Shown here one piece after another: positions 1 through 64,000 of a stretch of 64,000 nucleotides of DNA (the stretch's first letter is position 1; every line of letters begins with the position of its first letter). Made by a program: the position numbers and the translations under genes. Source of the DNA: Persicimonas caeni (GTDB taxonomy: Bacteria > Myxococcota_A > Bradymonadia > Bradymonadales > Bradymonadaceae). Under the pieces are notes generated by a model. That model was not told the origin of the DNA. It made no database searches and saw nothing but the letters and a program-made list of their open reading frames with translations. The stretch covers positions 1,054,001-1,118,000 of the forward strand of contig NZ_CP041186.1 of NCBI RefSeq assembly GCF_006517175.1. Reading direction: 5' to 3'.

Positions 1-2
1 GC

Positions 3-902
3 GCGCTCGACGCCAGGTCGGACGCAGTCGAGCTATTCGAGGGCGACTTGACGAAGGCTGATAGCCTGGAAGATGTCTGCGAGGGCGTCGACGCGCTGAT
101 TCACTGCGCGTGCGCCGTCAAAGGCACTTTCGACGAATCGCAGGAATCGAGCCATATTTTCATGGAGGTCAACGTCGAGGGCACGCGCAACCTCGCCGAG
201 CGCGCGGCCGACGCGGGCATCCGCATGGTCCACCTGTCGTCGACCGCCGCCATGGGTCCGGTCACCGACACTCGGGTCGACGAGACGACCGAATGCGTTC
301 CGCAGGCGCCCTACCAGATCTCGAAGCGCCAGGCCGAGTTGGCCCTGCTCGAGCTGCACGAGCAACGCGACCTCGACGTGGTCATCCTACGCCCCTGCTT
401 GATCTTGGGTCCCGGCAAAGACGGCGGTGAGCCCCTCAAGCTGTTCAATCTGGCGCGATTCGGGCTGTTTCCGAAGATCGGCGGCAAGATGACACAGACC
501 AAGCCCCTGGTGGACGTGCGCGATGTGGTCGCCGCGTGTGCCGCGGCGCTCGAGCGGGGGCGCACCGGCGAAGTTTATCTGATTCACTCCGACGGCGGGC
601 ACACCCTCGAAGAAATTCTGGAAGTGACGCGGCGGTTGGTCGGGTCGCGCCGAAGCGGCATCCCGATTCCCACACTGCCGGTACGAGTCGCCTCGCACGG
701 CTTCGAGGCGATGGCGGCAGCCATTCCGACCTTCAACCCGCCCATCACGCCGGGAAGGCTCGACTTGCTGCTCGCCGACCGCAACATCTCGGTCGCCAAA
801 GCGCGCCGCGAGCTCGGGTTCGACCCCAAAGAACAAGATCTGTACGAGATGCTCGGACGCACTTACGTGGGGTATGTGCGCGACGGCCAGCTCAATCCTT
901 GA
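3..902 (+). CDS. NAD(P)-dependent epimerase/dehydratase (extended SDR), 5'-truncated by window edge
   Basis: The reading frame is open from the window edge, so the N-terminal Rossmann glycine motif lies outside. What is visible is typical of extended short-chain dehydrogenases: a GDLTKADSL strand/helix junction, GVDALIHCA (end of beta-4), a VNVEGTRNL helix, the HLSSTAAMG strand, and the catalytic YQISK (Tyr-x-x-x-Lys). The C-terminal half holds a substrate-binding region (PLVDVRDVVAA). The family acts on nucleotide sugars, sterols or dihydroflavonols; the substrate cannot be read here. It precedes a glycosyltransferase by 71 bp in the same direction, which makes a sugar or lipid substrate plausible. 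A TTG at 48 is in frame but is internal to the fold, so it is not the start. Confidence 0.85.
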   Translation, partial: ALDARSDAVELFEGDLTKADSLEDVCEGVDALIHCACAVKGTFDESQESSHIFMEVNVEGTRNLAERAADAGIRMVHLSSTAAMGPVTDTRVDETTECVPQAPYQISKRQAELALLELHEQRDLDVVILRPCLILGPGKDGGEPLKLFNLARFGLFPKIGGKMTQTKPLVDVRDVVAACAAALERGRTGEVYLIHSDGGHTLEEILEVTRRLVGSRRSGIPIPTLPVRVASHGFEAMAAAIPTFNPPITPGRLDLLLADRNISVAKARRELGFDPKEQDLYEMLGRTYVGYVRDGQLNP

Positions 903-973
903 GTCGACAAAGGGCCGCCAAAGTAGACACCGTCCCGCCCCTGTTCTAGTATCGAAGCGACCTCAAGCCGTAC

Positions 974-2071
974 GTGTCCTCGATGAACGATAGCTCTACA
1001 GCCACCGACAGACTGGTGTCGGTCGTGGTCCCCTGTCTCAACGAAGTGGACAACGTGCCGATCATGGCCGCCAAGCTCGATGAAGTTTTGGTGGGGCTGT
1101 GCGGCTCGCGCGAGCATTTCGAGATCATCTTTGTCGACGACGGCTCGACCGACGGCACCAGCCAGGTGCTCGACGAGTTGGAGGACAACCACCCGGCGGT
1201 CGCGGTCGTGTCGTTCCGCCGAAACTTCGGCAAGGCCGCCGCGCTGCACGCCGGATTCGAACGCGCCCAAGGCGACCTGGTGGTCACGATCGACGGCGAT
1301 CTGCAAGACGATCCGAAAGAAATCCCCAGCCTGCTGGCCAAGCTCGATGAGGGCTACGACGTCGTCAGCGGCTGGAAGCGTGACCGCAAAGATCCGTGGA
1401 CGAAGAAACTTCCCTCGAAGGTCTTCAACCTTACTCTGCGCTCGTTCTCGGGCATCCCGTTGCACGACTACAACTGCGGGCTCAAAGCCTACCGACGTGA
1501 GGCGGTCGACGAGCTCAACCTCTACGGCGAATTGCACCGCTATATCCCGGTGCTCCTTCACTACGAGGGCTTTCGCGTCGCCGAGGTGCCCGTCAAGCAC
1601 CACCCCCGGCGGTTCGGCCAGTCAAAATACGGGCTCGAGCGGTTCACCCGCGGTTTTCTAGACATGCTCACGGTCATCCTGCTGACCCGCTACGCCACAC
1701 GGCCGCTGCACGCCTTTGGAGGCGTGGGGCTGATCGTGTCGGCCGCCGGCACGGGAGTCTTGATCTATTTAACGGTGCTCAAGCTCGCATACGGCATTGC
1801 ACTGGGCGACCGACCATTGCTGTTGCTGGGCATCTTGATGGTGCTCGTGGGCATCCAACTCGTGAGCACTGGCCTTCTGGGCGAGATGCTCGCCCGCTCT
1901 CAGCATGCGCGCCGCGGCGCCTATCAAGTCGTCGAGCGCCGCCAAAGCCCCTCGGAGCGCGCCCTTCAAACTCTGCGCCTCGAGACGCCCGTCGCGCTCG
2001 ACGAACCGAGCGATGTCGACCGAGTCGACGACGAGAAGCTCGACCCGGCCGTCACGTCGGCCTCCTCCTAA
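974..2071 (+). CDS. Family 2 glycosyltransferase, DPM1/GtrB-like, membrane-anchored
   Basis: The 365-aa protein starts with a GT-A nucleotide-sugar binding core: VSVVVPCLNE, then FVDDGSTDGT, then the metal-binding DGDLQDDP (DxD-type). The FGQSKYG segment and two hydrophobic C-terminal helices (about residues 245-275 and 280-305) are the layout of polyprenyl-phosphate glycosyltransferases of the DPM1/GtrB/ArnC type, which charge undecaprenyl phosphate with a sugar at the inner membrane. The acceptor is inferred from the family, not proven. A GTG at 974 and an ATG at 983 are both possible starts. The next gene begins 14 bp after the stop, so the two are probably cotranscribed. The C-terminal tail of about 60 residues after the last helix is polar and not recognised. 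Confidence 0.88.
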   Translation: MSSMNDSSTATDRLVSVVVPCLNEVDNVPIMAAKLDEVLVGLCGSREHFEIIFVDDGSTDGTSQVLDELEDNHPAVAVVSFRRNFGKAAALHAGFERAQGDLVVTIDGDLQDDPKEIPSLLAKLDEGYDVVSGWKRDRKDPWTKKLPSKVFNLTLRSFSGIPLHDYNCGLKAYRREAVDELNLYGELHRYIPVLLHYEGFRVAEVPVKHHPRRFGQSKYGLERFTRGFLDMLTVILLTRYATRPLHAFGGVGLIVSAAGTGVLIYLTVLKLAYGIALGDRPLLLLGILMVLVGIQLVSTGLLGEMLARSQHARRGAYQVVERRQSPSERALQTLRLETPVALDEPSDVDRVDDEKLDPAVTSASS

Positions 2072-2085
2072 CCCCAAATCTGCCG

Positions 2086-2889
2086 ATGACTCGAGACACC
2101 ACTGCCCCTGCACGCGAGCGTGAGCCCTACGGGATCACCTACGACCGCCTGCGCCTCGACTTGGTCTTCCAAGACCTTCTGTCGCGCTATCCTATCCAGA
2201 GCGTGCTCGAATACCCCGCCGAAGGTGCCAAGGCGATGCCCTCGATCTACAGTCTGGCGCTGGGCGCGCTCGGGTGTGACGTCACCCTGGTCAATCCGTC
2301 CGAGCAAGGACTCGACGTGTGGCGCGACCTCGGCCTCGAGGATCGCTTCTCGGTCGTCGAGGTCGACGACCTGACCGCGTCGGACCTCGACGCCGACCGG
2401 TACGACCTTGTCTGGAACTTTGTCAGTGTGGGGTTTCGCACAGACTTCGACCGGATTCTGGCAGAGATGAGCCGCGTGTCGCGCCGCTACGTAATGACGG
2501 TGCACTGCAACGCGTACAACCTGGGCTATCCTTGGCACCACTTTTTGCACTGGGCGCTGGGACTCGAGTGGACGCACGGCGAGACTGACTATTTCTGGCC
2601 GCACAAGGTACGGGGGGCCTACCGCGACGCCGGCGCCGAGCCGATCGACTTCGGACTCTTCGACATGCCAGGCTGGCCCGACCCGCCCGGGTTTCGCGAC
2701 GTGCGCCTGCACCTAAACGGCGGCGACGACGTCGAAGTTTTCGAGTGGAGTGCGCCGATTGCCAAATATTATGGCAAGGGCAAATTGCCGCCGCTGATGA
2801 ACATGCTCAGCTCCGTCGAGAGCAGCCGCGTGCCCCGGCCCATCCGCTATCTTTTCAGCCACCTCTTCTACGTGCTCGCGCGAGTATGA
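2086..2889 (+). CDS. Class I methyltransferase-like protein, divergent SAM motif
   Basis: This 267-aa protein has the strand order of a Rossmann-type methyltransferase: SVLEYPAEGAKAMPSIY where motif I should be, CDVTLVNPSE at the end of beta-2, FSVVEVDDLT, then DRYDLVWNFVSVGF (motif IV/post-I) and MSRVSRRYVMTVHCN. The glycine-rich motif I (GxGxG) is not preserved, so SAM binding is uncertain. A later segment rich in Trp, His and Tyr (YPWHHFLHWALGLEW) may form the substrate site. It lies 14 bp downstream of the glycosyltransferase and probably belongs to the same transcript. The role is probably in surface glycan or lipid modification, inferred only from context. Catalytic activity is not assured. 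Confidence 0.65.
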   Translation: MTRDTTAPAREREPYGITYDRLRLDLVFQDLLSRYPIQSVLEYPAEGAKAMPSIYSLALGALGCDVTLVNPSEQGLDVWRDLGLEDRFSVVEVDDLTASDLDADRYDLVWNFVSVGFRTDFDRILAEMSRVSRRYVMTVHCNAYNLGYPWHHFLHWALGLEWTHGETDYFWPHKVRGAYRDAGAEPIDFGLFDMPGWPDPPGFRDVRLHLNGGDDVEVFEWSAPIAKYYGKGKLPPLMNMLSSVESSRVPRPIRYLFSHLFYVLARV

Positions 2890-2935
2890 GACGACGGAGG
2901 GGCGCAATGTTCGCCGCCCCGAGCCCCCCGGTAAA

Positions 2936-2964
2936 TTGACACGGTGGGGGGCGGATGTTACGCT
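2936..2964 (+). promoter_or_regulatory. Candidate sigma-70 promoter of pilB
   Basis: A perfect TTGACA (2936-2941) is followed after 17 bp by TACGCT (2959-2964), about 140 bp upstream of the chosen pilB start and 47 bp after the stop of the preceding gene. The -10 box is weak (three of six consensus positions), so this is a candidate only. Confidence 0.4.
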
Positions 2965-3101
2965 CGCGAGCAGTAAAGGCTTCTGCCAACAACCTGAGTG
3001 TAGTCCGCCTCGTCGATAGGATGTCACTGCCATCGTATCGAGCCAGCGAGCACGGATCTGTGGTCTCAGCTTCATTCCAGCCAGCAAACGGCAGCAGATA
3101 T

Positions 3102-4823
3102 ATGTCGAACGACTCGAAGGACCGTCTCGGCGAACTTCTCTTGCGCGAAAAGGTGATCTCGCCCGAGCAGCTGCGCAAGGCTCAGCAACGCTCCAAGCGG
3201 GAGGGGAACCGGCTCGGCTACGAGCTGACGCGATTGGGCTATGTGGACGAAGGGGATCTGACTTCCTTTCTGAGCAAGCACTATGGCGTCCCCTCGGTGA
3301 GCCTGGCCGAGATCGACATCCCGGAGAATATCATCCAGTTGATCCCGCGCGAGGTGGCCGAGCGCCACCAGTGCATGCCAGTCAACCGCTCAGGGGCCAC
3401 ACTCGTGGTGGCGATGGCCGACCCGTCGAATATCTACGCCATCGACGACCTGAAGTTCATGACCGGCTACAATATCGAGGTCGTCGTTGCCAGCGAATCG
3501 GCCATCGAGGAGTCGATCAACCAGTACTATGGCGCCAAGAATGACATCGAGTACGACTACGATGAGATTCTTGGAGACCTCGACATCGACGAGGTCGACT
3601 ACGTCGATGACGACGACGGCGCCGTCGACGTCAACGACCTGGCCTCGGCCTCCGAGGACGCCCCGGTCATCCGACTGGTCAACTTGATCCTGGTCGACGC
3701 CATCAAGCGCGGCGCCTCCGATATTCACATCGAGCCGTACGAGAAAGACTTCCGCGTGCGCTTTCGTGTCGACGGCGTGCTCGACGAGGTGATGCGCCCG
3801 CCCATCAAGCTCAAGAACGCGATCACCTCGCGTATCAAGATCATGAGCAACCTGGACATCGCCGAGCGGCGACTGCCCCAGGACGGTCGTATCAAGCTGC
3901 GTATGGGACGCAACCGCGAGATGGATTTCCGCGTCAGCGTCTTGCCGACGCTGTTCGGCGAGAAGATCGTCTTGCGTCTGCTCGACAAGTCGAACTTGCA
4001 GCTCGACATGACCAAGCTGGGTTTCGAGCCCGAGCCGTTGCGCTGGTTCAAGACTGCCATTCACCAGCCCTACGGCATGTGTCTGGTCACCGGGCCGACC
4101 GGTTCGGGTAAAACGACCACCCTGTACTCGGCGTTGAGTGAACTCAACCAGGTCACCGAGAATATCTCCACAGCCGAAGACCCGGTCGAATTTAACCTGC
4201 AGGGTATTAACCAGTGCCAGATGCAGGAGTCCATCGGGCTGAACTTCGCCGCCGCCCTGCGCTCCTTTTTGCGCCAGGACCCCGACATCGTCATGGTCGG
4301 TGAGATTCGTGACTTCGAAACGGCCGAGATTTCCATCAAGGCCGCGCTTACCGGCCACATGGTCTTGAGCACGCTGCACACAAACGATGCCCCGAGCACG
4401 ATCAACCGTCTGCTCAACATGGGTATCGAGCCGTTCCTGGTGACCTCGGCGCTCAACGTCATCGTCGCTCAGCGTCTGGCGCGTCGCATCTGCCAAGACT
4501 GCAAAGAACCGTTCGACGTACCCAAAGAGACGCTCATCGATATGCAGGTGCCCGAGGACAAGCTCGACGCGACCATCTATCATGGGCGCGGTTGCCAGAC
4601 CTGCGGCGACTCGGGTTACAAGGGCCGCGTGGCGTTCTACGAGATCTTGCGCTGCAACGACGAGCTCAAAGAGTATATCCTGCAGGGGTACTCGACCGCC
4701 GAACTCAAAGCCGAAGCGATTCGCATGGGTATGGACACCCTGCGAATGGCGGGCATCAAGAAGATGCTCCAAGGCATCACCACTCCTGAGGAAGTGGTGC
4801 GAAACACGGCCCCGGACGGCTGA
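3102..4823 (+). CDS. pilB: PilB, type IV pilus extension ATPase
   Basis: Hexameric cytoplasmic ATPase that drives pilin assembly. The 573-aa protein has the N-terminal MshEN-type domain (DRLGELLLREKVISPEQLRKA and a repeat of it), then an acidic linker (Asp/Glu-rich, about residues 148-180), the GspE N2-like region with SDIHIEPYE, Walker A GPTGSGKTTT (Lys337), the Asp box, Walker B IVMVGEIRD, and the His box GHMVLSTLHTND. A tetracysteine zinc motif (CQDC and CQTC) near residues 465-505 separates it from PilT. An upstream in-frame start at 2955 would add 49 residues without family similarity, so the ATG at 3102 is preferred. The length fits PilB (about 560-570 aa). It is the first gene of the pilBTC-SR-A series. 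Confidence 0.97.
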   Translation: MSNDSKDRLGELLLREKVISPEQLRKAQQRSKREGNRLGYELTRLGYVDEGDLTSFLSKHYGVPSVSLAEIDIPENIIQLIPREVAERHQCMPVNRSGATLVVAMADPSNIYAIDDLKFMTGYNIEVVVASESAIEESINQYYGAKNDIEYDYDEILGDLDIDEVDYVDDDDGAVDVNDLASASEDAPVIRLVNLILVDAIKRGASDIHIEPYEKDFRVRFRVDGVLDEVMRPPIKLKNAITSRIKIMSNLDIAERRLPQDGRIKLRMGRNREMDFRVSVLPTLFGEKIVLRLLDKSNLQLDMTKLGFEPEPLRWFKTAIHQPYGMCLVTGPTGSGKTTTLYSALSELNQVTENISTAEDPVEFNLQGINQCQMQESIGLNFAAALRSFLRQDPDIVMVGEIRDFETAEISIKAALTGHMVLSTLHTNDAPSTINRLLNMGIEPFLVTSALNVIVAQRLARRICQDCKEPFDVPKETLIDMQVPEDKLDATIYHGRGCQTCGDSGYKGRVAFYEILRCNDELKEYILQGYSTAELKAEAIRMGMDTLRMAGIKKMLQGITTPEEVVRNTAPDG

Positions 4824-4908
4824 GCCTGCGCGCGCCGCCGCGCTTCAAGCACTCGAAACCTGCAGGGGCCAGGGGTCCCTGCGCTGACCCTCATCACGGC
4901 AGAGCCTC

Positions 4909-6042
4909 ATGGCGAACCTTCATCAGTTGCTCAAGATTATGGTCGACAAGGGATCCAGCGATCTCCACGTGACCGTTGGCTCCCCTCCTCAGTTGCGCAT
5001 CGACGGTACGCTCGTTCCGCTGAAGACCAAAAAGCTTTCACCGCAGGAGACTCGCCAGCTCTGCTACAGCGTGCTGACCGACTCCCAGAAGCAGAAATTC
5101 GAGACGGACAGCGAACTCGATCTGTCGTTCGGCGTCAAAGGCTTGAGCCGTTTTCGCGGCAACATCTTTATGCAGCGCGGCGCCGTCGCCGGAGTGTTCC
5201 GTAAGATTCCGTTCGAGATCTTGAACTTCAAAGAGCTCGGCCTGCCGCCGGTCGTCGGCTCACTGGCAGACAAGCCACGCGGCTTGGTGTTGGTGACCGG
5301 TCCGACCGGTTCGGGCAAATCGACCACGCTGGCCTCGATGATCAACAAGATCAACGAGGAGAAACGGCTGCACATCCTGACGATCGAAGATCCGATCGAG
5401 TACCTGCACCCGCACAAAAACTGCCTGGTCAACCAGCGAGAGGTCGGCGCCGACACCAACGGCTTCCAGACCGCCTTGCGCTACGTGCTGCGTCAGGATC
5501 CGGACGTCGTCCTCATTGGTGAGATGCGCGATCTCGAGACGATCGAGGCGGCGTTGACGATCAGTGAGACCGGCCACTTGGCGTTTGCCACCCTGCACAC
5601 CAACGGCTGTGTCCAGACGATCAACCGTATCATCGACGTCTTCCCGTCGCACCAGCAGGCGCAGGTGCGCGCCCAGCTTTCGTTCGTCCTCGAAGGCGTC
5701 ATCAGCCAGCAGCTCATCCCGCACGCCTCGGGCAACGGCCGAGCGGTCGCCGTCGAGGTGATGATTCCGACGCCGGCGATTCGCAACCTGATCCGCGAGG
5801 ACAAGGTCCACCAGATCTACAGTTCCATGCAGGTCGGCCAGTCGCGAAGCGCGATGCAGACGATGAACCAGTCGCTCTACAAGTTGCTTCGCGGCAACGA
5901 GATCACCATGCAGGACGCGCTGAGCCGCAGCACCGACCCCGACGAACTTCGCACGATGATCGACGAGGGGGGCGGCGCACCGAGCCGAGGCAAGAAGAAG
6001 AGCTCGCGCGGCGGCCGCAACTCCAAGATTCGTTACACCTGA
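4909..6042 (+). CDS. pilT: PilT, type IV pilus retraction ATPase
   Basis: The 377-aa secretion ATPase disassembles the pilus during retraction. Seen in order: a PAS-like N-domain beginning MANLHQLLKIMVDKGSSDLH, Walker A GPTGSGKST (Lys137), the Asp box (LTIEDPIEYLH), Walker B DVVLIGEMRD, the His box TGHLAFATLHTN, and the PilT-specific AIRNLIRE motif needed for retraction in studied PilT proteins. There is no tetracysteine zinc motif, as expected for PilT and unlike PilB. A basic Gly/Ser/Lys-rich tail (about the last 25 residues) is longer than in most PilT. The gene sits 85 bp after pilB and about 100 bp before pilC. Confidence 0.97.
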   Translation: MANLHQLLKIMVDKGSSDLHVTVGSPPQLRIDGTLVPLKTKKLSPQETRQLCYSVLTDSQKQKFETDSELDLSFGVKGLSRFRGNIFMQRGAVAGVFRKIPFEILNFKELGLPPVVGSLADKPRGLVLVTGPTGSGKSTTLASMINKINEEKRLHILTIEDPIEYLHPHKNCLVNQREVGADTNGFQTALRYVLRQDPDVVLIGEMRDLETIEAALTISETGHLAFATLHTNGCVQTINRIIDVFPSHQQAQVRAQLSFVLEGVISQQLIPHASGNGRAVAVEVMIPTPAIRNLIREDKVHQIYSSMQVGQSRSAMQTMNQSLYKLLRGNEITMQDALSRSTDPDELRTMIDEGGGAPSRGKKKSSRGGRNSKIRYT

Positions 6043-6074
6043 GAAAGCCCTCGCTCAGAAAAAGCACGCTTTTT

Positions 6075-6103
6075 TTGACAGGTTGGCCGCCGCATGGTCA
6101 ACT
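6075..6103 (+). promoter_or_regulatory. Weak candidate promoter upstream of pilC
   Basis: TTGACA (6075-6080) and TCAACT (6098-6103) are separated by 17 bp in the only sizeable gap between pilT and pilC. The -35 box is perfect and the -10 box poor. A run of A then T around 6058-6076 precedes it. It could give pilC-pilS-pilR a transcript of their own. Confidence 0.3.
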
Positions 6104-6143
6104 AGATCTGAATTGTACGCGAGATTGTCACTAGGATTGAGAC

Positions 6144-7352
6144 ATGCCCGTTTTCGTCTGGAAAGGAACCACTCCCTCGGGAGAACAGAAGTCCGGTGAG
6201 ATGAAAGCCACCGACGCCGCAGAGGTCCAGGACCGTCTGCGCCGCCAGGACATCAATCCTTCCAAGGTCAAAAAGAAATCCACCTCCAAAGGCATCAGCC
6301 TGGGAGGAGGTCGCGTCCCGCTCAAGAGCTTGGTCGTCTTTACGCGCCAGTTCGCCACCATGATCGACGCGGGCCTGCCCTTGGTGCAGTGTCTCGAGTT
6401 GTTGGGCAACGCCGAACCCCACAAGGGCTTCAAGAAGATCATTGGGGACATCAAAGCCGATATCGAGTCAGGCTCGACGCTGGCCGACGCCATGCGCAAG
6501 CACCCCGGCGCCTTCGACAACCTGTATACCAGCCTCATCGAGGCCGGCGAGGTCGCCGGTATTCTCGATACGATCATGAACCGGCTGGCCAACCAGATGG
6601 AAAAGGCCGCCAAGCTTCGACGAAAGATCAAGTCGGCGTTCACCTACCCGATCGCTGTTTCCGGTATCGCCGTCATCGTCGTCTTGGTCATGCTCTACAA
6701 GGTCATCCCGACCTTCCAAGCAATGTTCGCCGACATGGGCGGCGGTGAGCTTCCGGCGCCGACGCAAATCGTCATCAACCTGTCGGAGTTCGTGCAGTCG
6801 AACTTCCTCATCATCATCGGCGTCATCTTTGGCGCCATCGCGCTCATCAGCTTTATTCTGAAGTACGAGCCCACGCGGGCCGTCTTTGATCGGCTGATAC
6901 TCAAGGCACCGCTGTTCGGCCCCCTCGTGCGCAAGACCGCGGTTGCGCGTTTCACGCGTACCTTGGGCACGATGGTCTCCTCGGGTGTCCCCATCGTCGA
7001 CAGCCTCGAGATCGTCGCCAACACCTCCGGCAACATGACCGTTCAAAAGGCCATCTTGTATGTGCGAGAGCGCATCAGTGAAGGTCAGAACATGGTCGAT
7101 CCCTTGATGGAGACAGGCATCTTTCCGTCGATGGTCGTCCAGATGATCGGTGTCGGTGAGTCAACGGGTGCGCTCGACACCATGCTCACCAAGATCGCGG
7201 ACTTCTACGAAGAAGAAGTCGACGTCGCCGTCGAAAACCTCACCTCGCTGATGGAGCCGTTGATGATGGTCTTCCTCGGCGGCATCGTCGGTGGCTTGCT
7301 GATCGCGATGTACCTGCCCATCTTCACGATGGCCGGCAATATCAAAGGATAG
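6144..7352 (+). CDS. pilC: PilC, type IV pilus inner-membrane platform protein
   Basis: The 402-aa protein is the polytopic inner-membrane platform contacted by PilB and PilT. It shows a short N-terminal segment (MPVFVWKGTTPSGEQKSGEM) that is standard for GspF/PilC, then two homologous T2SSF domains (about residues 65-190 and 268-390). Each has the family signature (FTRQFATMIDAGLPL in the first, FTRTLGTMVSSGVPIVDSL in the second). The hydrophobic helices are at about 170-195, 218-240 and 373-395. The length matches the family. It lies between pilT and pilS in the order known from Myxococcus. Confidence 0.96.
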   Translation: MPVFVWKGTTPSGEQKSGEMKATDAAEVQDRLRRQDINPSKVKKKSTSKGISLGGGRVPLKSLVVFTRQFATMIDAGLPLVQCLELLGNAEPHKGFKKIIGDIKADIESGSTLADAMRKHPGAFDNLYTSLIEAGEVAGILDTIMNRLANQMEKAAKLRRKIKSAFTYPIAVSGIAVIVVLVMLYKVIPTFQAMFADMGGGELPAPTQIVINLSEFVQSNFLIIIGVIFGAIALISFILKYEPTRAVFDRLILKAPLFGPLVRKTAVARFTRTLGTMVSSGVPIVDSLEIVANTSGNMTVQKAILYVRERISEGQNMVDPLMETGIFPSMVVQMIGVGESTGALDTMLTKIADFYEEEVDVAVENLTSLMEPLMMVFLGGIVGGLLIAMYLPIFTMAGNIKG

Positions 7353-7401
7353 AGGCCGCAGTGCCGTCAGGGCCTGTCTCCTCTGTCGCGGCCGCATTTG
7401 A

Positions 7402-9168
7402 ATGAACGCGAACCCGCGAAACCACACCGAAATCAGCTTGCGCGAGCGGCTCGAAGGGCTTTTGGCCTTTCGAGCCGTTATCGTGACGGTATTGCTGGGC
7501 AGCTCGCTGGCGGTTGACGTCACCGCCCTCTCGAGCCTGTCCAACCCCAAAAATCTCACGCTCCTATCGCTGATCGTCGGCACCTACCTGCTGACGATCC
7601 TTTACGCCGTGGGGCTCCGGTACGTGTCGAACCTGCGCCTGCTGGCGTACCTGCAGATCGCGGGCGACACCCTGATCACGGCGATCTTGGTCACCGCCAC
7701 CGGCGGCCTCGATAGCCTGTTCGTCTTTCTATTCTACCTCAACATCATCAACGCCGCGGTGGTCACCGGGCGCAAGGCCGCCGCAGCCACGGCCACAGCG
7801 ACCGCAGGCGCGTTTATTTTTCTGGCGCTCGCCGCCTGGGAAGTCATCGAACTCCCCGGCATGGAAGCGATGCGCACGGCCCGCTCGCTGGGCGATCTGA
7901 TCTACGAGGTAGGCATTAACTCGGTCGCCGCCTACCTGGTCGCTGTTCTGGCGGGCTACCTCGCTCAACGCCTCGGCGAGGTGACCGGCGAACTCGAGCG
8001 CCAGCAGTCGAACGTTCAAGAGCTTCGAGCGCTCAACGCCAATATTCTGGCGAGCCTGAACAGCGGGCTGTTGACCGTCGACTCTGGCGGCGCGGTGATC
8101 TTCTTCAACCGCGCCGCCGAGACGATCACGGGCCGAAGCGCTGCTGAGGTTTATGGCAAGCGCCTCGACGATGTGTTCCCATCGCTCGCCGGCCGTCTGG
8201 CGCAAGCTGGAGGGGCACTCGAAAGCGATGCTCAGACATTCGCCTCGGAGTCGAAGATTGGGCACGAATCCCGCCTCGAAAGCATCTATGTGCGCCCCAA
8301 CGGCGAACAGGTGTATCTGGGCTTTTCGGTATCGTTGTTGCGTGACTCTCAGGATCAGGTCGCTGGACGCATCGTTATTTTCCAAGACCTGAGTGAAGTC
8401 AAAAAGCTCGAGCGCGAGAAGAAGCGCTCCGAGCGCCTCGCCGCAGTCGGACAACTCGCCGCGGCCATTGCACACGAAATCCGCAACCCGCTCGCCTCCA
8501 TCAGCGGTTCGGTCGAAATGCTCGAGTCGATCAGCGATCTCGACGAAGACGATGCCATGCTCATGCGTATCATCGTCCGTGAAGTCGATCGCCTCGACAA
8601 GCTCATCACCAGTTTTCTCGACTACAGTCGACCGCGCACCCTAGAGCGCACGCGGACTGATCTGATCGAGTTGATCCGTGACGTTCTCGGGCTTTTTCGA
8701 AATCGACCGGCATCCCAGATGGTGCCCGCCCACCTCGCTGCCGATGACGATCTGGAAGAAGCGCCCGCCCAAGTCGATCGTGAAGCCCTCCGCCAAGTGA
8801 TGTGGAACCTGCTGAACAACGCACGCGAGGCCATGGAGGAAAACCAGGCAGGCGGACAGATTCGGGTCTCGGTCAGCCGACACGGTAACCGCTGGGTTGT
8901 GGTCGTCGAAGACGACGGCCCCGGGATCTCGGCAGAGCTGTCCGAACGGATTTTCGAGCCATTCTTTACCACCAAAGAGACCGGCACCGGACTAGGGCTG
9001 GCCACGATTCACCGGCTTATCGAACAACACGATGGCAAGATCCACGTCGGCCGCGCCCAACACCTGAGCGGTGCCCGGTTCGAAGTCGAGTTACCGGCCG
9101 ACTTTGATGCCCCACCGCCAAATCAAGACTCGCTCAATCATCCAACTCCTACTATGATCGAGCCATGA
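7402..9168 (+). CDS. pilS: PilS, membrane sensor histidine kinase for pilin expression
   Basis: The 588-aa protein begins with about six hydrophobic helices (residues 20-200), the PilS membrane sensor that monitors pilin in the inner membrane in other bacteria. A PAS domain follows (about 210-325; LNSGLLTVDSGGAVIFFNRAAE), then the dimerisation/phosphoacceptor domain with AAIAHEIRNP (His358), then the HATPase with the N box NLLNNAREAM, G1 DDGPGIS, the F box EPFFTTKETGTG and G2 GLGLA. The stop overlaps the pilR start by 4 bp, giving translational coupling with its cognate regulator. A proline-rich C-terminal tail of about 25 residues is unremarkable. Confidence 0.95.
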   Translation: MNANPRNHTEISLRERLEGLLAFRAVIVTVLLGSSLAVDVTALSSLSNPKNLTLLSLIVGTYLLTILYAVGLRYVSNLRLLAYLQIAGDTLITAILVTATGGLDSLFVFLFYLNIINAAVVTGRKAAAATATATAGAFIFLALAAWEVIELPGMEAMRTARSLGDLIYEVGINSVAAYLVAVLAGYLAQRLGEVTGELERQQSNVQELRALNANILASLNSGLLTVDSGGAVIFFNRAAETITGRSAAEVYGKRLDDVFPSLAGRLAQAGGALESDAQTFASESKIGHESRLESIYVRPNGEQVYLGFSVSLLRDSQDQVAGRIVIFQDLSEVKKLEREKKRSERLAAVGQLAAAIAHEIRNPLASISGSVEMLESISDLDEDDAMLMRIIVREVDRLDKLITSFLDYSRPRTLERTRTDLIELIRDVLGLFRNRPASQMVPAHLAADDDLEEAPAQVDREALRQVMWNLLNNAREAMEENQAGGQIRVSVSRHGNRWVVVVEDDGPGISAELSERIFEPFFTTKETGTGLGLATIHRLIEQHDGKIHVGRAQHLSGARFEVELPADFDAPPPNQDSLNHPTPTMIEP

Positions 9169-10574
9169 GTGACGAGCTCTCCGATCCACAAGTAGTCCGT
9201 CCTATTCTCGTCGTCGACGACGAGCAGAGCATGCGTGAATTTCTCACGATCATGCTCAAGAAGAAGGGACACGACGTCACCGTCGCCAAACGCGGCGAAG
9301 AAGCCTTGAACCTGCTCGACGAGGGGCAGCGATTCAGCCTTGTGATCACGGATCTGAAGATGCCCGGTATTGGAGGCCTCGAGGTGCTCCGAGGTGTCAA
9401 AAAGATCGACCCGGCATGTCAGGTCGTGGTCATGACCGCGTATGCCACGCCCGAGACGGCGATTTCTGCGATCAAAGATGGCGCCTACGACTACATCACC
9501 AAGCCCTTCAAAGTCGACGAAGCCCGGGTGGTCGTCGATCGCGCTCTCGAGAAATTCGACCTGCTGAGCGAAAACCTCTACCTCAAAAAGACGATTGAGG
9601 AACGAGAGAGTTTTGGCGACATGATCGGCCACTCCAAGCCGATGCAGCAGGTCTTCGAGATGATTTCGCGGGTGGCCAATAGTCAGACGACCATCCTTAT
9701 TGGTGGAGAGTCCGGCACAGGAAAGGAGTTGGTGGCGCGGGCCATCCATCAGCATAGCCAGCGCGCCGACAAACCCTTTTTGCCGATCAACTGCGGTGCC
9801 ATCCCCGAGAATCTCATCGAGAGCGAACTCTTCGGCCACAAAAAGGGAGCCTTTACGGGAGCGACCACCGACAAAAAGGGACTATTCGAGGCGGCCGACG
9901 GCGGCACTGTGTTTCTCGACGAAATCGGGGAGCTTCCCCAAAACACCCAGGTCAAGCTTTTGCGTGTGCTCCAAGAGCGCACCATCAAGCCTGTGGGCGG
10001 CAACGCCGAGATCTCGGTCGACTGCCGTGTGGTCGCGGCCACGAACCGCGATTTGCGCGAGGAAATCGCCGAAGGTCGCTTTCGTGAAGACCTGTACTAC
10101 CGCCTCAATGTCATCCCCATCGATCTCCCTCCGCTTCGCGCCCGCGGCTCGGACGTCAAGCTGCTCATCGAACATTTCGTCGACGTGTACGCCTCGCGCA
10201 TGGGAGTGGAGATCGACGGGATCGACTCCGAGGCGATGCGTATCCTGTTGAATTACAACTATCCAGGCAACGTGCGCGAGCTCCAGAATATTGTCGAGCG
10301 CGCTGTCACGCTGACCCGAGGGTCGATGATTGGGGTGGATGTGCTCCCCCCACACCTTCAGGAGGACTCCTTCTCGCGTGTCGCCCGTGACCTGGAGGTG
10401 CCTGCCGAAGGTCTCGATCTCGAAGGCATGGTCGAAGAACTCGAGCGCTCGCTCATCTCCAAGGCCCTCGAGCGCACCTCGGGGGTCAAGAAGGACGCCG
10501 CCGAACTTCTCGGCATCTCCTTTCGCAGCCTGCGCTATCGTCTCAAGAAGTACGAGATGAGCGACGAATCCTAA
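9165..10574 (+). CDS. pilR: PilR, sigma-54-dependent response regulator
   Basis: NtrC-family activator of 469 aa. The receiver domain (about residues 12-130) has the acidic pair VVDDEQ, phosphoacceptor VITDLKMPG (Asp63) and KPF switch lysine. The AAA+ domain (about 150-385) carries Walker A GESGTGKEL, the sigma-54 contact loop GAFTGA, Walker B GGTVFLDEIGEL and an arginine-finger region FREDLYYRLNV. The Fis-type HTH is at the C-terminus (AAELLGISFRSLRYRLKKY). It is coupled to pilS. Both pilin genes that follow have GG-N10-GC promoters, which agrees with PilR activating them. Upstream activator sites were not identified. Confidence 0.96.
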   Translation: MSDELSDPQVVRPILVVDDEQSMREFLTIMLKKKGHDVTVAKRGEEALNLLDEGQRFSLVITDLKMPGIGGLEVLRGVKKIDPACQVVVMTAYATPETAISAIKDGAYDYITKPFKVDEARVVVDRALEKFDLLSENLYLKKTIEERESFGDMIGHSKPMQQVFEMISRVANSQTTILIGGESGTGKELVARAIHQHSQRADKPFLPINCGAIPENLIESELFGHKKGAFTGATTDKKGLFEAADGGTVFLDEIGELPQNTQVKLLRVLQERTIKPVGGNAEISVDCRVVAATNRDLREEIAEGRFREDLYYRLNVIPIDLPPLRARGSDVKLLIEHFVDVYASRMGVEIDGIDSEAMRILLNYNYPGNVRELQNIVERAVTLTRGSMIGVDVLPPHLQEDSFSRVARDLEVPAEGLDLEGMVEELERSLISKALERTSGVKKDAAELLGISFRSLRYRLKKYEMSDES

Positions 10575-10588
10575 CTAATCGAGAAAAC

Positions 10589-10604
10589 TGGCGTAGTTAT
10601 TGCT
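10589..10604 (+). promoter_or_regulatory. Sigma-54 (-24/-12) promoter of the first pilin gene
   Basis: TGGCGTAGTTATTGCT has the invariant GG and GC separated by exactly 10 bp, lying 76 bp upstream of the pilin ATG at 10680 and immediately after pilR. With a PilR activator encoded next door, this is a well supported sigma-54 promoter. Confidence 0.7.
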
Positions 10605-10679
10605 CGCAAGATAGTATGCTCCTCGTGATCTATTCACTGAAACCACTGGTTTACTGACTGACTTTTCAAGGAGAAACCC

Positions 10680-11192
10680 ATGCGTTTGATCCATCCAGCA
10701 CTCAAGAACCGCCGAGGCTTGACCTTGGTCGAGCTGATGATCGTGGTCGCCGTCATCGGAATTCTGGCGAGCATCGCCGGGGTCTCCTACATCAAGTACG
10801 TCAAGAGCGCCAAGATCGGAAAGCTCAAGCAGTACGCCATGGAGGTGGCCAACGCCCAAGAGCAGTACAAGTCACAGAATAGCAGCTATATGGGTAACGG
10901 TGACGGTACAGCGATCACCTACGATGAAACGGCCTCGAGCCCCGATAAGTGGAAAGACCTGCTCGGATTCACCAAAGAAGGCCTCGCCGCACAGAACATC
11001 ACCGTGCAGACCGCCAACGGCGGCAGCACCGATGGATGTGCTGCCATTTGTGAGGAAGCGAACCGCAGCTTTGGCGGAATGTGGTATGCGGTGCGCGTAA
11101 CGCAGGACCTCGATCCCGACGATAGCGCCAATACCACCGTCGTGCTGCACTCCGAACTCGAACAACCGATCATCTTGAACGAAGGAAAGTGA
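10680..11192 (+). CDS. Type IV pilin-like protein 1 (minor pilin or second PilA)
   Basis: The 170-aa prepilin has a 12-residue basic leader ending in Gly (KNRRG), cleaved before LTLVE with the conserved Glu at +5, followed by the hydrophobic helix LMIVVAVIGILASIAGVSYI. The globular domain is short and has a single Cys pair (DGCAAIC) near residues 118-122. GGAG at 10670-10673 sits 6 bp before the ATG. It has its own sigma-54 promoter. Compared with the next pilin it is shorter and has one Cys pair instead of four Cys. It could be an alternative major pilin or a minor pilin; the sequence does not decide. Confidence 0.9.
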   Translation: MRLIHPALKNRRGLTLVELMIVVAVIGILASIAGVSYIKYVKSAKIGKLKQYAMEVANAQEQYKSQNSSYMGNGDGTAITYDETASSPDKWKDLLGFTKEGLAAQNITVQTANGGSTDGCAAICEEANRSFGGMWYAVRVTQDLDPDDSANTTVVLHSELEQPIILNEGK

Positions 11193-11332
11193 CAATTTTT
11201 GTCACCGCTGACATTGAGCGGCACTCAACTCGAGTACCGCGACGTCTGCGCCAAGTACCTATGACCGCCCCAAACTAGCTTCAGACGTAACGAAAGGCGG
11301 ATTGAAAGAAAAAATTTGTTTTTTTGTAAGCT

Positions 11333-11348
11333 TGGCAACAGACTTGCA
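11333..11348 (+). promoter_or_regulatory. Sigma-54 (-24/-12) promoter of pilA
   Basis: TGGCAACAGACTTGCA matches the -24/-12 consensus (GG-N10-GC, with TTGCA at -12), 75 bp before the pilA ATG. An A/T-rich tract (11306-11328) lies directly upstream, where activator or IHF contacts are common. Confidence 0.8.
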
Positions 11349-11422
11349 GAACTTGGAGACCGACAACGGTTTTCCGTGGTAGAGACAAACTGTCCCAGCA
11401 ACGCTCAAAAGGAGCCATTCCA

Positions 11423-12079
11423 ATGTTGAAGCATTTCCGTAAGAAAGAAGCAGGTTTCACCCTCGTCGAGCTGATGATTGTTGTCGCGATCATCGGTATC
11501 CTGGCCGCCATCGCCATCCCGGCGTTCATCAAGTACATCAAGCGCTCGAAGGCTTCGGAGGCCAACGGCATCGTCAAGAAGATGCAGGACGGCGCCAAGT
11601 CGTACTTCGAGAGCGACCAGGCGGGTTCGGCGGGAATCACCGGTGGTGACGCTGCCGAGCCATGGCACGACGGTTCTGAGGCCGGCCTGCCGATCCAGTT
11701 CGTCAACAAGGTATTCCCGGGCGGCGCTTCCGTGGCCGAACTCGAAACGCACGACGTAACCCCGGTCCAAGGCGCCAAAGCACGCCCCGGTCAGGTCGCC
11801 AACTGGACTGGAAACACCCTCGCAGCCGCCAACAAGCTCAACCTCGAGATGGTCGAGCCGACCTACTTCGGCTACGGTTATCGCCACTCCGGTCAGGGTG
11901 GCACGGCTGTCATGACCGCTTGGGGTTGCCACGACTTCACCGGCACCACCGGTGTCGACGTTCTGGGTGGTTGCCTGAGCGCCACCGACGCGCACACCTA
12001 CCGCGCCGTCTGCAGCGTCGACAACGCTCAACAGGGCCCCGAGTGCCTCCCGGGCGTCGTGCTCAACGAATTCGAGTAA
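11423..12079 (+). CDS. pilA: PilA, probable major type IV pilin
   Basis: The 218-aa prepilin has the leader [11 protein letters not shown], cleaved before FTLVE (Phe+1, Glu+5), then the classic helix [19 protein letters not shown]. The globular domain has four Cys in its last 60 residues (WGCHDF, GGCLSA, AVCSVD, PECLPG), enough for two disulfides including a C-terminal D-region loop. The ribosome binding site AAAAGGAG ends 8 bp before the ATG. Its promoter is the better of the two sigma-54 sites and two hairpins follow the stop, features expected of a strongly and separately expressed major pilin. It is larger than typical group IVa pilins (about 150 aa) but in the range of Myxococcus PilA. 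Confidence 0.95.
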
Positions 12080-12096
12080 AGTTCAACTCGGATGAC

Positions 12097-12160
12097 CACG
12101 TGGCATAATGCCGCGTGACCAGATTGCCGCCGTGGTGATCCCGCGGCGGCAGTCGTTTCT
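12097..12160 (+). terminator. Two hairpins downstream of pilA, probable terminator
   Basis: A 9-bp stem (12097-12105 with 12109-12117, one wobble pair) is followed by a second GC-rich 8-bp stem (12125-12132 with 12144-12151) and a short T-rich stretch (TCGTTTCTT). The U-tract is imperfect, so partial read-through into the next gene is possible. Confidence 0.5.
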
Positions 12161-12187
12161 TGGCAGATCTACCACCCCGTCCCCACC

Positions 12188-14107
12188 TTGCTCGCACGCG
12201 GCTCGAACATATCCCACACTGGCCATCTGGTGATTGTCACCGGACTCATGGCGCTGACGATCCTTGTCATGTCTCCGGCGCTGGGAGGTGAGTGGCTCGG
12301 CGACGACCCGTTTCTGATCACCGAAACCGCGTGTAACCGGGGGCTGGAAGCAATTCCGTCTATCGTGAAGCAGCAAGCCCAACGCTGCAATTATCGACCG
12401 CTACGACACATTTCCTACGCGATTGACTACGCGGTGTGGGGCCTGCGGCCTTTCGGCTATCACCTGAGCAATTTGTTGTTACACTTGGGCGCGGTCGCCG
12501 CGACTTATCTCATCTATTTGCGCCTGGGACTCGTCCCTCTATTCGCCGCGATTGGGGCCGCAGTCGTCGCGATTCATCCGGTCCAAGTCGACGCCGTTGG
12601 CTACATCTCGGGACGCCGAGACGTGCTCATGGGGTTCTGTTACTTAATCGCGGTCATCGGCACCATTGAGGCGAGCCGCAGACGCCATGATAGCGGCGCC
12701 CAAGCAACCCCCGGAGGCTGGGCAGCATTGGCTGCTGTCGGTGCCATCGGCTCGGTGACAAGCAAAGAGATGGGGGTAACAATCGTCGCGATCATGGCCC
12801 TGTTTCTTGCCTTCGGAGGCCATGCGGCCTTTCGGCGCGACGCTAAGCTCGCTGAACCAATCTGGCAGCGGATACGACAGTTCCGCTGGCTCTTGGCACT
12901 GCTGGCGATCCCGGCGGGAGCCATGATTGTGTGGCGAGGTCTACTCCGGCCGGTGAGCACCGTCGCCGACTCGTGGTTTGGCGGGAGCCTGGTCAGCCAC
13001 GCGGCTACCGTTCTGGCGGTGCATGCGCGCTATCTGGAGCTCGTTGTCTTTCCCTGGCGCCTCGCCGGGGACTATGCGCCGCCCGTGATCGAGGTCGCCG
13101 AGAGTTTGCTCGATCCGGCCGCCCTTATGGGAGCACTTTGGATCAGCGCGCTTATCACAGCCATGGTCTTCGCTTACCGGAAGGATTGGCTGAAGATGTC
13201 GTACGGATTGGCCTGGTATTTGGTGACCATGCTACCGGTCAGCCACATCATCCCGCATCACGAGCTTGCCGCCGAACACTACCTGTACATTCCCCTCGTC
13301 GGTCTGGCGTTGAGCGTAGCCGCGCTTGGACAACGAGCGTGGAACGCACGGGATGTTGAACACCCCCGATTGCTCCGCCGCACCGTGGTTCTTGTGGTCC
13401 TCGTCGGCTTGAGCCTTCTCGGCACGCGCACTTTTCTGCGCGCCTTCGACTATCGCAGCGAAATCGCCCACGCGACTCAGACGGTACGACACTTCCCGAC
13501 CAGTGTTCGCGGGCGAGCGCGCCTTGGAATTGCCTTGCTCAATGATGATCAGTTCGACGCAGCCCGCCCCCACCTCGAGTACGTGTTAGGCACTTCGTTT
13601 CAGGGAAGCGCTCGGCTCGACGTGTTGAGAGAGTTGGGTCGGGCGTTCGTGATGCGCGGCGAACACGCCAAAGCGCAACGCCTGCTCAACGAATACCTGA
13701 CGGTTCGCCCCGATGATCTCGAGGCACTGGCAAACCTTTCGAAGGTCTATTTCGAGACAGGTGAACTCGCTCAGGCCCATCGACTCAACCAGCGACTCGT
13801 CGAGGTGGCACCGACATCGGCCGAACATCGCTACAAACTAGCCCTCACATCGTGGATGCTCGGCGACAAACTCACCGCGCGAGCACATGCGAGCCGAGCG
13901 CTCCAGGTCGAGCCCGACCACATCGATGCACTGCTCTTGGCGGCCAACCTGTGGGTGACAGAAGACCCTCGTAAGGCCGGTCAACTGCTGCGGCGAGCGC
14001 AGGATGCTCTCCGGCAGTCGCCCGAGCCCAATCATGTCCAACGCAATCAACTCTTGCGCAAGTTGAGAGAAAGACTAGATTATGCTCAACATGAGCGCAG
14101 TGATTGA
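12188..14107 (+). CDS. TMTC-like multipass membrane protein with TPR domain
   Basis: The 639-aa protein has about ten hydrophobic helices (residues 10-425) and a periplasm-facing or cytoplasmic TPR-like C-terminus (about 440-630). The first loop has a GDDPF acidic pair, then YRPLRHISYAID, PFGYHLSNLLLH, HPVQVDAVGYISGR and TSKEMGV. These are the hallmark blocks of TMTC/O-mannosyltransferase-like GT-C proteins with C-terminal TPRs. A GT-C enzyme would transfer sugar from a polyprenyl-phosphate donor on the outer leaflet. The start (TTG at 12188) is uncertain. The gene lies between pilA and the pilGHI-like genes, so pilin or pilus-associated glycosylation is a reasonable inference but is not shown. 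Confidence 0.7.
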   Translation: MLARGSNISHTGHLVIVTGLMALTILVMSPALGGEWLGDDPFLITETACNRGLEAIPSIVKQQAQRCNYRPLRHISYAIDYAVWGLRPFGYHLSNLLLHLGAVAATYLIYLRLGLVPLFAAIGAAVVAIHPVQVDAVGYISGRRDVLMGFCYLIAVIGTIEASRRRHDSGAQATPGGWAALAAVGAIGSVTSKEMGVTIVAIMALFLAFGGHAAFRRDAKLAEPIWQRIRQFRWLLALLAIPAGAMIVWRGLLRPVSTVADSWFGGSLVSHAATVLAVHARYLELVVFPWRLAGDYAPPVIEVAESLLDPAALMGALWISALITAMVFAYRKDWLKMSYGLAWYLVTMLPVSHIIPHHELAAEHYLYIPLVGLALSVAALGQRAWNARDVEHPRLLRRTVVLVVLVGLSLLGTRTFLRAFDYRSEIAHATQTVRHFPTSVRGRARLGIALLNDDQFDAARPHLEYVLGTSFQGSARLDVLRELGRAFVMRGEHAKAQRLLNEYLTVRPDDLEALANLSKVYFETGELAQAHRLNQRLVEVAPTSAEHRYKLALTSWMLGDKLTARAHASRALQVEPDHIDALLLAANLWVTEDPRKAGQLLRRAQDALRQSPEPNHVQRNQLLRKLRERLDYAQHERSD

Positions 14108-15026
14108 CAAATCTCGTCGGTCCAAGATTGTCCGGAAAACGGCGTCATTCGCGATGCTGGTGCTCCTAGTCATTGGACTACTCCATCTCAAAGTCTCGCT
14201 CGAAGTCGAGCGCAACTACCGCCCCTACATCTTCGATGCACGATATGATCTTCCCGGGCCGAAGATCCTGCGCGCAGCATCTCTCAATTACCGCACGGCT
14301 GCAGCAAGTCTGGTCTGGGTGCGCGGGGTTCAGCACTTCGCGCAGACCTTCGTTGCGCGTCGAGCGAGTGACGACGTCACGCAATATGCCCAAACCCTGG
14401 TCGAGCTGGACCCATATTTCTATAAGGTCTACTCCTGGCACAGCGCCGCTCGGATGCTCGCCGCCGGTTACCCGACACCGGCGGATACCGAAGCGGCCAA
14501 CGACCTATTGGAAGTCGGCATGGGCTACTTTCCTCGTGATTGGAGACTGCCGCACGAAGCCGCTGCCAACTATATCGGCTTTACTCGGGGAGTGGACCGC
14601 CCCACACGTCTTCGCCAACTGGAGCGCGGCATTGGGTTTGCGGAGGCCGCCGCAGCTCGCCCCCAGAGTCCCGATTCCATGATTTTTCTGGCGATTCGCT
14701 TTCGCGAAAAGCTCGCGCGTTTGCGCAATGAGTCCAACAGCGCCGCGTCCGCCGCGGTCGATCGCATCGATCCGGAGATGCTGGTGCGCCTCTACTTTCT
14801 CGCCCAGTCCCAGATGGCACGAGAATCGCTCTTCAATCGACTGCGCCGAGCCAATGCCACCGACCAGTTGACGAGCAGTCTCAGAGCCTACGCACTGCAG
14901 CAGTCGAAATGGTACGATACTTCCAGCAAGGCGTACCTGCCGTTTGCCACATTTACCACCCTGACCCCCGGACCCAGCCCTCGATTGGCCGAGGACGTTG
15001 CGACCTCCGCCAAGGAACAGCCATGA
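14082..15026 (+). CDS. PilG-like single-pass membrane protein, partner of the pilus ABC system
   Basis: The 314-aa protein has a basic N-terminus, one hydrophobic helix (about residues 24-42) and a long extracytoplasmic helical domain with TPR-like spacing (TQYAQTLVELDPYFYKVYSWHSA, FPRDWRLPHEAAANYI). It overlaps the upstream gene by 26 bp and its stop overlaps the ATG of the ABC ATPase by 4 bp, so the three ABC genes are translationally linked. In Myxococcus xanthus the equivalent slot after pilA holds pilG, needed with pilH and pilI for pili. The assignment rests on position and architecture, not on a motif. A second ATG at 14091 is possible. Confidence 0.6.
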   Translation: MLNMSAVIDKSRRSKIVRKTASFAMLVLLVIGLLHLKVSLEVERNYRPYIFDARYDLPGPKILRAASLNYRTAAASLVWVRGVQHFAQTFVARRASDDVTQYAQTLVELDPYFYKVYSWHSAARMLAAGYPTPADTEAANDLLEVGMGYFPRDWRLPHEAAANYIGFTRGVDRPTRLRQLERGIGFAEAAAARPQSPDSMIFLAIRFREKLARLRNESNSAASAAVDRIDPEMLVRLYFLAQSQMARESLFNRLRRANATDQLTSSLRAYALQQSKWYDTSSKAYLPFATFTTLTPGPSPRLAEDVATSAKEQP

Positions 15027-15976
15027 ACAGCCCCGAAGTTTTGCGAGTTGATGACGTGGCAAAGACCTTTCGCACTGGCTTCTTTCGCAAGCGAGTTCGG
15101 GCGGTCAAATCCGTGAGCTTTACGATTCATCACGGTGAAATCTTCGGGTTAATCGGCCCCAACGGTGCAGGCAAGTCGACGACCATCAAAATGCTGCTCG
15201 GCTTGGTGCGCCCCGACCGCGGCTCCATCAGCATGTTTGGCCAGACGGCCGATGACGTCTCCTTGCGAGACCGCATCGGATACCTGCCAGAAAACCCGAT
15301 GCTCTACGAGCACCTCACGGCCGTCGAATTACTCGACTTTTACGGCGGGTTGTTCGGCATGCCCAAACGCAAGCGGCGCGAACGCAGCGCCGAATTGCTG
15401 GAGCTGGTAGGGCTGTCTCACGCGCTCGACCGCCCTGTCGCCAAGTTTTCGAAGGGCATGAAGCAGCGTGCTGGCATCGCCCAGGCGCTCATCAACGACC
15501 CCGACCTGGTCATCCTCGACGAACCTCAGTCGGGGCTCGATCCGGTGGGACGGCACGAGATTCGCGATCTCGTCTTGCAGCTTCGCCGCTCGGGCAAGAC
15601 AATTCTCTTTTGCAGCCATATCCTTCCCGATGTTCAAGACATCTGCGACCGAGTCGCTGTTATGCACCGCGGTGAACTCAAAGACGTCGGATTCCTCCAC
15701 GAGCTCATCGGCACCGAAACCCTTTACTACGAGGTCTATGTGGGCGGGTGGCGCAATGCGCATCGTGAACTCCTCGAGGATGCGCTCATGGAGGTGGTGC
15801 CGGTCGGCGATCTGACGCGGCTCCAGCTGTCCGGAGACACGGAGCCCGAGCAAATTCTGCGCACATTCGCCGAGGTGGGCGTGCGTGTGGAGAGCTTACA
15901 GCCGCACAAAGAATCGCTCGAAGACGTATTCATGCGCGACACCGCGGATCCACCGAATTCCGACGTCGCCGTCTAA
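15023..15976 (+). CDS. pilH: PilH-like ABC transporter ATP-binding protein
   Basis: The 317-aa ATPase has Walker A GPNGAGKST (Lys51), a Q-loop region GYLPENPMLYEHLT, the signature FSKGMKQRAGIAQAL (a SKGM variant common in ABC-2 drug/polysaccharide exporters), Walker B LVILDEPQSGLDP and switch His in FCSHILPDV. A C-terminal extension of about 90 residues resembles those of CcmA/NatA-type ATPases. The ATG at 15023 overlaps the upstream stop (ATGA) and is preferred over an in-frame upstream start inside the previous gene. With the permease that follows it would form an ABC-2 exporter; in Myxococcus the PilGHI system is required for pilus biogenesis, but its substrate is unknown. Confidence 0.87.
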   Translation: MNSPEVLRVDDVAKTFRTGFFRKRVRAVKSVSFTIHHGEIFGLIGPNGAGKSTTIKMLLGLVRPDRGSISMFGQTADDVSLRDRIGYLPENPMLYEHLTAVELLDFYGGLFGMPKRKRRERSAELLELVGLSHALDRPVAKFSKGMKQRAGIAQALINDPDLVILDEPQSGLDPVGRHEIRDLVLQLRRSGKTILFCSHILPDVQDICDRVAVMHRGELKDVGFLHELIGTETLYYEVYVGGWRNAHRELLEDALMEVVPVGDLTRLQLSGDTEPEQILRTFAEVGVRVESLQPHKESLEDVFMRDTADPPNSDVAV

Positions 15977-16007
15977 GTCTCCCAAATCCTTTTTGCAGTA
16001 AACCACC

Positions 16008-16799
16008 ATGAGCCTGCCGAGTCTTGTCCGACAGTTTGGCGTCCTCACCAAGAACACGCTGCTCGAGTCGTTTCGCAACAAGCTTTTCTACGGCGTCCTT
16101 CTCTTTGCGCTGCTCGCCCTCGCTTCAACGGGGGTGTTCGGCGCGCTCAGTCTGCACCAGGAAGAGCGGGTCTTCAACGATTTGGTCTTGTTTAGCAGCG
16201 TGCTTTTTCTGGCGGGGATCACCATCTACCAAGGTGTGCGTACCATCCACCGCGAGATCGAAACTCACACCATCTTTACGGTGCTCGCAAAGCCGGTTTC
16301 GAGAGCCCAATTCGTAGTCGGCAAGTACCTTGGATCCCTGGTGGCCGTGAGCGTTGGGCTTCTGGTCATCCTCGGCCTCAAGGTCGGAACGGCCTACGCC
16401 GTTGGCTTCGAACTCACCCCCACATTGTTTGCGGCCTACTTCGGCGTGCTCCTGCAGCTTGCGCTGCTATTGGCCTTAACGATCTTCTTCAGCACGTTCT
16501 CCAGTCCGATTTTAAGTGCGCTGTTCACCGGAGGCGTGTTCATCGCCGGAAGTCTGACGCCCCAATTGCGTGAGGCCATCACTTACTTCGCCAAACAAGG
16601 CAATCCTGCGCGCTACGTGGCTGAGGCGGCCGTTTTCGTGCTTCCAGACTTCGAGAAGCTCAACCTATCGTACGAGTTGACCCACCAGATCGCGATTCCA
16701 GCCGCATATATGGTGCAGGCAAGCTTGTACGCGTTCACCTATGTCGCGCTGCTGCTGCTGTGCGCATGCATCGTCTTCGAGCGCAGGGACTTCTCCTGA
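16008..16799 (+). CDS. pilI: PilI-like ABC-2 type permease
   Basis: The 263-aa protein has six predicted membrane helices: about residues 25-45, 55-75 and 105-130, then 140-165, 170-190 and 235-258. Between helices 2 and 3 is the segment IHREIETHTIFTVLAKPVSRAQF, a conserved amphipathic block of ABC-2/NatB-like permeases. It starts 31 bp after the ATPase gene. It would be the membrane half of the exporter with the PilH-like ATPase. The length and helix count fit the family. Confidence 0.85.
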   Translation: MSLPSLVRQFGVLTKNTLLESFRNKLFYGVLLFALLALASTGVFGALSLHQEERVFNDLVLFSSVLFLAGITIYQGVRTIHREIETHTIFTVLAKPVSRAQFVVGKYLGSLVAVSVGLLVILGLKVGTAYAVGFELTPTLFAAYFGVLLQLALLLALTIFFSTFSSPILSALFTGGVFIAGSLTPQLREAITYFAKQGNPARYVAEAAVFVLPDFEKLNLSYELTHQIAIPAAYMVQASLYAFTYVALLLLCACIVFERRDFS

Positions 16800-16821
16800 C
16801 CTCCCAACCGTCGGATCCGTG

Positions 16822-18621
16822 GTGTCAACGACAGCAAGCTCTTCCGCACATAGTGACTTCCTACGTACTGCTGCCTCCCACGGTAGCCTCCTGCTCTTAG
16901 CCTGGGGGATCTTTGGACAAGTCGTAGGCTTCGGGCTTATCGACACGTGGGACGACTACCACTTCTTCCTTAGCCGCCATGAGGTCCAAGCCTGGTTCGA
17001 CGCCACTTGGACCCAGCGTCTGCTGACCCCGTCGGTCGGCTACCCTCTCCCCATTCCGACCTTTCTGTATTTTCTGGTCGGACAAGCTCCGACCGATTGG
17101 GTGCTCCCACTCGCCCACGGGCTCAATCTTGCGTTTCATTCGCTCAACATCTTGTTGATCTACGCGCTGGCCAAGCGCTGGCTCGCTCATCAGGGCGCCG
17201 CCTGGTGCGTGGCCGCGCTCTGGACGGCGCACCCGGTAATGGCGGAGGCTGTCGCGTGGGTCACCGATCTCAAGATTGTGCTCATGGGAACCTTTGCGCT
17301 GAGCGCTTTGTATGCGTGGGACCGCTATCTTGAAGGAGCTAGCCGGTGTTGGGGGTGGGTGACGGCGATCGCCGTCTTGGGCGCACTCGGAAACCATCCC
17401 CAAGCGCTGGCCCTCGCCCCGGTGCTCATCGTCCAAGCGCTGTCGAAACAAGACGTCAACTGGAGGAGTTTGCGCATCTGGGCTCCGCTTGGAGCCGCGC
17501 TTCTCTTCACGGCCGTGTACTATCCGGTGGCCAGCCTGGGGCACTACGAGTTGGTCCGCGACCAGACCGCACAGACGACGCTCGATCTCTCCTACGCGGA
17601 GCACATCCGTCGCATCGGTGCGGCATTTGCTATTCAACTGCGCAACATAGCCAACCCCACAGACCTACACCCGGTCTACGTGCCAAACAAGCCCGCGTTC
17701 GACACATTAAGTACTGCCGGATTTGTCGCCTTGGCCGTCGTCTTGGTGCTCACGCTGGTCCTGTGGCAACGGGACCGAAAGACCGGATGGGGCTTGATGT
17801 TGGCCGGAGGGTTTTACGTGCCGGTGTCGGGGTTGTCCTTGCTGCCGCGGCTGACCGCGGATACCTACACCTATATGCCCCTCTTTGGGCTCTTACTGGC
17901 GTTCGCCGCGCTCCTCGAACATCGAGTCGCACAGACCCCCAAACACGTACGCTTGACTCAGCTTTGCGTTGGCTTGGCAATTGTGACACTGGCGCCCATG
18001 ACCTTTTTGCAAACGCGACGGTGGAGGGCAGCCGCCCCGCTGTTCGAACCTGCTCTCGAGGCCTATCCCGCGAGCACGGGCGCGATGCGGGTGCTGAGCT
18101 ACGCCTACTACAAAGTCGACGAGAACGAGCGCGCACTTGAGATCTTAGAGGATGGATATGAGGCGCTGCGCAACAGACGTGCCATCCCTGTGACGATGAT
18201 TGATCTCTACGAACGAGTGGGTAAACCCGCAAAGGCAGCCAAGACGGCCACCGCGATGATTCTCCATCAACAGCCTGCACATGATTACCCCTACCGCCGA
18301 TTGCTTCATTTGGTGGTGAAGAATAACTTGCCGCTCGTCGCAGACGCGTCCGAGGAGGCTCGCACCGACGACGCGGTAGCGCTCGCGCTCGCGCGATTGG
18401 GCAGCCAACTCGACGCATCCTTCCTGCTAAGATTGACCGAGTATCTCGCCATCCAAGGCGCGCCCGAACTCGCAGGGCAATCCTTCGGAATGGCAACGTC
18501 GCGCTCTGGGCTCGACTGTCAGTGGTGGGAGCACGCTCTTAAACTGGGCAAACGCTATCAACTCCAGACGTCTCAAGCTCCTCCCGAGACATGCCGAAGT
18601 GATCGCGCTGGCGTCGAGTAA
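16822..18621 (+). CDS. Second TMTC-like multipass membrane protein
   Basis: The frame is open from 16741, but the first 26 codons overlap the permease gene and encode a Cys/Ser-rich stretch with no family likeness. A GTG at 16822 (or 16819) after the permease stop is preferred, giving about 599 aa. The architecture repeats that of the protein at 12188: about ten helices with DTWDDYHFF in the first loop, HGLNLAFHSLNILLIYAL and HPVMAEAVAWVTDLKIVLMG. The C-terminal part (about residues 410-590) is helical with TPR-like spacing. The SGR and SKE blocks seen in the first copy are altered (TDLK, LGNHPQ), so the two have diverged. It probably belongs to the pilus operon; a glycosyltransferase role is inferred from the family. 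Confidence 0.62.
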   Translation: MSTTASSSAHSDFLRTAASHGSLLLLAWGIFGQVVGFGLIDTWDDYHFFLSRHEVQAWFDATWTQRLLTPSVGYPLPIPTFLYFLVGQAPTDWVLPLAHGLNLAFHSLNILLIYALAKRWLAHQGAAWCVAALWTAHPVMAEAVAWVTDLKIVLMGTFALSALYAWDRYLEGASRCWGWVTAIAVLGALGNHPQALALAPVLIVQALSKQDVNWRSLRIWAPLGAALLFTAVYYPVASLGHYELVRDQTAQTTLDLSYAEHIRRIGAAFAIQLRNIANPTDLHPVYVPNKPAFDTLSTAGFVALAVVLVLTLVLWQRDRKTGWGLMLAGGFYVPVSGLSLLPRLTADTYTYMPLFGLLLAFAALLEHRVAQTPKHVRLTQLCVGLAIVTLAPMTFLQTRRWRAAAPLFEPALEAYPASTGAMRVLSYAYYKVDENERALEILEDGYEALRNRRAIPVTMIDLYERVGKPAKAAKTATAMILHQQPAHDYPYRRLLHLVVKNNLPLVADASEEARTDDAVALALARLGSQLDASFLLRLTEYLAIQGAPELAGQSFGMATSRSGLDCQWWEHALKLGKRYQLQTSQAPPETCRSDRAGVE

Positions 18622-18723
18622 TCCAGCTCATCATCTTTGCTGCGATTCTGAACGGGCGCTTGCACACGTGACTCGACCACGTACTGTTTCCTCCTATCCA
18701 AATCCCCCAACAGGTTGAGACTA

Positions 18724-18750
18724 AAAAGAAATGGCCGCCTTGCGGCGGCC
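18724..18750 (-). terminator. Rho-independent terminator of the acidic lipoprotein gene
   Basis: A 7-bp GGCCGCC/GGCGGCC stem with a 4-base loop (18733-18750) is followed on the minus strand by a T-rich tail (complement of 18724-18730). It begins 30 bp past the stop of the minus-strand gene that ends at 18780. Confidence 0.75.
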
Positions 18751-18779
18751 TAAGTTCAACGGCACCAAGTCCTACGACA

Positions 18780-19415
18780 TCACGGCGACTGGAAGTGGTC
18801 CGCTCGCACATCATCCAGATGCTGAATGATTTCCTGCACGCGCGCCGCGTCCGCCGCCGTCGAGTCTGCGTCGACGCAGCCGGAGATGTCGGTGGTCTTT
18901 TCGACGTGGGTTTCGCCGGCGTCGTCGAGCACGCGGGCTTCGAAGATCCAGCTGTCGCCGTCGGCGTCGGTGGTGGCGTCGCCGCAGTCCCAGCCGTCGA
19001 ACATCTTGTTGCGGGTTTCCTCGGTGAGGATCTGCGCCTCGAGGTCGGCGATTTCTTGGTCGGTCATGTCCTCGGTGCGCGACATGCTGTTTTCGATCTT
19101 GCCGACGCGGCCGCTGATGATGTTGACCGACACGCCCGTGCCCTGGCTGGTGTTCAGGTAGGTGAAGTCGGGAACCCACAGCGGCTCGGTGTTGCCGCCG
19201 GTGTCCTCTTCTGTGGTGTCCTCGGCCACATCGGCGCCGGTGTCCTCGTCGGCGGCGTCCGCGCCGGTATCGGCTTCGGTCTGGGTGTCTTCGATGACGT
19301 CTTGGTCGACGTTGTTTGTGTTGAGGTTATTCGAGCCGTCGTCATCGGAGCAAGCGGCCATCGACAGGCCGAGGGCCAGCAGGAGAACGGAGAGCTTCTT
19401 CGTGTAATTCGACAT
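18780..19415 (-). CDS. Predicted lipoprotein with acidic linker
   Basis: The 211-aa protein begins MSNYTKKLSVLLLALGLSMA and has the lipobox MAAC (Cys at about residue 22), followed by Asp residues, the +2 to +4 context seen in inner-membrane-retained lipoproteins of enterics, although the rule may not apply here. Residues 25-75 are a low-complexity Asp/Thr/Ala/Glu linker. The folded part (about 80-205) has two Cys (WDCGD, SGCVD) and no family I recognise. The frame extends 42 codons upstream, but that part lacks a start context and would bury the signal peptide. Hairpins lie on both sides, so it is probably monocistronic. Confidence 0.8.
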   Translation of the reverse strand: MSNYTKKLSVLLLALGLSMAACSDDDGSNNLNTNNVDQDVIEDTQTEADTGADAADEDTGADVAEDTTEEDTGGNTEPLWVPDFTYLNTSQGTGVSVNIISGRVGKIENSMSRTEDMTDQEIADLEAQILTEETRNKMFDGWDCGDATTDADGDSWIFEARVLDDAGETHVEKTTDISGCVDADSTAADAARVQEIIQHLDDVRADHFQSP

Positions 19416-19484
19416 ACCTACACCATTGCACTGAGAGAATGCGAAACGATTGAGTTGTTTGTAATCCAAGGCGTTTTTCAAGTC

Positions 19485-19520
19485 AAAAGGCCGCGCCCGG
19501 TTGTCCGGGGGCGGCCTTTT
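19485..19520 (-). terminator. Symmetric terminator below the metalloprotease gene
   Basis: AAAAGGCCGC at 19485-19494 and GCGGCCTTTT at 19511-19520 form a GC-rich stem with flanking A and T runs, so it can terminate in both directions. It serves the minus-strand gene ending at 19562. A second perfect hairpin (CGCCCACC/GGTGGGCG, 19536-19553) lies between it and the stop codon. Confidence 0.7.
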
Positions 19521-19561
19521 GTCGGTGTCCGTTGCGCCCACCGAGGTGGGCGCGAGCGGTC

Positions 19562-22500
19562 TTAGCGCTGGATGCGACCCGCGTCGAAGACGTAGCGGAT
19601 CATGTCGAGCTTGGCCACGATTTCCTCGAAGGCCTGCTCATAGCCGCGCTCTTCCTTCCACGCGTCCTCGTAAGCGTCGGTGCCCGGGGTCTCGTTCTCC
19701 AAGACCATCTGAGCGTCCATCCACTTGGTCTTGAGCTCGTTGCCACGCTCGATCAGGTCGTAGGCGATCGACTGGTTGTCGTTCGTCTGCGGGGCCCGAT
19801 ACATCTGGCCGGTGATCGGGTGGACCAACTCGGCGACGTCGACGCCGTTGGGGAACGGCTGGTCTTCGTCGTTGGTCACGATGACCTTCAGATAGTTGCT
19901 GAAGTTGACCGCGCGGTCTTCCCAGCTGCTGTTGAGGAGCATACCGAACGCCACCGTGTTGAACTCCTGGTTGAAGGAGACCGGCGTGTAGATGGTGTCC
20001 GAGCTCGACTGGGTGGGCGCCAGTCCGGTGCCGAAGGTGTTGATGTCGACGACGACCGGCGGCTCGTAGCGCGACTTCTGGCTGTCCCAGCGGCCGGCAA
20101 AGCCGGTGTAGTCGCCAAGGATGACGCCGCGCATGAAGCCGAGGAGCTCTTCTTCGAACAGCGTCCAGTACGAGATGTTGGTCGCACGGGCGTCGGTGAA
20201 GAAGCTGCTGTAGGCGTAGTTCGCGCTAATGTTGAACAGCGCCTGCGTGGCCAGCGACTTGTCGATGTAGGTACCCACGCGACGGATGCGGTACTCGTAT
20301 TCGTCGGTGAAGTCGAACCCGTAGAACTGGCCCGGGCCGCGCGGGATATCGACGTACTCGGGGCAGTTGGTCTCGTCGGTGTGCCAGCTGTTGGGCACGA
20401 ACTGACCGTCGAGGTCGTAGTACCAGTTCTGCAGCGGAATCTCGTTGGAGACCCGGCGCGAGTCGCCGTCCCACTTGCAGTAGCGGTTGGGCTGCGGGGT
20501 GGCCAGCACTTCCGCATAGAAGTTGAGGGCGTCGATCGAAGCCTTCTGCAGGTCATCGGTGTACGAGCCCAGGTCCCACCACTGGTAGATCGAGTAGTAG
20601 CGGAACGGACGCTCGGCCATCTGGAAGGTGCTCATCACCCGACGGATGTAGTTGTTGTAGAGGTTGAACAACCGGTCGTTCTTGTGGCCCTTGTAGCGCC
20701 AGAACGGCTGGAAGAACCGGTAGGTGTTGAACGCGTGGTTGACCACCTCGGTCTGGTTGGCACCCCAGTCGAACACGTCACAGCCAAGCTGCGAGTCGCG
20801 GAAATCGTCCGAGCAGAAGTTGAAGGGGACCGTCCGGTCGATGTACGGCTTGTTGTTGCGCGACAGTTCGCCGGCAGCCCAGTTCTGGCTGTTGGTCTTG
20901 ATGCCTTCGCGCTGCTCGGCGATGGCGGCCTTGATGGGTACCCATTCGCGGCCTTCGAGCATCACGTCGATGCCCTGCGACTGCACGGCCGGGTCGGTGC
21001 TGCTGGGACGGTTGGCGTAGATGGAGGGAAGCTGAGTGTAATCGCGCGTCCACTCTTCATACCACAGCAGGTTGGGAAGCTCGATGTCGTCCTTCCAACG
21101 CTGCACGTGCTCGCCGTAGGTGAACACGATGGCGGCCTCGTCGTACTTGCCCAGGCCGGCAAAACGGCCGGTCAGGTCGCCGGTGTAGTCCATGATGCTG
21201 CCCAAGCGAAGCTCGGGGGTGCTCACGTACTTGGCGTCCGGGTCGCCGGTGAAGCGCTCGACCAACTCGGGGTTGGTGATGTGGACCGCGCCGTTGGCGC
21301 CGAGAGTCACACCCTCGGTGTTGCCGTCGAATTCGCCGTCGAGCAGCGCCTTCTTAATCTCCCAGTAGGCGTCGTGGTAGTTGAGCGCGTCCATGCTGGC
21401 GCTGAAGTTGTGGCGCAGACCCACGGTGTGTCCGACCTCGTGGAGCTGGGTGCCGATGAAGGCGTTCTCCATCAGGTAGCGGCGAATGTCTTCGCGGTCT
21501 TCACCTTTGAAGCCTTCAGCCACGCCCGAGTAAGTGACCAAGCTGCTCAGCGCACGCCCCATGTTCTCGGCGGCGAAGATGTTCTGCTCGGCCAGCATCT
21601 GGCTGAAGCGGTTCGAACGGCGCAGGATATCCTGCGGCACGCTCAGCTCCAGGTACGCCTGGTGCATCTCTTGCTCGTCGGGCTCGGGACCGAAGTAGTC
21701 GCGAGCCAGGGCTTTGACGGCCATCTGGAAGTCAGCGTCCTGCATCATCAGGTTCTTGACTTCCGGCAGGTCGTAAAACTCGATGAGGCGAGTGTCGGCC
21801 TTTTTGGCTTCGACGGCGGCCTCCGACAGGCGGTTGGCCTCCTTCATGATGCGGTCTTTGCCCCACTTCTTGATGAAGTCGTCCTGCTCGGCGAGCGTCG
21901 GCGGCTCATCGAAGTTGGTCGGGCTGACCTCGCTGGGGAGCTGGCCGGTGCGGCGAGCGAGCTCGCGCTGGGCCTCGGCGGGCAGATTCGGCTCGAGCGA
22001 CTGCTCGCGCTGCTGGTTGCGCAGACGCTGCAGGTACTGGCGCACGTGCTCGCCGTAGCGCACATCGTTCTCCGACAGGTCGCCGTTGATGTACTGGATG
22101 ATGTCGGTGTAGCTGGTGGCATAGCGACGCAGCGGGGTACCGGCGAAGTTGGCGTTACCCGAGATGATCTCACCAGTCAGCGGGTCTGCTGCCGACGGGC
22201 CATAACCACTCCAGTAGCCGTTGAATTCGTCGACCCAGTTGAAGAAGCTGTAGCGCAGGTCACCCACGCGCTCCCAGCTGAATCGGGCCTCTTCGCCACG
22301 GCGCTCGGTGGCCCACTCGAGGTGAGCGCACAGCTGGACACGGTCTTGCTTGGGAAGCGCCCACAGCTCGTCGACGAGCGCGTCGCCGTCGGTGGCGCTG
22401 ACGTAGTCGCCGAAGATGGCGCTGATGCTTTTGCGGTCGGCGTCACGCGTGCCGCCGTACTCGGCGCGCCACTGAGCCAGCGGGCCGGGCATGCAGCTGT

Positions 22501-23830
22501 TCTCGACGATCTTGTACATGCGGTCGTCGCCGTACTCGGCGGTCAGCTCTTCTTTGACCTTGTCGACCGAGTCGTAACCCTTGGCGATACGCACCGTCTC
22601 GAGGAAGACGTTGTTCCACTGGTTCTCAACCTCTTTGGCCGCGCCAATCATGTCGCGCGGGTACTCGGCGTTGAGGTGGTAGACGATGGGCTGGGGAGTA
22701 CGCTCGTTGAGCGGAATCCAGGTGCCATCGGCGTCGTAGGCCGTCTGCCAGATGTTCCAGCGGTTGGCGTAATAGAGGCGGTCGCTGTCCATGTCGGGGT
22801 ACTCTTCGCTCCAGCGCAGTCGCTCGGTGCGGAAATACCCGAAGCGGCTGAACAGGTCGAAGGTCGCCGGCTGGCAGTTCTCGTCGGTCGAACCGTACTC
22901 GTTGCGCAGGAAGTCTTTGGTGTAATCGTCACACTCGACTTCCATGTAAAACTGGCTGGCCGGATCGTAGACCGTGGTGGTGTACATCGCACCTTTTTCC
23001 GGATCGCCGTCCTTCGAGATGCGGTGGTTGTCGGTCAACATGAACGGCTCATAGTCGTTCGTGTCGTCCCAGTCGGTCTTCTCGTCGTCCTTGATACGGA
23101 TGAAGGAGTGACGCACGCGAACCTTGCCGGCTTCACAGTTCCAGATCGTGTCCAGCGCGCCGATATTGTACGCGCAGGCCATGATGTCAGGCTGGAAGGT
23201 GTACTGGGTGGTCACGTCGATGACGTCTTCGCTGATGCGCACGCGGTCGGGATCGACCTCGCGCGGATCTTCGGTCTCATAATGCGCCACGGGAGAGAAC
23301 ATCCCGAAGTTGTTCGCGAACATGCCGCGTCCGTCGACCAAGTTGGCCGACCAGTTCACGCGCATGTAGTCGCGGTCGTACCAGGCACGGTCGCTGGCGT
23401 TCTCGACGATGACGTTGGTCTGCTCACCAGTGGACGGATTGTACTGACGCTGCACGTCGAAGTGGCTGGTGACCGGGAACGCGGCGACCGCGCCCAGGCG
23501 ACGATCCTCTTCGGAGGTGTAGTCGTCCTGCAGCCCCTCGGCCAGCGGCACCGTCGAGTAAGCATACAGCACGTCCTTCTCGACCTCGAACCGCACGCGC
23601 TTGAGCGGCGACTCGAGGGCCTCGAAGATCATCGAGCCCTGCATGTCCGTGTCGATGACGGTCTGGCGGTAATACCATTCGTCATCGGTCTGAAACATTT
23701 TCTTTTCGAGCTTGTCCGGCTGCGTGCGGTCAATATCGCCGACGTCTTGGGCACACCCTGCTCCCAGGGTTCCCACACACGCGGCGGCGACCAGGCTCGC
23801 AGCCATGGACCATCCACCAATTCGTCGCAT
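19562..23830 (-). CDS. Very large metzincin-like zinc metalloprotease lipoprotein
   Basis: A strong site AAGGAGG 5 bp before the ATG at 23830 sets the start (MRRIGGWSM); an ATG 15 bp upstream lies before that site. The 1422-aa product has a lipoprotein signal with lipobox LGAGC (Cys at about residue 26). The zinc site HEVGHTVGLRHNF (His797, Glu798, His801, His807) is the HExxHxxGxxH motif of metzincins, and SIMDY (Met880) supplies the Met-turn about 75 residues later. Both diagnostic elements are present, so activity is expected. The 770 residues before the site have no domain I recognise, and about 520 follow it. It is probably anchored in the envelope facing outward. The substrate is unknown. 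It is longer than most secreted metzincins. Confidence 0.85.
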   Translation of the reverse strand: MRRIGGWSMAASLVAAACVGTLGAGCAQDVGDIDRTQPDKLEKKMFQTDDEWYYRQTVIDTDMQGSMIFEALESPLKRVRFEVEKDVLYAYSTVPLAEGLQDDYTSEEDRRLGAVAAFPVTSHFDVQRQYNPSTGEQTNVIVENASDRAWYDRDYMRVNWSANLVDGRGMFANNFGMFSPVAHYETEDPREVDPDRVRISEDVIDVTTQYTFQPDIMACAYNIGALDTIWNCEAGKVRVRHSFIRIKDDEKTDWDDTNDYEPFMLTDNHRISKDGDPEKGAMYTTTVYDPASQFYMEVECDDYTKDFLRNEYGSTDENCQPATFDLFSRFGYFRTERLRWSEEYPDMDSDRLYYANRWNIWQTAYDADGTWIPLNERTPQPIVYHLNAEYPRDMIGAAKEVENQWNNVFLETVRIAKGYDSVDKVKEELTAEYGDDRMYKIVENSCMPGPLAQWRAEYGGTRDADRKSISAIFGDYVSATDGDALVDELWALPKQDRVQLCAHLEWATERRGEEARFSWERVGDLRYSFFNWVDEFNGYWSGYGPSAADPLTGEIISGNANFAGTPLRRYATSYTDIIQYINGDLSENDVRYGEHVRQYLQRLRNQQREQSLEPNLPAEAQRELARRTGQLPSEVSPTNFDEPPTLAEQDDFIKKWGKDRIMKEANRLSEAAVEAKKADTRLIEFYDLPEVKNLMMQDADFQMAVKALARDYFGPEPDEQEMHQAYLELSVPQDILRRSNRFSQMLAEQNIFAAENMGRALSSLVTYSGVAEGFKGEDREDIRRYLMENAFIGTQLHEVGHTVGLRHNFSASMDALNYHDAYWEIKKALLDGEFDGNTEGVTLGANGAVHITNPELVERFTGDPDAKYVSTPELRLGSIMDYTGDLTGRFAGLGKYDEAAIVFTYGEHVQRWKDDIELPNLLWYEEWTRDYTQLPSIYANRPSSTDPAVQSQGIDVMLEGREWVPIKAAIAEQREGIKTNSQNWAAGELSRNNKPYIDRTVPFNFCSDDFRDSQLGCDVFDWGANQTEVVNHAFNTYRFFQPFWRYKGHKNDRLFNLYNNYIRRVMSTFQMAERPFRYYSIYQWWDLGSYTDDLQKASIDALNFYAEVLATPQPNRYCKWDGDSRRVSNEIPLQNWYYDLDGQFVPNSWHTDETNCPEYVDIPRGPGQFYGFDFTDEYEYRIRRVGTYIDKSLATQALFNISANYAYSSFFTDARATNISYWTLFEEELLGFMRGVILGDYTGFAGRWDSQKSRYEPPVVVDINTFGTGLAPTQSSSDTIYTPVSFNQEFNTVAFGMLLNSSWEDRAVNFSNYLKVIVTNDEDQPFPNGVDVAELVHPITGQMYRAPQTNDNQSIAYDLIERGNELKTKWMDAQMVLENETPGTDAYEDAWKEERGYEQAFEEIVAKLDMIRYVFDAGRIQR

Positions 23831-24384
23831 CGAGTCCTCCTTCATCGGACTTTCTGAGCACTATGCTCTTCGTTGTGTGACATATCGTCGCAGCCAGAGC
23901 CGCGATCGGATTCTAACATCCGGATATAACTTCAAGATCCGTGCCACCGGCAAACAAGCCGGAGCTAATGGTTTTTTAAAGTCGCTACGTTCAACCGCAT
24001 TAGGGGTTCAGTGTCAAGGGGCGTCTGCCTCTACACCCCTCCAGAGGGCGCTGAGCCGCCTCTCGCAGGGCCTGTGTGACATCTATGTGATCGTACTCCA
24101 CCGCCGGCTTCTGCAGGCTGCGTTGCGAGCGCGTTAGATTTCGATCACCGCTGTACTGAGTACAACGAGATGGCCGAAAAATCGGATTTTACGTCATTGC
24201 ATCGTTCTGCTATCGGGGTTGGCCCGGCAGCCTCTTGACTTAATTCAAGGGGTGTATTGGTTGAATGTATAGAAGATCGTGTGCTTTTTGCGCGCTGTTC
24301 CCGAGAAATTTCTACGGAGCGTTTGAATCCGGATAAGACTCGGGATAAATTGCCTGTGTTTGGTTTGCTTCCGAAGGTGAAGCC
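23831..24384 (+). other. 554-bp intergenic region between divergent genes
   Basis: This region lies between the minus-strand metalloprotease and the plus-strand RlpA-like gene, so it must hold two promoters. It is lower in GC than its surroundings in the last 200 bp. A short hairpin (CCGGC/GCCGG near 23946-23962) is followed about 9 bp later by six T (23972-23977). I see no convincing promoter pair, RNA gene or repeat. Open frames across it look random. Confidence 0.5.
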
Positions 24385-24870
24385 ATGTCTGTTGTCAAAT
24401 TGATGGTCTTGACTGCCATGTTCGCGCACTACCAAGCGGAAGGCAGCGTCGACATCCCGCAGGCCGAAGTCCCCCCTGTCCAGCAGGTGGGCCTGGCCTC
24501 GTGGTACGGTGCGGGCAATTGGCACGGTGAGATCACTGCCAACGGCGAAGATTTCGATCCGTCGAAGTTCACCTGTGCACATCGGTGGCTTCCCTTCAAC
24601 ACCGTCGTCCTCATCGAAAACCCGTCGAACGGTCGCCGCGTTTGGTGTCGCATCAACGATCGCGGCCCTTACGGCATCCGCACCCCCGAAGGGACGTGGA
24701 CGTTCAAAGTGTCGAGTTCGCGCCACGAAAACTGGCGTGGGATTCTGGACATGTCCATCGCGACGGCCGAAGAGCTGGGCACCACCCAGGTCGGGCTGCA
24801 GAAGGTGCACTTGCGCTACTGGGCGCGCGAAGAGGACACCGGATTCGATCTCGCCGTACTCAATCCTTGA
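24385..24870 (+). CDS. RlpA-like double-psi beta-barrel protein
   Basis: The 161-aa protein is an almost bare RlpA domain: GLASWYGAGNWHGEITANGEDFDP, then CAHRWLPFNTVV, then CRINDRGPYG, then LDMSIATAEELG. The residues equivalent to those important for lytic transglycosylase activity in Pseudomonas RlpA (Glu in NGE, His in AHR, Asp in NDRGP) are all there, so it may cleave glycan strands of peptidoglycan. There is no SPOR domain. The N-terminus (MSVVKLMVLTAMFAHYQAEG) is a weak, short signal peptide, so export is likely but not certain. Two Cys (FTCAHR, VWCRIN) in the fold could form a disulfide. Confidence 0.82.
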   Translation: MSVVKLMVLTAMFAHYQAEGSVDIPQAEVPPVQQVGLASWYGAGNWHGEITANGEDFDPSKFTCAHRWLPFNTVVLIENPSNGRRVWCRINDRGPYGIRTPEGTWTFKVSSSRHENWRGILDMSIATAEELGTTQVGLQKVHLRYWAREEDTGFDLAVLNP

Positions 24871-25008
24871 GCCAAGCGAAACGAATCGGCCAACCCCATG
24901 GATTCGAAACTTTTTTCTTGAGTTAATCCATCGATCCTCTATTACAGTAATGAGCCCGCGCGACATGAACGAGCGGGATGATTGCCCCACCTTTTCGATG
25001 TAAGCGAC

Positions 25009-26031
25009 GTGATCGACGCAGTATCCGAAACGTCTCGCCTGCTCCTGGTCGTACTGCTCGCGGTCGGTTTGTCCGGCTGTCAGACTGTGCGCGGTATGCT
25101 CAAGCCCTACGTGTGCGATTGCTCCACAGGAGTGAGCAACACCACTGCACAAAATTGCCCGGCCCCCACCGACGCTGATGCCACGGGAGCAGCGAGCGCG
25201 CTGGCGATGTCGAAGGATACGGCAGCGACCGCGGTGGAGTTGGCACGAGCCGAAGCCCGTCTCGCAGCGGAGACGGAGAAGCCTTCCATTCGAACACTCG
25301 AGCGGCGAAAAAGGCAGGAACCCCAGCTCGACCCGCTCGAAACCATCAACCCCATCGTCTCCAAAGCATCGGTCGACACGACTGACGCCTCCCAAACCGA
25401 TCGTCTCCAAGAGACCTTTGGGGTGGCGTTGCCGGAAGCTGATCAGGCTGTGGTCCTGACGGGAAACTTTTCGAAGCAGGAAGGCAACGAGCTGGTCGTG
25501 GTCCGTCCGGGCAAGCACTTGAGCGTCTACAGCGCCGAAGAGCGCATTGCTCGGCTCGACCTCGCCGGAGAGGCCGCCCCCAAAGAGTTCGGCGAGATGG
25601 GTATCGACACGACGTATGCCACGGCTCAGGCCGTACGCATGGTCGAGGACGGCACCCTCCAGGTGTTGATGCACTGGCGAGAGCAGAGCGAAGACGGAGA
25701 GATTTCTTATAAGGTCGGCCTCTACAAAGTAATCGGCCCGTTTGTCGGCCGCCTCTTCGAGCGCACGCTTGCCGTGGGCAAAGACGACGAGGACGAATTG
25801 GTGCGCCGAGGCGCCTACGAAGTGCTTCGAGGCGACTCACACCGTTTTCTTCGGTGGATCCCCGCCGACGACTCTGGACAACTGCTTACCGAGCAAGCGG
25901 TGGTTCTCAAGTGGAACCGCTGGGAAGGGGTCTACCGAAAACCCACCATCCCCCCGACCGCGCCCAAGCGCGACAAGTTGCAGTCGATGGCACCTGCCGG
26001 CACTGCGGCGGCGACGGTCGTTCAGCGCTGA
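25009..26031 (+). CDS. Predicted lipoprotein, family unknown
   Basis: The frame is open from a TTG at 24982. A GTG at 25009 places the signal peptide better (about 340 aa): hydrophobic stretch LLLVVLLAVG and lipobox LSGC, with a Cys-rich mature start (CDCSTGVSNTTAQNC). Residues 50-130 are Ala/Glu-rich and helical. The C-terminal half (about 150-310) alternates hydrophobic residues like a beta-rich domain (VVLTGNFSKQEGNELVVVRPG, FLRWIPADDSGQLLTEQAVVL). No family is recognised. It lies 111 bp or more after the RlpA-like gene in the same direction and could share its transcript, which would suggest an envelope role. Confidence 0.72.
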   Translation: MIDAVSETSRLLLVVLLAVGLSGCQTVRGMLKPYVCDCSTGVSNTTAQNCPAPTDADATGAASALAMSKDTAATAVELARAEARLAAETEKPSIRTLERRKRQEPQLDPLETINPIVSKASVDTTDASQTDRLQETFGVALPEADQAVVLTGNFSKQEGNELVVVRPGKHLSVYSAEERIARLDLAGEAAPKEFGEMGIDTTYATAQAVRMVEDGTLQVLMHWREQSEDGEISYKVGLYKVIGPFVGRLFERTLAVGKDDEDELVRRGAYEVLRGDSHRFLRWIPADDSGQLLTEQAVVLKWNRWEGVYRKPTIPPTAPKRDKLQSMAPAGTAAATVVQR

Positions 26032-26098
26032 GCTTGCCTAATCCAGGCGCTAGCCGTAGTCTTAATGCGTCAACGCGTAAGCTTGCCTGGAGGATACG

Positions 26099-26365
26099 TT
26101 GGTCTTCACAGTTCGTTGTTTCAAATGCGGTGAGAAGGATGTGCGATTGATCATGGGAGGCCGATCAATCATCCACGCCCGATGCCACGACTGCGGAGCG
26201 AACTTGCTCGCCGAAGTGATGGATTTTGAAGAAGAAGTCACCGGCGTGAACGCCAACCAACCGCCTCCTGACGATCCCCCTACCGCGCCGTCGCCCACGA
26301 CCGCCGACCTCGAAGAGGCGTCTTCGACACTCGAAGAAGACACTCAAGCCGTCTCGCAGTCGTAA
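26099..26365 (+). CDS. Small zinc-ribbon protein
   Basis: The 88-aa protein starts at a TTG (26099) 4 bp after a strong GGAGGA site, which decides the start. The N-terminal 40 residues hold two CxxC pairs, CFKCGE and CHDCGA, 20 residues apart, with spacing and context of a treble-clef or zinc-ribbon finger. The rest is an acidic Pro/Glu/Asp-rich tail with no predicted fold. It is convergent with the Clp-like gene (36 bp between stops). A nucleic-acid or protein binding role is possible; nothing more can be said. Confidence 0.7.
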   Translation: MVFTVRCFKCGEKDVRLIMGGRSIIHARCHDCGANLLAEVMDFEEEVTGVNANQPPPDDPPTAPSPTTADLEEASSTLEEDTQAVSQS

Positions 26366-26401
26366 GTCGAGCTCCCCTGCCTGTCTGACTCTCAAAATAA
26401 C

Positions 26402-29224
26402 TTATGCTTGGGGAGCTTCGTCGCGGCTGACGATCTCGACGGTATTGTGCTCGGCGTTCCAGCGCAGCCGCGGACAACTGCCGCCCTTCCCTTTGAGCAA
26501 CGCCTCGGTGACCGGCGAGTAGAGGAAATCTGAGACGAGCTGCTCGATGCTGCGCGCGTCGGACATCTCCGCGGCACGTTCGATAAGCCGGTCGCGAAGA
26601 GAGGCGTCGAGCGCGATATCGAGCCGATATTCGCTGCGCATGGCATCCATGAACGAGTCGATGCGACGCTCGAGCAGCTCGATAGCCGGAGACTCACCGG
26701 CACCGCCCAATTCTCGGAAGGTCACTGCAGCGTCGATATAATCGCGCAGACGGCCCGCCAGCGCCTTGTCTAGCGCGTCGAAGGCCTTTTCGTTGTCGAG
26801 TGTCTTTGTACCGGCGTCGTTGTCGGCAAAACCAATCTTCTTGCCACCTCGGCCAGTCTCCGCGTTTACCGTCAGGATGAAGAGAGCGTTACGCACATCG
26901 GCGCGATGGCCTCGTGTGTCGACGATGTCGCCCTCTTCAACAAGCCGCAACATCCGTTCTTGGATACGCTCGTGGGCGCAGTCGAAGTCCTCGAGCAGAA
27001 CCACGCTGCTCGGTCGACGGCGAAGCGGCGTCACGAAGAGATCTTCATCATCGTAGCCTACGTAGCCAGGCGGCGAGCCGATGAGCCGGCTCATGCTATG
27101 CGGCTCCTGGAAATCGGTCATGTCGAGACGCAACACGGCGGCCGAGTCGTTGAAAATCTCCTCGGCGAGCGCGCGCGCCAGGGTCGACTTGCCGACCCCG
27201 GGAGGTCCCACGAAGAGCAAAACAGCCATCGGGCGGTTGCGGTTGGCGTTGCGAAGCCGACTGCTGACGAGAGCGTGGGCGACCTGGGTGATCGCGAGAT
27301 CTTGGCCTACGACCGACTCCCCCAGCCTCTCCTCGATGCCTACCCACCAGTTGATTTCGCCCCGTAGCAAGCGGTCCAGCGGAATCCCCGTCTTCAGGAA
27401 GACTTGGCGAGCGACGTCATCACGCGTGACCAGCTGAGAGGACTCGGCATCCTCTTCACCGTCTTCGGCACCGACCAAATCGTTGGCGCGAGCGATACAC
27501 GCGTCCATCAGCAGCTTCTTCGATTTATCGGGCAGTCGCTGCTCGGGCAGGTATCGCACCGACAACTCGATGGCTGACTCGATAGCCGTTTCGTCGACGT
27601 CGACATCGTAATCGGCTTCCAAATCGGGGATGAGCGCCTCGAGGATCTTGGCGACGACCTCATGGGCCGGCTCCTTGATCTCGATACGCTCGAAGCGACG
27701 CTTGAGTGCCGGATCTTGCTCGATCCATCGGTGGTATTCAGCTTCGGTGGTCGCGCCGACCACGGCAATGTCGCCCGAGGCGAGCGCGCGCTTGAAGTGA
27801 TTGGGCACTTCGGCGGGGGTATTGCTACCCGAGCGCGGAGCGAAGACCGCGTGAGCCTCATCGATGAACAAAATGACGTCTTTGCTCGCCTCCTCCAGCA
27901 AACTCTTGATGCGCGATTCGAGGTCGCCGCGGTAGCTCGTCCCGCTCATCAAACTCGCGCCGTTGAGCTCCACGACGCGGTAGCCCTGCAGCTTTCGAGG
28001 CACCTGTCCGGAGGCGATGCGCTGGGCGAGGCCGACGGCCAAGGCCGTCTTACCCACGCCGGCTTCACCGGTCAGCAACGGGTTTCGCTGCTCGCGACGA
28101 AGCAGCACATTGACCACGCGCTGCAGTTCTTTTTCGCGCCCGACGATTTCGGGCAACTTCCCCTCGAGCGCTTCTTCAGTCAGGTCGCGCCCGAGCATGT
28201 CGAGGGTCGGGGTGGGCTGGCGCTTGGCGGCAAATTCGATTGCAGCTTCGACCGGAAGCGAATGCTCGAGCACCTTCGGCTCGCCGAGCGCATTGCGGAT
28301 CTCAGACTCCAGGCCCAGCGCCTGGATCAGCTCGAGGCTGGAGCCGCCGTCGTCCAGGAAGCCTTCGATCAGGTGCGTCTCGGTAATCGGGCCGTTGTTG
28401 GCCTGTTTGGCCGAGAACGACAGCATGCGGATCATGCGCGGGGTGAGCGTCTTGCGGCCCACCAAAAATTCGGGGATCGAGCTGGGCTTGCTGCCGATGA
28501 GGCGCAAGAGTTCTTCTCGAAGACGCCCCGGCTCCAGTCCACGTGCCTTGGCCGAGCGCCAGATCGTCGAATTTTTGACCGAGCAGAGCATCGCGATCAG
28601 GTGCGGGGTGCCCAAAAACGGCGTGCCGTGGGCGGCGGCGAGTTTCATCGCCCCTTGCAAAATCCGCCAGGTCGACTCGTGGAACATCGCCTCGCGCAGC
28701 AGGCCCTTTTCGTCAAAGAGTTGATCGCCTTTGCCCTCGCTCAGCCGGCGGATCGCCCAGCGCACCGACGCTGACTCGACCGCCTCGGCACGCCAGGTGA
28801 CGCTGCGTACCAGATCGAGTTCGCGCACGAGATCGCCATTTCTGGCCTGAGCCTGATGCCACGCTTCCATCAGTATACGCGTGAAACCACGCGAGAACGA
28901 CGTGCGCTCGAGCACCGGGCTCTTGTCGGAGGGGTCCTCGTCGATTTCGCGAGAAAGAAGCTGCAGGCGAGGCAGTACATCACTGTCGTCGACGACGCCG
29001 TCGGTCCCATCGGCTACCAGACCGGCCAACTCTTCATGGCCTCGCTCCAGCAGCACAATGAGCAAATCCAGCGGCAGGAACATGCGCCGGTCGACCTCGG
29101 CCAGCCACGCGCGAATCCCCTCGAGAACTTGCTGGGCCTCGGGAGAAAAGAGTTCTTGGCGCAGGCTACCCTGGTCGTCGAACAATGGATCGGTTCCGGC
29201 TGACTCCATAAGCGTGCGGTTCAC
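26402..29224 (-). CDS. Clp-type double AAA+ ATPase with three N-domain-like repeats and altered second Walker B
   Basis: The protein has about 940 aa (GTG 29224, or ATG 29209 giving 935). The first 345 residues hold three segments resembling Clp N-domain halves; the first two share the pattern DxLFDxxGxLRxxxF and the third is FLVGRKTLTPRMIRMLSFSA. AAA+ module 1 has GEAGVGKTA and ILFIDEAH. Only a short acidic linker follows it, so the ClpB coiled-coil middle domain is missing. Module 2 has GPPGVGKST and GYVGYDDEDLF, but Walker B reads VVLLEDFDCAH instead of VVLLDEIEKAH: the Asp-Glu pair is swapped. No ClpP-docking loop is obvious. It could be a substrate-remodelling ATPase of the ClpA/ClpB class with a weakened or specialised second ring. 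Confidence 0.85.
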   Translation of the reverse strand: MNRTLMESAGTDPLFDDQGSLRQELFSPEAQQVLEGIRAWLAEVDRRMFLPLDLLIVLLERGHEELAGLVADGTDGVVDDSDVLPRLQLLSREIDEDPSDKSPVLERTSFSRGFTRILMEAWHQAQARNGDLVRELDLVRSVTWRAEAVESASVRWAIRRLSEGKGDQLFDEKGLLREAMFHESTWRILQGAMKLAAAHGTPFLGTPHLIAMLCSVKNSTIWRSAKARGLEPGRLREELLRLIGSKPSSIPEFLVGRKTLTPRMIRMLSFSAKQANNGPITETHLIEGFLDDGGSSLELIQALGLESEIRNALGEPKVLEHSLPVEAAIEFAAKRQPTPTLDMLGRDLTEEALEGKLPEIVGREKELQRVVNVLLRREQRNPLLTGEAGVGKTALAVGLAQRIASGQVPRKLQGYRVVELNGASLMSGTSYRGDLESRIKSLLEEASKDVILFIDEAHAVFAPRSGSNTPAEVPNHFKRALASGDIAVVGATTEAEYHRWIEQDPALKRRFERIEIKEPAHEVVAKILEALIPDLEADYDVDVDETAIESAIELSVRYLPEQRLPDKSKKLLMDACIARANDLVGAEDGEEDAESSQLVTRDDVARQVFLKTGIPLDRLLRGEINWWVGIEERLGESVVGQDLAITQVAHALVSSRLRNANRNRPMAVLLFVGPPGVGKSTLARALAEEIFNDSAAVLRLDMTDFQEPHSMSRLIGSPPGYVGYDDEDLFVTPLRRRPSSVVLLEDFDCAHERIQERMLRLVEEGDIVDTRGHRADVRNALFILTVNAETGRGGKKIGFADNDAGTKTLDNEKAFDALDKALAGRLRDYIDAAVTFRELGGAGESPAIELLERRIDSFMDAMRSEYRLDIALDASLRDRLIERAAEMSDARSIEQLVSDFLYSPVTEALLKGKGGSCPRLRWNAEHNTVEIVSRDEAPQA

Positions 29225-29314
29225 AATCTGGCTGTGGAGCGAATAGGAAAGACTCTCGGGCGATGATAGCTCATTCGGCCCGAGTTGGGAAACTCTGCAG
29301 CACCGACCGCACGC

Positions 29315-30031
29315 TTAGCTGTGCTCCTTCTCGGCGATGACCACCAAGAAGCCGCCGAAATACTTGAGCAAGCTGTCACGCCCGACGAACTCGAGCTTTC
29401 GAAGCGCTCGGCCAACCAACGGTACTTTGTGAGCCGCGGCCGCAGGCGTGAAGATCCGAATGCCCGAGTAATCGAGCACCTTCAAATTCTCGGGCATGCG
29501 CCGACTCAGGTCGATGGCGTGGTCCCAACGCGTGTAGATGGCGCTCTCATCGGTCTTTTTCGAGATTTTGCCCGGCCCGGCAGCGCGCTTGGCCAGATAG
29601 CGCAGGCTGTAGGGGTTGTAGAACTCGAGCAGCAAATGGCCGCCGCGACGGGTCACCCGCGCCATCTCACGCAGGGCGCGATCGATATCTTTGATGTGGG
29701 CGAGCACCTTGAAGCTGTAGACGACGTCGAAACTCTCATCGGCGAACGGCAAGTCGGTCACCGAGCCCTGGGCTACGTCGAGCCCACGAGCCACGGCCTG
29801 GTGCAGCATGCCTTTGCTGATATCGATGCCCACGGCGCGCTTGGCCCGCTGAGCGACCCGATCGAGGATCAACCCGGTGCCGCAGCCGACCTCGAGCACA
29901 TCTTTGCCGCCCACGTAATCGGCGAGCAGGTCGACTTCGAGGTCGTCGATCATAGCGTGGTAGCCGCGGTCTCGCCCACGCTCGTACCATTCGGCAAATT
30001 CGTCGTAATAATCGCGGTTGGCTTTCTTCAT
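29315..30031 (-). CDS. Class I SAM-dependent methyltransferase
   Basis: About 238 aa from the ATG at 30031. Motif I VLEVGCGTGL, the acidic end of beta-2 (VGIDISKGML), VTDLPFADESFDVVYSF (motif II/IV) and the post-motif LREMARVTRRGGHLLLEFYNP match the Methyltransf_11/UbiE-like group. It is soluble and cytoplasmic. The substrate cannot be inferred. An earlier in-frame ATG at 30067 is possible; neither has a clear ribosome binding site. It is divergent from the truncated kinase fragment that starts near 30186. Confidence 0.85.
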   Translation of the reverse strand: MKKANRDYYDEFAEWYERGRDRGYHAMIDDLEVDLLADYVGGKDVLEVGCGTGLILDRVAQRAKRAVGIDISKGMLHQAVARGLDVAQGSVTDLPFADESFDVVYSFKVLAHIKDIDRALREMARVTRRGGHLLLEFYNPYSLRYLAKRAAGPGKISKKTDESAIYTRWDHAIDLSRRMPENLKVLDYSGIRIFTPAAAAHKVPLVGRALRKLEFVGRDSLLKYFGGFLVVIAEKEHS

Positions 30032-30185
30032 TATGTGGAAGTCTCGAGGTCTTGGAGTCTGAGGCATCGAAACGGCTGTCGGCACGTGCCTGTCGAATCG
30101 CCGTTCGAGATGATAACGTGAGCGGTTGTACCAGATACCTGACACTGCAGGCAATTTGCGCTAATCTACGCGTTGTCAGGCCATT

Positions 30186-30353
30186 TTGAGAACCAGTCAA
30201 CCCATCAATTTTGGAGTCGAGTGCATTGGTCGCACAGAGCGCCTCGCCCAACCCGAAGATTTTGGCAAATATCAATTGGTCGCCCGGCTGGCCCACGGCC
30301 GCATGGGGGGACTTCTACAGGCCAAGGTGCAGGAGGTAGAGGGGCCCGAGTAG
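30186..30353 (+). pseudogene. 5' fragment of a Ser/Thr kinase gene, cut by the left duplicated arm
   Basis: From a TTG at 30186 the frame reads 55 codons and includes DFGKYQLVARLAHGRMGG, the glycine-loop start of a Hanks-type kinase, then QAKVQEVEGPE. The similarity breaks at 30344, exactly where sequence identical to the inverted arm begins, and a stop follows at 30351. No invariant Lys, HRD or DFG remains. It is distinct from the kinase in the arms (different residues around the glycine loop). The rest of this gene is not in the window. The start codon is uncertain. Confidence 0.7.
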
Positions 30354-32316
30354 GTTGCCGCTGCGTCGCACTTTTGGGCGACCAAATCACGCAACGCTTG
30401 AAGGTGATTGCCGCTCCACACCACTTCGCCGATAAACTCGCCGGGGTTGTGGCCTTGGCGCTTCAAGTAGGCGCGCGGCAGGAAGTTACCGGTGGTCGAG
30501 TTGCGGTCTGTGAAACAAAAGGTTTTTGCCCTCCAGGTCGGCCAACGAGCTTGACTTGGGAGTCCATGCGGGTTAGCAAGAGGGCGTCGCTCGACGTCGA
30601 GCCGCCGAACTGGCGAATGGCGAGCAGGCGGATCTTGGGCTCCGCTTTCTTGGTCTGCACGTACAGCAGGGGAGGCAAGATGGCGATGTCGTAGTCGCCG
30701 TTACGCACCCCCTTGGACAACTCCTCATAGCTGCTCGTGACTTCCATCGGCACCGGACGCCCGAGCTCTTTCTCCATATACGCTTGGATGGGCTGAATCT
30801 CCTTTTCGAGCACATCGGGCGTCGCGATCGGAGCCCAGCCGACGCGGATGGGATCGCCGATGAGAATGGGAGACGCCTTTTCCTCACCGAGCAGCTTTTG
30901 GCCCAGCTCACTTCCCTTGATTTGAGGCCAGAAGAAGAAAGCTGCGGCGATGACGCTTGCCACGGTCACGCCGGCGATCAACGCCAGCGTCTTGCCGTTC
31001 GAGTCATCAGCGGCGCGACCGCCGATGTTCGGCGGCGGGGCTCCCATATCGATGCTCTGCTCATCCATCGTCGCGGTCGTCCGCAGATCGGACTGGGCGC
31101 TTGGATGAGAGCCGGACTGCGAGTGGGAGTCTCCTGCGTCGAACGCCCGCACCCCGGAGGGGAGGCTGCCGCTTCCCGACGGCGAGCGGCGCAACTCGGG
31201 GAATGAACCACTGTCAGCAGGACGATCGACGACCGTGGCGATATGATCTTGGCCCTGTCGCTGGGAGCCGCTGACTGCCGAGCGCGAGTCCGAGCCCGTC
31301 ACGTGAATCAGGTTGCGCTTTTCGTTCGAGGTCAGGGAGCGCTCCAGGGCGTCGTGCATCGTCGCCTGACGCTCGGCCAACTCCTCGCCGGCGATCTTTT
31401 CGAGAAACTCCGCCAGAACGTCTTCGCCGAACGCAAGCCCGCTGGCACGTGCGGCTTGGATAAGCGCACGGCGCATCTGCTCGGCGGTCTGATAGCGTTG
31501 GTCGCGATCTTTGACCAAGGCCTTGAGCACCACGCGATCGACCACATCGGGCACCGCGGGATTGTAGGTGCTCGGAGGCTCGGGTTGCTCTTGGACGACC
31601 GCCCGCATCATGTCGAGATCTTTTTCGCGCTTGAAGAGGCGACGATCGGTCAGCGCCTCCCACAGCACGATGCCGAGTGCAAAGATGTCCGCTCGCCGGT
31701 CGAGCTTCAGCCCCTTGCACTGTTCGGGAGACATGTAGGCGAATTTGCCTTTGAGGTGACCGGAGTGAGTCGCCTCGACGCCCTGGGATGCCTTGGCCAC
31801 GCCAAAGTCGAGTACTTTGACGAATCCTTCGGTGGTGCACATCAGGTTGTGCGGGGAGACGTCTCGGTGAATGAGCTCGAGGGGGCTGCCCTCCAAGTCA
31901 CGAAGCTCGTGGGCAGCGTGCAGGCCTCGACAAGCTTGGTCGACGACTGACAGAGCCACCTGCACCGGCAGGGAGGTGCCGTCGCGCTCGGCGAGCACCT
32001 GCATTTCACGCACCGTGCTGCCGTGGATATACTCCATGGCAATATAGTAGTCGCCATTCTCTTCGCCGAGCTCGAAGATTTGGACGACATTGGGGTGGTT
32101 GAGTCTGGCGATGATCCTTGCTTCCCGAAGGAACATGTCGATAAAGGAAGGATCGTCGGCCAGATGAGGCAGGATGCGCTTGATGACGACGAGGCGCTCC
32201 AGGCCGGCAAGGCCACGCTCGCGGGCAAGAAACAGCTCGGCCATGCCCCCGGTGGCCAGTTTGGTCACCAGTTCGTACTTGCCAAGCATCACGGGAGCTG
32301 TATTCGTGTCAGACAC
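30344..32316 (-). pseudogene. Truncated, frameshifted copy of the Ser/Thr kinase-PhnD fusion
   Basis: Identical to the intact gene at 41809-44109 for its first 587 codons (kinase domain, membrane helix and half of the binding domain). Two extra T (30551-30552 and 30523-30527) then shift the frame within the PhnD-like domain, and a stop falls at 30463. Even without them the copy lacks the last 110 codons because the arm ends at 30344. If expressed, it would give an intact kinase and membrane segment with a broken sensor. Confidence 0.9.
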
Positions 32317-32431
32317 GCACGCCTCGGTGTCGTTCGCGGCTCCAGAGCAGTCGAGTTGCAGAGAGTCTCATGGCCATCGTAGTCGGAATTGGCTCGTTCG
32401 CAAAGTATCCTCATGTTACAACGGAATCGCT

Positions 32432-32688
32432 ATGAAAGGATTTCATCGATCGTGGTGTTGAGTCTCGCTGTGAGCCTGAGTCTGGGCGCACTTGCGGGGT
32501 GCAAAGCCGAAGAATGTCGCCAGATGTCTCGCTGTTGCGAGGCGATCAAAGATGAGGAAGGAGTCGGCAGCGCCTGCGGCGAGATTGCTCAAGGCGTCAA
32601 AGACCCGGATACCTGCCGCACCATCCTGCGTACGGTCGAGGCGATGTACGAAGATCGCGAAGAAGATCTGCCGAAGGCGTGCCAGTAG
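32432..32688 (+). pseudogene. Frameshifted copy of the 85-aa Cys-rich lipoprotein gene
   Basis: Loss of one A in the run after the ATG (32435-32437, AAA instead of AAAA) turns the start MKRISS into MKGFHRSW and leaves the rest of the gene without its start. The body of the frame is identical to the intact copy at 41436-41693. Confidence 0.88.
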
Positions 32689-32744
32689 GTTGGGCGCACC
32701 TCTTTTGTCGTCTTGTTTTTTGTCGTCTTGGAAGTGAGTCAACG

Positions 32745-33680
32745 ATGTCTCAGGACGCCCTCAAAGCCGTCGACGTGCTCCAAGAAGTGTTGGCCGCGCA
32801 GCCTTGGCAGCCAACCGAAGATCCCGCTGTCGAGGGGCGCGGGCTGCGTGTGCGCGTGCACCTCGACGATCAGCGATCAGCATTGCTGTACGTGTGGGAC
32901 GAAGCACTGCTCGCCAAGCGGGCGGCGTGGGCTCATCGCCCCGAGCGTGCGGGGATGCTCTTTGCGGTGCCGGAGCTGATCGAATCCGGTCTAAAGTGGT
33001 GTCTCGTCGACGACGTCGACGGCATGCCGCTGACGACTTATCTCGAAAGGGAAGGGGTGGGTTCGGTGACCGAACTCGACGCGGAGCGAGCTCGGGGGTT
33101 GGCGCGTGAAGCTGGCGAGCTCGCGCGGAAGCTCCACGAGATCGAGGTTCCGCGCGAGTATGGCGACATGGTCGATCCCGATCGAGACGGCCATATTGGC
33201 CGCTGGAACACTTTCAACGGCTATATCGCTCACCGCCTCGAGCATTTCGCCGAGCAAATTCGCCATCGCGACCTCGACGAAGAGGTTCGGAGCCAGCTTC
33301 TGGCAACGATAGGAGACCTACGCGCGGAGCTTGCGGCATTTCACCCGCGCCACGCGCCCAGCCTCAACCACGGTGCCTTCGGCCCGCAGCACTTTTGGGT
33401 CGACGAGACAGGCCGTACGATCACCGCACTGACCGGATTCGACGGAGCGCGACTCCTCCCCCCCGAGGCCGATCTCGCCCGCCTGTTGTGGCTCGACGGC
33501 CTGGCTTGTGATGATGGATTGGTGCGCTCGTTCTACGCCGGATACGGTGCCGCCCGCACGATGGATCTGCAGCGCCGCGAGCGCTTCTACCGGCGCGTTG
33601 CCGCGCTCGAGGCGCTCGTCGAGTCGACGGGTCGGCGTAACTTGACGGACGCCGAGTTGGTGGCTCTCTCCTCGCCCTGA
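32745..33680 (+). CDS. Aminoglycoside-phosphotransferase-fold pseudokinase, copy 1 (left arm)
   Basis: This 311-aa frame is identical to the right-arm copy at 40444-41379 and is the only complete gene in the left arm without a frameshift. See that entry for domain content. The start ATG 32745 lies about 5 bp after a GGAAGTGAG stretch. Two copies of TTTGTCGTCTTG (about 32704-32730) sit directly upstream. If the left arm is real the cell has two identical copies in opposite orientation. Confidence 0.85.
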   Translation: MSQDALKAVDVLQEVLAAQPWQPTEDPAVEGRGLRVRVHLDDQRSALLYVWDEALLAKRAAWAHRPERAGMLFAVPELIESGLKWCLVDDVDGMPLTTYLEREGVGSVTELDAERARGLAREAGELARKLHEIEVPREYGDMVDPDRDGHIGRWNTFNGYIAHRLEHFAEQIRHRDLDEEVRSQLLATIGDLRAELAAFHPRHAPSLNHGAFGPQHFWVDETGRTITALTGFDGARLLPPEADLARLLWLDGLACDDGLVRSFYAGYGAARTMDLQRRERFYRRVAALEALVESTGRRNLTDAELVALSSP

Positions 33681-33683
33681 TGC

Positions 33684-35344
33684 TCAATCGGAAAACTTAC
33701 AGGTTCCTGGTCCACTTGCCTTCGTGATGCCATCGGCCGCGATGTGGAGGAGTACTTGCCCTCCCTTCGGGTGGTGGAGGCGAAGATGGTTGGTCCTCGG
33801 GTCATACGTCGCCGTTGCTGGTTCGTTGTAGTTGGTGTGCAACTCGAGCGCGCAGCGCGCGCGCCGTATCCTTCGGGGCACCTCGTCGTCAGCGTTCGAA
33901 TAGAGCGTGGACGATGGTCGCTGGCCCGGGGGTGCTCGACCGAGTCACGGTAAACCAAGTGTTGGGTGTGTTCGCACGCGCGAAGACTACTGGATCGTTC
34001 TCATTGACGGGGCGCAGGCGCTGCAGCTTTCCGGGATCCGATGCATCCGCGACTGCCACTTGCTCATCGTGGAACGGGAGAGCGAAGACGAGTCCTTTTT
34101 CAAGGCCCACCACGGCGGTGCGTGCGTGGTAGGATCGAGGTGCCGGGCGAATCTCCTCCCTGTCGATGCACGCCAAGACCTCAACCTTGACGGGCCACGG
34201 TCTGCACCACGGTCTTTCCGGGCGCTCTCCCACGGATCTCCTCGAGGTGGGCCGAGTTGTCGCAGCCCTAAAAGATACGCATCTCGGTTGAGGGCGTGCA
34301 TTGACTCGTTTCCGAGCAGCAAACCGTCCTACGGTGCCTCGGGCTCGGTAGTCGACGCCGCCGGATGGCGTGCTCGTATCGAAGAGGTGCAGATAGGTCT
34401 CGTCGGCGTCTGACGTGTAGGGATCGCTCGCCCAGGCCGCCAGCAGGGAGCTTCCCCACGACACTAGCTTCCAATTTCCTCCCAGAAATCCCTGCCTGGA
34501 GGTACTTCGCCCCGTGCGCAGGTCGATTGCATTCAGGATCAGCAGACTGGCATGTTTGACGCGGAGGGGCGCAGTGGATGGGCCGGGAAGGGCGATATCC
34601 TTGCAGCCGAGACGTTCGTGCTGCAGCTTGCCGCTACGTCGCGATTGGAGCACAGGAAGGGTCAACTGGCGATACTCATCGGCATTCTCACCCCAGTACG
34701 TGTCGAGCCACGCCTTGCGACGCTCGGCGCGCTGCTCGTAAGTCAGTCTCTTCTCTTTCTCGGTCGACAGCTTTCGTTTCTCATTGGCCGAGAGCTTTCG
34801 AAGTCGACCCTCAATCGGGGTGCTCGATGCGAACAGGAGGTGCCCGTCGCGCACATCGGCCCACGTTATGCGGCCCGGAGTCTCGACATGCGCGACCTGC
34901 CGAGCGTGGGTAGGAGACTCGAGTCGCAACAGATCGATACGGGAGCGAAAGGTCTGCCACCAGGGCCGCCCTGGCTTGTAGGACGTACGCTCGACATTCA
35001 CGAGCACCAGGTAATGGTGATCGCGGGTGAACGAACCCAACCAAGAGCCGACGAGCGAGTACGGCGCCGTCCAGATGCTGACTTTGTCGGTTTGCTGCGC
35101 TCCCGTCTCTTCTGACTCGAGAACAATGCTCGAACCGTCAATGCCGTAGGGTCGGTCGGCGACGACAGTTTGGGATACACCTGCGAACGGCCACAGTGCG
35201 ATGCTCGAGCTCTTCTCTGCGGATGTCGGCGGTTGCCAGGCGTCGTCCCGGCGGGGAGCGAGAAATGGGGCCGCCATCTGGGTGTCGGTGTGCCGGAGAA
35301 TGAGGAGTTGCCCCCGACTCGGACGGTAGGGCCCGCTCAGCATT
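33684..35344 (-). pseudogene. 5'-truncated, multiply frameshifted copy of the 633-aa lipoprotein gene
   Basis: The copy starts inside the native gene, at the codons for MLSGPYRPSRG, and so lacks the signal peptide and lipobox. Three one-base insertions (34328, 34229, 34183) shift the frame and restore it 50 codons later with one extra residue. A fourth (33909) shifts it again and stops it at 33889, about 70 codons early. The intact parent is at 38539-40440. Confidence 0.9.
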
Positions 35345-36886
35345 GTTAACGACCGAGCCGAGTGCACCGTCGACGACGATTGCCCCTCGGGGCCGTACGT
35401 GTGCGTCGATCAGGTGTGCAAGCGTGAAGGCTTCGACGCAGGCGACATCGGCAACGACTCCGGCGACCAAGATACTGGCGTGCCTGAGGACACCTTTGAC
35501 GACGCCTCCGACGACGAGGGGCCCCCGAGCGTCGAGAGTGTCACGCCTGCAGCCGGCGCCACCGACGTCGCGACGGATACCACCATCGAGATCGTCTTCA
35601 GCGAGCCGATGGATCCCTTCACCATCAACTTCTACTCGATCGTGCTGCGCGACACGAATAACCGCGAAGTGGACATCACGGTCACCTACGACGCGGACGC
35701 ACAAACCGCGACCGTGACGCCCCAGATCAATCTGCAGCCGGCTGCTTCCTATCGACTGCGGGTCGAGTCCCTCGCCCGAGACATGGCGGGCAACGGCCTG
35801 GACCCCGACTTCGAGGCGACCTTCTATACCGCCTACGACGAGCCGGCCGAGCATACGACCCTGGCGGAGACGTTCGCGCCGGTCATCTACCAGGGCATCG
35901 CCGATTCCCAGGACAGCGGACCCAACGGCGATATCCCGACGCTGCTCGACTTCGACGACAACCTGTCGGCGGCCGACAACGGCGCCAACTCGCGCCGAAG
36001 CGGCACCACGACCGAGGCCCACGTCTATTATCACGTGACCGAGTCGGCTCAGTACTACTTCCTGCACTACATCCTGTACTACCCGTCTCGACTCGACGTC
36101 GACGATCAGTCGCGCGCCGAGCACGATTTCGCCGGTGCGGTCTTCGTGGTCGACAAGTCCGACAACAGCCTGCTGTTGGTCGAAGGAGTCAGCTTGCTCG
36201 ACTCCGGCGAGGTCACCTCGGCCTACAAGCCCGACGGCAGCCCCGTGTCGCTCCCCGGCGGCAATATCGGCAACATGACGCTGGCCAGCTTCGGCGCCGA
36301 CAAGCTCGAAGACGGCACCCACTACCCGATGTACGTGCCCGGTGGCGTCCACGAGACGTGCAATTGGCATAAATCGGGCAGCAACTCGCGTTGTCTGCAC
36401 AACCCGGGGCAGTTCCGCGGCACCGACGGCGGTGGCGTGGTGATGCGTCACGGCGACACCGCCCAGAGCTACGACGAGGCCACCGAAAACCAGGATTCGG
36501 GTCACCTGGAAATGACCTACAAGCTGGTTCCGCTGGCTTCGACCGTCTGGGCTTATCGCGGCAGCTACGGCAGCGGAGGGCTCTTCGAGATTCCGTTCAT
36601 CTACGAGCCCACGGGCACCGATCGCCCCATCGGCTTCAATCCGCAGGACGCCCACGTGTTGCCGCGGCGACTGCAGAGCGGCGCCACCGAAAACTTCGGC
36701 CGCACGCCCTTTTTCTGGCTGCCGAGCCCCGGCGAAGACAATCACGGTCAGTGGCTCATGGACCCGGTGTACATCTTGCCCAACCGGTATAACTTCGGAG
36801 AGTCGGTCACGACCGAGTACTGCTACAACTTCTTTTTCGACATCGATAACCGCTCCAGCTCCATCGAGGGCTGCGGTGGCAACTAA
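35345..36886 (+). pseudogene. Secreted Ig-like (Big_5-type) protein lacking its 5' end
   Basis: The frame is open from the inner end of the left arm (35345) for about 513 codons, but no start or signal peptide remains; a GTG at 35399 lies inside the domain. The visible start is Cys-rich (ECTVDDDCPSGPYVCVDQVCK), followed by an acidic linker and one SbsA/Big_5 Ig-like domain (SVTPAAGATDVATDTTIEIVF to about ARDMAGNGL). The remaining 370 residues are beta-rich with HVYYHVTESAQYYFLHYILYYPSR and AEHDFAGAVFVV, faintly like the DUF946/Vps62 group; I would not assign it. The missing N-terminus should be a lipoprotein or Sec signal. The last 11 bp overlap the next gene. The core is intact, so loss came from the junction. 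Confidence 0.75.
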
Positions 36887-37277
36887 GCTGAGCCAATTCA
36901 TGTTCGATCGACGCCCCACAACGTTCGTCAGCGCGCTGTTCGCCGCGGCGCTCTTCGTGTTCGCCGGCTGCGCTTCGGAGCCGAAGCCCAAGCCCCAGAA
37001 GGTCGAAAAGGCACCGGCGCAAAAGAAGAAGGCCGTCCAAGTCAAAGAGCCCACGCCCGAGGAGTTGGCAAATAGCCCGTGCGGCAATCCTGACTGGGCC
37101 CAACTTCCTCCCGGCGCCGAGGACAAGGCGCCCTCGAAGGAAGCCCAACCGGCCGAAGAAGGCGCCGAGCCGGCAGATACGCCCCCGTCCGACGCGCAGC
37201 CTGCCGAAGAGGCTACCGGGGAAGGCGAACAGTCGAGCAAGGTCGAGCTGTACCCCAAAGATCAGCCCTGCACCTGA
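36876..37277 (+). CDS. Predicted lipoprotein, Pro/Glu/Ala-rich
   Basis: The 133-aa protein starts at GTG 36876, overlapping the previous stop, or at ATG 36900. It has a signal peptide with lipobox VFAGC (about residue 32), then a Lys/Pro/Gln-rich stretch, a short segment with one of its two remaining Cys (NSPCGNPDW), an Ala/Glu/Pro-rich low-complexity tail and a final CT with the other Cys. No fold or family is recognised. The stop is 4 bp before the moeA ATG, so the two are translationally close, although no functional link is evident. Confidence 0.7.
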   Translation: MATKLSQFMFDRRPTTFVSALFAAALFVFAGCASEPKPKPQKVEKAPAQKKKAVQVKEPTPEELANSPCGNPDWAQLPPGAEDKAPSKEAQPAEEGAEPADTPPSDAQPAEEATGEGEQSSKVELYPKDQPCT

Positions 37278-37281
37278 CAAC

Positions 37282-38523
37282 ATGAAACGATTTATCACCG
37301 TCGAAGAGGCGCGCCAGCAGATCCTGGAGCGCCTTCCTCGTTTGTCCACCGAGCGCATTTTCCTCTCGCAGGCGCTCGGGCGCATCCTCGCCGAGTCCGT
37401 CGAGGCGCCGACCGACTCTCCACGCTTCGATAACTCGGCGCGCGATGGCTACGCGCTGCGCTTCGACGATCTCGAAGGAGACCGCCCTACTCTGTCGGTC
37501 ATCGGCACCGCCGCAGCCGGCACGATCAGCGATCTGCACGTCGAGCCGGGTACGGCCGCGCGCATCATGACTGGCGCTGTGGTCCCCGAAGGCGCCGACA
37601 CCATCGTGATGCAGGAGTATTGCGAGGTCGACGAGGACGCCGGCACCGTCACTGTGCTCGAGGTTCCCGAAAAGGGTCGGGGCGCATGGGTGCGCAAGGC
37701 CGGCGAGAATATGGCCGCAGGCGAAGCCGTGCTCGAGCCGGGCGCTCGCCTCGGCGCCCCCGAGGTGGGTCTGCTGGCGAGCTTCGGTCGCTCGGTCATC
37801 GAGGTCTCGCGCCGCCCCCGCGTCGCTATCGTGAGCACCGGCGATGAATTGGTCGAACTCGACCAAGAGCCTCAACCGGGCCAGATCATTAACAGCAACG
37901 CCTATATGCTCGAAGCCCTCGTTCACCAAGCAGGTGGTGAGGCGGTGGTCCTGCCACCGGCTGCCGACACTGAGGAGGCCGTGCGTGACACCTTCGAGCA
38001 AGCGTTGCAGTCGGCCGACATCGTGGTGAGCAGCGGCGGCGTGTCGGTCGGCGACTTCGACATCACCCGCGAAGTGGTCGACGAGCTGACCGGCGGCATG
38101 AACTTCTGGAAGATTCGCATGAAGCCGGGCAAGCCGCTCGCCTTCGGCACCGCCGACACCGACGGGCGAGATGTCCCGCTCATCGGCCTTCCGGGCAACC
38201 CGAACTCCTGCTTTGTCTGCTTCCACCAATTCGTGCGGCCGGCGCTGGCGGTCATGCAGGGCGTCGCCCGCGACGGCGTCGTCCCGAGGCGCCTCGACGC
38301 GATTCTAGCTGGCCCCGTGCAGACCACGCCCAAACGCCGTGTCTACCTGAGCGGCACATTGCGCGGCCGTGTGGGCGACAAACCGGAGTTTGTGCCCTTC
38401 GACAACCAAAACTCGGGCAACTTACGCCTCTTCTGTGGGGCGGAGGCGTTCGGCGTTTGCGAAGAAGGTGTGGCGAGGATGGAGGCCGGGGATGAGATCG
38501 CCGTCGAGTTGATTGAACTCTAG
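37282..38523 (+). CDS. moeA: MoeA, molybdopterin molybdenumtransferase
   Basis: The 413-aa enzyme inserts molybdate into adenylylated molybdopterin to give the molybdenum cofactor. Family blocks in order: FDNSARDGYAL, GTAAAG, RIMTGAVVPEGADTIV, RKAGENMAAGE, VAIVSTGDEL, INSNAYML, SSGGVSVGDFD, MKPGKPLAFG, GLPGNPNSCFV, and a C-terminal domain IV (SGTLRGR to the end). The length matches MoeA (about 410). No other molybdenum cofactor gene is in the window. It lies in the unique core between the two inverted arms, so it would be inverted by recombination between them. Confidence 0.95.
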   Translation: MKRFITVEEARQQILERLPRLSTERIFLSQALGRILAESVEAPTDSPRFDNSARDGYALRFDDLEGDRPTLSVIGTAAAGTISDLHVEPGTAARIMTGAVVPEGADTIVMQEYCEVDEDAGTVTVLEVPEKGRGAWVRKAGENMAAGEAVLEPGARLGAPEVGLLASFGRSVIEVSRRPRVAIVSTGDELVELDQEPQPGQIINSNAYMLEALVHQAGGEAVVLPPAADTEEAVRDTFEQALQSADIVVSSGGVSVGDFDITREVVDELTGGMNFWKIRMKPGKPLAFGTADTDGRDVPLIGLPGNPNSCFVCFHQFVRPALAVMQGVARDGVVPRRLDAILAGPVQTTPKRRVYLSGTLRGRVGDKPEFVPFDNQNSGNLRLFCGAEAFGVCEEGVARMEAGDEIAVELIEL

Positions 38524-38538
38524 TCAGACGGAATTGGG

Positions 38539-40440
38539 ATGATCGCTGGACGTCGAATGCCGAATCCGCTGCGTGACGTCGCTCTTTTCGTCGTGCTCGC
38601 GGCGCTTTCGACCGCTTGCGGCAATTCGCAGTCGTATCGTTCGTCCCCGCCCCTACCACCGATTGAAGTCTCGACACCATCGCTTTCGGCAGAGCAACGC
38701 GCAGCGTCGCAAGCCATGGCGCTGCGGCGAGCTCGGGGCTGCGACGATGTGGCCCGGGCACTCGCCAATATCGACGCCGAACAAATGCTGAGCGGGCCCT
38801 ACCGTCCGAGTCGGGGGCAACTCCTCATTCTCCGGCACACCGACACCCAGATGGCGGCCCCATTTCTCGCTCCCCGCCGGGACGACGCCTGGCAACCGCC
38901 GACATCCGCAGAGAAGAGCTCGAGCATCGCACTGTGGCCGTTCGCAGGTGTATCCCAAACTGTCGTCGCCGACCGACCCTACGGCATTGACGGTTCGAGC
39001 ATTGTTCTCGAGTCAGAAGAGACGGGAGCGCAGCAAACCGACAAAGTCAGCATCTGGACGGCGCCGTACTCGCTCGTCGGCTCTTGGTTGGGTTCGTTCA
39101 CCCGCGATCACCATTACCTGGTGCTCGTGAATGTCGAGCGTACGTCCTACAAGCCAGGGCGGCCCTGGTGGCAGACCTTTCGCTCCCGTATCGATCTGTT
39201 GCGACTCGAGTCTCCTACCCACGCTCGGCAGGTCGCGCATGTCGAGACTCCGGGCCGCATAACGTGGGCCGATGTGCGCGACGGGCACCTCCTGTTCGCA
39301 TCGAGCACCCCGATTGAGGGTCGACTTCGAAAGCTCTCGGCCAATGAGAAACGAAAGCTGTCGACCGAGAAAGAGAAGAGACTGACTTACGAGCAGCGCG
39401 CCGAGCGTCGCAAGGCGTGGCTCGACACGTACTGGGGTGAGAATGCCGATGAGTATCGCCAGTTGACCCTTCCTGTGCTCCAATCGCGACGTAGCGGCAA
39501 GCTGCAGCACGAACGTCTCGGCTGCAAGGATATCGCCCTTCCCGGCCCATCCACTGCGCCCCTCCGCGTCAAACATGCCAGTCTGCTGATCCTGAATGCA
39601 ATCGACCTGCGCACGGGGCGAAGTACCTCCAGGCAGGGATTTCTGGGAGGAAATTGGAAGCTAGTGTCGTGGGGAAGCTCCCTGCTGGCGGCCTGGGCGA
39701 GCGATCCCTACACGTCAGACGCCGACGAGACCTATCTGCACCTCTTCGATACGAGCACGCCATCCGGCGGCGTCGACTACCGAGCCCGAGGCACCGTAGA
39801 CGGTTTGCTGCTCGGAAACGAGTCAATGCACGCCCTCAACCGAGATGCGTATCTTTTAGGGCTGCGACAACTCGGCCCACCTCGAGGAGATCCGTGGAGA
39901 GCGCCCGGAAAGACCGTGGTGCAGACCGTGGCCCGTCAAGGTGAGGTCTTGGCGTGCATCGACAGGGAGGAGATTCGCCCGGCACCTCGATCCTACCACG
40001 CACGCACCGCCGTGGTGGGCCTTGAAAAAGGACTCGTCTTCGCTCTCCCGTTCCACGATGAGCAAGTGGCAGTCGCGGATGCATCGGATCCCGGAAAGCT
40101 GCAGCGCCTGCGCCCCGTCAATGAGAACGATCCAGTAGTCTTCGCGCGTGCGAACACACCCAACACTTGGTTTACCGTGACTCGGTCGAGCACCCCCGGG
40201 CCAGCGACCATCGTCACGCTCTATTCGAACGCTGACGACGAGGTGCCCCGAAGGATACGGCGCGCGCGCTGCGCGCTCGAGTTGCACACCAACTACAACG
40301 AACCAGCAACGGCGACGTATGACCCGAGGACCAACCATCTTCGCCTCCACCACCCGAAGGGAGGGCAAGTACTCCTCCACATCGCGGCCGATGGCATCAC
40401 GAAGGCAAGTGGACCAGGAACCTGTAAGTTTTCCGATTGA
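38539..40440 (+). CDS. Lipoprotein of 633 aa, beta-rich, family unknown
   Basis: The start is ATG 38539 or ATG 38557 (MPNPLRDVALFVVLAALSTAC), either giving a lipobox STAC. The mature protein is beta-rich with repeated hydrophobic strands separated by polar turns (GQLLILRH, DGHLLFASST, LVSWGSSLLAAWASD, YLHLFDTSTP, GLVFALPFHDEQVAVAD), suggestive of a propeller similar to the secreted Beta_propel group. A basic helical insertion (about residues 270-310, Lys/Arg/Glu-rich) interrupts it. It starts 16 bp after moeA. Its first 82 codons are outside the duplicated arm and the rest inside, showing that the right arm is the native copy. It ends 3 bp from the convergent pseudokinase gene. Confidence 0.75.
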   Translation: MIAGRRMPNPLRDVALFVVLAALSTACGNSQSYRSSPPLPPIEVSTPSLSAEQRAASQAMALRRARGCDDVARALANIDAEQMLSGPYRPSRGQLLILRHTDTQMAAPFLAPRRDDAWQPPTSAEKSSSIALWPFAGVSQTVVADRPYGIDGSSIVLESEETGAQQTDKVSIWTAPYSLVGSWLGSFTRDHHYLVLVNVERTSYKPGRPWWQTFRSRIDLLRLESPTHARQVAHVETPGRITWADVRDGHLLFASSTPIEGRLRKLSANEKRKLSTEKEKRLTYEQRAERRKAWLDTYWGENADEYRQLTLPVLQSRRSGKLQHERLGCKDIALPGPSTAPLRVKHASLLILNAIDLRTGRSTSRQGFLGGNWKLVSWGSSLLAAWASDPYTSDADETYLHLFDTSTPSGGVDYRARGTVDGLLLGNESMHALNRDAYLLGLRQLGPPRGDPWRAPGKTVVQTVARQGEVLACIDREEIRPAPRSYHARTAVVGLEKGLVFALPFHDEQVAVADASDPGKLQRLRPVNENDPVVFARANTPNTWFTVTRSSTPGPATIVTLYSNADDEVPRRIRRARCALELHTNYNEPATATYDPRTNHLRLHHPKGGQVLLHIAADGITKASGPGTCKFSD

Positions 40441-40443
40441 GCA

Positions 40444-41379
40444 TCAGGGCGAGGAGAGAGCCACCAACTCGGCGTCCGTCAAGTTACGCCGACCCGTCGA
40501 CTCGACGAGCGCCTCGAGCGCGGCAACGCGCCGGTAGAAGCGCTCGCGGCGCTGCAGATCCATCGTGCGGGCGGCACCGTATCCGGCGTAGAACGAGCGC
40601 ACCAATCCATCATCACAAGCCAGGCCGTCGAGCCACAACAGGCGGGCGAGATCGGCCTCGGGGGGGAGGAGTCGCGCTCCGTCGAATCCGGTCAGTGCGG
40701 TGATCGTACGGCCTGTCTCGTCGACCCAAAAGTGCTGCGGGCCGAAGGCACCGTGGTTGAGGCTGGGCGCGTGGCGCGGGTGAAATGCCGCAAGCTCCGC
40801 GCGTAGGTCTCCTATCGTTGCCAGAAGCTGGCTCCGAACCTCTTCGTCGAGGTCGCGATGGCGAATTTGCTCGGCGAAATGCTCGAGGCGGTGAGCGATA
40901 TAGCCGTTGAAAGTGTTCCAGCGGCCAATATGGCCGTCTCGATCGGGATCGACCATGTCGCCATACTCGCGCGGAACCTCGATCTCGTGGAGCTTCCGCG
41001 CGAGCTCGCCAGCTTCACGCGCCAACCCCCGAGCTCGCTCCGCGTCGAGTTCGGTCACCGAACCCACCCCTTCCCTTTCGAGATAAGTCGTCAGCGGCAT
41101 GCCGTCGACGTCGTCGACGAGACACCACTTTAGACCGGATTCGATCAGCTCCGGCACCGCAAAGAGCATCCCCGCACGCTCGGGGCGATGAGCCCACGCC
41201 GCCCGCTTGGCGAGCAGTGCTTCGTCCCACACGTACAGCAATGCTGATCGCTGATCGTCGAGGTGCACGCGCACACGCAGCCCGCGCCCCTCGACAGCGG
41301 GATCTTCGGTTGGCTGCCAAGGCTGCGCGGCCAACACTTCTTGGAGCACGTCGACGGCTTTGAGGGCGTCCTGAGACAT
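40444..41379 (-). CDS. Aminoglycoside-phosphotransferase-fold pseudokinase, copy 2 (right arm)
   Basis: The 311-aa protein has the C-lobe pattern of APH/choline-kinase-like enzymes: AREAGELARKLHEIEVPREYGDM, then LNHGAFGPQHFWVDETGRTITALTGFDGA and PPEADLARLLWLDG. Against the usual LxHGDxxxxNxxVD...IDFD the catalytic Asp is Ala211, the Asn is His and the metal-binding Asp is Gly, so all three catalytic positions are lost. The N-lobe (residues 1-110) has Lys58 near the position of the ATP lysine but the pattern is weak. It is probably a binding or scaffold protein. It is 56 bp downstream of the small lipoprotein gene and probably cotranscribed with it. Confidence 0.75.
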   Translation of the reverse strand: MSQDALKAVDVLQEVLAAQPWQPTEDPAVEGRGLRVRVHLDDQRSALLYVWDEALLAKRAAWAHRPERAGMLFAVPELIESGLKWCLVDDVDGMPLTTYLEREGVGSVTELDAERARGLAREAGELARKLHEIEVPREYGDMVDPDRDGHIGRWNTFNGYIAHRLEHFAEQIRHRDLDEEVRSQLLATIGDLRAELAAFHPRHAPSLNHGAFGPQHFWVDETGRTITALTGFDGARLLPPEADLARLLWLDGLACDDGLVRSFYAGYGAARTMDLQRRERFYRRVAALEALVESTGRRNLTDAELVALSSP

Positions 41380-41435
41380 CGTTGACTCACTTCCAAGACG
41401 ACAAAAAACAAGACGACAAAAGAGGTGCGCCCAAC

Positions 41436-41693
41436 CTACTGGCACGCCTTCGGCAGATCTTCTTCGCGATCTTCGTACATCGCCTCGACCGTACGCAGGA
41501 TGGTGCGGCAGGTATCCGGGTCTTTGACGCCTTGAGCAATCTCGCCGCAGGCGCTGCCGACTCCTTCCTCATCTTTGATCGCCTCGCAACAGCGAGACAT
41601 CTGGCGACATTCTTCGGCTTTGCACCCCGCAAGTGCGCCCAGACTCAGGCTCACAGCGAGACTCAACACCACGATCGATGAAATCCTTTTCAT
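41436..41693 (-). CDS. Small Cys-rich lipoprotein
   Basis: The 85-aa precursor MKRISSIVVLSLAVSLSLGA ends in lipobox LAGC (Cys24). The mature 62 residues have six further Cys (EEC, RCC, SAC, DTC, KAC) and an even mix of charged residues, so a disulfide-bonded, exported helical domain is likely. No family is recognised. It is divergent from the kinase-PhnD gene across 115 bp and upstream of the pseudokinase gene, so coregulation with the kinase is possible. Confidence 0.78.
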   Translation of the reverse strand: MKRISSIVVLSLAVSLSLGALAGCKAEECRQMSRCCEAIKDEEGVGSACGEIAQGVKDPDTCRTILRTVEAMYEDREEDLPKACQ

Positions 41694-41808
41694 AGCGATT
41701 CCGTTGTAACATGAGGATACTTTGCGAACGAGCCAATTCCGACTACGATGGCCATGAGACTCTCTGCAACTCGACTGCTCTGGAGCCGCGAACGACACCG
41801 AGGCGTGC

Positions 41809-44109
41809 GTGTCTGACACGAATACAGCTCCCGTGATGCTTGGCAAGTACGAACTGGTGACCAAACTGGCCACCGGGGGCATGGCCGAGCTGTTTCTTGC
41901 CCGCGAGCGTGGCCTTGCCGGCCTGGAGCGCCTCGTCGTCATCAAGCGCATCCTGCCTCATCTGGCCGACGATCCTTCCTTTATCGACATGTTCCTTCGG
42001 GAAGCAAGGATCATCGCCAGACTCAACCACCCCAATGTCGTCCAAATCTTCGAGCTCGGCGAAGAGAATGGCGACTACTATATTGCCATGGAGTATATCC
42101 ACGGCAGCACGGTGCGTGAAATGCAGGTGCTCGCCGAGCGCGACGGCACCTCCCTGCCGGTGCAGGTGGCTCTGTCAGTCGTCGACCAAGCTTGTCGAGG
42201 CCTGCACGCTGCCCACGAGCTTCGTGACTTGGAGGGCAGCCCCCTCGAGCTCATTCACCGAGACGTCTCCCCGCACAACCTGATGTGCACCACCGAAGGA
42301 TTCGTCAAAGTACTCGACTTTGGCGTGGCCAAGGCATCCCAGGGCGTCGAGGCGACTCACTCCGGTCACCTCAAAGGCAAATTCGCCTACATGTCTCCCG
42401 AACAGTGCAAGGGGCTGAAGCTCGACCGGCGAGCGGACATCTTTGCACTCGGCATCGTGCTGTGGGAGGCGCTGACCGATCGTCGCCTCTTCAAGCGCGA
42501 AAAAGATCTCGACATGATGCGGGCGGTCGTCCAAGAGCAACCCGAGCCTCCGAGCACCTACAATCCCGCGGTGCCCGATGTGGTCGATCGCGTGGTGCTC
42601 AAGGCCTTGGTCAAAGATCGCGACCAACGCTATCAGACCGCCGAGCAGATGCGCCGTGCGCTTATCCAAGCCGCACGTGCCAGCGGGCTTGCGTTCGGCG
42701 AAGACGTTCTGGCGGAGTTTCTCGAAAAGATCGCCGGCGAGGAGTTGGCCGAGCGTCAGGCGACGATGCACGACGCCCTGGAGCGCTCCCTGACCTCGAA
42801 CGAAAAGCGCAACCTGATTCACGTGACGGGCTCGGACTCGCGCTCGGCAGTCAGCGGCTCCCAGCGACAGGGCCAAGATCATATCGCCACGGTCGTCGAT
42901 CGTCCTGCTGACAGTGGTTCATTCCCCGAGTTGCGCCGCTCGCCGTCGGGAAGCGGCAGCCTCCCCTCCGGGGTGCGGGCGTTCGACGCAGGAGACTCCC
43001 ACTCGCAGTCCGGCTCTCATCCAAGCGCCCAGTCCGATCTGCGGACGACCGCGACGATGGATGAGCAGAGCATCGATATGGGAGCCCCGCCGCCGAACAT
43101 CGGCGGTCGCGCCGCTGATGACTCGAACGGCAAGACGCTGGCGTTGATCGCCGGCGTGACCGTGGCAAGCGTCATCGCCGCAGCTTTCTTCTTCTGGCCT
43201 CAAATCAAGGGAAGTGAGCTGGGCCAAAAGCTGCTCGGTGAGGAAAAGGCGTCTCCCATTCTCATCGGCGATCCCATCCGCGTCGGCTGGGCTCCGATCG
43301 CGACGCCCGATGTGCTCGAAAAGGAGATTCAGCCCATCCAAGCGTATATGGAGAAAGAGCTCGGGCGTCCGGTGCCGATGGAAGTCACGAGCAGCTATGA
43401 GGAGTTGTCCAAGGGGGTGCGTAACGGCGACTACGACATCGCCATCTTGCCTCCCCTGCTGTACGTGCAGACCAAGAAAGCGGAGCCCAAGATCCGCCTG
43501 CTCGCCATTCGCCAGTTCGGCGGCTCGACGTCGAGCGACGCCCTCTTGCTAACCCGCATGGACTCCCAAGTCAGCTCGTTGGCCGACCTGGAGGGCAAAA
43601 CCTTTTGTTTCACAGACCGCAACTCGACCACCGGTAACTTCCTGCCGCGCGCCTACTTGAAGCGCCAAGGCCACAACCCCGGCGAGTTTATCGGCGAAGT
43701 GGTGTGGAGCGGCAATCACCTTCAAGCGTTGCGTGATTTGGTCGCCCAAAAGTGCGACGCAGCGGCAACCTACTCGGGCTCGTTTCTGACCGCAGGAAAA
43801 TTCGGCGTCCCGGTCGGAAAGATCCGCCAACTCGCGATCACGGGCCACGTGCCCCAAGATTCGGTGGTCGCAGCCCCGGACACCCCTGACTCCGTCGCCA
43901 AGGATCTGGAGCGTGTGCTGCTCGACTTCGATCCCAAAGAGGACGCCGGGGTCGAAACCGTCGGGGAAATCCTGCAGATCACCGGCTTTTCGGACGGCTC
44001 CGACGAGGCGTTCGATGATCTACGCGATGCGGTGGAAAATAACGACGAGCTGCCCGAACGTCTGGCGCCCAAGGAAGACGGCGCTCAAGCCGAAAAGGGT
44101 AAAGACTAA
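41809..44109 (+). CDS. Receptor-like Ser/Thr kinase fused to a PhnD-like periplasmic binding domain
   Basis: The 766-aa protein starts at GTG 41809. Residues 10-280 are a complete Hanks-type kinase: glycine loop ATGGMAE, VVIK (Lys46), HRDVSPHN (His150, Asp152), DFG (Asp170) and MSPEQ. Residues 290-440 are a polar Ser/Arg/Gly-rich juxtamembrane stretch. A single helix lies at 444-464. Residues 485-740 match the phosphonate/phosphite-binding PhnD family: RVGWAPIATPDVLEKEIQPI, LGRPVPM, NGDYDIAILPPLLY, SLADLEGKTFCFTDRNSTTGN and VVWSGNHLQAL. The likely topology is a cytoplasmic kinase with an extracytoplasmic oxyanion or small-ligand sensor. All catalytic residues are present. Its stop is 3 bp from the convergent HD-GYP gene. 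Confidence 0.9.
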   Translation: MSDTNTAPVMLGKYELVTKLATGGMAELFLARERGLAGLERLVVIKRILPHLADDPSFIDMFLREARIIARLNHPNVVQIFELGEENGDYYIAMEYIHGSTVREMQVLAERDGTSLPVQVALSVVDQACRGLHAAHELRDLEGSPLELIHRDVSPHNLMCTTEGFVKVLDFGVAKASQGVEATHSGHLKGKFAYMSPEQCKGLKLDRRADIFALGIVLWEALTDRRLFKREKDLDMMRAVVQEQPEPPSTYNPAVPDVVDRVVLKALVKDRDQRYQTAEQMRRALIQAARASGLAFGEDVLAEFLEKIAGEELAERQATMHDALERSLTSNEKRNLIHVTGSDSRSAVSGSQRQGQDHIATVVDRPADSGSFPELRRSPSGSGSLPSGVRAFDAGDSHSQSGSHPSAQSDLRTTATMDEQSIDMGAPPPNIGGRAADDSNGKTLALIAGVTVASVIAAAFFFWPQIKGSELGQKLLGEEKASPILIGDPIRVGWAPIATPDVLEKEIQPIQAYMEKELGRPVPMEVTSSYEELSKGVRNGDYDIAILPPLLYVQTKKAEPKIRLLAIRQFGGSTSSDALLLTRMDSQVSSLADLEGKTFCFTDRNSTTGNFLPRAYLKRQGHNPGEFIGEVVWSGNHLQALRDLVAQKCDAAATYSGSFLTAGKFGVPVGKIRQLAITGHVPQDSVVAAPDTPDSVAKDLERVLLDFDPKEDAGVETVGEILQITGFSDGSDEAFDDLRDAVENNDELPERLAPKEDGAQAEKGKD

Positions 44110-44112
44110 GCT

Positions 44113-46122
44113 CTAAAAATGCCCCGGGATCTTGTCGATGATCGCCGGCAGTACCCGGTCGGCGAATACCTCAACCAACTCCCCGTCGAGCTTCTTGGCT
44201 TCGGCCTCCGCTCGCAAAATCGCTACGCCCCGCTCGGGCGTGGCCGCCTTGCGGTACGGACGATCAGCTGCCGTCACCGCGTCGAAGATGTCGGCGATGG
44301 TGAGCATGCGTACCTGCGGAATGATCTCGTCGGCGTCTAGCCCCTGCGGGTACCCGCTGCCGTCGAGCTTTTCGTGGTGCGCACCGGCAATACAGGGTAC
44401 TTGCTTGAGCTCGTCGCCCCACGGAATGCGTTCCAGGTAATCTTGGCTACGCTGGGCGTGGGAGCGCATATCTTCCCACTCCTGCTCGTTGAGTGTCCCC
44501 TTCTTGATGGTGAGGTTCTCGATCTCCTCGGCGGTCAAATACGGATGCCGCTGGCCACAGGGGCTGAGGAAGAAACGCTCGCCGAGCTTCTCGACCCGCT
44601 CGATCTTCTCGTCCTCCAGAAAGGGCGCCGCGGCCACCTCGTATAACCAGTTGAGCGTGCCGTCGAGCTCATCGCAGAAGGATTGATAGCGCGCTTCGAG
44701 CTGATGAAACTTGGTCGGAGGCATCGGCTCTCGGCTGTTGCCAAAATGGCCCCGGATCATGCGCTGGTACTCGAGGGCCTTGATGGTCTCGAAGCGTTGG
44801 CCAATCAGGTCGAGATGCAACTCGGGCAGCCGCTTTCCCTTGCGCAGCACGCTCTCACGCACCGCAATTTTGCCGAAGTCGTGCAACAGAGCAGCATAGC
44901 GTAGTTCTTTTAGTTCCGATCGCTGCAGATAGATGTCTTTGAGGCTGCCCACCTCGATCCCGTTGACCGCCTGGGCAAGTTCGAGGGTGTAGTCCGCCAC
45001 CCGCTCGCTGTGGCCAGCGGTGGTGGGATCGCGAGCTTCGATCGCGTTGACGCTAGCAGCCACGAAGCTCTCGAACATCTCGACGATATTCTCCGAGAGC
45101 TTGGCGCGCTCGAGCGCGAACGCCACGTTGGAGGCAAAGACGCTAAAGAGGTTGAGATCTTGCTTCGAAAAGAGGCTTCCGAGTCCGCGCGTGTCGACCT
45201 GCATCACTCCCAGCAGGGAGCGCTGACCGATCAGCGGAGCGCACAGCGCCGCGGTGATTTGAGCGTCGAGGATCGATTGGCTGACGTTATTGCCCAGCGA
45301 GTCTTTGACGAAGAGCACGCTCTCGCGCGTTTCGATGACCTGACGCAAAATACTGGTGCTCAGGATCGGCTCTTCGCTCTCATCTTCGCTTCCGGGAAGT
45401 TCTCCGCGCACTCGCGAGACAAAGGGGCTCGTCTGGCTGACGTCTTCGGGGTCGTCGGCCAAGGTGATCGCGAAGAAATTCGCTGCCGGAAAGGCCTGGA
45501 AGACCGCATCGACGATCAGGTCGAGGATCTCGTCGAGCTTGGTTTGGCTGTTCAGTTCGCCGGCGAGGCGAAACAAGATGGCCAAGCGATCATCGCTGCT
45601 GGCGATGTCTCGGGGCAACGAGCGTACCCCGCTCATCGCGGTGGTGATCATCGTCTCGCGCGGCCCGGAGACCCCGGCGGCTTGTTGGTGGAGAATCTCT
45701 TCGGTGGGTCCCGAAACCTCGTCAATCTCGACTTTCTCGGTACGCAGCTCCTCTTCACCCGCGCCCAACTCGACGCGGATCAAGGTGCAGCCGACCTGGA
45801 TCTCGGCGCCATCAGCCAAGCGAACCTTGCGCGCCGAATCGTGGTCTTGCAAATGCAACGAGACGTCGTCGACCAACACCAGCGAGCCATGCCGACTCTT
45901 CAGGTCGCGATAGATCAGCTGACCACCTTCGAAACAGAGCTCGCCGTGCTCGTTGGAGACAAATCCATCCGACAACATGAACTCATTGCGAGAGCCGCGG
46001 CCCACGCCGACTCGCTCCCGGTGCGTAAACGAGCGGCTCATCCCAGCGTCAGGGCCGCTCAGCACGGTCATCTTGACGACTTGCCGCTCCCCAGTTGTTA
46101 CGTGCGTGTCTGTCATGCTCAT
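44113..46122 (-). CDS. FHA-GAF-HD-GYP protein, probable c-di-GMP phosphodiesterase with insertion
   Basis: About 669 aa from ATG 46122 (the frame continues 13 codons upstream). The N-terminal FHA domain (about residues 17-115) has VGRGSRNEF and DLKSRHGSLV, which bind phosphothreonine. A GAF domain follows (about 180-340). The HD-GYP domain starts at GHSERVADYTLELA, has LLHDFGK (His414, Asp415), HHEKLDGSGYP (GYP at 590) and IADIFDAVTAADRPYRKA. About 108 residues rich in Phe, Leu and Glu are inserted between HD and the GTLNEQEW segment, which normally follow each other closely. Catalytic residues are kept. The FHA domain and convergence with a Ser/Thr kinase gene suggest phospho-dependent regulation of c-di-GMP turnover; this is inference. 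Confidence 0.85.
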   Translation of the reverse strand: MSMTDTHVTTGERQVVKMTVLSGPDAGMSRSFTHRERVGVGRGSRNEFMLSDGFVSNEHGELCFEGGQLIYRDLKSRHGSLVLVDDVSLHLQDHDSARKVRLADGAEIQVGCTLIRVELGAGEEELRTEKVEIDEVSGPTEEILHQQAAGVSGPRETMITTAMSGVRSLPRDIASSDDRLAILFRLAGELNSQTKLDEILDLIVDAVFQAFPAANFFAITLADDPEDVSQTSPFVSRVRGELPGSEDESEEPILSTSILRQVIETRESVLFVKDSLGNNVSQSILDAQITAALCAPLIGQRSLLGVMQVDTRGLGSLFSKQDLNLFSVFASNVAFALERAKLSENIVEMFESFVAASVNAIEARDPTTAGHSERVADYTLELAQAVNGIEVGSLKDIYLQRSELKELRYAALLHDFGKIAVRESVLRKGKRLPELHLDLIGQRFETIKALEYQRMIRGHFGNSREPMPPTKFHQLEARYQSFCDELDGTLNWLYEVAAAPFLEDEKIERVEKLGERFFLSPCGQRHPYLTAEEIENLTIKKGTLNEQEWEDMRSHAQRSQDYLERIPWGDELKQVPCIAGAHHEKLDGSGYPQGLDADEIIPQVRMLTIADIFDAVTAADRPYRKAATPERGVAILRAEAEAKKLDGELVEVFADRVLPAIIDKIPGHF

Positions 46123-46353
46123 GGTTGGATCGGGGGTGCTACAGGAGCGGTAGTCTAACACACGGCCTTATGCGTCGCCATGGAGAGAGCAACTTCGATG
46201 CTCGACAACAGCCTGTGGGCACACTAACGGGGCCCACGTCACGGGCACTCGCCCCGATTTCTTGTAGTGCGTCGTAGTTTTCGCACAATAGAAGGACGGG
46301 CTGATAACATGCGAGCCTGTCAGATGTTCACCGCGCCTGTCGGCGGAGATGTA

Positions 46354-48978
46354 ATGAATCGTTTGCAGCAAAGGATGATACGCACCCGATTTGCCTTGGC
46401 AGCTATCGCAGCCACGATGCTGCTCGGCTGCGGCGGCGACGACAGCGGTACCAATGAGGGGCACAACGTCGCCAATAACACAGTCGAAGACGCCGGCACA
46501 GGCGACATCCGCGATGCGTCCTCGGATGCGACCAGCTATGATACGTCCGGGGGCGACACGGCTGCTGATGCCGCCGAGCCGAGCCGGTACGAGCCGTCGC
46601 TGAGCGATCTTGGAGCGCCCCCGGCGAACTGTACGACGTCTGTGGTTAATTCGACAACGAACGCCACGGAAACGCGCGCGCGCCTCTTTGTACCCAGCTA
46701 CAGAATCGACTTCGACGCCCTCTCTTCCCATCGAGCTTTTCGAGAGCATATCCACGAGATGGTTCACGAAAAGGTGCTGCCTTGCCGCGCCGAGGCCAGC
46801 CCGAACGTGGTCGTATTTCCCGAGTCGATGGGCCTGCCGATGTGGCTCATCGGCGACAAAGCCTCCGCGGCACGTGGGTTTTCCGAGTCGACCCAGGCGC
46901 TGACCGCGATGGTCGGCCAAGTCCAACAAGCTTATACCTATTACGGCGAAAAGTTTCCCGACACCTCCATCACCTCGCGCTTTGTGCTGGCGATGACCGA
47001 TCCGGTCGTGCGCGCCACCTACGATACGTTCGGCCGCATCGCCGACCGCTACGACCTGTATGTATCGGTGACCGTGGATTTGCCCGACTTCCAAAAGACC
47101 ACCGACGCGTCGGTGGTGAGCCGCCTGGCCGACCCGGACTTCGACACCCACGACTACGCCTACGAGGCTACGAGCCCCAAAGTCCATAATCGCCAGATCC
47201 TCTTCGGGCCCGACGGCGAAGTGGTCGACGAGACGCTCAAGACGTACGTGACGGCGATGGAACTCGACCAACTCGCCTTGGCCGCAGGCGACTTCACCGA
47301 CATCCACCCCATGCAGACCCCATGGGGGAGAACGGGCGTCGTTATCTCCAAGCCCGCCTGGATGCCCGACGTGCAGGACCGCCTCGACGATCTGGGGGCC
47401 GAGGTGATCTTCCAGCCCGAAGCCTTCTTCGGCGGCTGGGTCCCCCCGCTCCCGCCGGACACTCCCGAAGAGCAGGTTCGCTGGGAACCCGACTTATTCA
47501 TGCTCGGCGGATGGAACCTGGTGCAGCGAGCGCCGCGCGCGACCCACAATTTCGTGTCCCAATTGACCGGCAACTTCTTCGAGATGACCAGCGATGCTCA
47601 GGTCCAGATCATCGAGAAGGCCGCGCGAGCGTCAGGCTCCGGCGAATTCGTCGGTCAACGTGGCCCACTTTCAGGCAATACTTTCATCGGACCCTGGGTC
47701 GTCGAGGACCCCGGCCTGTCCGAGCCCAACCTGACGCTCGCCCAGCGGCGCGAGCGCCTGCGCGACGTGGGGGCAAAACTCTTGCCCGGCTCCGGGGATC
47801 CTCTCGAGGGCGAGTACGTCCAGGGCATGTGGGCCGCCGACTTGAGCGGCCCGGCCACCACCGAGCCGGTCGAGGTGCAGACCCACCCGCAGCTCGCCGT
47901 CGTCGAAGGCGCCACCTACGTGGTGAGCAGCCGAGGGGCCGTCGGAGAGCGCACGATCGCCGTCGAGATTTTCGAAGGTGGCAGCCTCACAGGCTCGTTC
48001 GAGCAGGCCACGTCGGGCTACGACGTCATTCGTCCAGCCATCGCCACGGATGGCACAAAGCTGCATATTGTCGCCGAATTGGTCGGCAAGGACGAAAACC
48101 GCCTGCTGTACACGAGCTTCGATCCGGCACAGCGAGCCTTCGTCGACAGCGGCAAGCTCATCGATACGAATCTCGTCGGTGAATGGGCGTTTCATCCGTC
48201 GATCGCCGTGGTCGACACCGTGTTGCACATGAGCTGGATCAAGCGTGTCGGCAATGCCAACCGCGCATTCTACGCCCAGACAAGCCTTGCCGAGCCCTTC
48301 GCCAACTTGGCGGTCAACGCCGAGCTCGAGCCGCGCCCGGACAACCGCGCCGAACTCGAAGCTAACCAGTGGGACGCGCGTGTCGCCGTCGACGCACAGG
48401 CAATTGCGGTGACATGGATCGACTTCAAGAACTGGCAATGGGAAGTCATGGTATCTGTGAGCACCGACGGTGGGCTCGGCTGGTCCGAGCCGGTGCGTGT
48501 CGATGCTGTGCCCGACGGTGTCGAAGCGCTCAGCTCCACGCCGGCGATCACCTCTCTTGGGGGGGGCGAGTTTATGATCGCCTGGACTGACGCACGCGCG
48601 ACCCGTCCGAACACCCGCATTGCAACTCGCACCATTTCAGTAGCCGGCGATGCAATGCTGAGCATGGGAGCGCCACAACGCCTCGGCGAAGCAGCTCCGT
48701 TCGACCAGTGGATGTGGCGCCCTGCCTTCGTCGAGACGGCCAATGGACCTGCCGTGGTCTACGAAACACTTGTGGACAACGCCTGGTCCATCGAACTCGT
48801 CGAGTTCGACGCCGACGGTACCGCCGAAGCCCCCATGGCCCTTGTGGACGCAACACAAACCGCCAAGCACTTCGCCGCCGCGCAGGCAACCAATGAGGGC
48901 TTCCAGGTGGTATTCGAAGAGGTCGGTCCGGCGGAACGGGGCGCCTCGGACGTCGTCCTGCACGACGTTCTGCGCTAG
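46354..48978 (+). CDS. Lipoprotein with nitrilase-like domain (Cys to Ser) and Asp-box C-terminal domain
   Basis: 874 aa from ATG 46354, 6 bp after GGAGA. The lipobox is MLLGC, followed by an acidic Asp/Thr/Ser linker (about residues 30-80). Residues 115-420 resemble a carbon-nitrogen hydrolase: VVVFPESMG (Glu157), ETLKTY (Lys296) and TPWGRTGVVISKPAWMPDV, where Ser332 replaces the nucleophilic Cys, then LGAEVIFQPEAFFGGW. Glu and Lys are kept, so the site is mutated at the nucleophile only. The C-terminal 350 residues carry repeated beta strands and one clear Asp box (VSTDGGLGWSEPV), as in sialidase/BNR propellers. It is therefore probably a cell-surface binding protein or an enzyme with altered chemistry. 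The upstream 29 in-frame codons are not needed. Confidence 0.75.
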   Translation: MNRLQQRMIRTRFALAAIAATMLLGCGGDDSGTNEGHNVANNTVEDAGTGDIRDASSDATSYDTSGGDTAADAAEPSRYEPSLSDLGAPPANCTTSVVNSTTNATETRARLFVPSYRIDFDALSSHRAFREHIHEMVHEKVLPCRAEASPNVVVFPESMGLPMWLIGDKASAARGFSESTQALTAMVGQVQQAYTYYGEKFPDTSITSRFVLAMTDPVVRATYDTFGRIADRYDLYVSVTVDLPDFQKTTDASVVSRLADPDFDTHDYAYEATSPKVHNRQILFGPDGEVVDETLKTYVTAMELDQLALAAGDFTDIHPMQTPWGRTGVVISKPAWMPDVQDRLDDLGAEVIFQPEAFFGGWVPPLPPDTPEEQVRWEPDLFMLGGWNLVQRAPRATHNFVSQLTGNFFEMTSDAQVQIIEKAARASGSGEFVGQRGPLSGNTFIGPWVVEDPGLSEPNLTLAQRRERLRDVGAKLLPGSGDPLEGEYVQGMWAADLSGPATTEPVEVQTHPQLAVVEGATYVVSSRGAVGERTIAVEIFEGGSLTGSFEQATSGYDVIRPAIATDGTKLHIVAELVGKDENRLLYTSFDPAQRAFVDSGKLIDTNLVGEWAFHPSIAVVDTVLHMSWIKRVGNANRAFYAQTSLAEPFANLAVNAELEPRPDNRAELEANQWDARVAVDAQAIAVTWIDFKNWQWEVMVSVSTDGGLGWSEPVRVDAVPDGVEALSSTPAITSLGGGEFMIAWTDARATRPNTRIATRTISVAGDAMLSMGAPQRLGEAAPFDQWMWRPAFVETANGPAVVYETLVDNAWSIELVEFDADGTAEAPMALVDATQTAKHFAAAQATNEGFQVVFEEVGPAERGASDVVLHDVLR

Positions 48979-49009
48979 AGAACTCGAAATAAGGGGGTGG
49001 GGGGCAGGC

Positions 49010-50143
49010 TCATGCCTGTTCGTATAGCGCGAGCACCTTTCGCATGGCCGCCGACATAGGAAGTCGCTCGAGCTCGTCACGCGAAACCCAGTCGACGGGC
49101 TGGTCGAACTCGGCGGCGCCCTCCGGTGGCTCCTCGGTGTCGAGGCGGCGTGCTTCGGCGCGAATGGTCATGCGGATATGCGAGAAATGGTGGACGAGCT
49201 CTCCGAGATCGTTGGGCTCACTCGTCTCGAGACCCGCAGTCGCCAGACACTGCTCGAGGTATGCGTCGACCGATGACGCCTTTCCATCCTCATCGACGAC
49301 CGTCGGAAACTCCCACAATCCGCCGAGGAGGCCATCAGGCGGACGCTTGACGACCAGAAACCGCTCCGCACGCCCCGTTCCAAATACGACGACCGAGGTG
49401 CCGACGGTCATGGGACGTTGTCGCGTGCGCTTGGCCGTGGCGGGGTACTCGGTGGGCTCGCCCTCGGCAAAGGCGATGCAGTGTTCGCGTACCGGGCACA
49501 GCATACATGTGGGACTCTGAGGCGTGCAGATGGTCGCGCCGAGTTCCATCATCGCCTGGTTGAAATCGCCGGGCGCATCCGGATCGACCAGGTCGCCGGC
49601 GAGCGCCCAGTACAGCTTTTGATTGGCCGTTGCTTTCGGGTCGCCGCTGATAGCGCGCAAACGAGACAGAACCCGCTCGACATTTCCATCGACCACGGGC
49701 ACGGGCTCATCAAAGGCGATGGATGCAATAGCGCCGGCGGTATACGGACCGATGCCCTTGAGCGATTTCAGCTGCTTGACGGTGCGTGGAACCTCGCCGC
49801 CCATCTCGTCGACGACGACGGCGGCCGACTCGTGCAGAAAGCGCGCGCGTCGGTAGTAGCCCAACCCTGCCCACAGCTCCATGACGTCTTCGCGCTCGGC
49901 ACGAGCCAAGTCTTCCACGGTCGGAAATCGCTCCAACCAGCGGTGGTAGTAGTCGATGACCGTGGCCACCTGAGTCTGCTGGAGCATGATCTCCGAGACC
50001 CAAACGGCATAAGGGTCGCCGATATCGCGCCAAGGCAGCTCGCGCTTATGGTGCGCGTACCAACTGAGCAGCGCACGACGAAGGCTGTCGCACTCGTCGG
50101 CGCTGAATTGATGTTCGCTGGCTATTTCGGCGGTTCGAGACAT
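49010..50143 (-). CDS. mutY: MutY, adenine DNA glycosylase
   Basis: The 377-aa base-excision enzyme removes A mispaired with 8-oxoG. Seen: the catalytic Glu in SEIMLQQTQV, helix-hairpin-helix LKGIGPYTAGAI with Asp in PVVDGNVERVL, the iron-sulfur cluster ligands C-x6-C-x2-C-x5-C (CTPQSPTCMLCPVREHC), and a C-terminal Nudix-like domain (about 235-370) that reads 8-oxoG, with the loop HHFSHIRM. The length fits (about 350-380). It is 21 bp downstream of a small lipoprotein gene. Confidence 0.95.
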   Translation of the reverse strand: MSRTAEIASEHQFSADECDSLRRALLSWYAHHKRELPWRDIGDPYAVWVSEIMLQQTQVATVIDYYHRWLERFPTVEDLARAEREDVMELWAGLGYYRRARFLHESAAVVVDEMGGEVPRTVKQLKSLKGIGPYTAGAIASIAFDEPVPVVDGNVERVLSRLRAISGDPKATANQKLYWALAGDLVDPDAPGDFNQAMMELGATICTPQSPTCMLCPVREHCIAFAEGEPTEYPATAKRTRQRPMTVGTSVVVFGTGRAERFLVVKRPPDGLLGGLWEFPTVVDEDGKASSVDAYLEQCLATAGLETSEPNDLGELVHHFSHIRMTIRAEARRLDTEEPPEGAAEFDQPVDWVSRDELERLPMSAAMRKVLALYEQA

Positions 50144-50164
50144 AGAGGCGCGATTGACGTCGGC

Positions 50165-50524
50165 TTATTCTTGCTCTTGGCAGATACCGGGCGGGTCCGA
50201 CGCTTCCTCACAACTCTCGCAGCCCAACGTGTCGTCGGAGAAGAATTGGCCCGACTCGCACAGGCACTCTTCGGCGCACTGGGCGACGGGACATCCGCGC
50301 TCGTCGTCCTCGATGAAGAACCCGCACCCGGGACGACAGTCCGGATCGGGAACCGCCGGGCACGCCGAGCACAACTCGTTGGCCTCGTCGAAGTACTCAC
50401 CGGGGCGGCAATCCTCGGGCTGATCGGTTGCCTCACCGCATGCAAACAGCGCGGCAAACGCGATCAGCAACAAACAAGTCGCCGCGACACGCCATCTCAC
50501 GAAATGTCGCCCTCGATGCTCCAT
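50165..50524 (-). CDS. Small Cys-rich lipoprotein upstream of mutY
   Basis: 119 aa from ATG 50524. Signal peptide VAATCLLLIAFAALFAC ends in a lipobox-like LFAC. The mature 90 residues hold 13 Cys in short repeats (CRPGEYFDEANELCSACPAV, DPDCRPGCGFF, RGCPVAQCAEECLCESGQFF, LGCESC), like disulfide-rich EGF or keratin-like modules. Such small Cys-rich lipoproteins are common in myxobacteria-like genomes but have no assigned function. The stop is 21 bp before mutY. The frame goes on 32 codons upstream without a plausible start. Confidence 0.75.
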   Translation of the reverse strand: MEHRGRHFVRWRVAATCLLLIAFAALFACGEATDQPEDCRPGEYFDEANELCSACPAVPDPDCRPGCGFFIEDDERGCPVAQCAEECLCESGQFFSDDTLGCESCEEASDPPGICQEQE

Positions 50525-50871
50525 GGCCTCAGTCCCTCGAACAGGTTGTCCAGCGACGCCGATGACCCATCGGCGCGGTGAATGTACGCAAGGTGTCCTA
50601 TCAAAACTGGCAGCGAGCACACAAGCTTCCAGCCTCGAGCAGGAGCCTGCTCAGCTTGCCGGCTGCGCGGGACGGATTATCTTGTGTAGTAGCCGCCAAA
50701 CTCGAACAAGTGGATAACTGATACTCCAAAATCGGCGATTCCACCGAGACAGCGCCCTCTTTCTTTGCTACAGTGAACTTTAGAAGCCATTTCGCATGTA
50801 GCAGATGATGTTTGAGGAGCGCCAACCGGCAGCTCTCGATCCAATGATCGCTTTCGCCAAGGAGATTGGCG
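50525..50871 (+). other. 347-bp intergenic region between divergent genes
   Basis: The region separates the minus-strand Cys-rich lipoprotein/mutY pair from the plus-strand hypothetical gene. A perfect short palindrome (GAGCAGGAGCCTGCTC, about 50637-50652) and an AAGGAG site (50859-50864) for the downstream gene are visible. I see no clear promoter pair, RNA gene or open frame with coding character. Confidence 0.4.
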
Positions 50872-51543
50872 TTGATTAATGGTATTGGCAAACGAGCGCA
50901 CCGACATTTGGCCCCCTGGGCCGGGTTGATGGTGTGGATACTGGTCAGCCTCGTCACCTCGGTGGCCGTGGCCGAACAGTCTCCCAAATTGCTCAAACTG
51001 CGCGACAGTGACCGCAGCGCCAGCCGCGCCGATCATTTCGACCTGCCCTCGCCACACACGATTTCGGTGGGCGGGGAGTTGGCCGCGCCGTCACATCACG
51101 CCAAGATCTTGTCGGAGGTGGCTCGCCGTCCCGCGCCCCAGTGGCCGCAAACCGCGACACAGCCGATCAACCTGATCCCGCCGGTCCTCGTCATGCGTGA
51201 CAACCGTACTGACGACGGCAATCAGTTGGCCTGGGGACTCGCCGGCACCGGCGCGTCCATCTTCACCGGCGCCCTGCTCTTCCACATCGAGTCGATGGCG
51301 CTCCAGAGCGAATACGAACAGTTGGCAGCCAGCGCCAGCGCGCGTCGCTACCGAGAAATCCGCAACCAGATCGACCAGACGCGCAAGTTCGTCACGGCAC
51401 TGTACGCCGTAGGTGGCTCGATGGTCACCAGCGGTGTGGTACTCATGGCGACCGACAACCACGACGGTGGTGGACTGACCGCCAAACTCGTACCTCACTG
51501 GATGCACGGCAACCCCGCCGCGCGCTTGAAGGTCTCGTTCTGA
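50872..51543 (+). CDS. Hypothetical exported or membrane protein
   Basis: About 223 aa from TTG 50872, chosen because AAGGAG (50859-50864) sits 7 bp before it; a TTG at 50866 is too close. The N-terminus (GLMVWILVSLVTSVAVAEQ) is a signal peptide, probably cleaved after AVA. Residues 35-110 are polar. Two more hydrophobic helices follow (LAWGLAGTGASIFTGALLF and FVTALYAVGGSMVTSGVVL) with a charged helix between them. No family is recognised. Codon use and GC pattern match the neighbours, so it is probably a real gene. Confidence 0.6.
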   Translation: MINGIGKRAHRHLAPWAGLMVWILVSLVTSVAVAEQSPKLLKLRDSDRSASRADHFDLPSPHTISVGGELAAPSHHAKILSEVARRPAPQWPQTATQPINLIPPVLVMRDNRTDDGNQLAWGLAGTGASIFTGALLFHIESMALQSEYEQLAASASARRYREIRNQIDQTRKFVTALYAVGGSMVTSGVVLMATDNHDGGGLTAKLVPHWMHGNPAARLKVSF

Positions 51544-51744
51544 GAATCTTCGCCCTCGCGACAGTGTTAGCCAATTGAAGGCTATTGCTCCCTTGCAAAG
51601 GTTATCTGTTTTTGGTTCTTGATACTTGGTTTGCCAGTGACGTACATCTTTGTTGAACCAAGACCCAAGACCTAAAAGCACTTCAACCTTCGCCGCCACT
51701 GTGAAGAGGCCCGAAGACTACGGACGCCCCAAGCCACTCAAAGC

Positions 51745-53010
51745 ATGCAGAAAACCAAGTACCTCATCATCGGCGCCGGCATGTCCGGCCTCGCCTTCGC
51801 AAACTTCGTCGATTCGGACGACTATCTCGTCCTGGAGCGCGAGCCCGAGATCGGGGGCTGGTGCAAGACGATCAAAAAGAAGGGCTTCGTCTGGGATTTC
51901 TCGGGCCACTTCTTTCACTTCAAGCGCCCCGAAATCGAGAAGTACCTGCGCGATCGGATGCCCGCCGATGAAGTGACCACCGTCGTCAAGAATTCGAAGA
52001 TCATCTACAAGGACGCGCTGGTCGATTTTCCCTTCCAGAAGAATATCCACCAACTCCCGCAAGAGGACTTCATCGAGTGCCTCTATGACCTGTACTTTCG
52101 CGATGAGGTCAAAGACGAGTTCGACCAGGATAGCTTCAAGGGGATGCTCTACGAGAAGTTTGGCAAGGGGATCAGCGAGAAGTTCTTGGTGCCTTACAAC
52201 GAGAAGTTGTACGCCTGCGACCTCGAGGAACTCGACCGCAACGCGATGGGGCGGTTCTTCCCGTACGCCGACCTCGAGGACATCATCCGCAACATGCGCC
52301 GGCCGGACAACGTCTCGTACAATGCGACGTTCACCTACCCGAAAAACGGCGCGATCATGTACGTCAACGCGCTCGCCTCGGAGGTACCCGACGAGAAGAT
52401 CTTGCTCGAACAAGATCTGACCAACATCGATCTGCAGCGCAAAGTCGCCACGACCTCGAGCGGCGACGAAATCGAGTTCGAGTACGTCGTCTCCTCGGCC
52501 CCCTTCGACAAGCTGTTGCAGATTGCGGAACTCGAGCACGACCCGTCGGTCTTCACCTACAACAAGGTGCTCTGCTTCAACCTGGGCTTCGACAAGAAGG
52601 GCCCGGAAGGCATCCACTGGATCTATCTGCCCGAGAAAAAGTACTCCTTCTATCGGGTGGGCTTCTACGACAATATCCTGGGGACCGACCGCATGAGCAT
52701 GTATGTCGAACTCGGCTTCGAGAAGGACGCCGAGGTCGACCGCCAGGCGATGAAAGCGCAGGTGCTAGAAGACCTGAAGACAGCCGGCATCGTCGAGGAC
52801 CACGAGCTCGTGGCCGACCACAGCGTCGTGCTCGACCCGGCCTACGTGCACATCACGCAAGACTCGCGCGCGGAGTTCGACCGCCTCAGCTCTATCCTGG
52901 AGCTACGCGGCGTCCACTCGATCGGACGCTACGGAGGATGGACCTACTGCTCCATCGAGGACAACATCGTCGAAGCGAGGGAACTGGCCGAGAAGTTCAA
53001 CGCCCTGTGA
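51745..53010 (+). CDS. FAD-dependent protein, UDP-galactopyranose mutase-like
   Basis: The 421-aa protein has an N-terminal Rossmann FAD site YLIIGAGMSGLAFANF and the second glycine motif EIGGWCKT, then HFFHFKRPEIEKYL, FPFQKNIHQLP and VPYNEKLYACDLEEL. These lie at the positions of the mobile loop and active-site region of UDP-galactopyranose mutase and related amine-oxidase-fold flavoproteins; a role in making a galactofuranose-like sugar nucleotide is a guess from that likeness. The C-terminus returns to the FAD domain (GVHSIGRYGGW). The start is ATG 51745. It is convergent with mgtE, 8 bp between stops. Confidence 0.72.
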   Translation: MQKTKYLIIGAGMSGLAFANFVDSDDYLVLEREPEIGGWCKTIKKKGFVWDFSGHFFHFKRPEIEKYLRDRMPADEVTTVVKNSKIIYKDALVDFPFQKNIHQLPQEDFIECLYDLYFRDEVKDEFDQDSFKGMLYEKFGKGISEKFLVPYNEKLYACDLEELDRNAMGRFFPYADLEDIIRNMRRPDNVSYNATFTYPKNGAIMYVNALASEVPDEKILLEQDLTNIDLQRKVATTSSGDEIEFEYVVSSAPFDKLLQIAELEHDPSVFTYNKVLCFNLGFDKKGPEGIHWIYLPEKKYSFYRVGFYDNILGTDRMSMYVELGFEKDAEVDRQAMKAQVLEDLKTAGIVEDHELVADHSVVLDPAYVHITQDSRAEFDRLSSILELRGVHSIGRYGGWTYCSIEDNIVEARELAEKFNAL

Positions 53011-53017
53011 GCCGCGC

Positions 53018-54409
53018 TCACAGCCCCAGCATGAGCACCGCGATCGCCAAGAAGATCCACACCCCGAGCACGTCGATCGCGGTGATCACCAGTGGCCCAC
53101 TGGCGGTGGCCGGGTCGAGGTTCATCTTCTTGAATAGAATCGGCACCACCGAGCCCAAAGTCGCCGCCACACTCATCGCCGCGAGCAGTGACGCGGCGAT
53201 TGTGCCGGCAAAGATCAACGGGCTCGCCGAATCATAGGTATCCTGTTGCCAAAACAAGGTGCCGGCAATCGCCGCTACGAGCACGCCGTAAGAAACGCCC
53301 AGGAGCGTCCCCACCACGAGCTCTTTGAGCACCACTCGTCCCAGCTCGACAAAGTCGTACTTTCCCAGCGAGAGCCCTCGCGTGACGATGGCCGATGACT
53401 GGGTCCCAATATTGCCCGCCATGCCAATCATCACCGGGATAAAGGCCGCCAGCGGGATCATCTCTCGCAGCGCATGGCTGTAGTCGAAGACCACCAGCAT
53501 CGCCAAGATCCCCCCCAGAAAGCTCGGGAAGAGCCACGGCCAGCGCGTGCGAAAACTAAAGAGGACCGAGTTGTAGCGGCTGACGTCCTCTTGACCGGCG
53601 CCGGCCATCAGGAGCATGTCCTCGGTCGCCTCCGAGCGGATGACGTCGATGATGTCATCGACCGTGACGATGCCCACCAGCCGGTTATTGTCGTCGACGA
53701 CGGGCAGTGCCACCAGGTTGTAGCGCGCGATGAGGCGGGCGACCTCTTCCTGATCGGTGTCCACACGCACCCGGATGACGTCCGGGATCATGAACTCCTT
53801 GAGGGGACGGTTCCGCTCGGCGCGCACGAGCTCACGCAAGCTGGCCACGCCGACGAGCGTGTCGTGCTCGCTGACGACGTACAGGTAGAAGACGACCTCG
53901 GCCTCGCCGGCCTCCTTCTGGAGCTGTTCGAGCGCCTCTTGGGCCGTCGTATTCTGCTCGAGCGCGAAGTAGTCGGTCGACATGAGCCCGCCGGCCGACT
54001 CGGGGTCGAAGGCCAACAGCGATTCGGTCTCGGCCTGAGACTCGGTGCGCATCATCGCCACGATCTTGTCGCGGCGCTCCTCGTCGCGCACCAAATCGAG
54101 GGTGTCGGCGGTATCATCGGGCGGCATGACCTCGAGGATGTCGACCAGCTTGCGATCCTCGACTTCCTCGAGAAACCGGACGAGGATACCCGGCTCGAGT
54201 TCGCTCAGCACTTCGGCGGCGCGTTCCCGATCGGTGTGCTCGATCACTCGGAAGAAACTCTGACGCTGCTCGGGTGTAAGTGAGCTAAAAGTGTAGGCGA
54301 GATCGGCCGGATGGGTTCGGCTGATGATCTTTTGGAGCTGAGCGGTGGCGTTTCGCCGCAGGAGCTTGGCCACCGACGTCGTCAGAACCTTGTTCGACTC
54401 GCGTTTCAT
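53018..54409 (-). CDS. mgtE: MgtE, magnesium transporter
   Basis: 463 aa from ATG 54409 (a TTG four codons upstream is less likely). The N domain of helical repeats (about 10-125) is followed by two CBS domains (about 130-255; VVSEHDTLVGVASLREL and VVDDNNRLVGIVTVDDIIDVI), which bind Mg2+ and close the channel. The membrane part has five helices, with the pore signature PVMIGMAGNIGTQSSAIVTRGL and the DPATASGPLVITAIDV block with its conserved Asp residues. The length and order match MgtE. It mediates Mg2+ uptake at the inner membrane. Confidence 0.95.
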   Translation of the reverse strand: MKRESNKVLTTSVAKLLRRNATAQLQKIISRTHPADLAYTFSSLTPEQRQSFFRVIEHTDRERAAEVLSELEPGILVRFLEEVEDRKLVDILEVMPPDDTADTLDLVRDEERRDKIVAMMRTESQAETESLLAFDPESAGGLMSTDYFALEQNTTAQEALEQLQKEAGEAEVVFYLYVVSEHDTLVGVASLRELVRAERNRPLKEFMIPDVIRVRVDTDQEEVARLIARYNLVALPVVDDNNRLVGIVTVDDIIDVIRSEATEDMLLMAGAGQEDVSRYNSVLFSFRTRWPWLFPSFLGGILAMLVVFDYSHALREMIPLAAFIPVMIGMAGNIGTQSSAIVTRGLSLGKYDFVELGRVVLKELVVGTLLGVSYGVLVAAIAGTLFWQQDTYDSASPLIFAGTIAASLLAAMSVAATLGSVVPILFKKMNLDPATASGPLVITAIDVLGVWIFLAIAVLMLGL

Positions 54410-54426
54410 AACCGACCACAAACGAC

Positions 54427-54463
54427 ATAAAAAAAGCTGGCGGTCATGGAGACTGCCAGCTTC
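54427..54463 (-). terminator. Rho-independent terminator below the RodZ-like gene
   Basis: An 8-bp stem AAGCTGGC/GCCAGCTT (54434-54441 with 54455-54462) is followed on the minus strand by a run of T (complement of the A run 54429-54435). It separates the RodZ-like gene from mgtE, so the latter has its own transcription start. Confidence 0.75.
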
Positions 54464-54488
54464 TTAACCCTGAGGGATGGCTGCTGCG

Positions 54489-55085
54489 TCAGTGAGCCGT
54501 GGCGCCTGCCTCGCCCTCTTCGGAAGCGCTCGCCGGCTGCTCGAGAGCCCAACGCGTTTCTTCTGCAGCCTGCTCGACCTCCCATTCCGATTCGGTGGCC
54601 GTCGGGAACTGCGCCGGATCCTTCGCCGTCGCGCTCTGGCCGCCGGTGACCAAGTTGAGCACGAAGAACAAGAAGACGAGTACCAACGCAATCGCGACCA
54701 CGTGAGCGGCGCGCACTTTGCGCGTGAAGCTCGACATGTGCGAGCCAAACCCGGCGACTTGTTTCTTGGCTTTGGAGATCGACTTGCGCGCAGCCTCTCG
54801 GCCTTGCGGACCTTCGGGAGCCGGCTGGCTGTAGCGGCCGGTATAACGTTCGAACGCCTGGATGACAGCTTCCGGGTCGAGCTTCAACTCGCGCGAATAA
54901 CTGCGCAGGTGACCACGAACGAATACATCAGCGCTGTATTCGTCATATCTGTCGCCCTCGAGATGAGTGAGCATCGTACGCGGAATACGGGTCATGGCAG
55001 CCACGTCTCCCAGGCTCAGGCCGAGGGATTGACGCGCTTCCTTGAGAATGGCTCCGGGCGACTTCTTGGCTACTTCGCGGCTCAT
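54489..55085 (-). CDS. RodZ-like helix-turn-helix membrane protein
   Basis: 198 aa from ATG 55085. The N-terminal HTH_25 domain (about 10-80: GAILKEARQSLGLSLGDVAAMTRIP, then HLEGDRYDEYSADVFVRGHLRSY) is the RodZ/DUF4115-type cytoplasmic fold. A basic juxtamembrane stretch is followed by one helix (AHVVAIALVLVFLFFVLNLV, about 126-146) and a short acidic tail of about 50 residues. The periplasmic beta domain of classical RodZ is missing, so the protein is a truncated or simplified member. The family links MreB to the membrane; whether this one does is unknown. Confidence 0.78.
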   Translation of the reverse strand: MSREVAKKSPGAILKEARQSLGLSLGDVAAMTRIPRTMLTHLEGDRYDEYSADVFVRGHLRSYSRELKLDPEAVIQAFERYTGRYSQPAPEGPQGREAARKSISKAKKQVAGFGSHMSSFTRKVRAAHVVAIALVLVFLFFVLNLVTGGQSATAKDPAQFPTATESEWEVEQAAEETRWALEQPASASEEGEAGATAH

Positions 55086-55560
55086 ACAGCGTGACGGCGG
55101 CAAATACTAAGGGATTACGGATTTTATGTGATCAGGTCAGCTGCGCGACGACATATCTGGCGCATGATGCCTTGCAGGTCGCGCTCTCGCCGAGCGCGGC
55201 AATTGACCCGATGTTCTGCGTTGAGTCTGGTGGAGGTTCGTCACTGTCAACATTGAACCACACCAGGGTTATCCTGTCAATATTTTCGGGCGTCGTTTGC
55301 AGGATCGCAAACTTTTTTCCGCCCCCCTCTCGCCCGCTGGTATAGGGTGCTCAGGGCACCTTTGTGCGCGCCATATGATCATCGTTAGACCGAGAATGCA
55401 AGCCGTTTTAATGAGATTCTTTGCGCTGGGAGCGACTTCCCCCTAAACTTGACACCCTACAGGGCGGCTGATAGCAATCCCGAGGTCTCTTCATGTTGTT
55501 GATCCGGGGTGCCGTTTAATTCCTGATTGATGTCGAATCAAGCGCCTGCAGGAGATGTTT
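55086..55560 (+). other. 475-bp intergenic region before the outer-membrane protein gene
   Basis: This holds the divergent promoters of the RodZ-like gene and the beta-barrel gene. A TTGACA at 55449-55454 with a weak TAGCAA 17 bp later (55472-55477) is the best promoter guess for the plus strand. A C-rich/T-rich stretch lies at 55312-55330. I see no RNA gene or open frame of note. Confidence 0.4.
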
Positions 55561-57165
55561 ATGCGTTGTTATGTTGTTGCCTCGTCCTTCTGCGCGAGCG
55601 CCCTCGGGTTGCTCCTCGCATCGGCTCCCGCACAGGCCGCAGAGTTCACTGATCTGCTCGATGCGGCGGACGACTTCGACGATTTCCAAGAGGACACCTA
55701 CGATCCGTTCGATTTCCATATCGAACCGTCCTTCCGCTTCGACATTTCGAGCGCGCAGATCACTCGCGAGGCGCCCTGCGTCCCCGATTTGGATCGGTTC
55801 GCCGACGAGCCCGCCGTCTTCAACAACCCCCGTGTGGTTGAAGACGAAGGTCGTTGTTCGGAGCCCTCGATGGTGTTCAACCGCGAGATGCTCTACGAGC
55901 ACACCCGCTCGACGATGGACGTCGAGCTTCGCGCCGGCCTCTACAAGGACCTCGAGCTGCACCTGACGGTTCCCTACGTCATCAACAGTGCCCGCGGCCT
56001 CAAATACGACAACGAATCGAACTTGCCCGGCCAACAGGTCGACGAGACGAATTCCTCGGTCGACCCGTCCAACGCCCGCGTCGAGCAGCGCGCCGGTCAA
56101 GTCTTCGACGACAACATGTCGATCGAAGAGCAGCTGCGCGCCTTCGACCAATACAACGTGTATCGCTTCTTCGACTTGAGCGATGATCATCGCCAGATCG
56201 AGCGATCGGGTTTTGCTGATCCCACCATCGGCATTGCGTGGGCCCCGTTCAACGACCAACGCGACGACACCAAGGCCACGTTGTTGTTCGGCATGGACTA
56301 CACGATGCCGATCGCGCCGGTGAAAGAGGCCGACGACAAGGATGTGGGCGAAGGCAAGCACGTGCTGCACTGGAAGATCGCTTCGTCAAAGCGCTTCGAT
56401 TGGATCGAGCCGTATTTCGGCATTGAGTACTTCCTGCCCATTGCCGCCAGCGACTCGCCCATCCGTAAGGTTGACTCGCAAAATGAGGGCCAAGTGTTCA
56501 CCAACCCGCCCATGCGCGGCGACGTGACCATCGGCACCGAGTTTATCCCCTACCAAAATGACGAGACCGGCGAGCGCTACGCTATCGATCTGCGCTTCAC
56601 GATGGGCTACGTCAGCGAAGGCCGCGATTACACCCCGCTGTACGACCACATGGTCAACAGCGACTGCAACCGGAAGACCGTCGCCGACGTGTTGCCGAAA
56701 TTCGAAAACGGCCAGCTTACCAACCCCGAAGATGTCGCATGTGCATGGATTGTCCAGCGCCCGGGCAACGCCGATCCTAACCCGGTCTACGACCTGGCCT
56801 CGATGAGCCAGGAAGATCGCCAAGAGACACTGTTTCGCACCGACGGGATCATGACCGTCGAAGATTACGGCACCTTCGCGGGCCAGGTTGGCTTCTATCT
56901 ACAGCCCTCGCGCTACTTCCAGCTCAACGCCATCGCACAGCTCAAGCACCGCCAAGAGCACTTTCTGACCAACGCCCGCACCGGACGCGACATCGACAAC
57001 GACGCCGAGGAGACCGACGACGATACCGTCGACCTGACCGGCAGCGACGCACAGTTCGAGCGCAACCCGGTCTACAACCCGACCTACGACTCCTCGGGCA
57101 ATCGGTTCCGCATCCAGGAGTACAACACCTGGTCGTTCATCGTGAACGCGGCGTTGCAGTTCTGA
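55561..57165 (+). CDS. Probable outer-membrane beta-barrel protein
   Basis: 534 aa from ATG 55561, 6 bp after GCAGGAG; an ATG 6 bp earlier abuts that site. The signal peptide ends PAQA before AEF. The mature part starts acidic and then alternates amphipathic strands with long polar loops (IEPSFRFDIS, STMDVELRAGLYKDLELHLTVPY, TLLFGMDYTMPIAP, RYAIDLRFTMGYV, GQVGFYLQPSRYFQLNAIAQL). It ends with a terminal Phe (NAALQF), the outer-membrane insertion signal recognised by BamA. Four Cys in the loops could form disulfides. The specific family is not recognised. Confidence 0.75.
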   Translation: MRCYVVASSFCASALGLLLASAPAQAAEFTDLLDAADDFDDFQEDTYDPFDFHIEPSFRFDISSAQITREAPCVPDLDRFADEPAVFNNPRVVEDEGRCSEPSMVFNREMLYEHTRSTMDVELRAGLYKDLELHLTVPYVINSARGLKYDNESNLPGQQVDETNSSVDPSNARVEQRAGQVFDDNMSIEEQLRAFDQYNVYRFFDLSDDHRQIERSGFADPTIGIAWAPFNDQRDDTKATLLFGMDYTMPIAPVKEADDKDVGEGKHVLHWKIASSKRFDWIEPYFGIEYFLPIAASDSPIRKVDSQNEGQVFTNPPMRGDVTIGTEFIPYQNDETGERYAIDLRFTMGYVSEGRDYTPLYDHMVNSDCNRKTVADVLPKFENGQLTNPEDVACAWIVQRPGNADPNPVYDLASMSQEDRQETLFRTDGIMTVEDYGTFAGQVGFYLQPSRYFQLNAIAQLKHRQEHFLTNARTGRDIDNDAEETDDDTVDLTGSDAQFERNPVYNPTYDSSGNRFRIQEYNTWSFIVNAALQF

Positions 57166-57215
57166 TTGATTCGCGGAGCGGCTGCTTGCTGCCCGCGGAG
57201 CCATCGCCAGTGCAG

Positions 57216-57239
57216 CCCCGGGACTTGTCCCGGGGTTTT
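57216..57239 (+). terminator. Rho-independent terminator of the beta-barrel gene
   Basis: A perfect 8-bp stem CCCCGGGA/TCCCGGGG with the CTTG loop (57216-57235) followed by TTTT, 50 bp after the stop codon. Confidence 0.85.
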
Positions 57240-57257
57240 GATTTTCAACCGCGAAGG

Positions 57258-58106
57258 TTAGTCACCCTTCTTCACCCGCTCAATCCGGTCGTACAGCTCC
57301 GACTTACGCACGTCGAATAGCTCGGCGACGACCTCCTTGATGCCCCTCGGGCGCATCCCCTCCTCCAACAACTCGGCGATCTTGGCGTCGATCTGCGCGT
57401 CGATATCCTCTTCGGCTTCGTTGGGACGCCAGGGCGCCAGCAAGACCACGAACTCCCCATGGATCTCGCGAGCGGCGAGCTCCGCGCATACCTCGGCGAC
57501 CGGTCCACGCATGTACTCTTCGTGCATTTTCGTGAGTTCGCGCGCCGCGCATACCTCGTGGCCCTCGCCGTAGACCGCCCCCACGTCCTCCAGAAGCTCG
57601 ACGACGCGATACGGCGACTCGTAGAGCACCACCGTCACCTCGAGCGCCCTGAGTGCCTCCAGGCGCTCCTTGCGCGCCTTGGTCTTATTCGGAAGGAACC
57701 CTTCGAAGAAAAACCGGTTGGTGGGCAGGCCCGAGCCGCTCAACGCGACCATCGCCGCCACAGGGCCGGGCAGCGCGACGACCTCGTGCCCCTGCGCGGC
57801 GGCCTCACGTACGAGCCGGTAGCCCGGGTCGGAGATGGTCGGCGTGCCGGCGTCACTCGTCAGCACGACTGTCTGTCCGGCGTCGAGCGCACGCAAGAGC
57901 TCGCCTGTGCGCCCGGCCTCGTTGTGCTCGTGATAGCTCACCAACCTGGGCGTCCCATCCTTGCGGGCAATGCCGAAGAGCTCGAGGAGCTTTCCGGTGC
58001 GGCGAGTGTCCTCGCAGGCGATGATATCGGCCGAGGCCAGCGCGTCTTTCTGGCGAGGCGTAGCGTCTTGCAGATTGCCAATGGGTGTCGGGCAAACGAT
58101 GAGCAT
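57258..58106 (-). CDS. rsmI: RsmI, 16S rRNA (cytidine-1402-2'-O)-methyltransferase
   Basis: The 282-aa protein begins MLIVCPTPIGNLQDATPRQK, the start chosen by family alignment; the frame runs 8 codons further upstream. Seen: ACEDTRRTGKLLELFGI, SYHEHNE, LTSDAGTPTISDPGYRLVREA and LPGPVAAMVALSGSGLPTNRFFFEGFLP, which form the tetrapyrrole-methylase fold SAM site. Then come YESPYRVVELLED and REITK-like ARELTKMHEEYMRG. The family methylates C1402 of 16S rRNA with RsmH. The C-terminal extension (about 225-282) includes MRPRGIKEVVAELF, a usual RsmI tail. Confidence 0.95.
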   Translation of the reverse strand: MLIVCPTPIGNLQDATPRQKDALASADIIACEDTRRTGKLLELFGIARKDGTPRLVSYHEHNEAGRTGELLRALDAGQTVVLTSDAGTPTISDPGYRLVREAAAQGHEVVALPGPVAAMVALSGSGLPTNRFFFEGFLPNKTKARKERLEALRALEVTVVLYESPYRVVELLEDVGAVYGEGHEVCAARELTKMHEEYMRGPVAEVCAELAAREIHGEFVVLLAPWRPNEAEEDIDAQIDAKIAELLEEGMRPRGIKEVVAELFDVRKSELYDRIERVKKGD

Positions 58107-58147
58107 GGCAGTTCTCGGTAGGTTTCTCACACAAGGTGGGGCTCTAA

Positions 58148-58179
58148 AGAAAAGGGCGTCCCCGAAAGGACGCCCTTTT
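58148..58179 (-). terminator. Bidirectional terminator below the giant TPR gene
   Basis: An 8-bp GGGCGTCC/GGACGCCC stem (58154-58161 with 58168-58175) is flanked by A-rich and T-rich runs on both sides, 26 bp past the minus-strand stop at 58205. Confidence 0.8.
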
Positions 58180-58204
58180 CGCTTTACTCAGATGCTACGA
58201 GCGA

Positions 58205-61200
58205 TCAGCCGATGGCCAACCCGAGCTTCTGACGGATCTCGAAGTACTCGTCGCTGATGCTGAACAGCACCATCTCACGAATCTTCTCTTTGACCGTCGC
58301 CTTGCCAATCGGGTTGGTGTCGTTCTTGATGCAGCTCGCCGCCTCATTCAGGTCGCCGCTCAAGACCAGACCCATGCGGATGCTGGTGTGCTCGACATGC
58401 GTGAGCCAGGCGGACAGGTTCGGGTTCTTACCCTGGGACAGATACTGCTGCATGTACTTGCGCACCTGCGTAAGCATCTGGGCGGGCATATTCTGCAGCT
58501 CCTTGATGACCTCTGCGCCGGCCTCGCCGAGCTGTTGGCCAATGCCCAAGCTCGGATCGGTCATGTGCATCGTAGCCATGAACAGAAGCTTGAGGTTCTC
58601 AGTCGGGAAGCCGACCGAGCCCAAGTAATGCTCCGGGCGCATCCAGCAAAGCTGCTTACCGATGAGGAAAGCGAGCTCGCGGTCACCCTTGCCCTGCATC
58701 ATGTCCGCGCCGATGACCACCGACGGAGACGGGGCGTTGGCGTTGCGGATACCGAGCGCCTGGTCACGCTTCAGGTAGACCTCGGGGGCGGGGATGAGGT
58801 TCACACGCTGGGCGGCGTACTTGTAGATCTTGCAGAAGAGCATCTGCTGATCCAAATCGAGCTTGTCCTTGCGCGGATGCAGCCCCCACGGCCCCTTCTT
58901 GAGCCGGCGCGAGTAGTAGTCGCGCAGACCCTGGCCCAGAATGCTCATGATGAAGCTGATGAGCATCTCTTGTTCGGGATAGTACAGAAGGCGGTACAGC
59001 TCCTGCTTGAACTGGCCTTTGGCCGCCGGCAGGTTCTGCCCCAGGTACTGGCGGTAGAACTTCTCTTCCTGCTCGTTTGCACTCTGCAGGAAGCTCAGCG
59101 CCGCCGACATGCACCAAGCCGGGTCGTACTTCTTCTGTTGGATATATGCCTTGAACAGCGCACGATAGCTCTCGATGCGGAACGGATCGAGTTGGATGAG
59201 CTCCTTGTGCTGCTCGATGGCGCCGGCCGGATCGCCCGCCTTCTTCTCGTACAGCTCGGCCAAGATGAGACGAAGCTTCTCGTCTTTGGGGTTCAAGCCC
59301 ACGGCAGCCTCGTACGCGCCGATAGCGCTCTTCACGTGGCCCAGGCGGCTTCGGTAGATCTCACCGAGGTTCGTCCACAGCAAGACTTTGATGTTCTCCA
59401 TCTCGCCGTCGTCGTTCTCGGCCACGCGCCGCAGCATGCGACGGTAGGCGCGCTCGAGCTCTTTCCATTCCTTGGCCTGCGTCAGGATGCGGTCGATGGC
59501 TTCGAAAGCCTTGAGCAACTTGACGTCATTATCGAGCGCGGCGTCGAAGTACTGGACCGCCTCCATGGGGTCACCAATCTCGTCACGGAAGATGACGCCG
59601 ACGGTGTAGCTGTACTTGGAGGCACGACCTGCATCGGTCTCGTGCTCGATGAGACGCTGCAGAATCTCGACCGCTTCGACCCACTGTTTGGTCTTGGTGT
59701 AGAGGTCGAGCAGCTTGCGCAGCACGGCCATACTCTCGGGCTCGATGTCGAGCGCCTCGAGGTAGACCATCACCGCACGGTTGCGGTCGCCGATCTTCTG
59801 GGCGAGCAAGTCGCCCATTCGCGTCAGCAGTGCAAAGCGGGCTGCGGGCTCTTCTTCGGCCTGCAGGATCTGTCGCGAATATTCGACGACCTGCTCCCAG
59901 TTCTCCTGCTCCTCGTAGAGCTCCACGAGCGCGTCGAGCACCTCGCGGTTCTGCCCGTCGATCTCGAGTGCCTTGATAAAGTACTCGATGGCGCGACGGT
60001 TCTCTCCGAATCGGCGCCGAATCTTACCGGCGCGGTGATACAGCGTGACGAGCTCGTCAGAGTCGAGCTTGTCGATGTGCTGGAACTCGAGGTTTTCGAA
60101 GACGGTCGCCGCCTTCTCGTAATCCTCGTGCTCGAAGAGCAGGTGGCCCAGACCCTTGAGGGTCTCGTAGTGGTTCGGGTCGTGCTCGTAAGCCTCGCGA
60201 TAATGTTTGAGCGCCTGCTGTCGCTGCTCGAGGCGACGGAAGGTTTGGCCTGCTTGCAGGTGAAGCTCGTGGAGCTTCTCCGGCTCGGCGTCGTTTCCTT
60301 CGTACTCCTCGATGACCAGCTCGAGCAGCGGCACCGCACGCTCCCAGCGCTGCTCGCGCATATACATCGCGATGAGCGGCTCGGCGGCGGCGACGTTGCG
60401 TGCGTTATTCTCGAGCGCAGCCTCGTAGTAGTTGAGCGCGCTGACGCGGTCGTCGACTTTGTCCTCGTACAGCTTGCCGATTTCGGCGAGGTACTCGGCC
60501 TTCTTGTCGAGGTCGCGCGAGGCGTTCTCGGCGGCTTTGAGGGCGCGGATAAGCGGCTGCCAATCGCCCTTTCGCTCGTAGACACGTCGCAGGGCACGGA
60601 CCGCATCGGGGTGGCCGGGAACCAAGTCGAGCGTCGACAGGTAGGCATCCTCGGCGCGGTCGTCGTCGAGGAGCTGCTCCTCGAGAATCTCGCCCATGCG
60701 GCAGTAGATCTCGGCGCGCTCCTCGTTGCTGTCGAGCAAGTCGACCAAGCGCCGGTACGATTCGACCGCCGGCTCGTAGCTGTCGGTCTCTTCCTGCAGA
60801 GTCGCCAACTCGAGGTAGGCTTCGGCCTGATGGGGGTCGAGTTCGACCGACTGCATGAACGCTTCGACCGCTGCGTGCGGGTCTTGGACCTGATCGCGGC
60901 GGGTGCGTGCGAGCTCATTGAGAAGCTCGACCTTCCGCGGACCGTCCTCGATGACCTCGACGTGGCGCTGCAGTGCGTCGACCAGGTCGAACCAACGCTC
61001 CAGGTTGCGGTAGAGGCGCTCGAGGTTCTGGATGGCCGCTTCGTTGTCGTGCTCGACCATCAAGATGTTGTTGTACGCCTCGATGGCGCTCTCCGGGTCT
61101 TCGAACTGATCCTCGTAGACCGCGGCCATCTTGCCGTAGATCGCCACCTGCTCGTCGGGCTCGTGGGTGAGTCCCAGACGCTGCTCGTAGACGTCGAGCA

Positions 61201-64000
61201 GGTCGTTCCACTGCTCGGTCTGCAGGTAGAGCCTCTCGAGCGCTTCGAGCGAGGCCTCGTGGGTTTGATCGACCGTGAGAACTTCCGCATAGGCGTCGAT
61301 GGCGGCCTGCGCGTCTTGCAGATGCTGCTCGTAAGTCTCGGCGATACGCACCTTGATGCCGACGATGGCATCCGGGTCGTAGGTCGCCTCGGCCTTCTGT
61401 CGAAGGATCTCGATAAGCTCTTCCCAGCGGTCGTACGCCTCGAAGATGCGCTCGAGGCACTCCATCGCCAGGATGTCGGTCTCGTCGAGCATCAGAATCT
61501 GCTGGTAGGCAGACACAGCCTCGTCGATCTCGGCCATCTGCATCTCGTACAACTCGCCGAGACGTCGCCACAGCTCGATGCGCTCGTCGGGCGCGCTCGT
61601 CAGCTCGATGCGCTTATGGATGACATCGGCGAGCTCCGGCCACGAGGCGAGCTGTCGATACAGCTCCTCGAGCTTCTCGAGGATCTCGGCGTTGTCCGGC
61701 TCGATGCCCAGCGCGCGGCGCAGGTGATAGACCGCGTCATCGGGCTGGTCGAGCTTGTCGGCGTACCAACCGCCCACCTTGCGGTGAAGGTCGGCCGCCT
61801 CGATGCCGTCTTCGAGCTCACTCAACACGTCGGCAGCACGGCCGACGAGTTCGTCCCACAGGTTGGTCTGATCGGCCAGTCGCGCCAGATCTTGGTTGAG
61901 CTGCTCATCTTCGAGCGTCTCGGGCCCGAAGGCCGACAGCTGCACAAGAAGCGCACTTTCGGGCTGTCCCAGATGCTGTTCGAACACCTGAGCTGCGTTG
62001 CGAAGCGTCTCGACGCGCTCGAAGGGGTCGTCGGCGACGACCTCGGCACGGGTCAGATACAGCTCGACAAGGCTTCCGTAGGCCTCTTCGGTGCCCTGGT
62101 CGCGGTAGATGCTCTCCAGCGCGTGGCTCGCCTGCATGTTGGTCGGGTCGATCTCGAGAATCTGCTCGTAGAACGACACCGCGCGGTTGGGTTCGAACAG
62201 CTTGTTCTCCCAGATATCCGCAATGCGGGTCAGCTCGTCGATGCGCTCGTAGTCGTCTTCGAGGCGGTCGACTTTGAGCTCGAGCACCTGCGCGGCCTCC
62301 TCCCACATGCTCTCCTGGAGGTAGAGCCGCTCGAGGTTCTCCAGCGCCAGCTCATTGCCCGGGTCGAGCGACATGACGTTCTTCCATGCCTCGATCGCGT
62401 CGTGGGGCTGCATGAGCATATCGCCGTAGATTTCACCGAGCTCGATCCACAGCGAGAGCTTGCGCTCTTGCTCGACGCCTTCGTGTTCGATGAGGCGACG
62501 GACCACGTCGGGAAGTTGGGCGTAGTCACCCTGGCGCGTGTAGATGTCACGCAGGGCCTCGAGCGCCCGCAGGTGCGTCGGCTCGATGGCGAGGACGTTC
62601 TGCCAGGCGTCGAGCGCCTGCAACTCGTTGTCGAGCTTGTCCTGCCAGATGGTGCCCAGCGAGTCGTACAGCTCCAGCTGCTCGCCTGGCTCTTGAGTGA
62701 GCTCGACGCGCTGCTCGAGGATGGTCACAAGGTCGTTCCAGCGCTCCTCTTCGAGGTAAAGGCGCTGCAGCTCGCCGAGCGCGTCCTGGTCGGTCGGCTC
62801 GAGTTTCAGAACCTCGTTCCAAAGGTCGATGGCATCGAGCGGACGCTCGAGCATCTCCTCGGCGAGGTTGGCCATGCGAGCAAACAACTCGATTTTCTCT
62901 TCGGGCTCGTGAGTGTTCTCGGCGCGACGGCGAAGCACGTCGAACAGGTCTTCCCACTGCTGGCGCTCCAAGTGGATGCGCTCGAGCTGGCGAAGCGAAT
63001 CTTCGTGCATCGGCTGGATGTCGAGCACGTTGCGATACGTGTCCACGGCGCGCTCGGGCTGCTCGAGGTTGTGCTGGAAGAGCTGAGCCAGCCGGAAGCT
63101 GAGCTCGATGATCTTCTCTTCGTCGTACAACCCTTCGATGCGCTTCTGGAGCACTTCGGCCAAGTCGTCCCAGCGTGCCTGCTGCTCGTAGATTCGGTCG
63201 AGAGCTTCGAGCACACGAGGCTCGCTCGGGTCGATCTCGAGCGCTTGCAGGTAAGCGCCTTCGGCCTCTTCGGCCTGGCCGAGCTTTTCGTCGAGGATAC
63301 GCGCAAGGCTGACCCACAAGGTCAGCGCGTCCTCTTCGACGAGGTCCTCGCGCTCGAGGGCGTCCACGTAAAAGCCGGCCGCCTCGCCCCAAGCTTGGGT
63401 GCTCTGGGCGAGTTCGTCGATTCGCTCGAGGACCTCGGGGTCGTCGGGCTTCTCGAACAGCGCCGAGCCGAAGGCTTGGAGCGCACGCTCCTCGTCTTGC
63501 AACTCGTTCAAGAAGATGCGCGCCACCTGCATCAGTAGCTCGTAGCGCTCGAAGTGATCGTCGAGCATCTCCAGACGCTGCAGGTAGATCTCGACGAGCT
63601 TCTCGTGCTGGCCCTTCTCCAGGTAATACGGCTCGAGGATGTCGGCGATCTTTTGGACCTCTTGGCCCGCCATGAACATCTGCTCGAGCGAGCCGATGGC
63701 CTGCGCATTGTCCGGATCGTCCATCAGCACGGTCTGGTAGACCTCGATGGCGTCGATCGGGCGCTCCAGCGCGTCCTGGTACAGCGTACCGAGGCGCAAC
63801 CGCAGTTCGAGCGCCTCGTCGGGCTCGGTCGTATTGTAGATGCGCGTCTGCAGAATCTCGGCCAGGTGTTCCCACTGGCCTTCGGCCAAGTACAGCCGGT
63901 CGAGGGCCAAGATGGCCTTCTCACTATCCGGCTCACTTTCGAGCACGCGGTTGAAGCGCTCGATGGCCTCTTCGGCGTATTGCAGCTCCTCTTCGTAGAT
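58205..64000 (-). CDS. Giant TPR-repeat protein with degenerate M48-like C-terminus, 5'-truncated by window edge
   Basis: 1931 codons are visible and the frame is still open at the edge. Almost the whole length is 34-36-residue helical repeats of the TPR type, with cores like LERLYLEEERWNDLVTILEQR and ALDAWQNVLAIEPTHLRALEAL; I count roughly forty, in an acidic, Leu/Glu-rich composition. The last 330 residues differ: QQKKYDPAWCMSAALSF, then GIRNANAPSPSVVIGADM and DRELAFLIGKQLCWMRPEHY. This resembles the segment around HExxH of M48 peptidases but with GKQLC instead, so it cannot bind zinc there. Large TPR scaffolds of this kind occur in Myxococcota, some with roles in motility or polarity; no specific role is shown here. 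No signal peptide can be judged. Confidence 0.8.
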   Translation of the reverse strand: MYEEELQYAEEAIERFNRVLESEPDSEKAILALDRLYLAEGQWEHLAEILQTRIYNTTEPDEALELRLRLGTLYQDALERPIDAIEVYQTVLMDDPDNAQAIGSLEQMFMAGQEVQKIADILEPYYLEKGQHEKLVEIYLQRLEMLDDHFERYELLMQVARIFLNELQDEERALQAFGSALFEKPDDPEVLERIDELAQSTQAWGEAAGFYVDALEREDLVEEDALTLWVSLARILDEKLGQAEEAEGAYLQALEIDPSEPRVLEALDRIYEQQARWDDLAEVLQKRIEGLYDEEKIIELSFRLAQLFQHNLEQPERAVDTYRNVLDIQPMHEDSLRQLERIHLERQQWEDLFDVLRRRAENTHEPEEKIELFARMANLAEEMLERPLDAIDLWNEVLKLEPTDQDALGELQRLYLEEERWNDLVTILEQRVELTQEPGEQLELYDSLGTIWQDKLDNELQALDAWQNVLAIEPTHLRALEALRDIYTRQGDYAQLPDVVRRLIEHEGVEQERKLSLWIELGEIYGDMLMQPHDAIEAWKNVMSLDPGNELALENLERLYLQESMWEEAAQVLELKVDRLEDDYERIDELTRIADIWENKLFEPNRAVSFYEQILEIDPTNMQASHALESIYRDQGTEEAYGSLVELYLTRAEVVADDPFERVETLRNAAQVFEQHLGQPESALLVQLSAFGPETLEDEQLNQDLARLADQTNLWDELVGRAADVLSELEDGIEAADLHRKVGGWYADKLDQPDDAVYHLRRALGIEPDNAEILEKLEELYRQLASWPELADVIHKRIELTSAPDERIELWRRLGELYEMQMAEIDEAVSAYQQILMLDETDILAMECLERIFEAYDRWEELIEILRQKAEATYDPDAIVGIKVRIAETYEQHLQDAQAAIDAYAEVLTVDQTHEASLEALERLYLQTEQWNDLLDVYEQRLGLTHEPDEQVAIYGKMAAVYEDQFEDPESAIEAYNNILMVEHDNEAAIQNLERLYRNLERWFDLVDALQRHVEVIEDGPRKVELLNELARTRRDQVQDPHAAVEAFMQSVELDPHQAEAYLELATLQEETDSYEPAVESYRRLVDLLDSNEERAEIYCRMGEILEEQLLDDDRAEDAYLSTLDLVPGHPDAVRALRRVYERKGDWQPLIRALKAAENASRDLDKKAEYLAEIGKLYEDKVDDRVSALNYYEAALENNARNVAAAEPLIAMYMREQRWERAVPLLELVIEEYEGNDAEPEKLHELHLQAGQTFRRLEQRQQALKHYREAYEHDPNHYETLKGLGHLLFEHEDYEKAATVFENLEFQHIDKLDSDELVTLYHRAGKIRRRFGENRRAIEYFIKALEIDGQNREVLDALVELYEEQENWEQVVEYSRQILQAEEEPAARFALLTRMGDLLAQKIGDRNRAVMVYLEALDIEPESMAVLRKLLDLYTKTKQWVEAVEILQRLIEHETDAGRASKYSYTVGVIFRDEIGDPMEAVQYFDAALDNDVKLLKAFEAIDRILTQAKEWKELERAYRRMLRRVAENDDGEMENIKVLLWTNLGEIYRSRLGHVKSAIGAYEAAVGLNPKDEKLRLILAELYEKKAGDPAGAIEQHKELIQLDPFRIESYRALFKAYIQQKKYDPAWCMSAALSFLQSANEQEEKFYRQYLGQNLPAAKGQFKQELYRLLYYPEQEMLISFIMSILGQGLRDYYSRRLKKGPWGLHPRKDKLDLDQQMLFCKIYKYAAQRVNLIPAPEVYLKRDQALGIRNANAPSPSVVIGADMMQGKGDRELAFLIGKQLCWMRPEHYLGSVGFPTENLKLLFMATMHMTDPSLGIGQQLGEAGAEVIKELQNMPAQMLTQVRKYMQQYLSQGKNPNLSAWLTHVEHTSIRMGLVLSGDLNEAASCIKNDTNPIGKATVKEKIREMVLFSISDEYFEIRQKLGLAIG

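Follow-up and report, generated by a model that had tools for sequence, protein, structure and literature searches.

The 5-kb inverted repeat in the deposited chromosome of Persicimonas caeni YN101 is present in the file, but the organism itself most likely lacks it. Its left arm stands where relatives have a conserved interval of matching length, and the poor consensus is one-sided, falling on that arm. From these sequence features we consider the left arm very probably an assembly artefact, in which a gap of about 5 kb was misfilled with inverted long-read sequence. The errors in the copy, read together with the fact that two other genes occupy exactly this place in all close relatives, point to an assembly mistake that most likely hides those genes. 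A sequence-only reading of the same DNA had described the inverted repeat correctly, and had missed the left-only indels, the position of the left flank within a second kinase gene and the loss of about 5 kb of native sequence. Its proposal of a real duplication that could turn the core around finds no support here: a conserved kinase-lolCE interval of similar length has been replaced, PacBio-like indels are in excess on the left and lacking on the right and in the rest of the window, and an assembly error fits these features better.

The inverted match and its source

The window is the whole 64-kb stretch of DNA that was analysed (G000:C1:1054001-1118000); the assembly it comes from, G000, is a single contig of 8,047,206 bp. 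Self-BLAST returned one sole long inverted match, 30344-35347 against 43779-38780, with 99.84% identity over 5,006 columns, no mismatches and eight gap positions; the probability of a chance origin for a 5-kb inverted match is nil. Trimmed to 35344 and 38784, the arms differ by seven one-base indels and by no substitution. The arm coordinates of the sequence-only reading were thus confirmed: in the deposited sequence 30344-35344 (5,001 bp) is the reverse complement of 38784-43779. In the contig the arms lie at C1:1084344 and C1:1097779, separated by a core of about 3.44 kb of unique sequence. A search of 1.66 Mb of the assembly for other close-set inverted matches of at least 150 bp and at least 95% identity found none, and an assembly-wide habit of local inverted duplications was rejected on this ground. 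The features of the region are as follows.

26402-29224, minus strand: ClpB/ClpA-like AAA ATPase (Pfam AAA_2/AAA), left flank of the conserved block and the same neighbour in relatives
29315-30154, minus strand: methyltransferase (Pfam Methyltransf_11), conserved left neighbour of STK2
30165-30343, plus strand: stub of STK2, a Ser/Thr kinase-TPR gene, recognised by homology to STK2 of relative G018
30344-35344, minus strand: left arm, which repeats 38784-43779 in inverse orientation but for seven one-base indels
35345-36886, plus strand: secreted Big_5-domain protein without its 5' end (Pfam Big_5)
36876-37277, plus strand: small lipoprotein in the core, whose homologues in relatives follow the secreted gene and precede moeA
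37282-38523, plus strand: putative moeA in the core, an open reading frame conserved at the relatives' loci, named after the earlier reading
38539-40440, plus strand: lipoprotein of 633 aa (open reading frame), an intact frame that spans the right arm's inner end
38784-43779, plus strand: right arm, native and source of the copy, with intact reading frames over both ends and conserved gene content
40444-41445, minus strand: APH-family phosphotransferase within the right arm (Pfam APH)
41809-44109, plus strand: Ser/Thr kinase fused to a PhnD-like domain (Pfam Pkinase, Phosphonate-bd), crossing the outer end intact

Both ends of the right arm lie inside intact reading frames (38539-40440 and 41809-44109), and relatives share the block to which it belongs, consisting of moeA, the APH-family gene, a small lipoprotein gene, the kinase/PhnD gene and an FHA-GAF-HD gene. 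The proposal that the right arm is the source therefore stands, on the frames spanning its ends and on the gene order kept in relatives. For the 38539-40440 lipoprotein there is a weak Pfam match to Beta_propel (E 1.3e-4), just below its cut-off. The block formed by the APH, small lipoprotein and kinase/PhnD genes is inverted in place, between moeA and the FHA-HD gene, in one group of relatives (L026, L029, L031, L032, L033, L034, L037 and L038), an orientation opposite to that in the window (40444-44109) and in G004, G005, G006 and G008.

The left arm is joined on either side by an inversion-type junction that shares 0-3 bp of homology. Neither junction shows an unusual foldback, and junction secondary structure as a fragile site was rejected, the folding being ordinary. 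Within the arms lie genes for a lipoprotein, an APH-family enzyme, a small protein and the kinase-PhnD fusion, and no transposase; in agreement with the sequence-only reading, the sequence at their ends holds neither insertion sequences nor terminal repeats nor target duplications, and an insertion sequence or composite transposon was rejected as the origin. The geometry of 5-kb opposed arms around a 3.4-kb core would fit a functional invertible switch, in which the arms recombine and the core flips together with moeA. We find this hardly credible: the arms hold ordinary genes, with no recombinase and no conserved ends, the arrangement is absent from the relatives examined, whose left site in no case holds a further copy, and the existence of the left arm is itself doubtful. 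No paper on this locus was found in the literature, and a contig search for other strains returned distant kinases only, in a scan from which the genome itself was apparently excluded.

The conserved interval at the left site

In relatives the genes follow the order clp, methyltransferase, STK2, lolCE, secreted protein, lipoprotein and moeA. Eight of them carry, at the site corresponding to the left arm, STK2, then a lipoprotein-releasing lolC/E permease gene and then the 5' part of the secreted gene, and the methyltransferase gene adjoins STK2 in G003, G004, G005, G006, G008, G009, G010, G011, G013, G016, G018 and G019. STK2 of G018 encodes 1,087 aa with kinase and TPR regions; the best NCBIfam match of the permease is TIGR02212 lolCE, at 317 bits, under the cut-off of 362. 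In G008 (Bradymonas; L025/L109, L110) the row is split, with clp, methyltransferase, STK2 and lolCE at 3.56 Mb and the secreted protein, lipoprotein, moeA and kinase genes at 0.61 Mb; here the first half of the row has moved elsewhere and STK2-lolCE is intact.

In the window both flanks of the left arm are broken genes. The left flank ends inside STK2, of which about 52 codons are kept: the frame GRTERLAQPEDFGKYQLVARLAHGRMG closely resembles the STK2 N-terminus of relatives, with 64% identity to residues 12-58 of the G018 protein, and runs into a stop a few codons beyond the junction. On the other side the core starts within the secreted Big_5-domain gene, whose 5' end of about 25-30 codons, including the signal peptide, is gone; that this protein is truncated had been recognised before, and full-length homologues in relatives indeed begin upstream. 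A simple insertion into an intact gene was rejected, since the joined flanks are a kinase N-terminus and a secreted protein and not one gene.

What lies between these break points in relatives is missing from the assembly, as would be expected of an artefact. The STK2 body does not occur elsewhere in G000, nor does the lolCE orthologue anywhere in it, and a translocation of the missing genes was rejected accordingly. The orthologue is present at full or nearly full length, with 42-98% identity, in 22 of the 23 other genomes searched. Relatives that have it also carry a second paralogue elsewhere, about 40-45% identical; this second paralogue is the only lolC/E gene in G000 (7371648-7373237, 40% identity). 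From the STK2 break point to that in the secreted gene the eight relatives measure 4,507-5,375 bp, and the left arm, at 5,001 bp, fits the gap so expected, although this length is taken from relatives and not from the true YN101 sequence, and the fit could be luck. The nearly equal length and the absence of the conserved interval together indicate that the left arm has replaced that interval with inverted sequence.

Such a replacement could also be biological. In a microhomology-mediated template-switch deletion with inverted duplication, two inversion-type junctions of low homology are formed and sequence is deleted at the acceptor site. In a real and very recent rearrangement of this kind, during replication or break repair, the growing strand would have left its template at 30343, joined the opposite strand at 43779, copied it leftwards to 38784 and returned to 35345, deleting about 5 kb (the STK2 body, lolCE and the secreted 5' end) and leaving the inverted neighbouring 5 kb in its place. 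The inversion-type junctions with 0-3 bp of microhomology are typical of such events, and the second lolC/E paralogue might partly compensate for the loss. Moreover, the APH-kinase/PhnD block is inverted in place in some relatives, from which it follows that rearrangement at this locus occurs over long timescales. Large inverted duplications are also known in prokaryotes, as in Halobacterium plasmids (PMC10264941). Nevertheless, we judge a template switch unlikely, because it would mean losing a gene that 22 of 23 relatives retain and because a replacement as long as the deleted sequence is not expected of it. A genuine length-conserving replacement of about 5 kb, comprising a kinase-TPR gene and one lolC/E gene of the two, seems quite improbable; it would rob a living Gram-negative predator of a lipoprotein-export permease that is nearly universal, and the core could then flip.

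One-sided indels in the left arm

Relative to the right arm, the left copy has six extra bases and one missing base, at 30527, 30552, ~32437, 33910, 34184, 34231 and 34329. All seven indels disrupt the left copy, and the right copy keeps its frame at each of them. In the right arm the kinase-PhnD gene matches the G008 protein without interruption over residues 38-732, whereas in the left arm the match breaks at 664/672; the indel at ~32437 moves the small lipoprotein's start codon into another frame. In the shifted segment of the 38539 gene, GC at the three codon positions is 0.75/0.50/0.58 on the right versus 0.57/0.73/0.53 on the left, so that the expected pattern is present on the right and absent on the left; for the four indels in this gene, to which the relatives offer no homologue, the evidence is weaker and comes from codon composition and open-frame length. 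If either arm were equally error-prone, the probability that all seven indels fall on the left would be below 1%.

Four of the seven indels double a single base, as raw PacBio errors do; true replication slippage would instead be expected in runs of at least four bases, of which the arm has 46. Three dispersed repeats of this assembly, with copies at widely separated positions (2,410, 1,636 and 1,704 bp), served as a control; their copies show 0, 0 and 1 gaps and no mismatches. These repeats, at C1:1478717-1481126/4314715-4317124, 1360310-1361945/4259025-4260660 and 1002116-1003818/4043831-4045534, are 1.6-2.4 kb long and probably insertion sequences. The remainder of the 64-kb window is tiled throughout with long intact reading frames, and the consensus quality of the left arm is below that of its surroundings, as an artefact would have it. 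Reads would polish two real arms equally, yet the indels are one-sided, which indicates that the left arm rests on little data. A template switch should leave arms equal apart from ordinary mutations; instead there are seven one-sided indels and no substitutions, and errors that are confined to one copy, mostly of single bases and unaccompanied by substitutions, are unlike biological decay.

The drop in sequence quality seems to begin already in the last ~39 bp before the left junction (30305-30343). There the STK2 stub is apparently corrupted and reads GGLLQAKVQEVEG versus GDVYKAKSHGVEG in relatives; a comparison of N-termini showed nine of them to agree on GDVYKAKSHGVEG or a near variant. 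The stub departs from the N-terminus, otherwise nearly invariant, precisely where a run of six G occurs, and the next frame gives GDFYR, as if compensating indels preceded the junction.

A low-quality arm would also result from a mixed culture or a minority structural variant, if the assembler had taken the reads of a few rearranged cells. This would account for a low consensus quality that is restricted to the left arm, and it accords with the native gene order being conserved in relatives. However, the sequence needs nothing beyond a chimeric read, the match in length is again left unexplained, and we hold this explanation to be very improbable.

A misfilled gap as the probable origin, and its consequences

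The YN101 genome, GCA_007993775.1, is listed at 8,047,206 bp (PMC11509652) and was assembled from Illumina and PacBio data with Celera Assembler 8.0, SOAPdenovo and GapCloser (PMC7460792), whereas another report gives 8,047,306 bp, 144x coverage and an Illumina-only methods text (PMC7188933). The two chromosome lengths are thus 100 bp apart, and PMC7460792 and PMC7188933 give different sequencing methods.

The exact software error at the left site of YN101 is our reconstruction. Two contigs may have ended near 30343 and 35345, with a gap of known size, about 5 kb, between them. A gap-filling or joining step would then have put in about 5 kb of a poorly corrected PacBio read in the wrong orientation or from its wrong end. 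The source might be the far end of a reversed read of about 13.4 kb spanning 30344-43779, since taking 5 kb from the wrong end of such a read gives exactly the inverted 38784-43779. Alternatively, it could be the overhang of a palindromic read in which a SMRTbell adapter was missed, cut to the size of the gap. A pure palindromic read alone was rejected, as it leaves no 3.4-kb unique core. Counted against the artefact is the reported coverage of 144x (PMC7188933), at which no gap in coverage would be expected.

Comparable are gaps wrongly filled, or contigs wrongly scaffolded, in finished bacterial genomes, which place wrong sequence of the expected length between correct flanks; the YN101 pipeline did include GapCloser (PMC7460792), the faulty step being one we infer. 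Similarly, palindromic or chimeric PacBio artefacts, caused by missed SMRTbell adapters or whole-genome amplification, produce nearby inverted copies with read-type errors (PMC6218980). Palindromic reads made up at most ~0.5% of an unamplified control, partly through missed adapters (PMC6218980). These artefacts are immediate palindromes, whereas the arms in the window lie a 3.4-kb core apart, so that an extra step such as cutting to gap size would be needed. Of the biological counterparts, a template-switch deletion is alike in its junctions and its deletion, but would give arms of equal quality. The Halobacterium plasmids pNRC100 and pHcu190 share the long opposed arms around unique DNA; there, however, the duplication is found in more than one strain and restriction analyses back the NRC-1 plasmids (PMC10264941), while the one in the window is confined to a single assembly and stands in place of conserved genes.

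The true chromosome most likely carries, in this order, the methyltransferase gene, STK2, lolCE, the secreted protein, lipoprotein and moeA genes and a single-copy right arm, and nothing inverts. The assembly that represents the genus would then probably lack a kinase gene as well as one of the two lolC/E genes, and probably bears a false second copy of four other genes. As it stands, GCA_007993775.1 would mislead gene counts, duplication scans and essential-gene surveys at G000 1084306-1089344. The combination of one-sided divergence by indels only with a displaced conserved interval of equal length offers a test usable on other local inverted duplications that look suspicious.

At the outer end of the native right arm, the kinase-PhnD fusion is conserved across the group, in the window and in the relatives L025, L026, L027, L028, L029, L030 and L031, beside the FHA-GAF-HD gene and moeA, and a kinase with its own solute-binding sensor (41809-44109) could merit a look.

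Follow-up and report, generated by a model that had tools for sequence, protein, structure and literature searches.

Comparison of the window (the whole 64,000-nucleotide stretch of Persicimonas caeni DNA analyzed here) with itself by BLASTN identified one repeat pair, in which 30344-35344 on the forward strand matched 43779-38784. The coordinates of the two arms, of their differences and of the surrounding genes are given in Table 1. The left arm is 5001 bases long and cuts one gene on either side, namely the gene for a Ser/Thr kinase (STPK1), of which a stub is left, and the gene for a Big_5 lipoprotein. A second kinase, STPK2, lies at the outer edge of the right arm; its phosphonate-type periplasmic binding domain is linked to the kinase through what is likely a membrane segment, an architecture unusual for a sensor kinase and conserved in the family. 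Near the start of the window, ARAGORN reported a tRNA with a two-base anticodon (677-752, minus strand) that had no Rfam support at the gathering score and is probably spurious.

Table 1. Features of the repeat pair and its surroundings (positions in the window; for indels, the position and change in the left arm relative to the right arm)
Feature	Position	Strand	Remarks
Clp-like AAA protein gene	26402-29224	-	conserved neighbor
Methyltransferase gene	29318-30154	-	divergent from STPK1; conserved neighbor
STPK1 stub	30213-30343	+	about 40 codons; start approximate; kinase orthologs of relatives 1064-1094 aa
Left arm	30344-35344	+	reverse-complement copy of right arm; 7 single-base indels, 0 substitutions; very likely an artifact
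Indel 1	30523		+T, run of 4 to 5
Indel 2	30551		+T, 1 to 2
Indel 3	32434		-A, run of 4 to 3
Indel 4	33909		+G, 1 to 2
Indel 5	34183		+A, 1 to 2
Indel 6	34229		+C, 2 to 3
Indel 7	34328		+C, 1 to 2
Single-copy spacer	35345-38783	+	Big_5 lipoprotein gene without start, MoeA, first 245 bp of 633-aa ORF
Big_5 lipoprotein gene	35348-36886	+	5' end cut by left arm
MoeA	37282-38523	+	
633-aa lipoprotein-like ORF	38539-40440	+	intact across inner edge of right arm; left-arm copy with four indels
Right arm	38784-43779	+	taken as native copy; all frames open, both edges within intact ORFs
APH-like phosphotransferase gene	40444-41445	-	identical in both arms
Small lipoprotein gene	41436-41696	-	left-arm copy lacks one A of second codon
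STPK2, Ser/Thr kinase with phosphonate-binding domain	41809-44109	+	intact across outer edge of right arm

The alignment of the two arms comprised 5002 columns with no mismatches and seven gaps. A base-by-base alignment showed that the left arm has six extra bases and lacks one, so that the seven one-base indels, net +5 and unaccompanied by any substitution over 5 kb, that a preliminary description of this DNA had claimed were found again. Each indel had also been said to lie next to an identical base, which is true of all seven, and most of them to lie in homopolymers, which is a loose wording: two of the seven alter a run of four and one extends a pair to three, but four double a lone base. 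Doubling of lone bases is more typical of PacBio CLR insertions than of homopolymer-length error. Four indels fall in the 633-aa ORF, two in the kinase/phosphonate-binding gene (both insertions, in a copy that is also truncated) and one in the small lipoprotein gene (site near 41690), while the APH-like gene is untouched, bearing out the earlier statement that three of the four genes in the left arm are broken.

Since the right-arm frame is open at all seven indel sites, the errors were assigned 7:0 to the left arm, a split that has a two-sided p of 0.016 if error rates are equal in both arms. The absence of substitutions among seven changes has a p of about 1e-5 if 80% of mutations are substitutions. 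As a control, the 464 kb around and including the window were compared with themselves (flanking 400 kb scanned; 5 kb masked). The other long repeats in this region had mismatches and gaps in the proportions 81 vs 4, 25 vs 13, 7 vs 0 and 59 vs 3, and no second inverted pair of such size was found in the 464 kb. In the entire 8.05 Mb of the organism's own genome there were no copies beyond the two arms. Mutational decay of the left arm in a real duplicate could account for the breakage of three of that arm's four genes. However, none of the seven changes is a substitution, whereas the other repeats in the region differ mainly by substitutions, in agreement with the preliminary argument that decay would have brought substitutions too, and we find this reading scarcely credible. 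Direct repeats of 0.6-1.1 kb with 90-99% identity, lying a few kb apart and differing mainly by substitutions, were also seen at 855938-860515 and 961957-965205 of the genome.

The indel-only, insertion-biased and one-armed pattern of differences is of the sequencing-error type and supports the earlier proposal of an uncorrected long-read consensus. Residual indels of PacBio CLR or corrected reads have the same character, consisting of indels only, biased toward insertion and often doubling the neighboring base, with no substitutions. The present case differs in that the errors occur only within one arm and at the very end of its left flank, while the other conserved genes examined are clean. 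Strain YN101, the probable source of this DNA, was sequenced on Illumina HiSeq and PacBio platforms; the reads were assembled in SOAPdenovo 2.04 and Celera Assembler 8.0, and GapCloser 1.12 was used for closure (PMC7460792). An Illumina-only route has also been described for it (PMC7188933). Two accessions exist for the strain, CP041186 (PMC7188933) and CP042468.1 (PMC7460792), and the sequencing methods described for them differ. The assembly, at 8,047,206 bp, is 100 bases shorter than the 8,047,306 given in PMC7188933.

The gene order of relatives was used to determine what would be expected at the site of each arm. In two genomes (G004, loci L026 and L029; G005, loci L027 and L028) the order is Clp-like gene, methyltransferase, STPK1, a bracketed segment, Big_5, MoeA, STPK2 and HD/GAF. 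A third (G006, locus L025) shows the same order from the methyltransferase, at which the locus stops, through to HD/GAF, except for an additional gene next to STPK1. The bracket, measured from the part of STPK1 seen in the window to the part of Big_5, is about 4.6-4.8 kb long in these three related genera and holds the remainder of STPK1, a LolC/E-type permease encoded on the opposite strand and then the signal-peptide end of Big_5. The STPK1 of relatives contains kinase, AAA and TPR regions, and two of its orthologs are 48% identical over their whole length; Big_5 in relatives has about 50-70 further N-terminal residues, including the signal peptide. A kinase of about 1,070 aa with AAA and TPR regions beside a LolC/E permease is a family-conserved arrangement (L026 5619-8813; L025 15307-18591).

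In the window, the 5.0-kb arm stands in place of the 4.6-4.8-kb bracket, with STPK1 and Big_5 both cut and an order kept by relatives interrupted. Comparison with these gene orders marks the left arm as foreign to its site. With the arm removed and the flanks joined, neither cut gene was restored by the longest forward frame spanning the join, so the arm is a substitution and not a clean insertion. At the right arm, the kinase that crosses the outer edge can be aligned to those of relatives along almost the whole of its length. Relatives have no conserved counterpart of the 633-aa ORF at the inner edge, where the argument is the continuity of the ORF. On these grounds we regard the right arm as native.

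The bracket genes were then sought in the organism's own genome, which is one contig of 8,047,206 bases. No LolC/E ortholog was found there; the best match is a 39% paralog at 7.37 Mb, and relatives also carry a paralog of this kind. The ortholog itself is present in 10 of 11 genomes of the same family with 60-75% identity to the G006 query, and the only one without it is a draft of 1,270 contigs. It occurs at 40-59% identity in other families of the class, and the G008 copy is located at a different place in that genome. Likewise, the own genome lacks the STPK1 body, and the sole syntenic match there is a stub of 44 residues; the same search returned more than 100 kinase-like matches. The genus is represented by one genome only. 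A search of genome_contigs, in which the own genome may be left out, gave no match to an exact 33-base probe, and a protein search of genome_contigs with Big_5 found no relative.

The stub of STPK1 provides further evidence on the quality of the sequence at the left junction. It has ATT at the position of the relatives' ATG, and within the last ~50 bases before 30343 a +1/-1 frame change is needed to read the GDVYKAK of relatives. At the stub end, ...LAHGRM and QAK share one frame and GDFY lies in another, while the relatives are continuous (GDVYKAKSHGVEG), and SHG, which is invariant in relatives, is replaced. Judged by the sequences of relatives, errors at 30220-30343 reach beyond the left arm into its flank, their number in these ~50 bases being inferred. 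About 13 kb of conserved coding sequence elsewhere in the window showed no frame break, and the breaks before the left junction resemble a contig end of very low depth. Neither the overwritten genes nor the frame breaks outside the arm had been mentioned in the preliminary description.

A real and recent replacement could also have produced this arrangement. After a template switch at short homology, replication would have run 5 kb in reverse along the nearby right arm before rejoining, at the cost of the STPK1 body, LolC/E and the start of Big_5, and the indels would be residual sequencing errors. The near-perfect identity of the arms suits a recent event, and the own genome has other FtsX/LolC-like paralogs. 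The start of the arm has a short likeness to the native continuation (11 of its first 17 bases match that of L026, counted by eye), which fits a microhomology-mediated event in the cell and is a point against an artifact. MMBIR/FoSTeS-type template switches likewise have two joins, an inverted copy of a neighboring stretch and a deletion at the target, but they would not yield indel-only differences in one arm and would be unlikely to remove a conserved Lol permease. The event requires that a gene retained by 10 of 11 family members was lost, and Lol permeases are essential in model Gram-negative bacteria. Residual errors would be expected on both arms, yet all seven are in the left, and the frame breaks just outside the arm point instead to a contig end. 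We therefore consider such a replacement improbable. Were it true, the strain would now be without this LolC/E permease and without a large Ser/Thr kinase, and lipoprotein export would be left to a distant paralog, an outcome that we doubt to the same degree.

If part of the culture carried an inversion between 30343 and 43779 and the assembly combined it with the native order, this would explain the first join, at which 30343 meets the complement of 43779 with the geometry of an inversion end. However, alignment of the ends of this outer junction detected neither homology between the flanks nor an inverted repeat at 30343 and 43779, the second join (35344/35345) is left unexplained, and the bracket, which should then be present somewhere in the assembly, is absent. 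A mixed inversion thus appears highly improbable. A hairpin or missed-adapter read was rejected on its layout, since arm, reversed spacer, spacer and arm would be expected and a different layout was seen. A mobile element or plasmid was rejected as well: the arm genes include no transposase or integrase, there are two copies only, the ends carry no repeats and blastn gave no plasmid match. A genuine inverted duplication would combine normal consensus quality with divergence by substitutions, a combination that was not found here.

The preliminary description had left it open whether the left arm is a real but unpolished duplicate or an artifact. The arm replaces a conserved segment of ~4.7 kb and cuts a gene at each end, which moves the balance toward the artifact. 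We think it very likely that the left arm is an assembly artifact, in which a redundant long-read segment occupies the gap left by a real, unassembled segment of ~5 kb. The true order would be the Clp-like gene, the methyltransferase, full-length STPK1, LolC/E, complete Big_5, MoeA and the native region of the right arm. The assembly would have broken around STPK1, LolC/E and Big_5, leaving a gap of ~5 kb, and this gap would have been filled or bridged by a long-read segment of about 99.86% accuracy, corrected but unpolished, that originated 8 kb downstream and was placed in reverse. The join may have been made by gap filling or by a chimeric corrected read, and the lost segment is presumably present in the cell and was dropped by the assembler. 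A misplaced, unpolished segment would explain the type of error and why it is limited to one arm, as well as why arm and bracket are of similar length and why two genes are cut. Short reads would have been unable to mend the left arm, since the error-free right arm offers them a better match.

False inverted duplications from chimeric or palindromic reads (PMC6218980) resemble this locus in that nearby sequence is repeated in reverse and is absent in truth. A difference is that a simple palindrome has no spacer, whereas the present arms lie on either side of 3.4 kb of single-copy sequence and the copy takes the place of a segment. A point against the artifact is that two non-homologous joins are needed, and a simple hairpin or missed-adapter read yields none such.

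The left arm is probably not a real feature of the genome, and as such would be ordinary as biology but useful as a correction to a public genome. About 5 kb of real sequence is probably concealed by the artifact. The genome, although published as complete, would thus probably lack a conserved lipoprotein-export gene and a kinase while showing false truncated and duplicated genes, and any claim about gene loss or copy number in this predatory lineage for which the assembly is the basis needs to be checked at this locus.

What the first reader, a model, noticed from the sequence alone, without database searches (positions are those of the whole stretch)
41809..44109. Ser/Thr kinase fused to a PhnD-like binding domain
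A complete Hanks-type kinase is joined through one membrane helix to a phosphonate/phosphite-binding type domain. ABC-transporter binding proteins normally deliver ligands to permeases; here the domain would be the sensor of a receptor kinase, which suggests direct sensing of phosphorus oxyanions or a similar small ligand.
Basis: partly seen in the sequence, partly recalled or inferred. Interest (0 to 1): 0.75.

Follow-up and report, generated by a model that had tools for sequence, protein, structure and literature searches.

The report
PhnD-type sensor fused to Ser/Thr kinase
This bacterium (a relative of the predatory Bradymonadales) carries a membrane protein kinase whose outer part is a binding-protein fold of the phosphonate/phosphite type, a real and conserved receptor design that gives a rare, testable handle on what switches on a bacterial Ser/Thr kinase.

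Summary
ORF 41809-44109 (+, 766 aa) is an intact Hanks-type kinase (residues 14-281), a long linker, one membrane helix (444-462) and a complete PhnD-type (PF12974) domain (492-734). AlphaFold2 of 481-766 (pLDDT 90.8) matches ArrX, PtxB, HtxB, AioX and PhnD at Z 26-29. The joined gene is seen in 15 genomes of the family, and more distant fusions in six further families of the phylum. The oxyanion half-site (Tyr, Ser-Thr-Thr, His) is kept, but the specificity half differs from PhnD, PtxB and AioX, so a phosphorus ligand is possible, not shown. Kinase-fused domains form one clade and carry a Cys pair (C600/C649) absent from 22 other relatives examined. The closest unfused relatives are encoded beside a membrane diguanylate cyclase (18 of 19); the kinase sits beside an FHA-GAF-HD-GYP gene in 13 loci. 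Best model: a periplasmic small-anion receptor kinase, perhaps feeding c-di-GMP control. SBP-kinase fusions as such are known (MSMEG_1200; PMC6069109); I found no description of a PhnD-type one. New variant of a known kind.

The parts
41809..44109 (+). kinase-TM-PhnD-type receptor gene, 766 aa
   Evidence: open frame; full-length orthologues 46-62% identical
41848..42651 (+). Hanks-type Ser/Thr kinase domain, residues 14-281, all catalytic motifs present
   Evidence: Pfam PF00069 E 3.2e-33; motifs
42889..42906 (+). linker motif T361-V-V-D-R-P, candidate phospho-Thr site for an FHA domain (Asp/Glu at +3); hypothesis only
   Evidence: T..[DE][RK]P in the linker of 8 of 14 orthologues scanned, chance per linker 0.2-3.4% by shuffling, 0 of 14 distant fusions
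43138..43194 (+). single transmembrane helix, residues 444-462
   Evidence: hydropathy scan
43282..44010 (+). PhnD-type type II periplasmic binding domain, residues 492-734
   Evidence: PF12974 E 2.4e-51; AF2 pLDDT 90.8; PDB matches
43396..43398 (+). Y530 = Te_PtxB Y55 / AioX Y88, oxyanion ligand
   Evidence: alignments with residues named in PMC5700983 and PMC5908839; Tyr in 54 of 55 rows
43606..43608 (+). C600, first of an invariant Cys pair in kinase-fused domains
43624..43632 (+). S606-T607-T608 = STS motif of PtxB/PhnD
43717..43719 (+). H637 = Te_PtxB H160, oxyanion ligand
43753..43755 (+). C649, second of the invariant Cys pair
43858..43860 (+). D684, at the cap position (Tyr in PtxB, Asp205 in E. 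coli PhnD)
   Evidence: PMC5700983
44113..46161 (-). FHA-GAF-HD-GYP protein (putative c-di-GMP phosphodiesterase), proposed partner; FHA and HD-GYP motifs intact
   Evidence: Pfam; motifs conserved in 10 orthologues; next to the kinase in 13 loci
41436..41693 (-). small Cys-rich lipoprotein gene, divergent neighbour, conserved in some relatives; role unknown
   Evidence: blastp 41-48% in three loci
30344..35347 (-). second, inverted copy of 38780-43779 holding kinase residues 1 to about 657, frameshifted and truncated; probably non-functional or an assembly artefact
   Evidence: 0 substitutions, 8 single-base indels over 5 kb

Best explanation
It is a single-pass receptor Ser/Thr kinase. Shown by sequence and prediction: a kinase with a complete active site, one membrane helix, and a two-lobed PhnD-type binding domain with an intact oxyanion half-site. 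Inferred: kinase in the cytoplasm, sensor in the periplasm; a small anion (a tetrahedral oxyanion or a molecule carrying such a group) closes the two lobes, which changes the pairing of receptor chains and so kinase autophosphorylation, as proposed for other single-pass bacterial kinases. Inferred and weaker (about 0.35): phospho-Thr on the linker or on the partner recruits or regulates the neighbouring FHA-GAF-HD-GYP protein and so changes c-di-GMP breakdown. The invariant Cys pair probably forms a disulfide that stiffens lobe 2.
For: Domains and fold; motifs; one helix, with more Lys/Arg on the kinase side in most orthologues; fusion conserved in 15 same-family genomes and six further families; SBP domains of fusions are one side of a branch, support 98/97; oxyanion residues kept, Cys pair 31/31 in fusions and 0/22 elsewhere; nearest unfused relatives sit beside membrane GGDEF cyclases, 18 of 19, many with lipoprotein-type signal sequences, so the sensor subfamily is a signalling rather than a transport one; FHA-GAF-HD-GYP adjacent in 13 loci in two gene orders, and adjacent to another membrane kinase in 5 of 5 sister-family genomes; precedent: SBP GlnH controls kinase PknG, whose substrate is an FHA protein and whose phosphothreonines help dock it (PMC6069109, PMC9769921).
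Against: No ligand, phosphorylation or topology data. The FHA-GAF-HD-GYP orthologue also exists in genomes without the receptor (G003, G015, sister family), and lies apart from it in G031, so it is not an obligate partner. MoeA and MutY are conserved in the same neighbourhood too. The linker motif is missing in 6 of 14 orthologues, four of which have the neighbour. Distant fusions show no c-di-GMP or FHA gene in the stretches read (up to about 10 kb each side) except one GGDEF in L086. The window protein itself has equal Lys/Arg counts on both sides of the helix.
Confidence: 0.75

Rival explanations
1. The outer domain has lost small-molecule binding and serves as a structural or protein-docking module (for example for a periplasmic partner such as the neighbouring lipoprotein).
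For: The hinge Tyr and phosphite cap are lost; no transporter genes lie nearby; a small lipoprotein is divergently encoded and conserved in some loci.
Against: Tyr530, Ser606, His637 and (nearly always) Asp684 are kept across very divergent fusions, which a dead pocket would not need.
Confidence: 0.15
2. The receptor senses a specific phosphorus compound (phosphate, phosphite or a phosphonate) and controls phosphorus acquisition.
Against: E. coli PhnD Glu177, which holds the amino group, is Gly657; hinge Tyr is Ser; no phosphorus genes among the neighbours read; the genome's PhnD-PhnC-PhnE set is about 4.5 Mb away.
Confidence: 0.25
3. The receptor binds arsenic oxyanions like AioX/ArrX and controls a molybdoenzyme (MoeA is a conserved neighbour).
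For: Best structural match is the arsenate sensor ArrX; MoeA conserved nearby.
Against: The AioX-subfamily Cys106 falls on Pro548 here (alignments); hinge Tyr lost; no molybdoenzyme among the neighbours read.
Confidence: 0.05

Closest known systems
SBP kinases such as MSMEG_1200/StpK7 of Mycobacterium and Streptomyces (PMC6069109, which notes a further 260 SBP kinases in InterPro)
   Same: Kinase and solute-binding domain in one polypeptide
   Different: The NCBIfam StpK7 model matches only residues 10-292 of the window protein; its other half does not match, so the sensor is of another family
XAC2383-XAC2382 of Xanthomonas citri, a PhnD-like periplasmic protein paired with a diguanylate cyclase (pairing from my own knowledge; structure 5ub3 matched)
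   Same: PhnD-type periplasmic sensor used for signalling; Myxococcota sensor-GGDEF pairs are the nearest unfused relatives
   Different: Here the sensor is fused to a Ser/Thr kinase, has a Cys pair, and has no cyclase beside it
TtrS/ThsS sensor histidine kinases with PhnD-like domains (PMC5408782)
   Same: PF12974 sensor and kinase in one membrane protein
   Different: Histidine kinase with N-terminal sensor; here a Hanks kinase with C-terminal sensor
AioX/ArrX arsenic oxyanion sensors (PMC5908839)
   Same: Closest solved fold; SBP used as sensor
   Different: Separate SBP in a two-component system, Cys106 in the site
GlnH-GlnX-PknG (PMC6069109, PMC9769921)
   Same: Periplasmic SBP controls a Ser/Thr kinase whose substrate is an FHA protein
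   Different: Three proteins, amino-acid-type SBP, soluble kinase
PtxB/PhnD transport binding proteins (PMC5700983)
   Same: Fold and STS-H oxyanion motif
   Different: Free proteins serving an ABC permease; phosphite cap absent here

Membership tests
Hanks-type Ser/Thr kinase | Kinase domain with Gly loop, Lys, HRD, DFG, PE motifs | tested here: met
Hanks-type Ser/Thr kinase | Kinase activity | not testable with these tools
   needs protein
PF12974 type II periplasmic binding proteins | Two-lobed PhnD fold | tested here: met
Phosphite/phosphonate transport binding proteins (PtxB, PhnD) | Oxyanion motif Tyr + STS + His | tested here: met
   Y530, S606-T607-T608, H637 (residues from PMC5700983)
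Phosphite/phosphonate transport binding proteins (PtxB, PhnD) | Phosphite cap (Tyr208 with Asp22) or 2-AEP cap (Asp205, Thr14, Glu177) | tested here: not met
   D684, I497 (Thr in most orthologues), G657: phosphite cap absent, 2-AEP cap incomplete
Phosphite/phosphonate transport binding proteins (PtxB, PhnD) | Encoded with an ABC ATPase and permease | tested here: not met
   none among the neighbouring genes read; the genome's PhnC/PhnE-like genes lie beside another PhnD (L001)
AioX/ArrX sensors | Cys106-type ligand residue | tested here: not met
   Pro548 at this position by alignment
TtrS-type sensor kinases | HisKA and HATPase domains | tested here: not met
   no such domain in the Pfam scan
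SBP kinases in the broad sense | SBP and Ser/Thr kinase in one polypeptide | tested here: met
StpK7/MSMEG_1200 family | Homology over the sensor half | tested here: not met
   NF052427 matches positions 5-272 of 601 only, 174.8 bits against a cut-off of 900
SBP-diguanylate cyclase pairs (XAC2383 type) | Sensor paired with an adjacent GGDEF protein | tested here: not met
   no GGDEF gene beside the fused forms of the window's family; 18 of 19 unfused relatives have one

The most novel reading that the evidence does not exclude
In Myxococcota one periplasmic PhnD-type sensor lineage split into two c-di-GMP circuits of opposite sign: a separate sensor with a membrane GGDEF cyclase (synthesis), and a receptor Ser/Thr kinase that acts through phospho-Thr on an FHA-GAF-HD-GYP phosphodiesterase (breakdown). 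That would be a direct path from an outside small anion through a Hanks kinase to c-di-GMP.
Probability: 0.3. Interest if true: 0.75.

Novelty: new variant of a known kind. Interest (0 to 1): 0.52.

Why it matters
What activates bacterial Ser/Thr kinases is called an outstanding question (PMC6069109), and this genome alone has 138 kinase-domain matches. A kinase carrying a well-understood binding-protein fold lets the ligand be sought by standard binding assays on a soluble domain, and the neighbouring FHA-HD-GYP protein offers a defined output to test.

Tried and rejected
Chance or frame error: rejected by full-length orthologues. Transport role: no permease genes nearby. Arsenite sensor of the AioX kind: Cys106 position is Pro. 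Obligate pairing with the FHA-GAF-HD-GYP protein: rejected, since genomes without the receptor keep that protein and G031 keeps them apart. The APH-like neighbour as a conserved partner: weak, found at E 1e-20 in only 7 of 57 genomes. Repeated independent fusions: not supported, the fused sensors form one side of a branch, although the kinase halves of the deepest members differ strongly. Papers: no description of a PF12974-Hanks kinase fusion found; the library lacks most subscription journals. A plasmid search showed only transport-type binding proteins among the rows listed. Spread outside the phylum was not tested. The Cys-Cys distance could not be measured because model coordinates are not exposed.

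Full report
Observation. The frame at 41809-44109 (+) encodes 766 residues from a GTG start. Pfam finds a protein kinase at 14-281 (E 3.2e-33) and Phosphonate-bd PF12974 at 492-734 (E 2.4e-51), each over its curated cut-off. The kinase motifs are complete: ATGGMA loop, K46, E65, HRD 150-152, N157, DFG 170-172, SPE198. A hydropathy scan shows one membrane helix, 444-462. AlphaFold2 of 481-766 with 12 relatives gives pLDDT 90.8 and pTM 0.85. Against solved structures the best matches are ArrX (Z 28.6, 2.3 A over 253 residues), PtxB (28.2), AioX (27.1), HtxB (27.0) and PhnD (26.0).

Topology. There is no signal peptide before the kinase, which begins near residue 12. In most orthologues the side of the helix next to the kinase carries more Lys and Arg (for example 5 against 1, 6 against 0, 3 against 0), though the window protein itself has 2 and 2. 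A kinase needs ATP, and many unfused relatives of the outer domain carry lipoprotein-type signal sequences. I infer kinase inside, sensor outside.

Not an isolated oddity. The genome is a single 8.05-Mb contig; relatives include Lujinxingia vulgaris. From memory the size fits Persicimonas caeni, but the identity was not tested (only the name was looked up). Sensor domains of this close type (E 1e-79 or better, or nearly so) occur in 18 of the 21 same-family genomes. In 15 of them, the window's included, kinase and sensor are seen joined on one contig; in three the gene is cut by contig ends. Further fusions with the same order, kinase then helix then sensor, occur in families f6, f17, f18, f20, f44 and f51 of the same phylum.

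Binding site. PMC5700983 names the residues of PtxB and PhnD that hold the oxygens: a Tyr, the STS motif and a His. Alignment puts these at Y530, S606-T607-T608 and H637, and the Tyr, the first Ser and the His are kept in nearly every sensor compared. The other side of the pocket differs. The hinge Tyr of PtxB (and AioX Y131) is S576, followed by D577, in the close orthologues; the phosphite cap Tyr is D684, the residue type of E. coli PhnD Asp205; PhnD Glu177 is G657; PtxB Asp22 / PhnD Thr14 is I497 here and Thr in most orthologues. AioX Cys106 (PMC5908839) falls on P548. So the pocket keeps an oxyanion half-site with a specificity half of its own. [quoted passage not shown] The ligand stays open.

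Cys pair. C600 and C649 are both Cys in all 31 distinct kinase-fused rows, and neither is Cys in the 22 other rows; three of the 31 are contig-end fragments that I count as fused because they are orthologues or carry part of the kinase. C600 lies in a strand (residues 119-121 of the model) and C649 just before another (171-175). From the usual strand order of such lobes I infer neighbouring strands and a disulfide; the distance was not measured. Because the fused sensors form one clade (support 98/97), this is best read as one inherited change under strong later constraint, not repeated gain.

What the sensor lineage does elsewhere. Of the 19 closest unfused relatives examined in the phylum, 18 are encoded next to a protein with GGDEF; the five scanned with Pfam are HAMP-GGDEF, several overlapping the sensor gene by four bases. 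This is the arrangement I recall for XAC2383-XAC2382 of Xanthomonas, whose structure 5ub3 is among the matches. The genome's own transport-type PhnD (L001) sits with PhnC/PhnE-like genes far away. The lineage is thus mainly a signalling one.

Neighbourhood. Four bases beyond the kinase stop, on the other strand, ends a gene for an FHA-GAF-HD-GYP protein (44113-46161) with intact FHA Arg/Ser/Asn and HD-GYP motifs, conserved in ten orthologues but for single changes. It lies beside or within about 1.5 kb of the receptor in 13 loci, in two different gene orders. The genome has only five HD-GYP matches over the cut-off. In five sister-family genomes, in which no fused receptor was found, the same FHA protein lies about 1 kb from another membrane kinase. 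Against a strict pairing: G003 and G015 keep the FHA protein without the receptor, G031 keeps them apart, and MoeA and MutY are also conserved nearby.

Linker motif. The linker between kinase and helix is poorly conserved but often holds a T-x-x-[DE]-[RK]-P motif, T361 in the window. It occurs in 8 of 14 orthologues including the window, against 0.2-3.4% per linker after shuffling, and in none of 14 distant fusions. The pattern was noticed on these same sequences first, so the shuffle rates overstate the case. Asp at +3 from a phospho-Thr is a known FHA preference (own knowledge). This is a lead, not a result.

Mechanism. Shown: architecture, intact active site, intact oxyanion half-site, conservation, one clade. 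Inferred: anion binding closes the lobes and changes receptor pairing and autophosphorylation. Inferred and weaker: output through the FHA-GAF-HD-GYP protein to c-di-GMP. A precedent for each half exists: GlnH-GlnX-PknG couples an SBP to a Ser/Thr kinase that acts on an FHA protein (PMC6069109, PMC9769921), and PhnD-like domains drive histidine kinases such as TtrS (PMC5408782).

Known or new. PMC6069109 already states that kinase and SBP domains occur in one polypeptide (MSMEG_1200 and a further 260 in InterPro). The window protein shares only its kinase half with the StpK7 model. I found no paper on a PF12974-Hanks kinase receptor, within a library that lacks many journals. I file it as a new variant of a known kind.

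Second copy. Window 30344-35347 is an inverted copy of 38780-43779 with no substitution and eight single-base indels. It contains the kinase gene cut at about residue 657 and frameshifted near 590. Indels without substitutions suggest sequencing or assembly error on a very recent or false duplication. The main copy is intact and matches its orthologues, so the finding does not depend on this.

Noticed in passing
30344-35347 and 38780-43779: 5.0-kb inverted repeat with a 3.4-kb spacer, no substitutions, eight single-base indels; second copy of kinase, lipoprotein, APH-like and a beta-propeller-like gene, several frameshifted. Recent duplication or assembly artefact.
   Followed up: partly
about 30250-30350: Fragment reading ...EDFGKYQLVARLAHGRMGGLLQAKVQ, like the start of another Ser/Thr kinase, broken off just where the inverted copy begins.
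   Followed up: no
L069, L088, L090-L105: PhnD-type sensor genes, many with lipoprotein-type signal sequences, next to a GGDEF gene in many Myxococcota (18 of 19 examined): a widespread sensor-cyclase pair.
   Followed up: partly
L110-L114: In the sister family the FHA-GAF-HD-GYP orthologue lies about 1 kb from another membrane Ser/Thr kinase (two with a PEGA domain).
   Followed up: partly
L001 (G000:C1:5559899-5563618): Transport-type PhnD lipoprotein with PhnC- and PhnE-like genes in the same genome; a Tyr stands where the ligand His is expected.
   Followed up: no
41436-41693 (-): Small Cys-rich lipoprotein gene divergent from the kinase, conserved in several relatives, no Pfam match.
   Followed up: no
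L075, L076, L084: A MutY-like gene also lies next to the fusion kinase in a different family, an old conserved neighbourhood without an obvious functional reason.
   Followed up: no
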